Source of the DNA: an uncultured beta proteobacterium | GTDB taxonomy: Bacteria; Pseudomonadota; Gammaproteobacteria; Burkholderiales; Burkholderiaceae | Assembly (NCBI GenBank): GCA_903918115.1 | Contig: CAIXDG010000200.1 | Span: 1-40,453, forward strand | Direction: 5' to 3' | Length of the DNA stretch: 40,453 bases | Shown: piece by piece, positions 1 to 40,453 of the stretch | How positions within the stretch are numbered: the stretch's first letter is position 1 | How the letters are laid out: every line of letters starts with the position of its first letter | Translations under genes and position numbers: made by a program | Notes under the pieces: generated by a model | What the model saw: the letters and a program-made list of their open reading frames with translations, nothing else | What the model was told of the DNA's origin: nothing | Databases searched by the model: none

Positions 1-412
1 CAATAATGCACACCACTGTATCTATTCCAACTGCAGCACCGATCTCAATAAACGGCGCGGCTCCGGGTTCAGGACAACGGTAAAAACTTCCCACCATCGG
101 CGCCTTAATACCCACTAAACCGGCAGGAGCTACCATCATTTTTTTGTTAACGGGCTTAAGTGGCACACTTACTTGAGCACTTACTTGAGCACTTACTTCA
201 GCACTGACTTCAGCACTTTGCACAGGTAAAGGAGCCTGCTCTACGTTGCCAGAACGCTGAAAAGAGCGAGGCTGTGAGGTAGCCGAATTTTTCCGTAAAT
301 CGATTTTAATGTCGCCGTACTGAAGACTAAACTCTGAAAATTGTGGTGAATCCTCAACTAAGCGAATAATCTCCATCAAATCCTGATAATTTAAATTACG
401 CTCAGCCACCAC
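1..412 (-). CDS. Biotin carboxyl carrier protein (AccB-like), C-terminus beyond window edge
   Basis: Reverse-strand reading from GTG at 412: VVAERNLNYQDLMEIIRLVEDSPQFSEFSLQYGDIKIDLRKN...APMVGSFYRCPEPGAAPFIEIGAAVGIDTVVCII; AccB-like N-terminus and start of a biotinyl domain. Not in ORF track because it is open at the edge. Confidence 0.85.
   Translation of the reverse strand, partial: MVAERNLNYQDLMEIIRLVEDSPQFSEFSLQYGDIKIDLRKNSATSQPRSFQRSGNVEQAPLPVQSAEVSAEVSAQVSAQVSVPLKPVNKKMMVAPAGLVGIKAPMVGSFYRCPEPGAAPFIEIGAAVGIDTVVCII
167..219. repeat. 12-bp tandem repeat (about 4.4 units) inside the BCCP linker, encoding VSAQ/VSAE repeats
   Basis: acttacttgagc / acttacttgagc / acttacttcagc / actgacttcagc / acttt read directly. 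Confidence 0.9.
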
Positions 413-439
413 TATCTCCTTTGATTAAATTTCGCACCA

Positions 440-1897
440 TTATGACCCTGCAATTTCAATGTTCAAGCCAGGTTTTGAGACGTGGATCCGACTTGTCTTG
501 GGTCGCCGACTCAATTCCTTGACTAAGGAAACAACTGAATGCTCAAAAACATATTCCGTTTTCATGGCACCTGCTGCTAACATATCATCAACTTGAGATC
601 CGGCAAACATATAGCGCAATAAACGCTCATCATCACTAGCATGTGGATATTTTTTTCTTAAAGCCTTTACACCGGGTTCGCGTTGCGTAGGATTTAGGCC
701 GATTTGTTTAGAGCCATTCTCTATAATTCGATCCAAAACGCTTGGCTCGACTGGCGCCAACAATTTACCGTAATACCCTAAAGCATATTTTTTTATTTCG
801 TTAGGAACGACGCGATACCGCTCGCCATGCAAGACATTTAATACTGCCTGGGTGCCCACAAATTGGGCAAAAGGCGTAATCATAATGGGGTATCCCAGCT
901 CTTGTCTTACCCTGGCACATTCATCTAAAAGCTCATCAAACTTATCTGCAATACCAGCCTGATCTAACTGCGAACGAAAATTACTTAGCATTCCACCAGG
1001 AATTTGATGCTGATAGTGAAAGGCGTTATATTCCAAAATCTGACCCACCGGCTTATCTTCAAGTTCTGCAATGCGCTGAAAGTGTTCGCTTATCTCATCA
1101 ATGACTTCGTCATTGATTGATAAGCGATAACCGTCTAATCTTAAATTTTTAGCAACACTTTGAGTGGCAGGCTGTGCAGCGCCGTTTGCGAGTGGCGCTA
1201 TCGAAGTATGCAACTGATCAGCGCCAAGCTTGACTGCCTCTAAATACATTAATGGGGCGATGCCTGTTAAGCAATGTCCATGAATTTCAAGGGGCACCTT
1301 ACCCATTACTTTTTTCAGGGCAGGAACTAAGGTACGTATACGATCAACAGTTAATAGGCCGCCAGCATCTTTGAGCATAATGGCATCTACCGTGCCACTA
1401 GCAATTAATTGCTTGGCAGTTTCAACGTATAACGCATCGGTATGAACTGGGCTTAAGCTGTATGAAAGGGCGCCAAATGTATACACCCCCAACGCTTTCG
1501 ATATCCGCGTGGTGGCTAACATGTTAGATACGTCATTAAGACCATCAAAAGCGCCAATAACCCGAAAGCCATTAGCAACTAAGCGCTCTACCCAGAGCTC
1601 GATAATATCGTCTGGCACAAAGTCAAATGAGGCAATATTTTTGCTGCGCACTAAAGACCTCAGGGGCGTTTTTTTAATGAGCTTGCGCATGAGTCGCACG
1701 CGTTCCCACGGATCTTCTTTTAAGTAGCGCACACAAACATCAAACTGAATGGTTCCGGCCAAATCAATCTGATCAAAGCCAGCTCGATCCATTTGCTCTG
1801 CTATGGGCAGCATATGGGCAGTTGTCATCCGCGTTGCCCATAAACATTGATGAGCATCCCGCAAAGTTGTATCAATAATCCCTACCGATTTATCCAA
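440..1897 (-). CDS. PycB/OadA-like carboxyltransferase subunit without fused biotinyl domain
   Basis: IIDTTLRDAHQCLWATRM, LKEDPWERVRLMRK, FDGLND, KDAGGLL, HGHCLTG motifs of the pyruvate carboxylase/oxaloacetate decarboxylase alpha carboxyltransferase family; C-terminus lacks a biotin (AMKM) domain. Confidence 0.85.
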   Translation of the reverse strand: MDKSVGIIDTTLRDAHQCLWATRMTTAHMLPIAEQMDRAGFDQIDLAGTIQFDVCVRYLKEDPWERVRLMRKLIKKTPLRSLVRSKNIASFDFVPDDIIELWVERLVANGFRVIGAFDGLNDVSNMLATTRISKALGVYTFGALSYSLSPVHTDALYVETAKQLIASGTVDAIMLKDAGGLLTVDRIRTLVPALKKVMGKVPLEIHGHCLTGIAPLMYLEAVKLGADQLHTSIAPLANGAAQPATQSVAKNLRLDGYRLSINDEVIDEISEHFQRIAELEDKPVGQILEYNAFHYQHQIPGGMLSNFRSQLDQAGIADKFDELLDECARVRQELGYPIMITPFAQFVGTQAVLNVLHGERYRVVPNEIKKYALGYYGKLLAPVEPSVLDRIIENGSKQIGLNPTQREPGVKALRKKYPHASDDERLLRYMFAGSQVDDMLAAGAMKTEYVFEHSVVSLVKELSRRPKTSRIHVSKPGLNIEIAGS

Positions 1898-1927
1898 AAT
1901 TATTCCTTTTATTCGAGATTAGTTGAC

Positions 1928-3343
1928 TCAAACCCACGCAACGCCCTTTTCAAAACGATCATCAGTAGCAACCTGCAAATCACCATTTGGCGCCCTCAAC
2001 AAAGCTGAAGTCGGCCCAAAATATTCTGCGGCATTAATCTGCGGCGCCTGATAACGCTTTGCTAGCACTTCATCCTCTAACTCTAATTCGCCATTCGGCG
2101 TAACCGATACACGCAGGCGGTTAATCGCTTTTTCTAAGCTACTATTTTTCGAACTCATTTCTAAAATAATTTGCAAGATGATTGCTGGTATGCGGGGTCC
2201 ACCTGGACATCCAGAGGCAATTTGATCGCCATTTTTCTTTAGCATCACATTGGGCGAGAGATTCGTCACGCAAAGCCATTCGCCGGAAGCGACCGACTGG
2301 CGGAATAAATTGCCAGCGCAATTTAAAATAACGCCCGTTCCTGGAGTCATTAGGCCGGATCCAAACCATAAGGGCCCTTGTGTAAAAGTACAAGAAACTG
2401 TCATCCCATTGGTATCACTGATACAAAAATGCGTTGTATGCTGCTCTGCTGCCTTCGATATAACAAATGCCTGTCTTTTATTGTTCCATCCTACCCGCAA
2501 CGCTTCTGCAATCAACTCAATATAATTTTTTTCTTCTTGAAGCTCTTCTAAACGAATATGAGACAACTGGTGCAACGCATCTTTCACGATGCCAAACCCA
2601 GATGTTAAGGGATTTGGGCCATATATATCAGACCCGTGAAATGCCACTAGAGTGCCCGCATCAAGCTTAGCCTGCTGCTGTAAAAAATTTTCCGCATTTA
2701 ACCAGCCGCCCTTCTCCAATAAAAATTGGCTAGTAGCGCTTGCAAACTCACCTTGATAAAAAAATCCCACCGGATCTGCTTGAATCTGAGTCAGCGTTTT
2801 TGCTAGATCTGCCTGAATAAGGCGATCGCCTGCTTTTAGCCATTTCCCATCAGGGGCAAAAATGGCCTTAAAGTCATTGGGAAACTGATCTTCGCGAGCT
2901 GCAGCCCATCTCAAAGCCATTTGTAAATTCTGACCGACAATGAAGCCGTCCTGCGCTGTAGCAATAGCTGCATTTAATAATGGCGCAAAGTCCAGCGACC
3001 CAAATTCTTGGTGGGCCTTAAGCAGGCCACGTAATACTAGGGGGGTTGAAACCGAAGCAGCGCTACCGAAGTAATTGACGCCAATCTTATTAGACGTCAG
3101 TAATGCCGGGTTAAACTCTTTTGCTACAGTAGCATTGAAATCAATTGTTACGGGAATATCATCGGGCGATTTTTGAACCACCATAAAGCCGCCATACCCG
3201 CCTACCCCACAATTTGCAGGATCAAGCACAGCTAAAGCCATAGCAACTGCAACCGTTGCATCGATAGCATTGCCACCATGCTCCATCGCTTTAGCGCCAG
3301 CATCCGCAGCAATTTGATGAGAGCAAACTACCGCCCCACGCAT
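1928..3343 (-). CDS. Gamma-glutamyltransferase family protein (no signal peptide)
   Basis: GGNAIDATVAVAMALAVLDPANCGVGGYGGFM, TTHFCISDTNGMTVSCTFTQG, NLSPNVMLKKNGDQIASGCPGGPRIPAI; GGT fold motifs including candidate nucleophile Thr. Confidence 0.85.
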   Translation of the reverse strand: MRGAVVCSHQIAADAGAKAMEHGGNAIDATVAVAMALAVLDPANCGVGGYGGFMVVQKSPDDIPVTIDFNATVAKEFNPALLTSNKIGVNYFGSAASVSTPLVLRGLLKAHQEFGSLDFAPLLNAAIATAQDGFIVGQNLQMALRWAAAREDQFPNDFKAIFAPDGKWLKAGDRLIQADLAKTLTQIQADPVGFFYQGEFASATSQFLLEKGGWLNAENFLQQQAKLDAGTLVAFHGSDIYGPNPLTSGFGIVKDALHQLSHIRLEELQEEKNYIELIAEALRVGWNNKRQAFVISKAAEQHTTHFCISDTNGMTVSCTFTQGPLWFGSGLMTPGTGVILNCAGNLFRQSVASGEWLCVTNLSPNVMLKKNGDQIASGCPGGPRIPAIILQIILEMSSKNSSLEKAINRLRVSVTPNGELELEDEVLAKRYQAPQINAAEYFGPTSALLRAPNGDLQVATDDRFEKGVAWV

Positions 3344-3524
3344 TTTGGTCTCCTAAGTACGATTAAATCGACTATTTTTTATTTTTATCGATAAAGCTGA
3401 ATTAGATTATTACTAGTTGTGAATTTTGTCAAGACTTACTATATATTAACTTGTGGACGCAAAAATCCGATTCACGGCGTAAGATAACAAGCAATACTGG
3501 TATATAACCTAAATAAATAGATCA

Positions 3525-4292
3525 ATGAGCGAAGCCCTTTTTTATAAAAAATATAAGCCTCAACATAGGGTTAACGTGAGGAAATATGAAGTTTTACGTG
3601 AATCCATCTTGGCGGCCATTCAAGATGGATATTGGCAATGTGGGGTCAAGCTACCGACCGAGTTAGAACTATCTAAAACTACCCCATTTAGCCTCGGAAC
3701 CATTCAAAAAGCCATTGGCAGTCTTACTCGCGAAGGTTTTTTACAGCGTAAGCGTGGCTTGGGCACATTTGTTATTCCTGTTGAAAAACGTATCGGTGGA
3801 CCCTGGATTTTTCGCTTTCTTGAAAAAGATAGCGCTGAGTTTGTGCCGATGTCGACCCAAGTAGTGAAGAGAAAATTAATACAATCTACTGAACCATGGG
3901 CCCATTGGTTAACAGCAGGGAAAATAAATGTTCCGATACTCCAAATCAATCGTCTTATTCAGGCCGGAGAGTATGGTTTCTACAGCAAATATTTTCTTGA
4001 TCCAGAACAATTTCCAATTATTGCTAATACCCCACTAAAAGAATTAAATAGCGCTAATTTTGCTGGATTAATTCAGGATCATTACCAAATTCACCTGGAA
4101 AAAATTGATCGGACGATTCAATGCATTACGTTGCCAAGCACGATCAATCAACTCTTAGACCAAGCAAAAAATACCAAAGGTGTGCTGGTTGAGATTTTGG
4201 CAAGTGGACAACGATCGAAACCCATTTTTTATCAGCAACTCTTTTTACCGCCCAATGGGCCAAGGCTCTTTTTTGGCCAAAGCGGTACTTAA
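3525..4292 (+). CDS. GntR-family regulator (HutC/UTRA-like)
   Basis: N-terminal wHTH YEVLRESILAAIQDGYWQCGVKLPTELELSKTTPFSLGTIQKAIGSLTREGFLQRKRGLGTFV. Confidence 0.85.
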   Translation: MSEALFYKKYKPQHRVNVRKYEVLRESILAAIQDGYWQCGVKLPTELELSKTTPFSLGTIQKAIGSLTREGFLQRKRGLGTFVIPVEKRIGGPWIFRFLEKDSAEFVPMSTQVVKRKLIQSTEPWAHWLTAGKINVPILQINRLIQAGEYGFYSKYFLDPEQFPIIANTPLKELNSANFAGLIQDHYQIHLEKIDRTIQCITLPSTINQLLDQAKNTKGVLVEILASGQRSKPIFYQQLFLPPNGPRLFFGQSGT

Positions 4293-4325
4293 AGTCGATT
4301 AATTGAGTCTTTTCTTTGCTTACGC

Positions 4326-4838
4326 ATGAAAATAATCCATCCACTCCCCCTAAACCAAGAAAACTTTCAGCCCTTTGGTAAGGTTATTTCCTTTGCGCAC
4401 CTCGATCACTATCCCATTAATCAAGGTACTACGGAACGTTACCATGCGATTTCAGAAATTGATGTAGGCGACGGGGATAGTAAGGCAATTATTAGCTTAT
4501 TTCGTGGGCAACCGTTTGTCATGCCATTCACTCTGCGATTGATGGAACGACATCCCCTGGGAACCCAAACGTTTATACCCACCAATAATCAAACTAATGA
4601 CCAATATTTAATTGTGGTTAGCAAGCCGAATTTAGAGTCCGAAGCAGATGTCGTCAATAATCTTTGCGCCTTCATTGCGAGCAATGGTGCTGGTATCACA
4701 TATAACAAGGGAGTTTGGCATCATCCACTCATTAGCCTAAATAAAGAGAGCGATTTTATTGTGATCGACCGTGCCAATATGCAGAATAACTGCGATGAAA
4801 TTCAATTAAGCCAGCAAGTCATCATTAATAACCCATAA
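4326..4838 (+). CDS. Ureidoglycolate lyase (AllA)-like protein
   Basis: ENFQPFGKVI, ERYHAISEIDVGDGDSKAIISLFRGQP, MERHPLGTQTFIP, YNKGVWHHPL motifs. Confidence 0.8.
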   Translation: MKIIHPLPLNQENFQPFGKVISFAHLDHYPINQGTTERYHAISEIDVGDGDSKAIISLFRGQPFVMPFTLRLMERHPLGTQTFIPTNNQTNDQYLIVVSKPNLESEADVVNNLCAFIASNGAGITYNKGVWHHPLISLNKESDFIVIDRANMQNNCDEIQLSQQVIINNP

Positions 4839-4853
4839 CCTGCCATTCACAAA

Positions 4854-5594
4854 CTAAAAGTTCAGGCCAAGCCATTCTTTAACTTGTGAATGTAAATCAC
4901 CCGTAAATTTAGCTTGATCACCGGAGGCGGTAATAGCACCCAGGCTTAATACAAATATGGTTTGCGACATACGCACGACACGACGTACGTTATGGTCAAT
5001 TAATAAAACGCCAATACCCCTCTCAGTAAAACGATCTAGCCAGACAAAAACTTCTTCCGCAACCTTTGGCGACAAACCAATACTAGGCTCATCTACTAAA
5101 CATAATTTCGGCTGCAAAATCCATGCCTTAGCGAACTCAAGTTGCTTTTGCTGGCCCCCAGATAGCTCGCCTGCAGCCTGTCCTAATTTATCTTTGAGCG
5201 CTGGAAATAATTCAATTACCTCTTCATAACGTGATTTCCAAACATTCGCAAATAATTGCATGCGTGACTGAATCGGTAGTAAAAGATTTTCGCGCACAGT
5301 TAAAAATGGAAATAGGCTCGACTCTTGCGGAATACAGCAAATTCCCAAGTCAATTAAGTGGTGCGGCTCAAGATGGTTAATATTTTTATTGTCATAAAAA
5401 ATATCGCCTGCTTTGGGATGCAAAAAACCACAAATTGTTTTAACCAAGGTTGATTTACCAGCCCCATTAAGGCCAATTAGACCGCTAATTTCACCGGCCT
5501 TCACCTGCAAAGAAACGTCCCGCAATACGTCAATATCTTTCGCATAACCTGCAGTTACCGATTTCAACTCCAGCAAATATTCAGACATGATCAC
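4854..5594 (-). CDS. livF: LIV-type ABC transporter ATPase (LivF-like)
   Basis: Walker A GLNGAGKST, LSGGQQKQLEFAKA signature, VDEPSIGL Walker B. Confidence 0.85.
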   Translation of the reverse strand: MIMSEYLLELKSVTAGYAKDIDVLRDVSLQVKAGEISGLIGLNGAGKSTLVKTICGFLHPKAGDIFYDNKNINHLEPHHLIDLGICCIPQESSLFPFLTVRENLLLPIQSRMQLFANVWKSRYEEVIELFPALKDKLGQAAGELSGGQQKQLEFAKAWILQPKLCLVDEPSIGLSPKVAEEVFVWLDRFTERGIGVLLIDHNVRRVVRMSQTIFVLSLGAITASGDQAKFTGDLHSQVKEWLGLNF

Positions 5595-6309
5595 CGCCTA
5601 AATATGCTTCAATGACATTCGGGTCTTCTAGCACTAAGCGGGTGCTGCCTTGCGAAATAATTTTCCCCGTATTCATACAAATAGATTCATGACATAAGCT
5701 TTTTACAATTGGCATATCGTGACTTACCAAGAGAAAGGTTTGTCCATTCTGATTACGCGTGCGAATAAATTCTGCCATGGTCTCTCTCATTACGGGATGT
5801 ACGGCAGCAAAAGGCTCATCTAATAAGGCGATTTTAGGTGGGCACATAAAACACATACCAAATTCGAGTAATTTTTTTTGCCCGCCAGAAAGTTGGCCAG
5901 CATCTAAGTACTGCACTTGCTCAAGTGTTAGCTCCTTAACAAGGCTTTGCGCTCTAGACTCTGCTTCTGCAGCGCTTAAGCCTAATGCCCGCCCAGAAAT
6001 TAATAAATTATCAAAGGCTGACAGCCGAATGAAAACGCGGGTCATCTGAAACATGCGTATCACCCCCAAATGCGCTAACTGAGATGGTGATAGCCGCGTA
6101 ATAGAACGGCCCTCAAGATAAGTACTGCCCTCATCAGGAAACAACTCCCCAGATAGCATATTCAATACCGTGGTCTTGCCGGATCCATTTGGACCAATTA
6201 AGCCCAAAATAATGCCCTGCGGCACTTCAAATGAAACGTGGTCAACTGCTTGGTTGCCACCAAAGCGCTTTGAAATGCTGTCAACGCGTAATAAAGGTTC
6301 GGTTTTCAT
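5581..6309 (-). CDS. livG: LIV-type ABC transporter ATPase (LivG-like)
   Basis: GPNGSGKTT, LSGGQKKLLEFG, LLDEPFAAVHP; overlaps livF by 14 bp. Confidence 0.85.
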   Translation of the reverse strand: MKTEPLLRVDSISKRFGGNQAVDHVSFEVPQGIILGLIGPNGSGKTTVLNMLSGELFPDEGSTYLEGRSITRLSPSQLAHLGVIRMFQMTRVFIRLSAFDNLLISGRALGLSAAEAESRAQSLVKELTLEQVQYLDAGQLSGGQKKLLEFGMCFMCPPKIALLDEPFAAVHPVMRETMAEFIRTRNQNGQTFLLVSHDMPIVKSLCHESICMNTGKIISQGSTRLVLEDPNVIEAYLGGDHV

Positions 6310-6310
6310 T

Positions 6311-7270
6311 TCAATTATTTTTTACTGGTTTTAGTCGGGCATATAGGCTCAGGCAAATTCCCCACAAACCAGTTCTAAAAAAGCGTGCAAAGATAATTAC
6401 CAGTAAGGCAAATACAATGAGCTGTATATTGCCAACATCCCTTAACCATTCGGAGCTAAGGTAGACTAGCAAAGCGCCTAAAACCGGACCAGTAAGCGAG
6501 CCAATTCCACCAATCACGACCATTGAAATAATTAAGCCTGTTTGCTGAATTAAGCCCATCTCAGGACTCACTAATTGGCTAAAGGTGCCATACATACAAC
6601 CTGCAAAACCGCAAATAGCGCTTGAGATAGTAAATGCCAATAGCTTGAACCGAACTACCGGAATTCCCCTACTTTCTGCTGCTTCTGCATCATCCCGAAT
6701 GGCCAATAAATATCCGCCGTATTTACTCCGCATGAGTAAGAAGATTAGCCAGCCCACTAAGACGACCAGCAGTAAGAAAAAATAATAGTAGGCAATACGG
6801 CTTTCCATTAAGGTGGGCAAGTTTAGACCTTGATCACCGCGGGTAAATTCATGGGAGTTACCAATAAACACGCGCGCTATTTCCGCAAATGCCAAGGTAG
6901 TCAAAGACAAATAAGGCCCCTTCAAACGCAATACTGTGGCACCCAATAAAAAACCGAGTAAGGCCGAACCAAAAACAGCCGCAGGAATACCTACCCACAG
7001 TGAAACGCTCAAGTGATAACTGAGTAAGGCCGTTATATAGCCACCAATCATGGCAAAGGCCGCTGGGGCCATTGAAAATTGACCGGTAAAGCCAGCTAAT
7101 AAATTCCAAGCCAAGGCAATTAAGGCAAAATAAAAGCCAACAATTAAAATGCCTAATGTATAGGGTGATAAGTCAAGCAAAGGCACCAGACACATCAGCG
7201 CACAAAGAATGAATAAGCACTTCAGGTCGCGCGATAACTTTCTAGACCATAAATTTTCCATCTGACTCAT
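6311..7270 (-). CDS. livM: LIV-type ABC transporter permease (LivM-like)
   Basis: Polytopic membrane protein with LAWNLLAGFTGQFSMAPAAFAMIGGY and VVIGGIGSLTGPVLGA. Confidence 0.85.
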   Translation of the reverse strand: MSQMENLWSRKLSRDLKCLFILCALMCLVPLLDLSPYTLGILIVGFYFALIALAWNLLAGFTGQFSMAPAAFAMIGGYITALLSYHLSVSLWVGIPAAVFGSALLGFLLGATVLRLKGPYLSLTTLAFAEIARVFIGNSHEFTRGDQGLNLPTLMESRIAYYYFFLLLVVLVGWLIFLLMRSKYGGYLLAIRDDAEAAESRGIPVVRFKLLAFTISSAICGFAGCMYGTFSQLVSPEMGLIQQTGLIISMVVIGGIGSLTGPVLGALLVYLSSEWLRDVGNIQLIVFALLVIIFARFFRTGLWGICLSLYARLKPVKNN

Positions 7271-8160
7271 GACTGGCGCCCTTTTTGACCCGCTAAACCT
7301 TGCGGCCGCAGAATTAAAACGGCTACCAATACAAATAAGCCAAAAGCATCTCGGTAGTCATAAGAAATATAAACAGCAAAAAACGATTCTGAAACTCCGA
7401 GTAATAAGGCGGCTATCATGCTGCCCCAGATTGATCCCATGCCACCTAACACGACAATAATGAATGATTTGATGGCGGGAAATGAGCCAATATCAGGCGC
7501 AGGATTCATTAATGGTGCTAATAATGCGCCCGAAAGCGCAGCCAACATACCAGAGATAGCAAAAATAATGCTGGTAGTTCGCACTGGGTCAATGCCAGCT
7601 AAAGAAGAACCGAAGCGATTTTGGGCAACTGCTTGAATCTGCCTACCCCAAAGTGATTTTTTAATAAAGAGAGCGAGCCCGCATAACAAGGAGATGGAAA
7701 TACCTGCCGCAATAATTTTCTGACCATTCAACATAATTGGACCAATTGCGATTCGCTGTGTACTGACTAGGCTTGGCCCCATAAAGGGAGATGGGCCAAT
7801 AACTTTATCAACAAAGTGAATTAAAAATAGGGATAAAGCAAAAGTTACTACTACCGCATACTCATCCTTCACAATTGACCAGCTCTGATAGCCTTGATAA
7901 AGGGGCCGCATGAGTAATTTCTCAATCGTTACGCCAAGAAAAGCACCGCCTGCCGCTGCTAGTAGGAGCGCGAACCAAGGATTAATTCCTAGCTTCATTG
8001 CAGTTAAGGCGTAGGCATAGGCACCCACCATGAAAAATTCACCATGAGCAAAATTGACAATGCGTAGAATGCCAAAAATCATTGATAAACCTACGGCCAT
8101 GAGCGCGTAGAACAGACCCATAATGAGTCCGTTAATCGTTAAATCAAGAAATAATGACAT
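7267..8160 (-). CDS. livH: LIV-type ABC transporter permease (LivH-like)
   Basis: GLFYALMAVGLSMIFGILRIVNFAHGEFFMVGAY, VVLGGMGSIWGSMIAALLLG. Confidence 0.87.
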   Translation of the reverse strand: MSLFLDLTINGLIMGLFYALMAVGLSMIFGILRIVNFAHGEFFMVGAYAYALTAMKLGINPWFALLLAAAGGAFLGVTIEKLLMRPLYQGYQSWSIVKDEYAVVVTFALSLFLIHFVDKVIGPSPFMGPSLVSTQRIAIGPIMLNGQKIIAAGISISLLCGLALFIKKSLWGRQIQAVAQNRFGSSLAGIDPVRTTSIIFAISGMLAALSGALLAPLMNPAPDIGSFPAIKSFIIVVLGGMGSIWGSMIAALLLGVSESFFAVYISYDYRDAFGLFVLVAVLILRPQGLAGQKGRQS

Positions 8161-8195
8161 AAAAAATTCTTCTGCCTCAAGACTTCAGGCAGAAG
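8161..8195 (-). terminator. Hairpin plus T-tract between livK and livH (attenuator/partial terminator or mRNA-stabilising element)
   Basis: Perfect 9-bp inverted repeat cttctgcct/aggcagaag (8169-8177, 8187-8195); on minus strand followed by AATTTTTT then ATG of livH. Confidence 0.65.
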
Positions 8196-8224
8196 ATAAT
8201 GATTAAGATAAAACTACTATCAAA

Positions 8225-9442
8225 TTACTTTGGGTACTGTAATTTATTAACATTTAATGCCATACCCGGGCCTTGCAAGAGAGTGGTATTACCAACAGCC
8301 TGATTCACCGCCGTCAATTGATAATTGACATAAGGAATATCCATCCACTGGTGGTATGAAACACCTGGACGAGAATCAAAATTCATTGTGCCGCGCGCAC
8401 CATCAAATTTCCCTGTTTGCATAGCCGCCAGCATTTTGGCTGGATCAGTACTCTTTGCCTGCCTGATTGAATCCACTACAACAACCAATGAATCAACTGC
8501 TTGGAAAATCAAGCGATTTGGATCATTGCCAGTTTTGCGCTTATAAGCTACTGCAATTTGACGTGATAAGTCAGTTTGCTTCATCTCTGGATGGTACATA
8601 CCAATGGTCATTAAATACTTACCAGCTTCTTTTACGTTCTGCCAAAAATCTGGGTAGTCAGCCATACCTGCGCCATCATAGACAATCGTTTTTGCCGTTG
8701 GCGCAACGCCTTGTTCATATAACTGATTTAAAGCAATATAAGCGCCGGGCGGCAACATGGTTAGGACAACCACATCGGGAGGATTCGCCTTCAGAGCCAA
8801 GATAGCTGGGGTAAAGTCCTTGCTCGCCCGATCTAAAGTTTCATACTTATATTCAATATTCGGTGCAGTCGCTTTTAATGCAGTACCCAAGCCTTTAGCT
8901 AAACCAATGCCGTAGTCGGTATTTTCAGCAAAAGCAACTACCCGTTTTACTTTCATCGCTTTCAATGTATCAGCCATCGATTTAGCAACTAGGGAGTTAT
9001 AAGGGGAGGTGTTATAAACCTCGGGATGGCCCTTCTCGCGAACTGAATCTGCCCAGCAGTTCGTATTAACGTAGGGAATTTGATAGCGATGTGCCACTTC
9101 AATTTCACTTAAACAAACCGAGCTTTGGTGAGATCCAGTAATGGCCACTACCTTATCTTTCGTAATCAGCTTCTCGACTGCTGAACGTCCTTTTTCTGGC
9201 AGCCCTTGACTATCTTCAAATACCAATTGAATTGGTCGTCCAAGTACGCCGCCCTTAGCATTAACCATGTCACGATAAATTTCTAAGGCATCTTTAATTT
9301 GGGTGCCCTGCACTACTGAGCCAGGGGGCGACTGAGTAATAGAAATACCGATCAAAATGGGATCGGCAGCCCCCACCTGAAAAGAAGCGCCAAACAACAA
9401 AGCACTAGCTAAAAGCAGTTGTTTTGATAAATGATTCAACAT
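8225..9442 (-). CDS. livK: LIV-type ABC transporter periplasmic binding protein (LivK-like)
   Basis: Signal peptide MLNHLSKQLLLASALLFGASFQVGA; Peripla_BP_6-like sequence LIGISITQSPPGSVVQGTQIKDALEIYRDMVNAKGGVLGRPIQLVFEDSQG. Confidence 0.87.
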   Translation of the reverse strand: MLNHLSKQLLLASALLFGASFQVGAADPILIGISITQSPPGSVVQGTQIKDALEIYRDMVNAKGGVLGRPIQLVFEDSQGLPEKGRSAVEKLITKDKVVAITGSHQSSVCLSEIEVAHRYQIPYVNTNCWADSVREKGHPEVYNTSPYNSLVAKSMADTLKAMKVKRVVAFAENTDYGIGLAKGLGTALKATAPNIEYKYETLDRASKDFTPAILALKANPPDVVVLTMLPPGAYIALNQLYEQGVAPTAKTIVYDGAGMADYPDFWQNVKEAGKYLMTIGMYHPEMKQTDLSRQIAVAYKRKTGNDPNRLIFQAVDSLVVVVDSIRQAKSTDPAKMLAAMQTGKFDGARGTMNFDSRPGVSYHQWMDIPYVNYQLTAVNQAVGNTTLLQGPGMALNVNKLQYPK

Positions 9443-9544
9443 GAAGCCCCCTAAACAGAATTGTTTTATTTATTGCAATTAGTCTTTATACAATAAATAC
9501 TGACAGAAAACAGTAATTAATCGGGTATTCCCTAGTGCCGATAG

Positions 9545-10396
9545 TTACTTTTTAAATGGCTTAACCTTCTGGCGCTGGCTGCCCAAGCTCTCAATGCCAC
9601 ATGAAATAGTGTCGCCAACTTTTAAGTATTGGGGCTTTGGCTTCATCCCCATGCCTACTCCAGGAGGCGTACCGGTAGCAATAATGTCGCCAGGCATTAA
9701 AGTCATAAATTCACTCGCGTAACTCACAATTGTGGCCACATCGAAAATCATCGTTTTTGTGTTGCCTCGTTGCATTGGTTTGCCATTCACATCGAGCCAC
9801 ATATTTAAGTTCTTCGCATTTTTAATTTCATCTGCAGTTACTAGCCAAGGGCCAACAGGGCCAAAGGTATCGCAGCCCTTGCCTTTATCCCAAGTACCCC
9901 CACGCTCGAGCTGATATGCTCGTTCACATAAATCGTTAATCACGCAATAGCCAGCAACGTATTTAGAGGCCTCTTTTTTGCTAACATAACGGGCTTTTTT
10001 ACCAATCACCACTCCCAATTCAATTTCCCAATCTAGTTTCTTTGCTCCCTTAGGTGAAACTAAATCATCATTAGGTCCACAGAGACTCGAATTTGCTTTC
10101 AGAAAAATAATCGGTTCTGTTGGTATTGCCATGTTGGCTTCAATTGCATGATCAGTGTAATTAAGGCCAATGGCAATAAATTTAGTGACGCCATTAACTG
10201 GTACCCCAAAGCGCTGCTTACCCTTCACTAAGGGCAAGGATTCAGGCTTTAGCTTCGCCAGCTTGGCCAAAGCACTTTTTCCTAATTGCTCGGGATCAAT
10301 ATCGTTAATATGTTTGGATAAATCCCGTAACTTACCTCCACTGTCGATCAAACCGGGTTTTTCTTGACCCTTTTTCCCATAGCGCACCAACTTCAT
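9545..10396 (-). CDS. Fumarylacetoacetate hydrolase (FAH) family protein
   Basis: IGLNYTDHAIE, DWEIELGVVIGKKAR, VINDLCERAYQLE, PGDIIATGTPPGVGMGMKP. Confidence 0.9.
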   Translation of the reverse strand: MKLVRYGKKGQEKPGLIDSGGKLRDLSKHINDIDPEQLGKSALAKLAKLKPESLPLVKGKQRFGVPVNGVTKFIAIGLNYTDHAIEANMAIPTEPIIFLKANSSLCGPNDDLVSPKGAKKLDWEIELGVVIGKKARYVSKKEASKYVAGYCVINDLCERAYQLERGGTWDKGKGCDTFGPVGPWLVTADEIKNAKNLNMWLDVNGKPMQRGNTKTMIFDVATIVSYASEFMTLMPGDIIATGTPPGVGMGMKPKPQYLKVGDTISCGIESLGSQRQKVKPFKK

Positions 10397-10493
10397 TTTT
10401 TGTTTCCTTTAATAAATTAGACTTCATTACCCTTTAATGCCATAAACTAATATACATAACTTTACCGCTCTATTAGCTGAGTGCCTATATGCA

Positions 10494-11681
10494 ATGAAAA
10501 CAATTTTAGACTTCGATCATGTTAATGCGTTTTGTCGGCATACCCATGTTGAATTACCGAGTCATCATCCAGGTCCATTAGCGGGCTTGCGTTTTGGGGC
10601 AAAAGATATCTTTGATATTGCTGGCTATCCCACTGGCTTTGGTAGTCCTGACTGGTTTAATACCCATCCGCGTGCAACTCAAACTGCTCCGGCAATTGAA
10701 ATGCTAATCCACAGTGGCGCTTCTTTAGTTGGCAAAACACATACCGATGAACTCACTTATAGCTTGCTTGGCATGAATGCGCACTATGGCACCCCGATCA
10801 ATTCTGCAGCTCCACTGCGTATTCCAGGGGGCTCTTCAAGCGGATCAGCTGCAGCTGTAGCGGCAAACTTAGTTGATTTTGCAATTGGCTCTGATACCGG
10901 TGGCTCAGTTCGAGCACCGGCGAGTTTCTGCGGAATTTATGGCATGAGGCCAACCCATGGCCGAATCTCTTTAGCGCACACTAGGCCGTTAGCTAAAAGC
11001 TTTGATACCGTCGGTTGGTTTACGCGTGAGCCTAAACTACTTTTACAAGTTGGCGAAGTTTTATTGCATGAAAAAGCAGAAAGCCAAGCCCACTCTCCCG
11101 CTCCGTTTGAGCCATTTTTTCTTGAGGAAGCATGGGATCTGATCGACCCTCAGCTTGCTCAGTACGTCAAAGCGCAACTACTCAAAATCCCATTTTTAAG
11201 TAGCAGCCAATCCCTCTCAATACATCCCTACGTCCTAACAGACTGGGCTAATACATTTCGAATTATTCAAGGCGCAGAAATTTGGGCGGAACATGGCACC
11301 TGGGCAGCTAAGCATATCGAGCAGATGGGCCCAGGGGTGAAAGAGCGCTTTATGGCCGCAAGCAATATTTCTCCAAGCGAATTTAAAACTGCCCTTCAAC
11401 AACAGGTAGTAATTAAAAAATGTCTAGAAACAATTTTGTCTCATCAACGAGTAGTAATTATTCCTACTGCAGCTAATTTACCGCCATTACTTAACAGTTC
11501 GCCTGCAGAATTTGATCGCTTTCGGGGCGACTCATTTCGCCTTCTTTGTATAGCAGGCTTAGCGGGCTTACCCCAGATCAATCTACCGTTAATTAAAATT
11601 GATGGCGTCCCCTTTGGGGTTTCTATCATTGGGGCTGCGCATACTGATATTGAGTTGCTGCAACTAGCCTCCTCGCTTTAA
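10494..11681 (+). CDS. Amidase-signature family hydrolase
   Basis: GAKDIFDIAGYPTGFGS (Lys), PGGSSSGSAAAVAANLVDFAIGSDTGGSVRAPASFCGIYGMRPTHGRIS (Ser-Ser). Confidence 0.9.
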   Translation: MKTILDFDHVNAFCRHTHVELPSHHPGPLAGLRFGAKDIFDIAGYPTGFGSPDWFNTHPRATQTAPAIEMLIHSGASLVGKTHTDELTYSLLGMNAHYGTPINSAAPLRIPGGSSSGSAAAVAANLVDFAIGSDTGGSVRAPASFCGIYGMRPTHGRISLAHTRPLAKSFDTVGWFTREPKLLLQVGEVLLHEKAESQAHSPAPFEPFFLEEAWDLIDPQLAQYVKAQLLKIPFLSSSQSLSIHPYVLTDWANTFRIIQGAEIWAEHGTWAAKHIEQMGPGVKERFMAASNISPSEFKTALQQQVVIKKCLETILSHQRVVIIPTAANLPPLLNSSPAEFDRFRGDSFRLLCIAGLAGLPQINLPLIKIDGVPFGVSIIGAAHTDIELLQLASSL

Positions 11682-12571
11682 GCTCCTACTGTATTTTCTA
11701 GCTTACCAAGCCCTTCAATTTCGATTGAAATAACATCTCCAGTTTTCAAAGGACGTGGCGGCTTCATCGCATAGCCAACGCCAGAAGGCGTACCAGTTGC
11801 AATAATGTCTCCTGGCTCCAGAGTAAGTCCAGCTGATAATTCAGCAATAATTCGCGGGATGGTAAAAATCATTGTTGAAGTATTCCCATTTTGCCTCTGC
11901 TCGCCATTGACTTTTAAGGAAATTGCCAATTGATGCGGATCGGCAATAGCAGACTTATGAGCAACCCAAGGGCCAATTGGGCAACTGCCATCGAGGCTCT
12001 TACCCTTAAACCATTGGCCATGCCGCCGTTGAATTTCTCGACCAGTAACATCATTCAAAATGGTGTATCCAAATATAGCGTCATTGGCGTTGTCTTCAGT
12101 AATATTTACTCCACCCTTACCAATCACAATGGCTAACTCAGCTTCATAATCAAGCATGGCAGTTAAGCCCGCGTGGAGTGGTACTGTTGCGCCATGCCCA
12201 ATTACTGCGGTTGGCGCCTTAGTAAATAATTCAATGAATTCGGGGAATAAATTCGGTTCGCGTCCCTGCGCGATATTGCCTTCAATAATGTGCTCGCGAT
12301 AATTGCGGCCAACGCAAAAAATATTTTTATGGGGTTTGGGAATCGGAGCCAACCACTGCAAACCTTGAACATCAATCCATTTATTCGCAGACTGATGTAA
12401 TTTCGCCGCTATTACAAGCCCCGCATCGCCCTTGGCAATGAATTCACCCACATTGCTTGGCGCTAAAGCTTCAGGCCACATTTCGGTTAAATTGACCAAG
12501 GCCTGTAACTGAGAATTTTTAGCCATTCCTAGTTGCGAACTACCATTTAAATTAAAGGTACAAAAATACAT
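11678..12571 (-). CDS. FAH family protein (second copy)
   Basis: VGRNYREHI, YEAELAIVIGKGG, ILNDVTGREIQRRHGQWFKGKSLDGSCPIGPW, PGDIIATGTPSGVGYAMKP. Confidence 0.9.
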   Translation of the reverse strand: MYFCTFNLNGSSQLGMAKNSQLQALVNLTEMWPEALAPSNVGEFIAKGDAGLVIAAKLHQSANKWIDVQGLQWLAPIPKPHKNIFCVGRNYREHIIEGNIAQGREPNLFPEFIELFTKAPTAVIGHGATVPLHAGLTAMLDYEAELAIVIGKGGVNITEDNANDAIFGYTILNDVTGREIQRRHGQWFKGKSLDGSCPIGPWVAHKSAIADPHQLAISLKVNGEQRQNGNTSTMIFTIPRIIAELSAGLTLEPGDIIATGTPSGVGYAMKPPRPLKTGDVISIEIEGLGKLENTVGA

Positions 12572-12592
12572 AAAAGCCTTTCAAATTTTTCT

Positions 12593-12988
12593 TTATGGAA
12601 TCACTGCAATTGCATTCATTTCAATTAAGTAATCTAGTGATACAAAGCGTGATATTTCTACCATCGTCGACGCAGGTAATGGCGCTTTAAAATATTCACG
12701 TCGTACCTTATGAATGACATCAAAGTGCTCCATGCCGATCACATAGACATCGACCCGACAAATATCTGCCATCGTACCGCCTGCTGCCTCAACCGCGTTC
12801 TTTACATTCTCACAAACTTGACGGGTTTGCGCTTCCATATCGCCAATTCCCGCAATCGTGCCATCGGGTTTATGCGCAGTCATACCCGAGATAAAGACTA
12901 ATCTACCTTTAGCCTCCACTACTGTTGCCTGCGAGAAGTGTCCGCCTGGTTTTTTAATATTCGTTGTTGAAATTTCTTGCTTTGCCAT
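12593..12988 (-). CDS. RidA/YjgF family protein
   Basis: FISGMTAHKPDGTIAGIGDMEAQTRQVCENVKNAVEAAGGTMADICRVDVYV, APLPASTMVEISRF. Confidence 0.88.
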   Translation of the reverse strand: MAKQEISTTNIKKPGGHFSQATVVEAKGRLVFISGMTAHKPDGTIAGIGDMEAQTRQVCENVKNAVEAAGGTMADICRVDVYVIGMEHFDVIHKVRREYFKAPLPASTMVEISRFVSLDYLIEMNAIAVIP

Positions 12989-13016
12989 CGATTTTCCTAA
13001 AAAAAGTAAAACGCTA

Positions 13017-13997
13017 TTAGTCGGGTTGAATATTCAGGCGTTCAATAATGGCTGCCCAACGTGGGATCTCTTTATTCATCTGATTGGTTAGATCTTGGGG
13101 TGTTCCGCCGACTAATTCACCGCCCCCCGCATTCACCTTTTGAATGAGTTCAGGATTTTTCATCGCCTCGTTGAGCGCTTGATTTAATTTGTTAATGATT
13201 TCAGCAGAAGTTCCCCTAGGCGCCAATAATGCCATCCAGGATCCCATATCCAGGCCGTTATAGCCAAGCTCTCCTAATGTTGGCACATCAGGCAATGCAT
13301 TTAAACGCTTGCTGGAGGTAATCGCTAAGGCACGCAACTGCCCTGCCTTAACAAAAGGGGCAGCAGAGGGCACTAATTCTAGAGCAACATCAGTTCGTCC
13401 TGCAACCATATCTGTTAATGCTGGGCCGCTACCCTTATAGGGAACATGCACCCATTTAATCCCCATCCGCTCTTGAAAATATTCCCCCATTAAATGTAAT
13501 ACGCTACCAGTGCCGGCAGAGGCCATATTCAGCTCTTTGGTTTTTGATAACTTAACTAACTCGGCAATGCTATTCGCTGGTAAATCTTTACGAATTACCA
13601 CAATGCCAGGATTATTAACAAACCAAATGACCGGTGCTAAAGACTGCCGAGGATCAAAATTGGCTTTTTTAAATATAGATGGGCTTACTGTTAACGGGCC
13701 CGCAGAACCAACTGCTAGGGTATAGCCATCTGGTGCCGCCCGAGCAACCTCTTGCATTGCTAACATCCCGCCTACACCAGGACGATTTTCAATGATAAAA
13801 GTTTGATTAAAGGCTTTTTGTAAAATTTGGGCCATCATGCGCCCTGCTCCATCAACAGCGCCCCCAGCTGGAAAGCCGACAATCATTTTAACGGGACGAT
13901 TTGGATAATCTGCTTGGGCGTAAAGATTCTTATTGAAGAACAAAACTAATGTGATGGATACGAGAAAGAAAACCTTCTTTATATTTTTATTCATCAT
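13017..13997 (-). CDS. Tripartite tricarboxylate transporter (Bug/TctC) substrate-binding protein
   Basis: YPNRPVKMIVGFPAGGAVDGAGRMMAQILQKAF...QTFIIENRPGVGGMLAMQEVARAAPDGYTL. Start moved to internal MMNKNIKK with a signal peptide. Confidence 0.88.
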   Translation of the reverse strand: MMNKNIKKVFFLVSITLVLFFNKNLYAQADYPNRPVKMIVGFPAGGAVDGAGRMMAQILQKAFNQTFIIENRPGVGGMLAMQEVARAAPDGYTLAVGSAGPLTVSPSIFKKANFDPRQSLAPVIWFVNNPGIVVIRKDLPANSIAELVKLSKTKELNMASAGTGSVLHLMGEYFQERMGIKWVHVPYKGSGPALTDMVAGRTDVALELVPSAAPFVKAGQLRALAITSSKRLNALPDVPTLGELGYNGLDMGSWMALLAPRGTSAEIINKLNQALNEAMKNPELIQKVNAGGGELVGGTPQDLTNQMNKEIPRWAAIIERLNIQPD

Positions 13998-14025
13998 GAA
14001 TCCTTTAGAAATATTTGTGCAAAAT

Positions 14026-14100
14026 TTACTCAACCTCATCAACAATATAGGAACGTAAAGTCGCTACACCTTCAATTGAACACTCAATGACATCATTGGG
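14026..14100 (-). pseudogene. C-terminal remnant of a third FAH-family gene
   Basis: Minus strand encodes (stop)PNDVIECSIEGVATLRSYIVDEVE(stop), resembling FAH C-termini such as GDVISIEIEGLGKLENTV in the neighbouring gene. Confidence 0.6.
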
Positions 14101-14149
14101 TTATGACTTAGCGCTCGAAGGGCTTGCAGCATCACATAAATCAACCTAG

Positions 14150-15742
14150 TTATCCAGTTAAGAGTGCCGCACCCTTTTCTGCAATCATAATAGTTGCGGC
14201 ATTCGTATTTGCGGAAATAACTGCAGGCATAGCAGATGCATCAATAACCCTTAAATTATTAACGCCATTTACACGTAACTGAGGGTCGAGAACTGCCGTT
14301 GAATCTGAACCCATTCGGCATGTACTGGTTGGATGAAACACCGTTCCACCATGATTTCTTGCGAAGAATTCTAAGGGCATATTACTGGGCAACTTCTCTA
14401 CCTGCCAGAGATTACGAAAACTTTTCTGCTGATAAATTTCACGACACATATCCAAACCTGCTATTAAAGTTTTAATATCTAAATCAGCGGATAAATAATT
14501 CGCCGTGATTTTTGCTTGCTCAAAAGGATTAGTTGATTGAATTTGCAATGTACCCCTCGATTGTGGCCTACATTGACAGACCGAAACAGTAAAGCCTGCA
14601 TAGCTATGCAAAGGATCGCCAGGCTTATCTACCGATAATGGCATCACATTAAATTGAATGTCAGCACGACCATCTTTAGCGTAGACTGTTTTTGCAAATC
14701 CGCCGACTTGCCCCGCACCAACGGTTAAAGGTCCCTTCTGCATCAATAGCCAATCAGCACCCATTTTTGCTAATCCCAAAGGATTGCGCACTTGATTGTT
14801 GAGAGAAACTTTGTTTTTTAGCTGAACAATTGTCCGTGCTTGATAGTGGTCTTGCAAATTTTGACCAACTTCAGGGGAGTCATAAATAACAGGAATTTCA
14901 TGTTGATGCAACAAATTTGCAGGGCCGATTCCCGAAAGCTGCAAAATTTGTGGGCTTTGTAATGCGCCACCACTTAAAATTACTTCGGCACTGCAATAAT
15001 AGCGGTTAGTCGAGCCATTACTAATACATTCAATGCCGATGGCCTGATTATTTTCAATAATGACTTTTGAAACCATGGTATTAATTAGCACAGTTAATCT
15101 ATTGTCCCCTTCAACTGGGCGTAAAAAAGCTTCTGCGGCGCTTGAACGCCAGCGCCCCCGAATACTGAGTTGATATTTACCTACCCCGTAATCTGTCTCG
15201 CCATTAAAGTCAGTGTTAAAGGGCAATCCAAACTCTTGGGCTGCCTCTAACCAAGCATGGCAAGTGTAGTCATCATTTTTTAAATTAGATACTCCAAGCT
15301 CACCACTCTGACCATGAAAATAACTCTCTTCTCCCGAATAGCACTCAGAGCGCTTGAAAAATGGTAATACACTCTCATACCCCCAGCCGCTTGCTCCCGC
15401 TCGCTCCCAGTCGTCATAATCAGCGTGCTGACCACGAATATAAATCAAACCATTTATAGAGCTTGATCCACCCAATACCCTACCGCGAGGCCAAATTAAT
15501 TTTCGGTTACCAGTTTCTGGTTGTGGTTCAACCGTAAACAATCGTGAGTAGCGTTCATCAAAAATAGTCTTAAAATAACCTACAGGTAAATGCAGCCAAA
15601 AGCCTTTATCTTGCTTGCCCGCCTCGATTAAAAGAACAGAAAAACCAGCACGAATTAAACGATTGGCCAGCAAACATCCTGCAGACCCGGCGCCAACAAT
15701 AATGTAGTCCCAGGTCTGGGGGGATATCTTAGCCTTTAACAT
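14150..15742 (-). CDS. GMC-family oxidoreductase (choline dehydrogenase-like)
   Basis: TWDYIIVGAGSAGCLLANRL, WPRGRVLGGSSSINGLIYIRG, ILSGGALQSPQILQLSGIGP, HPTSTCRMGSD. Start placed at internal MLKAKISPQ rather than the track start 15814. Confidence 0.9.
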   Translation of the reverse strand: MLKAKISPQTWDYIIVGAGSAGCLLANRLIRAGFSVLLIEAGKQDKGFWLHLPVGYFKTIFDERYSRLFTVEPQPETGNRKLIWPRGRVLGGSSSINGLIYIRGQHADYDDWERAGASGWGYESVLPFFKRSECYSGEESYFHGQSGELGVSNLKNDDYTCHAWLEAAQEFGLPFNTDFNGETDYGVGKYQLSIRGRWRSSAAEAFLRPVEGDNRLTVLINTMVSKVIIENNQAIGIECISNGSTNRYYCSAEVILSGGALQSPQILQLSGIGPANLLHQHEIPVIYDSPEVGQNLQDHYQARTIVQLKNKVSLNNQVRNPLGLAKMGADWLLMQKGPLTVGAGQVGGFAKTVYAKDGRADIQFNVMPLSVDKPGDPLHSYAGFTVSVCQCRPQSRGTLQIQSTNPFEQAKITANYLSADLDIKTLIAGLDMCREIYQQKSFRNLWQVEKLPSNMPLEFFARNHGGTVFHPTSTCRMGSDSTAVLDPQLRVNGVNNLRVIDASAMPAVISANTNAATIMIAEKGAALLTG

Positions 15743-16751
15743 TATCCGTAAAAAGTTTTGATTCAAAATAGGTTTTAGCAGGAATGGGATTTTGGATATT
15801 CCCAGCTTTGGCATAAAAATCAGTTACTTGTTGTAGCCAACCTATAGCCGTGCCATTTTCAATCAGTTTTTTCCATTCAGCAGCAGTATTATATTTTGAG
15901 GCCTTAAATTGCGCCTGAAGATCGGCAAGTGGCACCTGGCTATAGTTTGCTTTTTGAATAATTGGCAGAATTTCTTCAGAGTTTTTAATTAAATCATCAT
16001 TTGCCGCAGCCCAACCTTTTATTACACTAGCGCAAGTTGCTCGATTTTTTTCCAAAAAATCAGCGCGAACTGCCCATCCACCTAGAATCGCAGATTTCGG
16101 ATAATATGCCGAGGCATCAACTAACATTTTTGCCGAGGGAACTTTATCTCGCACTAATACATTAAATGGCACCCATAAAGCAACAGCTGGTACTGCACCC
16201 GAAATAAATGAGGTTACAGCCACTGGCATACCCTGATTCACAATCTCAACATCCTTAGTAGGATCAAGACCATTGGCACGTAAAGCAGCATCTAAAAATA
16301 CATGGGCAGTTGTTCCAAGAGTAGTAGCTATTTTTTTGCCTTTTAGATCAGACCAATCTTTAATGCCTTGATCTTGCCGAACCCAAAGTTGAGCTGTAGC
16401 AAATTCAATATTATTAATAATGAAAGCCTTACCTTGTCCGCGAGCTGGAAAATTAGAAATAACCGCACCAGTACTCAACATATCTAAACTTCCGCCGATC
16501 ATGGCATTAAACAAGTCTAGGCCAGTATTAAACTTATAGGGATCGAACTCTATACCCTCCTTAGCCCATTGTCCGCGATGTACCCCTGTCCACAACTGCC
16601 CTGTCACTGCTAAGGTGTCTACATAGCCAACCTTTAACTTCGCTTTCGATTGGGCAATAGCTGGAAACCCAGTAATTGCTAATGCAGACGCAGAGGCAGC
16701 ACCAACAATAAATTTACGTCGATTAAAATCAGAATTATTTTTTTTCACCAC
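15729..16751 (-). CDS. NMT1/TauA-like ABC transporter substrate-binding protein (Tat-type signal)
   Basis: NRRKFIVGAASASALAITGFPAIAQ leader; AKLKVGYVDTLAVTGQLWTGVHRGQWAKEGIEFD. Confidence 0.82.
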   Translation of the reverse strand: MVKKNNSDFNRRKFIVGAASASALAITGFPAIAQSKAKLKVGYVDTLAVTGQLWTGVHRGQWAKEGIEFDPYKFNTGLDLFNAMIGGSLDMLSTGAVISNFPARGQGKAFIINNIEFATAQLWVRQDQGIKDWSDLKGKKIATTLGTTAHVFLDAALRANGLDPTKDVEIVNQGMPVAVTSFISGAVPAVALWVPFNVLVRDKVPSAKMLVDASAYYPKSAILGGWAVRADFLEKNRATCASVIKGWAAANDDLIKNSEEILPIIQKANYSQVPLADLQAQFKASKYNTAAEWKKLIENGTAIGWLQQVTDFYAKAGNIQNPIPAKTYFESKLFTDNVKG

Positions 16752-16778
16752 AATCTCCTATTAGTAAAGACTTCTAAT

Positions 16779-17576
16779 CTATATGTTAGAAATTTTTTGT
16801 TGCGCCTCATATTCTTTCATAACCAAATCTCTCAGGCGCGACTTAAGAGAAATGAATTGGGGGTCATCATGAATCGACTCACGACGGGGATAGGGAAATG
16901 GAACGTCTATCACTTCTTTAATTTTAGCTGGGCGAGCAGTTACTACAATAATTTTCGATGATAAATAAATTGCCTCATCTACCGAATGCGTGATCAATAA
17001 AACGGTTTTACGCTCATGTTGCAAAACCTCAAGTAGTAAGTCCTGCATTTTTGCTCGTGTTTGCGCATCTAGTGCGCCAAATGGCTCATCCATTAATAAA
17101 AATTCAGGGTTTGTAGCATATGCACGGGCAATAGCTAAACGCTGCCGCATGCCTCCGGAAAGGGTGCGGGGATAAGATTTCGAAAAATCCGCTAACCCCA
17201 TCAAGTGCAAATATCGGCTGCATATTTGTTGATGTTGATCTTTGGGTACCTTACTATTTCGGAGGGTTAGTCCAAAGAGGATATTTTTTTCGACTGTAAG
17301 CCATGGAAAAATACCATACTCTTGAAAAATAACCCCGCGGTTCTGAGATGGGCCATTGATTTCGATACCATCGAGCATTACTTTTCCAGATGTAGGCCTC
17401 ACAAAGCCTGCAATGATATTCATTAAAGTTGTCTTACCGCACCCAGATGGGCCCACTATAGAAATAAATTCACCATCTGAGATTGAGAAAGAGATGTCAT
17501 CAATTACACGCAATAGCTGATTATCAACATTAAAATCGACCGTAGCTTTCTCAAAGCGGATACGTTCTAGACTCAT
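16779..17576 (-). CDS. TauB/SsuB-like ABC transporter ATPase
   Basis: GPSGCGKTTLMNIIAGF, FQEYGIFPWLTVEKNI, LSGGMRQRLAIARAY, LMDEPFGALDAQTR. Confidence 0.9.
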   Translation of the reverse strand: MSLERIRFEKATVDFNVDNQLLRVIDDISFSISDGEFISIVGPSGCGKTTLMNIIAGFVRPTSGKVMLDGIEINGPSQNRGVIFQEYGIFPWLTVEKNILFGLTLRNSKVPKDQHQQICSRYLHLMGLADFSKSYPRTLSGGMRQRLAIARAYATNPEFLLMDEPFGALDAQTRAKMQDLLLEVLQHERKTVLLITHSVDEAIYLSSKIIVVTARPAKIKEVIDVPFPYPRRESIHDDPQFISLKSRLRDLVMKEYEAQQKISNI

Positions 17577-18355
17577 TGCGCCTCCACCCTATCTTGCCAT
17601 TGAATTAATCGCTTAGTCAGCGATCTCAAGATCAAATCCATGGTTAAAGCTACACATCCAATAGCAATAATGCCAACATATATAACATCTAACTGAAAAA
17701 ATGATCCGGCACTTTGAATTAGTGCGCCCAGCCCTTTTTGTGCTGCAACAAGCTCGGATGCCACTAAAGTTGCCCAGGCAACGCCCAATGCCACTCGCAA
17801 TGCAGTCAAAATATGTGGCATCGTCAATGGCACAATGACACGTGAAAAAATCTCCCAATCTGTCGCTCCCAGTGTATGGGCGACCTTAATATAAATTGGG
17901 CTTATCTGTGCCACACCTTCATACATCACAATTACGCCAGCAAAAAATGATGCATAAAACAAGATAATTATTTTGGCAGGCTCATCAATGCCGAAATAAA
18001 CAACCACCAAGGGAATTAGGGCAATTGGCGGCAAGGCACGAAAAAAATTAATCACTGGGTCTAAAAAGGTGCGGACATCTTTATACCAGCCAATTAAAAA
18101 TCCTACCGGTACCGCTAATGCAATACCGCCCACTACCCCAAGAAAAACTCGTTGGGTCGACATCATAATATCGCCGAGTAAGCGCCCATTCATGAGTAAG
18201 TCATAAAATTTAGTAGCTACCTCAGGTGGACTAGGCATTAGCGAGCGGTCCACTAGGTTAGCTGAGATAATCAGCTGCCAAAGGGCTAATAAAATAAGCC
18301 AAGGGCTTACCAGAAGAGCAAGTTGCCTTACTTTGTTATAAATTTTGGCATCCAT
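17573..18355 (-). CDS. TauC/SsuC-like ABC transporter permease
   Basis: Polytopic; FFRALPPIALIPLVVVYFGIDEPAKI, HTLGATDWEIFSRVIVPLTMPHILTALRVALGVAWATLVASELVAAQKGLGALI. Confidence 0.9.
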   Translation of the reverse strand: MDAKIYNKVRQLALLVSPWLILLALWQLIISANLVDRSLMPSPPEVATKFYDLLMNGRLLGDIMMSTQRVFLGVVGGIALAVPVGFLIGWYKDVRTFLDPVINFFRALPPIALIPLVVVYFGIDEPAKIIILFYASFFAGVIVMYEGVAQISPIYIKVAHTLGATDWEIFSRVIVPLTMPHILTALRVALGVAWATLVASELVAAQKGLGALIQSAGSFFQLDVIYVGIIAIGCVALTMDLILRSLTKRLIQWQDRVEAQ

Positions 18356-18420
18356 TCTATGAATTAGAATAGCATAAGGAAGCTGCCAACAACTAGCTTT
18401 GACATTCTAGAAAAGAACTA

Positions 18421-18448
18421 CAAACCATCATTAATTAATGATGGTTTG
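18421..18448. terminator. 28-bp perfect palindrome downstream of sodC, probable terminator
   Basis: CAAACCATCATTAATTAATGATGGTTTG equals its own reverse complement; pyrimidine/T-rich run follows on the minus strand. Confidence 0.6.
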
Positions 18449-18462
18449 CGTCTTCTAGTAAT

Positions 18463-19014
18463 TTATTTTATCAACCCACAAGCAATTCGGGGGCCAGAGT
18501 TACCAGCCGGCTGAGATTTATAGTCATCGGGATCACGATGCACTACTACAGAGCGACCTAAGATTCCGGTTGCGCTGTTATCCACTGAAAATCCGGTTAA
18601 TTTAGCTGAATAAGTAGCGTTACCATTGGCGTCGGATTTGATGTTCGGCATGTCACCTGCATGGCTCATGTCACTATTTGGCATACCATGGGCTTTAGTA
18701 TCAGGATTGAAATGACCACCAGCGCTAGTTGCATCAGGCGCAGAACAGTCGCCTTTCTCATGCACATGAAAACCTTGTTCAGCATTTGGTTTAAGCCCAG
18801 CAAATTTGCCGGTCACTAAAACATCATGACCTTGCCAAATAAAGAGGACTTCGCCAGTAGTAGTGGAGCCAGAACGTGGCTCTAACTTAGCAGAAGCTTG
18901 CTGACCGTTGCCATGCTTCATGGATTGGCAAGCACTAAGCGATATAATACCCATCGCACCCATAACTAAGGCAAGCGTTTTAAAAGTAACTTGTTTTTGA
19001 ATCCGTTTTTGCAT
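18463..19014 (-). CDS. sodC: Cu/Zn superoxide dismutase
   Basis: GFHVHEKGDCSAPDATSAGGHFNP, KAHG, GRSVVVHRDPDDYKSQPAGNSGPRIACGLI; lipobox-like LSACQS leader. Confidence 0.93.
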   Translation of the reverse strand: MQKRIQKQVTFKTLALVMGAMGIISLSACQSMKHGNGQQASAKLEPRSGSTTTGEVLFIWQGHDVLVTGKFAGLKPNAEQGFHVHEKGDCSAPDATSAGGHFNPDTKAHGMPNSDMSHAGDMPNIKSDANGNATYSAKLTGFSVDNSATGILGRSVVVHRDPDDYKSQPAGNSGPRIACGLIK

Positions 19015-19100
19015 TATTAGTCTCCAGAGTATTTTTAGTAATTAAATCCATGTTGATTTAAACACCAATAATGACTTTAATACAGAATTGAAATATGCGC

Positions 19101-19689
19101 TCAATAGGCGGCAACACCACCGTCACTACGGGGATCCCAGCCCCCTCGCAATACTCCCGAGGGTTCGCGAATAATGCAGCCGGCATGACCGACAGTTTCG
19201 TCAAAATCGGTAAGCAACTCAATCTCATGACCGAGCTCGGCCAGGTCGCTAATTACGCGAGGATCAAAGCGTGACTCTAGCTTTAGACTATCGCTGGTTT
19301 GGCCCCAGGTTCGACCCAATAACCAACGCGGTCGACTAATGGCTTCTTGTGGATCAAGGCCATAAACTGCCGTTCTAGTAAAGACTGCACACTGCGTTTG
19401 CGGTTGACCGTCCCCACCCATCGTGCCATACACCATAGAACGACCATCTTTAAAAAGCGCTAAAGCCGGATTTAAGGTATGAAAAGGTTTGCGGAAAGGC
19501 TCTAAGGTATTGAGTGACGCAGGGTTTAAAGAAAAACTACAGCCCCGGTTTTGCCAATTAATACCCGAGCTAGGCAAAACAATGCCAGCGCCAAACTCGT
19601 GGTAAATACTCTGAATAAATGAAACACAGCAACCGTGCTTATCCACTACTCCCATCCAAATCGTATCGGCGGGTCCTTTTCCTTGTCCC
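19101..19689 (-). pseudogene. N-terminally truncated gamma-glutamyltransferase (YwrD-like) remnant
   Basis: GQGKGPADTIWMGVVDKHGCCVSFIQSIYHEFGAGIVLPSSGINWQNRG...MVYGTMGGDGQPQTQ...GGWDPRSDGGVAAY: C-terminal half only; homology cannot continue past about 19690. Confidence 0.75.
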
Positions 19690-19923
19690 CTAGATGGTGT
19701 TTGGTATCACAAATTATGTGCCGAATTTAGTACGCATAAAGCAAATGATAGTTTTGCCGCCTGCAGCCATCGTAACGATTGTGCACATTTAAAAGAAATT
19801 ATTGAAACCGATAAAAATCAATCGGCTTGGGTTACAAAAGCAATTTTAGTCAATGGCATTCCGAACGAATTCAATCTGCAAAAGAAACCGTCGCCAGATA
19901 AGGATCTGGCAGACGATGATTAA
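19690..19923 (+). pseudogene. C-terminal fragment of an unidentified protein
   Basis: Plus frame ...LDGVWYHKLCAEFSTHKANDSFAACSHRNDCAHLKEIIETDKNQSAWVTKAILVNGIPNEFNLQKKPSPDKDLADDD(stop at 19921-19923), with no obvious start. Confidence 0.35.
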
Positions 19924-19948
19924 ATAAAAATACGTACCGCTATGTAAC

Positions 19949-21028
19949 TTACGGCGCAGCCCGATTTTTTTCTAATTGCTGATTGACTAAGTTAATAATC
20001 TGATCGACTTCATCCGAGTGAATGCCCTGTTTAGCGGCAACGGTTTGCATTAAAAGATCCACTCGTTCAATATTTTTTGCGCCGGCAAATAAAGCGCGTG
20101 CGGCCGATGAAGGGCTGCCTAAACTGAGCGCTGCATTAGCGTATTTTTCAAAAGGCACCAAATCGGCCTCGCTCGCTCCTAGTGTCTGACAAAGCTGTCG
20201 AGCCCAGTTATAGATATTTTTAGAGAGTTCGAGATCATCATGAATAGCCTCTTTAATTGGACGTATACCATTTGGGCCAATGCAGCGGTAATTACCAGCT
20301 AATAACATGCTCCATTTTGCTAAGGGCACAAAGACCGAGTCGAATACTTTTAATTTAACCGGTAACTCAATTACTTCAGAGCCGGTATCAAAGCGTACTG
20401 CCTCAATATCAGCGGCAATATTGCGTAGCATTTGCGTATGTTCATTTGACTCAAAACGTGCGGCCTTGAAGTTCGTTGGTAAGCGCACTTGCAGTACGTT
20501 AATCGGCTCATCCGGTGGCCGAAAAGCTTGTGCATCAGGGCTACATAAAGTCATCATCTTTGGATCAAAGCCATCCCAAACACTGGGATCGGTATAACAA
20601 TTGCGATAATCAGCTATCGATAAGCCAGGAATTCGGGCTAAATAGGTCAAGGGTGGCATATTCATAATCGACATGGTGGGTATCTTCGCTACTGCCACTG
20701 CTTGCAGTAATTCCCGCACTCCTGGAGCACCATACTGTGGCTCCTGCATTGCAAGTACCACTAAATCGTAATCTGCTAAGTTGACATTGTTTGGTGTAGT
20801 AGCAGAAATTTTTCCCGTCAAACTGCGAGAATCAACCTCAACTAAGCCATCCCTACCTTTAATTGGAAAGCGTACTCTCGTGCCCTCGCGATTAATGAGC
20901 TCAACTTCATTCGGTAGACAAACGAGGGTGGCATCATGGCCCGCAAGAGCCAATTTAGTTGCTAACAAAGAGCCATAAGAGGCGCCAAAAATAAGAACTT
21001 TATAGTGCTGTGCTGGTTTAACTTGCAT
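19949..21028 (-). CDS. Divergent ketopantoate reductase (ApbA/PanE)-like protein
   Basis: MQVKPAQHYKVLIFGASYGSLLATKLALAGHDATLVC, DLVVLAMQEPQY, SPSSAARALFAGAKNIERVDLLM. Start moved from 21088 to 21028 (RBS-like GGGAG upstream; the longer start would lie in the riboswitch expression platform). Confidence 0.75.
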   Translation of the reverse strand: MQVKPAQHYKVLIFGASYGSLLATKLALAGHDATLVCLPNEVELINREGTRVRFPIKGRDGLVEVDSRSLTGKISATTPNNVNLADYDLVVLAMQEPQYGAPGVRELLQAVAVAKIPTMSIMNMPPLTYLARIPGLSIADYRNCYTDPSVWDGFDPKMMTLCSPDAQAFRPPDEPINVLQVRLPTNFKAARFESNEHTQMLRNIAADIEAVRFDTGSEVIELPVKLKVFDSVFVPLAKWSMLLAGNYRCIGPNGIRPIKEAIHDDLELSKNIYNWARQLCQTLGASEADLVPFEKYANAALSLGSPSSAARALFAGAKNIERVDLLMQTVAAKQGIHSDEVDQIINLVNQQLEKNRAAP

Positions 21029-21059
21029 TGCGTAAGGCTCCCGAGTACTTTCCGCAAAT

Positions 21060-21103
21060 TGAATGGAGTGAAGCAAAAATGCAGCCATTCATTTACGGCT
21101 GCC
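21060..21103 (-). promoter_or_regulatory. Riboswitch expression platform: terminator hairpin with competing antiterminator
   Basis: GCAGCC...GGCTGC hairpin (21081-21103) followed by ATTTTT on minus strand; TGAATGG (21090-21084) can instead pair with CCATTCA (21066-21060). Confidence 0.6.
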
Positions 21104-21106
21104 GCT

Positions 21107-21300
21107 CCCTCTGTCCTTGGTACCTGAGAGATTCACACCTAAATAGAGTTAGGCATTTGCTCCTTCGGTGCGCCCCATTTCGGTGGCGACTCTCCAGACG
21201 GCTATTTAAGTTAAGCAGTACTAGTCTTTTGGGATACCTGAGCGTTCATAGGAGTTTGCGCCTTCGGTGGAGAAAGAAACTTCTCGCTCTCCTGCTTAAT
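21107..21300 (-). ncRNA. Tandem glycine riboswitch (two aptamers)
   Basis: Minus strand: GGAGAGcgagaagtttctttctccACCGAAGGcGCAAActcc...CTCAGGTATC then CTGGAGAGtcgccaccgaaatggggcgcACCGAAGGaGCAAAtgcc...tCTCTCAGGTACCaaggACAGAGGG. Both copies carry the glycine aptamer signature. Confidence 0.93.
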
Positions 21301-21382
21301 CAAAGTATATCTTATTCTAATAAATAGAAGCATTAATTTTACCGGTATATTGCAGTGCAAAATAAATCGGGTTTGAGTCTAA

Positions 21383-22327
21383 TTATTTGAATGCAGCTTC
21401 AATCATCTTGACTAAGGCATAGACAGCTTGGTTAGCGGGAGTTGCTAAGTTATATTGCAGGCCTTTCTCCACAATATACCCATTCAAAAAATCGATCTCG
21501 CTTAATTTACCCCGGGCTAAATCTGCCGCAGTAGATGATTTTTGTCCAGCCATTGTCTGGGCAATAATGGCATTTGCTTGGGCTGCCTCTTCCTTGCTTA
21601 TCGTGACTGCCTCACACTGCGCAATCGATAAAAACTCATCCGTAAGGCGCTCAATTAAAACTTGAATATGGGGTACTTGAACCATTTGCCCATAGCTTAT
21701 TTGCCCAATTGCGGAAATCGCGTTATAGCTACAGTTCACTAATAGCTTTAACCAAAGCGCTCTTTTAATATTGGCAGAAAACGCGCACGGCACACCCGCA
21801 TTTATAAATTGGTCAACTAGTTGTGTCAGGGCCCGTGGGTGTTTATGAGTGCTGGTGAAGTCTGTAGTAAATGCGCCAATTTGTAGTTCCCCGCGTCCAT
21901 AGTGTTTCACGGTGTTTAAATCAGTCATGGCTACGGCCACATAAACAGCCGCTGCATAAACAGGATTGGCAACTATTGAAGTAATCAATTCGACATTACT
22001 AACCCCATTTTGCAAACTGATAATCACTGTGTGAGCGGATAAGAATGGTTGCATGGCCTGCAGCGTAGCAACCGTATCGTACGATTTCACGCACAGTAAA
22101 ATAATGTCTGCATCGGCAATATCAGTAAAGTCAGCGCATGCTTGTAGCGCCACCTTAGCCTGAAAACCTTGACAATCCATTTGCAAACCAAGGCGATTAA
22201 TAGCGTCGACTCGCTCTGCACGACCAATTAAAATTGGCTCCTGATTACTACGTGCCAGCATTCCGCCGAAGAAGCACCCGACGGCGCCCGCTCCCACTAC
22301 AGCAATTTTCTGATTACCAGTACTCAT
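21383..22327 (-). CDS. panE: 2-dehydropantoate 2-reductase
   Basis: IAVVGAGAVGCFFGGMLA, SLQNGVSNVE, ALWLKLLVNCSYNAISA, SSTAADLARGKLSEIDFLNGYIV. Confidence 0.87.
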   Translation of the reverse strand: MSTGNQKIAVVGAGAVGCFFGGMLARSNQEPILIGRAERVDAINRLGLQMDCQGFQAKVALQACADFTDIADADIILLCVKSYDTVATLQAMQPFLSAHTVIISLQNGVSNVELITSIVANPVYAAAVYVAVAMTDLNTVKHYGRGELQIGAFTTDFTSTHKHPRALTQLVDQFINAGVPCAFSANIKRALWLKLLVNCSYNAISAIGQISYGQMVQVPHIQVLIERLTDEFLSIAQCEAVTISKEEAAQANAIIAQTMAGQKSSTAADLARGKLSEIDFLNGYIVEKGLQYNLATPANQAVYALVKMIEAAFK

Positions 22328-22353
22328 AAGCTAAGGAGCATCGCAGAGCTGAT

Positions 22354-23235
22354 TTAAATATGCTTTCGCTTCTCAACTAGACTAAGAAACTTGTCATACT
22401 CTTTTTCGTCCACAGAATAACTATGCTCATCGTCAGGAAAAGTACCGCCCTTCACATCGGCAATATATTTTTTAATACCCTCAACCGCAACTTCCGTCAA
22501 ATTAGCATAACGTTTAGTAAATTTAGGCTTGAAATCCGAGAACACACCTAATAAATCATGGCATAACAAAATCTGGCCATCGGTACCAACGCCAGCACCA
22601 ATGCCAATAGTTGGAATCTCTAATTGCTGCGAAATAATGGTAGCAATCTTTGCTGGGACAGCCTCAAACTCAAGCATGAAGCAGCCTGCATCCTGAATTG
22701 CAAACGCATCTTCTAAGATTTTCATTGCGGTTTCGGCTGTTCGACCCTGCACCTTAAAACCGCCAAATACAGCTACAGTGTGCGGGGTCATACCAATGTG
22801 CGAGGCGGTGGGAATCCCTGCATCGACCATGGCTCTTAAGATATTTGCTTGGGATTTTCCGCCTTGGGGTTTCACAGCATCTGACCCTGCCTCCTGCATA
22901 AACCGAGTGGCATTGGTGAGTGCCCTGTCAATTGTGTTGTAGCTTTGATATGGCATGCAACCTAATAGAAAGGTATTTGGCGCGCCTCGTCTAATTCCTG
23001 CTGCATGCATCACCATCATGTCCATTGATGCAGGTATGGTATTAGAGTGACCGTGCGCAATCATCGCTAAACTATCCCCAATCACAGCAACATCTACCCC
23101 TGCAGTTTCTGCCCATTTTGCTGAGGTGTAATCAGGCACAGACATATAAACCATTTTCTCGCCTGTTTTTTTTGAGGCATAAATATCTTGAATGGTTCTT
23201 TTTTTGCGCTCAGGTACTTCCGTTGCTTTGTTCAA
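22354..23235 (-). CDS. PanB-like protein (ketopantoate hydroxymethyltransferase homologue, divergent active site)
   Basis: VIGDSLAMIAHGHSNT, RRGAPNTFLLGCMPYQSY, SDAVKPQGG, SHIGMTPHTVAVFGGFKVQGR, MLEFEAVPAKIA, IPTIGIGAGVGTDGQILLCHDLLG, KRYANL. Confidence 0.85.
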   Translation of the reverse strand: MNKATEVPERKKRTIQDIYASKKTGEKMVYMSVPDYTSAKWAETAGVDVAVIGDSLAMIAHGHSNTIPASMDMMVMHAAGIRRGAPNTFLLGCMPYQSYNTIDRALTNATRFMQEAGSDAVKPQGGKSQANILRAMVDAGIPTASHIGMTPHTVAVFGGFKVQGRTAETAMKILEDAFAIQDAGCFMLEFEAVPAKIATIISQQLEIPTIGIGAGVGTDGQILLCHDLLGVFSDFKPKFTKRYANLTEVAVEGIKKYIADVKGGTFPDDEHSYSVDEKEYDKFLSLVEKRKHI

Positions 23236-23255
23236 ATCAATCTCCTTAATGATTG

Positions 23256-23957
23256 TTATGCTTCGCCCTTGAGGCTTAAATTGGTATGCCGCTTAGCGTC
23301 GTTAACGCTACCCGAAAAAATAATTTCTCCACGCTCAATCACATATACACGATCGGCATAGTCGGGAATATGAAAAGCGTTCGACTCGGCCATTAAAATT
23401 GCTCGGCCTGCTTCGCGAATACTAGATAGGCCGTCACTAATGATAGGAATAATCGCAGGAGAAAGTCCCTCAAAGGGTTCGTCCAGAATTAATAATTTCG
23501 GATCAAGCGTCAGCGCACGGGCAATTGAAAGCATCTTCCGCTCGCCTCCCGATAAATGATTGCCTCCACGCTCACGATACCCCTCAAGCTTAGGAAAAAT
23601 CCGATAGGCCATCGCAATGCGTTCAGCAGTTGGCATTTGGGTTTTAATGGTCCAGGTTGACATTTCAATATTTTCAGCCACTGTAAGATCACCAAAAACT
23701 TCGCTCTCTTCTGGAGAAAATCCAATCCCTAAACGCGCAATATCAAACGTCCGTTTTCCTAGAATCGATTTTTTCTCTAGCAAAATATCACCCTCTTTAG
23801 GTTTGCGATATCCCATGATGCTATTGAGGGTAGTGGTTTTACCTGCGCCATTTCTTCCAACCAAACATACCAATTCACCGGCCTTAACTTCAAGGCTCAC
23901 TTTACGCAAAATGGGGCTATTTTGAATTTCGACCGAAATCGCCTTCACCTCAAGCAT
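23256..23957 (-). CDS. livF: LIV-type ABC transporter ATPase (LivF-like), second system
   Basis: GRNGAGKTT, LSGGERKMLSIARAL, LILDEPFEGLSP. Confidence 0.87.
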   Translation of the reverse strand: MLEVKAISVEIQNSPILRKVSLEVKAGELVCLVGRNGAGKTTTLNSIMGYRKPKEGDILLEKKSILGKRTFDIARLGIGFSPEESEVFGDLTVAENIEMSTWTIKTQMPTAERIAMAYRIFPKLEGYRERGGNHLSGGERKMLSIARALTLDPKLLILDEPFEGLSPAIIPIISDGLSSIREAGRAILMAESNAFHIPDYADRVYVIERGEIIFSGSVNDAKRHTNLSLKGEA

Positions 23958-24714
23958 GATTCACCCGCTTACCAATAATAGTTGCCTGCAATTCAGGATC
24001 ATTAAAAAATACATCAGGGGGTAAATCCGCTAATAATTTGCCTTCTGCCAAAGCTACGATTCGCGTCGAATACTCGGCAACCAATTCCATATCATGCTCA
24101 ACTAATAGCATAGTTTTGATTCCAGCCAATTTAGCTGCAGCCATTAAGGTGTCCATAATGCCGCGCTTCTCACCAGTAGAAATACCGCTCGTTGGTTCAT
24201 CTAATAAAATCACCTCCGGGCTTAAAGCAAAGGCGCTGGCTATATCGAGGAGCTTTTTTTCGCCTTGCGATAAATAAGAGGCCTGCCAAGCCATTTTTTT
24301 GTCTAAGTTAAAGATAGCCGCTACCTCAAGCGCACGCTCAATTAACTCCGACTTAGAACCAACGTTTGACCAAAAGTTGTATTGCATATTGCGTTGCGAA
24401 ATAACCGCAGCAATAATCGTTTCTTGCACGCTTAATTGTGGAAAAATTTGCACCAACTGAAAAGCACGTGCCATGCCTAATTTAGCCAACGTAACGGGAC
24501 CAACCCCAGCAATCGATTTACCATGAAAACTCACCTCTCCATGGGTGGGCTTTAATAAGCCGGTGAGCACGTTAACAAAGGTAGTTTTTCCTGCGCCATT
24601 AGGGCCCACAATTGCCACTATTTCGTTTTCAAAAAACTGCAAACTAACATCTTGCAGAGCCTTATAAACGCCATAGTGTTTAGAAACACCTTTGGATTCT
24701 AAAATTGGCATCAT
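23950..24714 (-). CDS. livG: LIV-type ABC transporter ATPase (LivG-like), second system
   Basis: GPNGAGKTT, LSQGEKKLLDIASAF, LLDEPTSGI. Start set at MMPILES. Confidence 0.87.
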   Translation of the reverse strand: MMPILESKGVSKHYGVYKALQDVSLQFFENEIVAIVGPNGAGKTTFVNVLTGLLKPTHGEVSFHGKSIAGVGPVTLAKLGMARAFQLVQIFPQLSVQETIIAAVISQRNMQYNFWSNVGSKSELIERALEVAAIFNLDKKMAWQASYLSQGEKKLLDIASAFALSPEVILLDEPTSGISTGEKRGIMDTLMAAAKLAGIKTMLLVEHDMELVAEYSTRIVALAEGKLLADLPPDVFFNDPELQATIIGKRVNHA

Positions 24715-25679
24715 CGCTCCTCCTGCGGTGGAGCCGCAGACTTCTTGCCAGAAAATAAGCCCATAATTCCGCCAGGTAAAAAAACCACCAGCAGAATTAA
24801 CACAATGCCTAACACCAAACGCCAATATTGAGTTTGGCTGACAATTTGATCTTTCAGGCCAATAAATGCAAATGCGCCAATAATGGGGCCAAAGAAATTA
24901 TTGAAGCCACCAAATATGGTCATAAAAACAATATTGCCAGATTGAGTCCAGTAGGCAAGCTCTGGATCAGCTAAGCCTACCGGGACGACTAATAAGGCGC
25001 CACCAATTCCGCCATATATTGCTGAAATAACAAAGGAAATCAAACGAAAACGATGCACCTTTATGCCCAAATATTCGGCTTTGCGGGGGTTATCTCGAAT
25101 AGACTGTAAATGCAGTCCGAGTGGGGAATGCACAATCCGCCACATCACTAAAGCGAGAATAAGCATGACTGCAATTGAATAGTAAAAAAATGGGCCAATT
25201 AAAAAACTGGTTTTATCAATCTCACTTAAATCAAAACCCAATAAGCTTGGACGTATGACTTTAATTCCAGAATCGCCGCCCGATAAATCATAGAATTTAA
25301 AGAGAATGGAATGGAATAACATGCCAAAAGCTAAGGTCAGCATACCGAAAAATATTCGCACATATCGTACGCAAAGCAGACCAATCGGTATTGAAATAAG
25401 AAAACACACCAGCGCAGCTGCAAGGATATTAATTTCCATGCTTTTAATGCCAACCCGGCTGGTTAATATGGCAACGGTATAAGCACCCAATGCAACATAC
25501 ATTGCATGACCAAAAGATAAAAGGCCGGTGTAGCCAAAAAGCAAATTAAAGCCTAACAAAATAATGCTATAGGCCACAGCAGGCAGTAACAATGTCATGT
25601 AATAGGGACTTAAGATCCAAGGCGTACTACATAACAAAGCTAAGCAAAACACGATCAGCAATTTAAATTTAATAGTCAT
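24711..25679 (-). CDS. livM: LIV-type ABC transporter permease (LivM-like), second system
   Basis: LGFNLLFGYTGLLSFGHAMYVALGAYT; IFGGFNNFFGPIIGAFAF. Confidence 0.87.
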   Translation of the reverse strand: MTIKFKLLIVFCLALLCSTPWILSPYYMTLLLPAVAYSIILLGFNLLFGYTGLLSFGHAMYVALGAYTVAILTSRVGIKSMEINILAAALVCFLISIPIGLLCVRYVRIFFGMLTLAFGMLFHSILFKFYDLSGGDSGIKVIRPSLLGFDLSEIDKTSFLIGPFFYYSIAVMLILALVMWRIVHSPLGLHLQSIRDNPRKAEYLGIKVHRFRLISFVISAIYGGIGGALLVVPVGLADPELAYWTQSGNIVFMTIFGGFNNFFGPIIGAFAFIGLKDQIVSQTQYWRLVLGIVLILLVVFLPGGIMGLFSGKKSAAPPQEER

Positions 25680-26557
25680 TCAGCCGCCTTTCCATAAAGA
25701 CCTGAAGGCTTAATAATTAAGACTAAGATAACAATTAAATAAATGAGTAGTAGCTCTAGTTCTGCATAGGCATAAACAGCAAAGGCACGCAATAGACCAA
25801 CAATTAAAGCCCCTACTAACGCACCCCGCATACTCCCTAGTCCGCCTATCACTACTACCGCAAAAGCTTCTACGACAACCTCGGAAATCATATCCAGTGA
25901 AGCCGCGGAAGTTGGCACCACTAAAGCCCCACCAATCGTGCCTAACATCGTCCCCAAGGTAAAAATGGCGACATTAATCCAAACGCCGTTCACCCCAAGC
26001 GCCTCACTCATACGGCGATTTTCTGCGGTAGCGCGGACAATGCGACCAAAATTGGTTCTTTGCAGCATCCAGCCAAGCGCTAATGCTAAGAAAATACTCG
26101 AGCCAATTACGAGGGCTTTATATACCGGTATTGTCGTTGAAGCAAAATTTAATTTGCCATAGACCATGGAAATATTGCCCAGAGTCATCGGCGTCGCCCC
26201 CCAAAGCATGCGAATTAAATCTTCCAACACCAACATAATGGCAAACGTGAGGAGCAATTGAAAGCCTTCTTCGCGTTGATAAACTAAGCGGAGAAGTCGC
26301 TCTATTAATGGTCCAACTAGCCCGATAATAATTCCGGCCAACAATATTAGCGCCAGTAAATACGCTGATGAAATACCTTGTTGGAGAGCTAAGTTAACAA
26401 AAGTAATTCCAAAATAGGCGCCTAGCGCATAGAAGGCGCCACAAGATAAGTTCACAATTTTTTGCACGCCAAAAACCAATTGCAAACCACCGGCCAATAA
26501 AAATAATACCGCGGCATGGAAAATGCCACTAAGTACGATATCGATAAATGCTGTCAT
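25676..26557 (-). CDS. livH: LIV-type ABC transporter permease (LivH-like), second system
   Basis: GGLQLVFGVQKIVNLSCGAFYALGAY; VVIGGLGSMRGALVGALIVG. Confidence 0.87.
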   Translation of the reverse strand: MTAFIDIVLSGIFHAAVLFLLAGGLQLVFGVQKIVNLSCGAFYALGAYFGITFVNLALQQGISSAYLLALILLAGIIIGLVGPLIERLLRLVYQREEGFQLLLTFAIMLVLEDLIRMLWGATPMTLGNISMVYGKLNFASTTIPVYKALVIGSSIFLALALGWMLQRTNFGRIVRATAENRRMSEALGVNGVWINVAIFTLGTMLGTIGGALVVPTSAASLDMISEVVVEAFAVVVIGGLGSMRGALVGALIVGLLRAFAVYAYAELELLLIYLIVILVLIIKPSGLYGKAAE

Positions 26558-26565
26558 AGGATGCT

Positions 26566-26597
26566 TAAAAACCGAGCCGCAAGAAAACGGCTCGGTT
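26566..26597 (-). terminator. Hairpin plus T-tract between livK and livH of second LIV operon
   Basis: Perfect 10-bp stem AACCGAGCCG/CGGCTCGGTT (26570-26579, 26588-26597), followed on minus strand by TTTAAGC. Confidence 0.7.
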
Positions 26598-26606
26598 AGA
26601 GGCTAA

Positions 26607-27902
26607 CTAAAGCGTAATCTTTGCAGTTTCAAGCCACTGCCAAAAATCCATACCAGGTGGCTTTTGTAATTCGCTGCTAAATTTCTTATCCACAGGATTT
26701 GTAGTGACAAAGTCATACTTATTCTTGTGCGTTGTTAAACCTTGATAAAAAGTTTGTTCAGCAATATGGTCGCCCCGCATTCTGCCAGGGCCACCTAAAG
26801 ACTGAACCTCGATGCCTTCAATACCGGCAATAATTTCTTCCGTCTTAGGCCAAGCGCCACCCTTTGTTTTGATCGCTTTTTCAGTACCTGCTTTATATAT
26901 CTGCATAGCAAAGTAAGCGCGATCAGCTTCCCAGTTTGGATAATCTTTATATTTGCTGTAATAAAACTGCACAAATTCTTTCTGCAGCGGACTAGCATTA
27001 GGGTAATTAAAATCTAAGGTATTTAAGCCAAAGACCATACCTTCGGGAGTAAATTCTTTTTTCATTAAGGTTTGCTGAAAGCCCGCAGCAGGCATCACAT
27101 ATTTAATATCGCCATTAGCCAAGCCAGCGGCATGCGCATTTTGCATAAATACGGGTAGGTCAGCGAACAATAAAGAGGAGAAGATTAAATCCGGCTTCGC
27201 TGCTTTTAAGGCAGCAATATTGCTGGAAAGATCCATTGTGCCAACTTTTGGCCACTGCTCTGCTACCACCTTATGAGGAATACCAAAGCGCTTCAAGAGG
27301 GCCTGAAAGGCAGCCCAATTATTCCGTCCGTAAGAGTAGTCCGGATTAATACCTGCGATCGTGGCAAATTTACCTTTGTAGTACTTAATCGCCAGTAACG
27401 AAGCCATTACCGCCTCACACTCATTATCCGTAGAACGGAATAAATATTTTGGTGTCGGAATAGTTTCTTTAACGCCATCTTGGGAGGTGCCATCCCAATA
27501 GATGGTTAAGGCTTTCATCTCCTCAACTGTTGGGCTCATCGCCAGTGAAACGCCCGACGAAACAATACCTTGGACGCAGTCAACCTTATCCTGCAATACT
27601 AATTTACGAAAGCGCTCAGTTGTATCTTTAGCATTGGTTTCTTCTTCGACAATGAGTTCAACTTTCCTGCCGCCAATGCCACCAGTTTTATTGATCTTCT
27701 CAACTGCAAACATTGCGCCACGCAAGCCACATTCGCCAATCGTGCCAGCAATACCCGCTCGCGGCGCCAATATACCAACCTTAATTGGCGTATTTTGTGC
27801 GATAGCAGGAAAACCCCAGCCCCCTGCAGCAAGCAAAGAAGTAGCGCCAATCCCTTTAATTACAGAACGGCGGCTTTCATTTTGAATTAATTTCTTTTTC
27901 AT
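26607..27902 (-). CDS. livK: LIV-type ABC transporter binding protein, second system (Tat-like signal)
   Basis: MKKKLIQNESRRSVIKGIGATSLLAAGGWGFPAIA then IKVGILAPRAGIAGTIGECGLRGAMFAVEKINKTGGIGGRKVELIVEEE. Start moved to internal MKKKLIQ. Confidence 0.85.
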   Translation of the reverse strand: MKKKLIQNESRRSVIKGIGATSLLAAGGWGFPAIAQNTPIKVGILAPRAGIAGTIGECGLRGAMFAVEKINKTGGIGGRKVELIVEEETNAKDTTERFRKLVLQDKVDCVQGIVSSGVSLAMSPTVEEMKALTIYWDGTSQDGVKETIPTPKYLFRSTDNECEAVMASLLAIKYYKGKFATIAGINPDYSYGRNNWAAFQALLKRFGIPHKVVAEQWPKVGTMDLSSNIAALKAAKPDLIFSSLLFADLPVFMQNAHAAGLANGDIKYVMPAAGFQQTLMKKEFTPEGMVFGLNTLDFNYPNASPLQKEFVQFYYSKYKDYPNWEADRAYFAMQIYKAGTEKAIKTKGGAWPKTEEIIAGIEGIEVQSLGGPGRMRGDHIAEQTFYQGLTTHKNKYDFVTTNPVDKKFSSELQKPPGMDFWQWLETAKITL

Positions 27903-27961
27903 TTTGTCTCCCATTTTTATGCAATACAAAAAAATAAACAACTTCAAACACTTCAAATCTG

Positions 27962-28645
27962 TTAATGATCTGGTAAAACTGTTCTACGAGTGAACTCCTC
28001 AATGTAGTCAAGCAACTTATCTAATGCTTGCCCTGCAGCCTCTTCATGCCCTGCGGCAATTTCATCTGCTAGCGTAGCGTGTAAAACGGCAATACTTGAA
28101 ATACTCACTTCCTGATTAAAATTTCCGAACCAAAAACGGCGCGACATTCCATGCAAAGTAGTCATAGCTGCTGCCGCATATTCATTTTTAGCGGCCCGAA
28201 TTGTTAAGTCGTTTAATTCTTTATCAACTTTTAGAAAAAGTGCATTATTTTTTTCTTTAGCAGATCTGCGAAAATCTTTTGCCAGTCTTATAAATTCGGC
28301 ACGCTCATCATTTGTCGAGCGTTTGGCCGCTTTTTTACAAATTAATCTTTCTAATTCGCGCCTAGTTTCCAATACCCGCAACTGCTTCTGAGGATTTAGA
28401 TCGGAAATAAAAATTCCCCGCTTCGGGAGAATGGTTACCAGATGTTCACGACTTAATCTTTGCAACGCTTCGCGGATTGGTGTTCTGCCTATTCCCAATA
28501 AAGTAGATAACTGACTTTCAGAAATTGGGGTGCCAGGGGCAAGCGACATAGTGGCAATCATTTCTTCAAGTCGTCGATAAGCCTGGTCCGAAAGCGACAT
28601 GTCCTCGATTGCATCTGCTGGTTTCCTTTTGACCAAAGTATCCAT
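27962..28645 (-). CDS. GntR-family regulator (FadR/FCD type)
   Basis: AYRRLEEMIATMSLAPGTPISESQLSTLLGIGRTPIREALQRLSREHLVTILPKRGIFI. Confidence 0.9.
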   Translation of the reverse strand: MDTLVKRKPADAIEDMSLSDQAYRRLEEMIATMSLAPGTPISESQLSTLLGIGRTPIREALQRLSREHLVTILPKRGIFISDLNPQKQLRVLETRRELERLICKKAAKRSTNDERAEFIRLAKDFRRSAKEKNNALFLKVDKELNDLTIRAAKNEYAAAAMTTLHGMSRRFWFGNFNQEVSISSIAVLHATLADEIAAGHEEAAGQALDKLLDYIEEFTRRTVLPDH

Positions 28646-28666
28646 TTTGTTTATTGTGCTTTTCTC

Positions 28667-29236
28667 TTAAGCAAATTGCTGAGGGGCTTCGGCGCGATCA
28701 AACATGCCGTAATCACGACAAACCTCAAAATACCTTAGTTCATATTGTGAGGTAGTACTTAATTCAAGCGGTCTAGAGATTTGATTAACCAGACCAATAC
28801 CGCGCTGCGTATCTAAGACGCCACGAAATAGTTGTACATTATTGCTGCCACTAACCCCCGCTTGAAATACGCTCTCAATTGCAGTGAAATCGCCAATTAA
28901 GATCGCTACCTGCTCACGGTCTTTAGTCGCACCTAAAGAAGGTGCGCCAACTTGCTGCGCGCCAACCCTTAAGCGGTAGTCCGCAAGTATGAGGCTGCGC
29001 CCGCACACCTGTGCACCATAGTGGTCTGGCTGACACCGCCACTGCGAAAGCGCTAATTCGTCACGCCATTGCGAAAAGGAGAAGTACCAACCACTCTTTT
29101 GTAAGTTTTCAAAACGCTCTACCGCAATAAAACCGGGATTTTTTTCGACAATTGGGCGCAAACCCGCAGCCATACTAAAGTAGGTCTCTACAGATCCCTC
29201 TTTGGGCAACACATCGAAAAAAACCGCCTGTAGCAT
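28667..29236 (-). CDS. Antibiotic biosynthesis monooxygenase (ABM)-like domain protein
   Basis: VFFDVLPKEGSVETYFSMAAGLRPIVEKNPGFIAVERFENLQKSGWYFSFSQWRDELALSQWR. Confidence 0.6.
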   Translation of the reverse strand: MLQAVFFDVLPKEGSVETYFSMAAGLRPIVEKNPGFIAVERFENLQKSGWYFSFSQWRDELALSQWRCQPDHYGAQVCGRSLILADYRLRVGAQQVGAPSLGATKDREQVAILIGDFTAIESVFQAGVSGSNNVQLFRGVLDTQRGIGLVNQISRPLELSTTSQYELRYFEVCRDYGMFDRAEAPQQFA

Positions 29237-29240
29237 CTAT

Positions 29241-30080
29241 TTATGCCCGCAAAATTTGCTGTTCATCCGCAGATAAAATCGGTCCTTCCAGGGTAACCTT
29301 TTCCTCCTGTACTTGCCCCTCTTTAAACTTATTAATAATTGGCTTTAACTTAGGATCAATATAGGTTTCATCAAAACCATTAAACAGAGTACCAAGAAGA
29401 CTTCTTTTAATATCCGAAGTTCCTAAAAACCAATCTGCCACTGGAAAAGTGAGGTTCATATTTTTATGCATCATGATGCCCAAATTATGATGAGCCGCAT
29501 GGTGGCGGCGAATGGTATTTACAAACGGTATATTACGTACAAACCAATTTTCTTTGACATGGCAGCAAAAATGAAAAGTTTCATAAAGCAAATAGTGGCC
29601 AACCATGGTGATATAAAGAATATAGCCAACATTGGGATTAAAAATTTGTGCTGCAATGTAACCGAAAAGTGTGCCGAAAACACCCAAGACAATTAAAACG
29701 CGCCATGGGAAAAACACAATGCGAAACTCTTGGACGGTATCAATGGTGTAATCATTGTCAGTAAAGTATTGATGATGCTGGCGAGTATGACGGTCATAAA
29801 TAGCGCGCAATGCAAACTTATCAATTAAACGGTGCATCACAAAAAAATGCATACCCCACTCTACAAAATTACCTGCAATAGCAACTGGAATGACCGTTAG
29901 CCAAGCCCAGCCTGGGTTGACTAATTGAGAAGCGCAATAATAAATTGCTACAAAACCCGCTAAATACATCACTCCAATATGCGCGATACCGTTATAAAAC
30001 GGGCTAACAGCGCCAATATACGCTGCGCGAAACTTCCGTTGGCGCTCATTCATGAACATGGGTTTTGCTGCTGAGCTCAT
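29241..30080 (-). CDS. Fatty acid hydroxylase/sterol desaturase superfamily membrane protein
   Basis: Multiple His clusters in membrane context: YDRHTRQHHQYF, HYLLYETFHFCCH, RRHHAAHH. Confidence 0.82.
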   Translation of the reverse strand: MSSAAKPMFMNERQRKFRAAYIGAVSPFYNGIAHIGVMYLAGFVAIYYCASQLVNPGWAWLTVIPVAIAGNFVEWGMHFFVMHRLIDKFALRAIYDRHTRQHHQYFTDNDYTIDTVQEFRIVFFPWRVLIVLGVFGTLFGYIAAQIFNPNVGYILYITMVGHYLLYETFHFCCHVKENWFVRNIPFVNTIRRHHAAHHNLGIMMHKNMNLTFPVADWFLGTSDIKRSLLGTLFNGFDETYIDPKLKPIINKFKEGQVQEEKVTLEGPILSADEQQILRA

Positions 30081-30143
30081 TGTTTAACCTCCTAAGCTAA
30101 AGATAAATAAGCAAACTATTCAAATCCTCAAATATGTTTCTGA

Positions 30144-30179
30144 TATATTACTTGAATATTAATTATATTACGCGAATAT
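30144..30179. promoter_or_regulatory. Two tandem 16-bp palindromic operator-like units, 20 bp apart
   Basis: TATATTACTTGAATAT (30144-30159) and TATATTACGCGAATAT (30164-30179); each contains ATATT-N5-AATAT. Confidence 0.45.
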
Positions 30180-30272
30180 AAGTGCGGGGATACCCTAATA
30201 TTGAGGCGCTGTGCACGCCAATAAGCTAATATTTTGATATCGTTGATGAAGATTTATGTCAGGAGAAAACTA

Positions 30273-30884
30273 ATGTCGGCAACTGCCCATCCAATTAGCC
30301 CCTTGAGGGATTTTGTCATTTCAATGACCCATTTAGTCAATGAAACGCAGGATGAACCTACATTAGTCAATAAAGGTAGCGCCTTACTTAAACAGCTGAT
30401 TGCAGATGACTCTTGGCTACCCACCTTCTGCACCATTCATCATCAAGAATACTATCAACAGTTTTTATTGCATACAGACCCTTTAGAGCGCTTTTCAGTA
30501 GTTAGCTTTGTTTGGGGGCCAGATCACAAGACACCAATTCATGATCACTGCGTTTGGGGTCTGATTGGTATGCTGAGGGGCGCTGAAATTAGTCAGCGAT
30601 TTACCCACGATAGTAATGGCAAGTTAGTGCAAGATGGTTCAGAGGCCATCCTTAACAAAGGCGAAGTTGAGGCTGTTAGTCCAGATATTGGCGATATCCA
30701 TATTGTGCGCAATGCCTCCTCAACCGAAAATGCAATTAGCATCCACGTCTATGGAGCCAATATTGGCGCAGTTAATCGGCATACCTATCATCACGAAACT
30801 GGCGAAAAGAAACGGTTTGTTTCTGGCTATTCATCAGCACAAGTACCCAACTTATGGGATCGCTCAGCAAATCCTAAAATTTAA
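30273..30884 (+). CDS. Cysteine dioxygenase-type thiol dioxygenase (cupin)
   Basis: SFVWGPDHKTPIHDHCVWGLIGMLRG; AISIHVYGANI. Start chosen at MSATAHPISP preceded by AGGAG. Confidence 0.85.
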   Translation: MSATAHPISPLRDFVISMTHLVNETQDEPTLVNKGSALLKQLIADDSWLPTFCTIHHQEYYQQFLLHTDPLERFSVVSFVWGPDHKTPIHDHCVWGLIGMLRGAEISQRFTHDSNGKLVQDGSEAILNKGEVEAVSPDIGDIHIVRNASSTENAISIHVYGANIGAVNRHTYHHETGEKKRFVSGYSSAQVPNLWDRSANPKI

Positions 30885-30918
30885 ACACTACTACTTACCT
30901 CGCCAGCTCCGCAGATAT

Positions 30919-31779
30919 TCAAGCCCGTTGTTTAGGGTTGGCCATCGAAGCGTCGTAACTATCAATCTTAGTGTCTTTGTATAAAATCTTGGCACTTTTC
31001 TCAGTAATGCTGTGATGTAAAGCAACAAATTCGGGGTCTAAATCCTTCGTAGGTCTAGGCTCGTGAGTAAATGTTTTGTACGCATCAGTACCGCGGACTA
31101 AAGTCGCCGAATCATCACCTTCAATTTGCTTAACAAAAGTGGGAATATAGCGAATGGCAAAGCCAATGCGCCGATCAGCAGAAGGATTCGGTGGGGAGCC
31201 ATGAATAATCCGCACATGATGTAATGACATTTCCCCAGGTTCTAACTCTAAAGTAACTGCCTCAGCCTCGTTTACCGCCATCGCAATTTCTTGGCCACGG
31301 GTGAGCAGATTATTTTTCGCAAAAGAGTCTCGATGTGGAAGTTGGTCAAGCATATGGGTGCCAGGAATAATCGCCATTGCCCCATTAGTGTGATTACTTG
31401 GCGATAAAGCGATCCAGGCTGTAATCACGTCTGGTGAAGATAGGCCCCAATAGGTCGAATCTTGATGCCATGAGACGAATCCAGGGTCATTGGCCTCTTT
31501 AATAAAAAAGTTCGTAGTCCAACACAGGATATTTTCACCATATAAATCCTCTATTGCATCAAGAATTTTGCTATTGCGAACCAACTCATTAAGCCAAGTA
31601 AACAGTAAATGTGTTTTATGACGTTGGGAACCATTTAAGGGTTTGCCTTGTTGGGTTTCGAAAGCCTCAAGTTTTTGGCGAATTTCGTGGGTCTGCTCGG
31701 CACTCAAAACCTTTATCTTACTAAGGTAACCTTGTTCCTTATATTGCTTTACCTGCTGCTCTGAAAGAGTTTTTAACAT
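30919..31779 (-). CDS. Phytanoyl-CoA dioxygenase (PhyH) family protein
   Basis: FVSWHQDSTYWGL (HxD), AIIPGTHMLDQLPH, LHHVRIIHGSPPNPSADRRIGFAIRY. Confidence 0.9.
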   Translation of the reverse strand: MLKTLSEQQVKQYKEQGYLSKIKVLSAEQTHEIRQKLEAFETQQGKPLNGSQRHKTHLLFTWLNELVRNSKILDAIEDLYGENILCWTTNFFIKEANDPGFVSWHQDSTYWGLSSPDVITAWIALSPSNHTNGAMAIIPGTHMLDQLPHRDSFAKNNLLTRGQEIAMAVNEAEAVTLELEPGEMSLHHVRIIHGSPPNPSADRRIGFAIRYIPTFVKQIEGDDSATLVRGTDAYKTFTHEPRPTKDLDPEFVALHHSITEKSAKILYKDTKIDSYDASMANPKQRA

Positions 31780-31905
31780 GTGTTCCGCCCTAGAATGAAA
31801 TCTCAGCCGCCAACGTAATTAATATACTACTAATAGACTACTTGCCGAATAATTATTGTCTTTATGGGAGTGCTACGCTTTTGCTGATAGTGGTTCATCA
31901 GGCAT

Positions 31906-33366
31906 TTACGACACTACAGGCGTATCTTGGCCGAGCTTACCAGCGCGACTCATTGCGAAGCGCTCCACAAGCGAGCTAGGCAATATACCGCCAATAAGCA
32001 TGCCAGTAATGCTGGCAATTAAACCTGCTAACTGCGGCGGCAAAATCGCTAGCGGCGCAAAGATCTCGCAGCTAATCCAAACTGTTAAGCCACAAGCCAC
32101 TGCCAATAATCCGCCTAATGCATTAGCGCGCGACCAATACACCCCAAATGCTAAAGGCACAAAAGCGGAGACTAAAGTAATCTTATAGGCACTTTCAACC
32201 ATCTTAAAAATAGATAGCTCAGAATTAATCGCGAATATTGTGACGATGACAGTAAAACAAAATACGGTAACGCGCATGATTTTTAAGAGCTGATGATCTG
32301 TTAACTGGCGATAAAATCCACGCACAATATTTTCAGCAAATGTAACCGATGGTGCCAAAAGCGTAGCGCTGGCACAACTTTTAATAGCCGATAGTAAAGC
32401 GCCAAAAAACATAATTTGGGCAAACAATGGTGCATGATTCAAAATCAGTTTTGGCAAAATTAACTGGGGATCGGTGTCTAAGTATTTTGTGATGAGATCG
32501 GGATCTATAAGGCTAGCTGAATAGGCCAAGAAGAGCGGAATAAAGGCGAAAATAAAATAGAGTACACCACCTAAAATAGCTGCTTGCACAGCAATCGTTG
32601 AATTTTTGGAAGAGGTAATGCGCTGGAAGACGTCCTGCTGGGGAATAGATCCCAACATCATCGTAAATAATGCCGCCATAAAACCAAGAATGGCGGCCAA
32701 ATTCATATCGGGCCAAAAATTGAGCTTCCCTGCTGCTGCTGCATGCGCAATCACTACGCCAATGCCACCGGTTTCGATTGCCATTTCCCCGCCGATATAC
32801 AGCATACCAATCACAATCACAATCATTTGAATGAAATCGGTAATCGCTACAGACCACATACCACCAAACAGGGTATAAATTAAGACACTGCTAGCGCCAA
32901 TTAACATGCCGGTAGTTTGGCTTACCCCGCCTTCAGAAACGACATTAAAGACTAAACCAAGTGCTTTGATTTGCGCAGCAACCCAGCCTAAATAGGAAGC
33001 CACAATACATAAGGTGACTAGAACCTCTACTGCACGACCATATTTTTCGCGAAAGAAATCACCAATCGTCAGCATCTTACGGTTATATAAATGCTTGGCA
33101 AAAAATAAGCCCACCAATATCAAGCATAAGGAAGAACCAAAGGGGTCAGACACAATCCCCCCAAGGCCATCCTTTAAAAATGTTGCAGGAATACCCAAAA
33201 CCGTTTCCGAACCAAACCAAGTAGCAAATACAGTTGCGGTCACAATTGGTAGCGGCAGGCTATGCCCAGCAGCCGCAAAGTCAGCTGTATTCTTGACGCG
33301 TAAGGCTGCCCATAAGCCGATGCCAATGGAAATAATCCAATAAATGATGACAAACCAAAGCAGCAT
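31906..33366 (-). CDS. Sodium:solute symporter (SSS) family
   Basis: Polytopic 486 aa; FATWFGSETVLGIPATFLKDGLGGIVSDPFGSSLCLILVGLFFA, TIGDFFREKYGR, LYTLFGGMWSVAITDFIQM. Confidence 0.88.
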   Translation of the reverse strand: MLLWFVIIYWIISIGIGLWAALRVKNTADFAAAGHSLPLPIVTATVFATWFGSETVLGIPATFLKDGLGGIVSDPFGSSLCLILVGLFFAKHLYNRKMLTIGDFFREKYGRAVEVLVTLCIVASYLGWVAAQIKALGLVFNVVSEGGVSQTTGMLIGASSVLIYTLFGGMWSVAITDFIQMIVIVIGMLYIGGEMAIETGGIGVVIAHAAAAGKLNFWPDMNLAAILGFMAALFTMMLGSIPQQDVFQRITSSKNSTIAVQAAILGGVLYFIFAFIPLFLAYSASLIDPDLITKYLDTDPQLILPKLILNHAPLFAQIMFFGALLSAIKSCASATLLAPSVTFAENIVRGFYRQLTDHQLLKIMRVTVFCFTVIVTIFAINSELSIFKMVESAYKITLVSAFVPLAFGVYWSRANALGGLLAVACGLTVWISCEIFAPLAILPPQLAGLIASITGMLIGGILPSSLVERFAMSRAGKLGQDTPVVS

Positions 33367-33435
33367 AGTAAGAAGTCTTTTTAGGCGCCAGCAATTTCAA
33401 TAATTCGAAATTTACCCTACTTTGTTGATTTTTGT

Positions 33436-33894
33436 TTACTGATTATCAGAACCCCGCGGCTGGTTCCAAAATTTTTGCATCTCAAGATAGATAAAAGAGG
33501 CAGACCAGGTAATTAAAATGAGGCCTGTTAAAGCCTCAACCCCAGTTAAATAACGCACATAACCTTCCCCGACTACATCACCATAGCCAACGGTGGTGAA
33601 AGTTAAGAAGGATAGGTAAACACAATCAAGGAGTGATCCCCCATCAGAAACACTACCTACTAACTTTCCTAGGCCATCTAATTTCAAAGTAAAAAAGTAG
33701 CCCAGTCCAAAAAGCCAAATTTCAATAACGTGAGCAAGGAAAATAATAATCACCCCAAATAAAACGCGTATTCTCGGCGCAAAGTGATGTATGGAGGCTA
33801 ATCGTTTCGCTAAATGATAAAGAACTTCATAGTGAAATAAGATTGCGCCGATCACCAATAAACTATTTACCAGCAGAACTAGTAGAAAAGGCAT
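33436..33894 (-). CDS. Two-TM potassium-channel-like protein
   Basis: Selectivity filter TFTTVGYGDVV between hydrophobic segments. Confidence 0.85.
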   Translation of the reverse strand: MPFLLVLLVNSLLVIGAILFHYEVLYHLAKRLASIHHFAPRIRVLFGVIIIFLAHVIEIWLFGLGYFFTLKLDGLGKLVGSVSDGGSLLDCVYLSFLTFTTVGYGDVVGEGYVRYLTGVEALTGLILITWSASFIYLEMQKFWNQPRGSDNQ

Positions 33895-33941
33895 AGATAT
33901 AAAAGTGTGGGCTTAAATATTGGTATACCAAAAATTTTTGC

Positions 33942-34283
33942 TTATTTAGGTGACTGCCAAGGCCAGCGGCCATTCATTTCCAAAGCCAAAGACCAGCTCA
34001 AGAAACAACGAATGACCACGATAGCGCCTAATACGGCAACACTCATTAAGGTTGGGCTAACCGCCACGGTACGAATAATATCTCCCGCAACCAATATCTC
34101 AAGACCTAACAATAAGGCCCGAATGATTTGATTACGAAATAATTTATAAGCATCATCGATAGGCATCTTTGGGAGGTCTTTAATAAACACATACAAGCCC
34201 CATAAGACACCTAAAGCTACTACTGCCACGCCCAAGCCATCCATCACATCGCTGACGCCCTGAATAACTTCAATTAATGTCAT
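33942..34283 (-). CDS. DUF1622-like membrane protein
   Basis: LFRNQIIRALLLGLEILVAGDIIRTVAVSPTLMSVAVLGAIVVIRCFLSWSLALEMNGRWPW. Confidence 0.8.
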   Translation of the reverse strand: MTLIEVIQGVSDVMDGLGVAVVALGVLWGLYVFIKDLPKMPIDDAYKLFRNQIIRALLLGLEILVAGDIIRTVAVSPTLMSVAVLGAIVVIRCFLSWSLALEMNGRWPWQSPK

Positions 34284-34309
34284 GGTTTAGTTCCCGCAAA
34301 ATAGGGCTA

Positions 34310-34711
34310 TTAATTTGGACAAGGCATCAGTATGCCAGTTACCGGGTGTGGCTTAAGCTTGCAAGGGGGCGCTGCTTGCTGCGCAGGTTTTGCTAGCGCT
34401 TGATTAGTCTCGGGCTGGCTCGAAGTTGGCGTGCTTGCAGGCGACTTAATCACTGGGTTATCGGCGTCCCCCGCACTTGCTTTCATCGGGCTAGAAGTGC
34501 TCGTATCTGGGCATGGCATGGAAGCACCAGTAATTTGATGTAACCGGGGTTTGCAGGGCTTATCTGCGGCAAAAACGCCAGCAGAATAAACCCCGGCAAG
34601 AAACATTAAAAAAAGGAATGATTTGATAATGTAATTGTCTGGTCTGGTACCAGACCTCCTAATTAAGATACTTGCAGGCATTGTATGCGCTACAGAAAGA
34701 ATTGCCAACAA
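34310..34711 (-). CDS. Small secreted protein with duplicated PCK-x3-H-x2-TG-x2-MPCP motif
   Basis: PCKPRLHQITGASMPCPD and PCKLKPHPVTGILMPCPN in one ORF with N-terminal hydrophobic segment. Confidence 0.6.
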   Translation of the reverse strand: MLAILSVAHTMPASILIRRSGTRPDNYIIKSFLFLMFLAGVYSAGVFAADKPCKPRLHQITGASMPCPDTSTSSPMKASAGDADNPVIKSPASTPTSSQPETNQALAKPAQQAAPPCKLKPHPVTGILMPCPN

Positions 34712-34741
34712 TCCTCCGTATTTTGAGGGCTAAAATGGCGC

Positions 34742-35626
34742 ATGAAAAGATTTATATTATTCCTAAAAATTGCTAGCTTATGGCTAATCTTTTCTATGGC
34801 AAGCAATTTACAAGCGCAAGAAATTGACCCGCGCTTTTATAACAATTCCCCTGTCAATATTAATTTTCTTGGCTTAGCTTATAGTCAAGTAAGTAGCCCT
34901 AATTTACAACTCTCTTCTGAAATCGTCGCGCTGACGCGGATTGTAGATATCAATGGTCAGTCGGCAAAAATGTCTATCGCTTTACCCTATGGACAACTTT
35001 ATGGATCGTATAACACGCGCGGACAATCGATCAGTGGCGTATCGGATGGCTTAATTGATCCGCTCTTGACCCTGTCCGTTAATCTCTATGGCGCTCCCGC
35101 GCTTTCCATTGCCGACTTTAAAAACTATCAACAAGATCTGATTATTGGCGCAAGTATTGCGACCTCTATTCCCTGGGGAAGCTATGACAGCACCAAATTA
35201 TTGAACATTGGCGCAAACCGCTGGTATGTTAAACCTGGTGTTGGCGCTTCACAGGCTTTTGGTCCATGGCAAATAGAACTCACAGGGTCAGTCACTTATT
35301 TCTCTGAAAATAAAAACTTTTATGGCGGGAATACCTTAAGCCAAAGCCCAATTTACTCGAGCGAAGGCCATGTGGTTTATACATTTAAAACTGGTGCTTG
35401 GATCGCTGCCGATGCAAATTACTATACCGGCGGACAGACTACGATTGATGGTAGGTCAAATAATAATTATCTGCAAAATTGGCGTGTTGGCGCTACCCTA
35501 GCGCTTCCTGTTAACCAAAATAATTCGATACGTATTGCCGCTAGTCAAGGGGTATATGCAAAAGTAGGAAGTAATTTCAATGTCATCAATGTACTTTGGC
35601 AATACCGCTGGGGCTCTGGCATTTAA
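34742..35626 (+). CDS. Outer-membrane-type protein (Phenol_MetA_deg/transporter-like)
   Basis: Signal peptide; alternating beta-barrel-like pattern; GASIATSIPWGSYDSTKLLNIGANRWYVKPGVGASQAFGPWQIELTGSVTYF. Confidence 0.7.
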   Translation: MKRFILFLKIASLWLIFSMASNLQAQEIDPRFYNNSPVNINFLGLAYSQVSSPNLQLSSEIVALTRIVDINGQSAKMSIALPYGQLYGSYNTRGQSISGVSDGLIDPLLTLSVNLYGAPALSIADFKNYQQDLIIGASIATSIPWGSYDSTKLLNIGANRWYVKPGVGASQAFGPWQIELTGSVTYFSENKNFYGGNTLSQSPIYSSEGHVVYTFKTGAWIAADANYYTGGQTTIDGRSNNNYLQNWRVGATLALPVNQNNSIRIAASQGVYAKVGSNFNVINVLWQYRWGSGI

Positions 35627-35642
35627 GTACTCCAGAAATCAA

Positions 35643-36137
35643 TTAGGTCTTTAAGTAATAGCCATAAACACAGCGCATCCCTCGCCGTGATGGATCGTGC
35701 GTATCATGAATTACCCCATCGATGACAGCAGTTAAGTGTTTTGATACTTTCACAATGACCCGGCCAGGTGGAATTTCATTAAGTCGGAGATGTGTCTGAC
35801 AGCCGCCGCCTATTTTCATCGTCGGCACCCATTGAAAACCTTGCGCCAAAATATAATTGTGAAATACGTTACGGTGATTACCATTGCGTGGTGATGAACC
35901 GCGCTGATTTAATTGCCTAGCTAGGCGATCGCGTTTGCCATCAGCATAAGCTAAATTTGCTGCTCGTAAAGCTTCATAAACTTGGGCATAAGGCAATTCT
36001 GCAGCAATGGCAATCGATCTAATGACACAATCGCCCGTCTCGCCTTTATACCCAGAAGCTAATCGGCCACCATCATTGCGTTGAAAACCGAGCCTTGATT
36101 GGCCCCCACGCAAAAAATTAAACAGGCTCTTGAACAA
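35643..36137 (-). CDS. Papain-like cysteine-peptidase-fold-like protein (phage-protein-like)
   Basis: TGDCVIRSIAIAAELPYAQVYEAL (candidate Cys) and KHLTAVIDGVIHDTHDPS (candidate His). Confidence 0.45.
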   Translation of the reverse strand: MFKSLFNFLRGGQSRLGFQRNDGGRLASGYKGETGDCVIRSIAIAAELPYAQVYEALRAANLAYADGKRDRLARQLNQRGSSPRNGNHRNVFHNYILAQGFQWVPTMKIGGGCQTHLRLNEIPPGRVIVKVSKHLTAVIDGVIHDTHDPSRRGMRCVYGYYLKT

Positions 36138-36172
36138 AGTATTCTACTTTCTACATCAATGATAGTTTTTAC

Positions 36173-36955
36173 TTACTTATCTTTAAATATGGGGGGACGC
36201 TTTTCAGTAAATGCTGCCATCCCCTCTTTTTGATCTTCAGTAGCAAAGGTTGAATGAAATAAGCGCCGCTCAAAATGAATACCCTCAGCCAAAGGGACCT
36301 CATACGCCATGTTCACCGCTTCTTTTGCCATCATTGCAATTGGTAAAGACATGTTGGCAATTTTTGCAGCTGTTGCCAAGGCATCGCTAATTAATTGATC
36401 AGCGGGTACGACTCGACTCACTAAGCCGCTACGCTCTGCTTCGGCTGCATCCATCATCCGGCCCGTTAGGACCATTTCCATTGCCTTCGACTTCCCCACA
36501 AACCGGGTTAAGCGCTGCGATCCACCGGCCCCTGGAATAGTGCCGATCGTAATTTCAGGTTGGCCAAATTTCGCAGTATCAGCGGCAATAATAAAATCGC
36601 ACATCATCGCTAACTCGCAGCCACCACCTAAGGCATACCCAGCGACAGCAGCAATCGTGGGCTTACGAAAACGCGCTAAGCGCTCCCAAGTTGCTGAAAC
36701 AAAATTGGCCTTATAGACGTCCATATAAGACCAATCTTTCATTACCTTAATATCTGCACCAGCAGCAAAGGCCTTTTCACTCCCAGTAATGACAACTGCG
36801 GCAATCGTTTCGTCGCCTTCAAAATCATCTAAAGCAACTCCCAACTCGCGAGTTAATTCAGGGCTTAAGGCATTGAGCGCCTGAGGCCGATTAAGGGTGA
36901 TTAAACCTACCTTGCCATGGGTGCTAACTAAAATTGTTGCGTATTTCGCCGGCAT
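36173..36955 (-). CDS. Enoyl-CoA hydratase
   Basis: [60 protein letters not shown]. Start set at MPAKYATI. Confidence 0.92.
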
Positions 36956-36973
36956 CACTTTTCCCTTCAATTA

Positions 36974-37207
36974 CTAGAATTCAGCTAGATTACCATTACC
37001 CTTCTTGAGGGGGCGCAATAGGCTGCGTAAGTTATTGTGATCGAGCGTATACATCAGCTCCAATAACTGCCCTAATTCGCCCTTAGGAAAGCCTTGACGG
37101 GCAAACCAGGCCAAATAACTACCTGGTAATTCGGCAAGAATGCGGCCTTGATACTTCCCATAAGGCATTCGAAATGTCAGCACCTTTTCTAAGGCTGCAG
37201 GGTTCAT
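36974..37207 (-). CDS. DUF3820 family protein
   Basis: RMPYGKYQGRILAELPGSYLAWFARQGFPKGELGQLLELMYTLDHN. Confidence 0.82.
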   Translation of the reverse strand: MNPAALEKVLTFRMPYGKYQGRILAELPGSYLAWFARQGFPKGELGQLLELMYTLDHNNLRSLLRPLKKGNGNLAEF

Positions 37208-37260
37208 ATCACTCCTATTCCAATCCATGCAGCGCATTGTGTCCTAAACTAATGCGCAAT

Positions 37261-37971
37261 ATGTCAATACTGTACCGCCTTCTTGTCATCGTCATCATCG
37301 CCCTGCCAAATAGTGCATTTGCGCTATTCGATGCATGCCTGGACTACTTCCCGACTCAACAGCTACCCTCCACTACGCAAATGGGTCGCGACCTCTGTTT
37401 TGAAGGCTTCGCAGTCTATTATTCGCCTGAACATAAAAAACCCATTTATGTAGTTGAAAAACTAAATCGTAATCGCTTAATTGGCGAGCGCCAAAAAAGA
37501 AGTAATCGCTTTTATGAGGAAGCGCGCTTGCCGCGCCAAGAACGCGCCTTAATTGCTGACTATCGTGATAGTGGTTACGACCGAGGCCATAATGCCCCGG
37601 CTGCCGATATGCACAATGAGCAAGCGATGGCGCAATCTTTTTCTCTCGCCAACATGATGCCCCAAGCACGCGAAAATAATCGGGGCATTTGGGCTAAACA
37701 AGTTGAGCAGGCTACCCGACATTACGCGCTGCGGGCTAACGGAGATATATATGTGTTCACCGGGTCAACTGGCAATATCGGTCGAATTGGCGCTAGCCAA
37801 GTCACCATTCCCAGTCATCTTTATAAATTAGTTTATGACCCTAGCCGTAAAAAAGCCTGGGCTTACTGGGTAGAAAATACGAATAACGCCGTCATGACTC
37901 CGCCCATTTCTTACCAAGACTTAAAAGACCGCACGGGTATTGATTTTCATCTGCCCGATCTCACGCCATAA
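37261..37971 (+). CDS. Secreted DNA/RNA non-specific endonuclease (NUC1 family)
   Basis: Signal peptide MSILYRLLVIVIIALPNSAFA; YDRGHNAPAADM active-site motif; FSLANMMPQARENNRGIW. Confidence 0.9.
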   Translation: MSILYRLLVIVIIALPNSAFALFDACLDYFPTQQLPSTTQMGRDLCFEGFAVYYSPEHKKPIYVVEKLNRNRLIGERQKRSNRFYEEARLPRQERALIADYRDSGYDRGHNAPAADMHNEQAMAQSFSLANMMPQARENNRGIWAKQVEQATRHYALRANGDIYVFTGSTGNIGRIGASQVTIPSHLYKLVYDPSRKKAWAYWVENTNNAVMTPPISYQDLKDRTGIDFHLPDLTP

Positions 37972-37973
37972 GC

Positions 37974-38510
37974 ATGAAACTGAACGCCAGCGGCATGAAT
38001 AAACGCAGATGGATGCTAGCCCTCTGCCTTTTTCCTTTAATCAAAAATACATTAGCGCAAACTGATTTTTTTATCACCAAACAATGGCTTGAGCTATTTC
38101 TTTGGGGCGCTTTTCCACTCAGCAAAAATGCCCTAATTGCCCAAATAATCTTCACAGACCCAGAGATCGCTTTACTCGCAAATGAACAGCGGGTGGAATT
38201 GAAGGCACATTATGTCATTAACGGACCAGCCCTGGGAAAGAAAACCTATGCCGGGAAAATTGCCTTAAATTCTGGCTTGCAATATAAAGCTAGCGATCGC
38301 ATAGTGCGACTTGCACAGCCTCAGCTTGCATTATTTACGGTTGATAGTGATACCGACACCTCGCAACAAATAAGCGCCTTACTCAAAAAAATAGTGCCAG
38401 CCCTACTGGAACAACAAATCATTTATCGCTTTGAAAATAGTTCGCCCCTGCTTGGCAATGCTCCCAAACAAATCCAAATTGAAAACGATGGAATACGTCT
38501 GCAATATTAA
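37974..38510 (+). CDS. Exported protein, possibly DUF1439 (YceB)-like
   Basis: N-terminal signal; IIFTDPEIALLANEQRVELKAHYVINGP pattern. Family assignment weak. Confidence 0.5.
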   Translation: MKLNASGMNKRRWMLALCLFPLIKNTLAQTDFFITKQWLELFLWGAFPLSKNALIAQIIFTDPEIALLANEQRVELKAHYVINGPALGKKTYAGKIALNSGLQYKASDRIVRLAQPQLALFTVDSDTDTSQQISALLKKIVPALLEQQIIYRFENSSPLLGNAPKQIQIENDGIRLQY

Positions 38511-38541
38511 ATAAGCCGAGCTTAAAAGCGCAGCTTATTTA
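38508..38541. terminator. Candidate bidirectional terminator between convergent genes
   Basis: TAAATAAGC (38508-38516) and GCTTATTTA (38533-38541) inverted repeat spanning both stop codons. Confidence 0.5.
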
Positions 38542-39200
38542 CCTGGGGCTTCTAAAGCTAAAGTCACAATGCGTTTGGCCATATCTTGAAACGCTTTTAC
38601 CGAACTAGATTCCAAACGGAATGATTCGCCTTGAACGGTAACAACACCGCCGCCAATAAAATCTTTTGATTGGCTATCAGTAATTTTATTTTCAACCACT
38701 AAAGCTGGCGTTTTTGAATTCATGCCTCCAGCATAAGCAGCCGCGTTTGTAGCTAAGCCAATCGGCGTGAAATTCCATACTTTTAAATTGTCATTCGTTA
38801 CCTCTGCTCCAGTAATGGCCAGGGAAACCCGCACCACTTTAGGGCCTGGTTGGGTAACAATTTTTAAGCCTTTATTTACAATAGCCGCCCGAATGGTTTG
38901 ATCTAAAATCGCCTTGGTTTCGTCCACAATTTGCGGCGTAATCGCACCGGAATATTCGGTTTGATTCAGATAAATTGGGTCAACAATAACTTCGGTATAT
39001 TGACTTGGCGACAAACCCGCCTTGCGATAACGCCACAGTTTTACGTCTTGGGGCATATCCTGCACTGGCTGTAAAAGCGTGTAATTCGGTAAAAAACCCG
39101 ATTCAGGCATTTTATCTGAGCTACCAATACGACTGCCACCACAAGCTGTCAAAACAGCTGCGACTAGTAAGGTAAAACAGCTTAAAAGAATATATTTCAT
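38535..39200 (-). CDS. DUF3313-like lipoprotein
   Basis: Lipobox VLTACGG; SGFLPNYTLLQPVQDMPQDVKLWRYRKAGLSPSQYTEVIVDPI. Confidence 0.8.
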   Translation of the reverse strand: MKYILLSCFTLLVAAVLTACGGSRIGSSDKMPESGFLPNYTLLQPVQDMPQDVKLWRYRKAGLSPSQYTEVIVDPIYLNQTEYSGAITPQIVDETKAILDQTIRAAIVNKGLKIVTQPGPKVVRVSLAITGAEVTNDNLKVWNFTPIGLATNAAAYAGGMNSKTPALVVENKITDSQSKDFIGGGVVTVQGESFRLESSSVKAFQDMAKRIVTLALEAPGK

Positions 39201-39333
39201 TTATGTGACAGCCCTAGAGAGTATAGACGGGGAAATAAAACTGGAATGCCAGTGCTCCGTAACTCACATCATACTGGTTTATGGAAGCCCAGCCCAATAA
39301 AACCTTCCGCCGAATATTCACTAGAATGGGAGG

Positions 39334-40453
39334 ATGAAATTATCAACTTTTTTTCACCGTCACCTGGTTTGGCATTTGTGTATTGCGCTATCCATATTCC
39401 TTGCGTACCTGATCTTATCCGAACCAAAACCGATTATTGCGTGGTTTGGCTTCATTCTTTTTGCTACCCTATCGCTGATTGGTCTCTTTAATCTATTACA
39501 GACTAAGCATGCGGTTTTAAAAAATTACCCGGTAGCAGGCTTAATTCGTTTTTGGATGGAAGCCATTCGCCCTGAAATTCGCCAATATTTAATTGAATCA
39601 GATACTGACAAGGTACCCTTTTCACGCAATCAGCGCGCAATTGTTTACCAGCGCGCGAAGAATTTATCGGATCAACGCGCATTTGGTACGCTTGAAAATG
39701 TCTATGCCCCTGGTTACGAATGGCTGGCTTATGCCAATGCGCCATCCCCTAAGGTGCCCATTAATAGCCTGCATATCAAAGTCGGGGGCGAAGCGTGTAC
39801 TCAACCCTATGCTATTTCAATTTTCAATATTTCTGCAATGAGCTTTGGCTCACTTTCTGCGAATGCCATCTTAGCCTTGAACAAGGGGGCGAAGTTGGGC
39901 GGCTTTGCTCAAGATACCGGCGAGGGATCGGTTTCACCCTATCACCGTAAATACGGCGGTGATCTTATATGGGAAATTGGCTCAGGCTATTTTGGTTGCC
40001 GTACCGCAAGTGGACATTTTGATTTAGCGAAATTTACCGAGGTTGCTAACGATCCGCAAATTAAAATGATTGAGATCAAATTGTCACAAGGTGCAAAACC
40101 TGGGCATGGTGGCGTTCTCCCAGCGGCAAAAATTACTCCTGAAATTGCTAAAACGCGCGATATTCCCCTCGGCAAAGACTGTATTTCTCCACATCGCCAC
40201 ACTGCCTTTCATACGCCAATCGAATTTATGCATTTCCTTGCGCAATTGCGCCTTAGCTCTAACGGCAAGCCAGTAGGCTTCAAACTTTGTATTGGTCAGC
40301 CTGAAAATTGGTTTGCCCTAGTGAAGGCGATGCTTGAAACTGGCATTACCCCGGACTTTATTGTGGTGGATGGCAGCGAAGGTGGTACAGGCGCAGCACC
40401 GGTAGAATTTATCGATCATGTGGGTATGCCGATGCGCGATGCTTTACGCTTAA
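39334..40453 (+). CDS. FMN-binding glutamate-synthase-like protein, C-terminus beyond window
   Basis: Open frame from ATG 39334: MKLSTFFHRHLVWHLCIALSIFLAYL...ISAMSFGSLSANAILALNKGAKLGGFAQDTGEGSVSPYHRKYGGDLIWEIGSGYFG...IVVDGSEGGTGAAPVEF. Missing from track because no stop in window. Confidence 0.9.
   Translation, partial: MKLSTFFHRHLVWHLCIALSIFLAYLILSEPKPIIAWFGFILFATLSLIGLFNLLQTKHAVLKNYPVAGLIRFWMEAIRPEIRQYLIESDTDKVPFSRNQRAIVYQRAKNLSDQRAFGTLENVYAPGYEWLAYANAPSPKVPINSLHIKVGGEACTQPYAISIFNISAMSFGSLSANAILALNKGAKLGGFAQDTGEGSVSPYHRKYGGDLIWEIGSGYFGCRTASGHFDLAKFTEVANDPQIKMIEIKLSQGAKPGHGGVLPAAKITPEIAKTRDIPLGKDCISPHRHTAFHTPIEFMHFLAQLRLSSNGKPVGFKLCIGQPENWFALVKAMLETGITPDFIVVDGSEGGTGAAPVEFIDHVGMPMRDALRL

Follow-up and report, generated by a model that had tools for sequence, protein, structure and literature searches.

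A tandem glycine riboswitch paired with a gene for an uncharacterized reductase of predicted ketopantoate reductase fold in Polynucleobacter-type bacteria

Two glycine aptamers upstream of a reductase gene

The window, that is, the whole stretch of 40,453 nucleotides that was analyzed, belongs to a Polynucleobacter-type genome, which is 95% complete and comprises 1.88 Mb in 214 contigs. The window contains two glycine aptamers, a short leader, and a gene for a reductase, designated P0001, with genes of pantothenate synthesis on the upstream side. The features are listed in the order in which they are met on the minus strand.

22354-23235: PanB, upstream of P0001 and near PanE
21383..22327, minus strand: true PanE (2-dehydropantoate 2-reductase; TIGR00745, 236.6 bits against a cut-off of 141.35), the upstream neighbor and not the riboswitch target
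21304..21309, minus strand: -10-like hexamer TATACT, a likely promoter element directly upstream of aptamer 1, without a -35 consensus
21206..21304, minus strand: aptamer 1 (RF00504, 51.3 bits, model positions 1-94)
21101..21207, minus strand: aptamer 2 (RF00504, 61.0 bits, model positions 1-94)
21043..21107, minus strand: alternative long hairpin, reaching from the 3' edge of the P1 stem of aptamer 2 to the Shine-Dalgarno sequence
21075..21102, minus strand: terminator-like hairpin GCAGCC-loop-GGCTGC (stem-loop 21102-21081) followed by ATTTTT (one found, 0.6 expected)
21038..21042, minus strand: Shine-Dalgarno-like GGGAG, 9 nt before the ATG at 21028
19949..21028, minus strand: P0001, an uncharacterized reductase of 359 residues with a ketopantoate reductase/D-mandelate dehydrogenase fold

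The two aptamers form an adjacent tandem with a short linker and a 2-nt overlap, and both exceed the RF00504 gathering score of 32. The E value for aptamer 1 is 9e-10 in a search of the whole genome and 2.7e-10 in a search of a 135-base stretch, and for aptamer 2 it is 2.3e-10 in a search over the whole window. A cmscan of the window reports aptamer 2 alone, probably because of the 2-nt overlap, the best of overlapping matches being kept. The P1 stem of aptamer 1 is perfectly paired (UUAAGCAG/CUGCUUAA), and that of aptamer 2 is made up of a 5' strand at 21202-21195 and a 3' strand at 21113-21106. No glycine aptamer beyond the two at 21304-21101 was found by the genome-wide RF00504 search.

A preliminary description of this DNA had placed a tandem glycine riboswitch on the minus strand and named the Rfam glycine model as a check; the two adjacent matches above cut-off confirm the element and its coordinates. 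It is an ordinary two-aptamer glycine riboswitch as judged from its sequence, and would bind glycine. Like the tandem riboswitch of the gcvT operon (RF00504), it places two adjacent aptamers in one leader before the gene, but the gene downstream here is neither gcvT nor a transporter gene nor a serine gene.

Aptamer 2 is followed by a leader of 72 nt, the GGGAG sequence, and the ATG at 21028, where the next minus-strand coding sequence starts, as described before; it ends at 19949. A longer open reading frame from the ATG at 21088 was rejected because its N-terminal extension is not conserved in two related genomes (G001 and G344). The other paired loci, where the sequence extends far enough, have a -10-like hexamer (TATACT, TATAAT, or TACAAT) at almost the same position, and a sigma-70 pattern scan found no full promoter. 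Behind the reductase gene, the minus strand encodes only the C-terminal third of a gamma-glutamyltranspeptidase (19101-19655; profile positions 333-512 of 512), which is probably a gene remnant.

The reductase family and its relation to PanE

In the genome collection, the family of P0001 counts at least 559 confirmed relatives, mostly from beta- and alphaproteobacterial records, and it is strongly conserved, with 55-91% identity to P0001 among 47 aligned members. Four relatives, with up to 58% identity, are found on plasmid records. The Pfam model ApbA matches P0001 with 19.5 bits, below its cut-off of 22.2, and only over residues 15-94 in the N-terminal half; there is no match to ApbA_C in Pfam and none in NCBIfam. 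An assignment as PanE was rejected on these grounds and because the genuine PanE of the genome adjoins.

Profile similarity between P0001 and PanE is confined to the N-terminal domain. There, the dinucleotide loop GASYGS of P0001 is set against GAGAVG of PanE. This loop is one residue shorter than GxGxxG, a motif that P0001 does not contain, and the short form is conserved throughout the family. Asn-123, which is kept, aligns by profile to the asparagine of the QNG motif of PanE. Lys-238, Asn-246, Ser-307/Ser-308, and Glu-321 are invariant or nearly so among the 47 aligned members; matched to ketopantoate reductase by eye, they are likely catalytic residues.

A structural model of P0001 built on a deep family alignment has a mean pLDDT of 94 and a pTM of 0.92, and was used in place of an earlier, poor model from a shallow alignment (pLDDT 72). 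The best match in the Protein Data Bank is D-mandelate dehydrogenase in complex with NADH and a substrate analogue (code 5x20, E 1.6e-13), with a TM score of about 0.75 by target length. Ketopantoate reductases match over the full-length fold, with E values of about 1e-13 and TM scores of up to 0.79; several solved members of the fold score 0.75-0.79 by target length. According to the model, P0001 belongs to the ketopantoate-reductase-fold (6PGDH-like) superfamily, a relationship secured by fold only.

P0001 shares with PanE/ApbA (PF02558/PF08546, TIGR00745) the overall fold and the asparagine of the QNG motif, and differs from it in its sub-cut-off Pfam match, the missing NCBIfam match, the GASYGS loop, and a structural identity to the best matches in the Protein Data Bank of 12-17%. 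The earlier label "PanE/ApbA-like" is to be corrected, since the likeness in sequence is faint and only the fold secures the relationship; P0001 is better called a distant relative of PanE. From D-mandelate dehydrogenase (5x20, 3wfi, and 8wl1), an NADH-dependent 2-oxo acid reductase, it also differs, with 13-15% identity, and the likeness is one of fold, the pocket aside.

Conservation of the riboswitch-reductase pairing

The riboswitch is situated directly upstream of a P0001 orthologue in 16 genomes of two families, several of them incomplete metagenome-assembled genomes (MAGs). Ten belong to the Polynucleobacter genus (G000, G001, G034, G344, G424, G440, G441, G444, G445, and G457) and six to a second family (L160, L161, L162, L165, L167, and L168). 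In a first set of 37 genus genomes, three contain P0001 and all three have the riboswitch directly upstream. In a wider set of 186, a close P0001 occurs in 13 and the riboswitch in 10 of these; the others (G351, G377, and G443) have the same gene upstream and no riboswitch. The second family, reached from L060, has the riboswitch in six of the 10 genomes with P0001 and lacks it in four. A core-motif scan revealed no glycine aptamer upstream of the gene in the other relatives inspected. Five further genus genomes (L154-L158) contain a distant P0001 relative (54-55% identity) with other neighbors and no riboswitch.

The genes around the pair vary by subclade, while riboswitch and P0001 stay together. 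The subclade of the window has panE upstream (both panB and panE in the window itself and in its close relatives), the P. finlandensis locus has tex-like and arsR genes around P0001, and unrelated genes flank the pair in the second family. At the paired loci the aptamers are intact and the leader to the start codon is consistently short.

Synthesis of ketopantoate needs a one-carbon unit, which is supplied from glycine or serine. This origin of the one-carbon unit, the shared fold, and the presence of panB and panE next to the pair on its upstream side, in the window as well as in close relatives of it, would suit a second, riboswitch-controlled ketopantoate reductase for pantothenate synthesis. 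We consider such a role improbable, as the adjoining gene already encodes a full PanE, other subclades have unrelated neighbors (tex-like, arsR, and a transporter), and the sequence of P0001 is far from that of PanE outside the limited N-terminal profile similarity.

A gene tree with 72 members unites the 16 genes that have the riboswitch and those of G351, G377, and G443 in one clade with an SH-aLRT support of 92, which rises to 99 with one further member included. The distribution of the riboswitch on this tree requires two changes, one gain and one loss, compared with 14.6 when the labels are shuffled, and none of 500 shuffles gave as few. A second tree of 79 members agrees. The second-family P0001 genes without the riboswitch branch outside the paired clade, so that riboswitch and gene appear to have moved together.

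The riboswitch and the reductase gene thus form a conserved unit, and the pairing is real; chance adjacency was rejected because the arrangement is found in 16 genomes and in one clade. One might still suppose that the riboswitch formerly belonged to gcvT or to some other gene and stands before P0001 today incidentally or in decay, since glycine riboswitches of the genus precede several different genes and most genus genomes have no gcvT. The intact aptamers, the short leader, the varied flanks in two families, and the single clade of paired genes make this very improbable.

The targets of glycine riboswitches that appear in surveys comprise glycine cleavage, transporter, and serine genes (PMC3766115) as well as malate synthase and serC (PMC2211319). 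The target here had been described as neither gcv nor a transporter, which the recurrence of the arrangement in both families bears out. In the literature searched, no glycine riboswitch target is reported from the reductase family of P0001, and full-text searches, in which subscription journals are thinly covered and an earlier mention is possible, found no article that mentions glycine riboswitch together with ketopantoate. P0001 is probably a previously unreported glycine-controlled gene. A close parallel is the glcB riboswitch of Pelagibacter (PMC2211319), whose target is likewise a glyoxylate-linked enzyme outside glycine cleavage; there it is malate synthase, whereas here it is a reductase whose riboswitch-less relatives adjoin malate synthase A.

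Switch direction, metabolic context, and proposed role

Two structures can be drawn in the leader behind aptamer 2. The terminator-like stem recurs in some relatives from the second family as GCAACC/GGTTGC, but a conserved intrinsic terminator as the expression platform was rejected because these relatives have lost the T-run. A hairpin equivalent to the long one is drawable in all 14 divergent leaders compared and is the minimum free energy structure in 12, and both sides of the stem differ together between leaders at many positions, in a comparison that is biased toward pairing since each sequence was folded separately and the structure chosen for each. When a single consensus fold was sought with RNAalifold, misalignment of the hairpin arms in the sequence alignment left almost no structure in the platform. 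No consistent shift in the exposure of the Shine-Dalgarno sequence emerged when the leader was folded with P1 free and with P1 occupied, and the 282-nt leader as a whole folds no better than shuffled sequences (z -0.37).

These structures bear on the direction of the switch. The terminator-like stem starts just 3' of P1, so that P1 stabilized by glycine could disfavor it, which would suit an ON switch. The full long hairpin, which reaches the Shine-Dalgarno sequence, shares two bases with the outer edge of P1 of aptamer 2; it could compete with the glycine-bound state and favor the opposite direction. In that case glycine would switch the gene OFF, and P0001 would serve the supply of glycine and not its removal. 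We regard this as unlikely, given the position of the terminator-like stem in the window and the published pattern, in which ON switches go with genes for glycine degradation and OFF switches with uptake (PMC6944388). By analogy with that pattern, glycine probably switches the reductase gene ON.

Model searches found no gcvT above cut-off in any of the 13 paired genomes covered (all 10 of the genus and three of the six from the second family). Among the 37 genus genomes, gcvT is above cut-off in eight, all of which have a glycine riboswitch at gcvT. It is absent from the other 29 whatever the riboswitch target, and several paired genomes are incomplete, so that its absence from the paired genomes is suggestive only.

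Relatives of P0001 without a riboswitch provide further context. Malate synthase A, which consumes glyoxylate, is encoded divergently beside such relatives at nine loci (L051, L053, L055, L071, L085, L121, L125, L127, and L133), and the two genes are 108-247 nt apart at the loci measured; the assignment was above the TIGR01344 cut-off at all three loci checked. The nine cases are confined to a single region of the gene tree and may therefore represent one ancestral arrangement. At two other loci, L065 (1-nt gap) and L118 (overlap), the relative and an aminotransferase gene likely form an operon. The two aminotransferases, one from a Sterolibacterium-type MAG and the other from an alphaproteobacterial MAG, are 66% identical, and their best NCBIfam match is the aspartate-glyoxylate aminotransferase BhcA, below the cut-off of that model. 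Most family members have other neighbors, such as TctC-type binding proteins and monooxygenases, and no conserved operon was found across the family. Five of the six second-family paired genomes have malate synthase A, and a search of the window's genome gave no match. Most paired Polynucleobacter genomes give a weak match, typically within an open frame some 740 codons long that is perhaps malate synthase G.

The nine malate synthase A loci and the two BhcA-like loci strengthen the earlier suggestion that the reductase is tied to glycine, glyoxylate, or one-carbon supply. The pairing with the riboswitch is in itself a strong hint that P0001 acts on glycine or glyoxylate, and D-mandelate dehydrogenase and ketopantoate reductase, whose folds it appears to share, are enzymes of 2-oxo acids, which points the same way. 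A linked pair could also be explained if P0001 made or broke an N-carboxymethyl (opine or imine) product of glycine instead of reducing glyoxylate. Octopine dehydrogenase does match the structural model (E 1.6e-7), and the shortened, conserved GASYGS loop may mean that the handling of cofactor and substrate differs from that of PanE. This chemistry is nevertheless doubtful: the model is much closer to ketopantoate reductase and D-mandelate dehydrogenase, the Pfam scan gave no opine dehydrogenase match, and the malate synthase and glyoxylate aminotransferase neighbors fit glyoxylate.

Taken together, context and fold make the function of P0001 a well-founded hypothesis. We propose, with a probability of roughly 0.6, that the glycine riboswitch, in lineages without gcvT, controls a reductase that acts on 2-oxo acids in glycine/glyoxylate metabolism. 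Transcription would start at or just upstream of aptamer 1, and two glycines would bind the two aptamers. Stabilization of P1 of aptamer 2 would then lead to a different hairpin between P1 and the Shine-Dalgarno sequence, and the reductase gene would probably be turned on. The enzyme is predicted to depend on NAD(P) and to reduce or form a small 2-oxo acid in the catabolism of glycine, with glyoxylate as the most likely substrate and hydroxypyruvate as the second, and could give bacteria that lack gcvT another outlet for excess glycine. More tentatively, and at somewhat less than even odds, P0001 may represent a new enzyme family of glycine/glyoxylate metabolism (a glyoxylate/hydroxypyruvate reductase or a glycine oxidoreductase) that is controlled directly by glycine where glycine cleavage is lacking and whose gene moved between families together with the riboswitch. 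With this pairing, a riboswitch that ranks among the best studied gains a further class of target. The pairing further provides an initial clue to the function of a reductase family that is widespread and highly conserved and carries no annotation beyond hypothetical or ketopantoate reductase. It also suggests how freshwater bacteria without glycine cleavage may respond to glycine.

A survey of the genes downstream of glycine riboswitches in related genomes, as proposed in the preliminary description, showed other targets besides the recurring P0001. In nine genus genomes (L021-L023 and L025-L030; on the minus strand in L022, for example), a tandem glycine riboswitch precedes a gene for a conserved protein of 58-67 residues with a consensus of about M(T/S)NK..xEAP(Y/F)HPGYED and no Pfam match. 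The differences in this gene are distributed over the codon positions as is typical of selection (2/5/20), and very short open reading frames with their own Shine-Dalgarno sequence lie between the riboswitch and the gene, which is perhaps a second unreported target. An alternative oxidase (PF01786) is encoded after the small-protein gene on the plus strand of L028 (2063-2665), and L023 has an alternative oxidase-like remnant. In five genus genomes without gcvT (L003, L004, L006, L008, and L012), the riboswitch precedes a DadA-like FAD amino-acid oxidoreductase, with a PF01266 match in L012, the one scanned; it is possibly another glycine-catabolic target.
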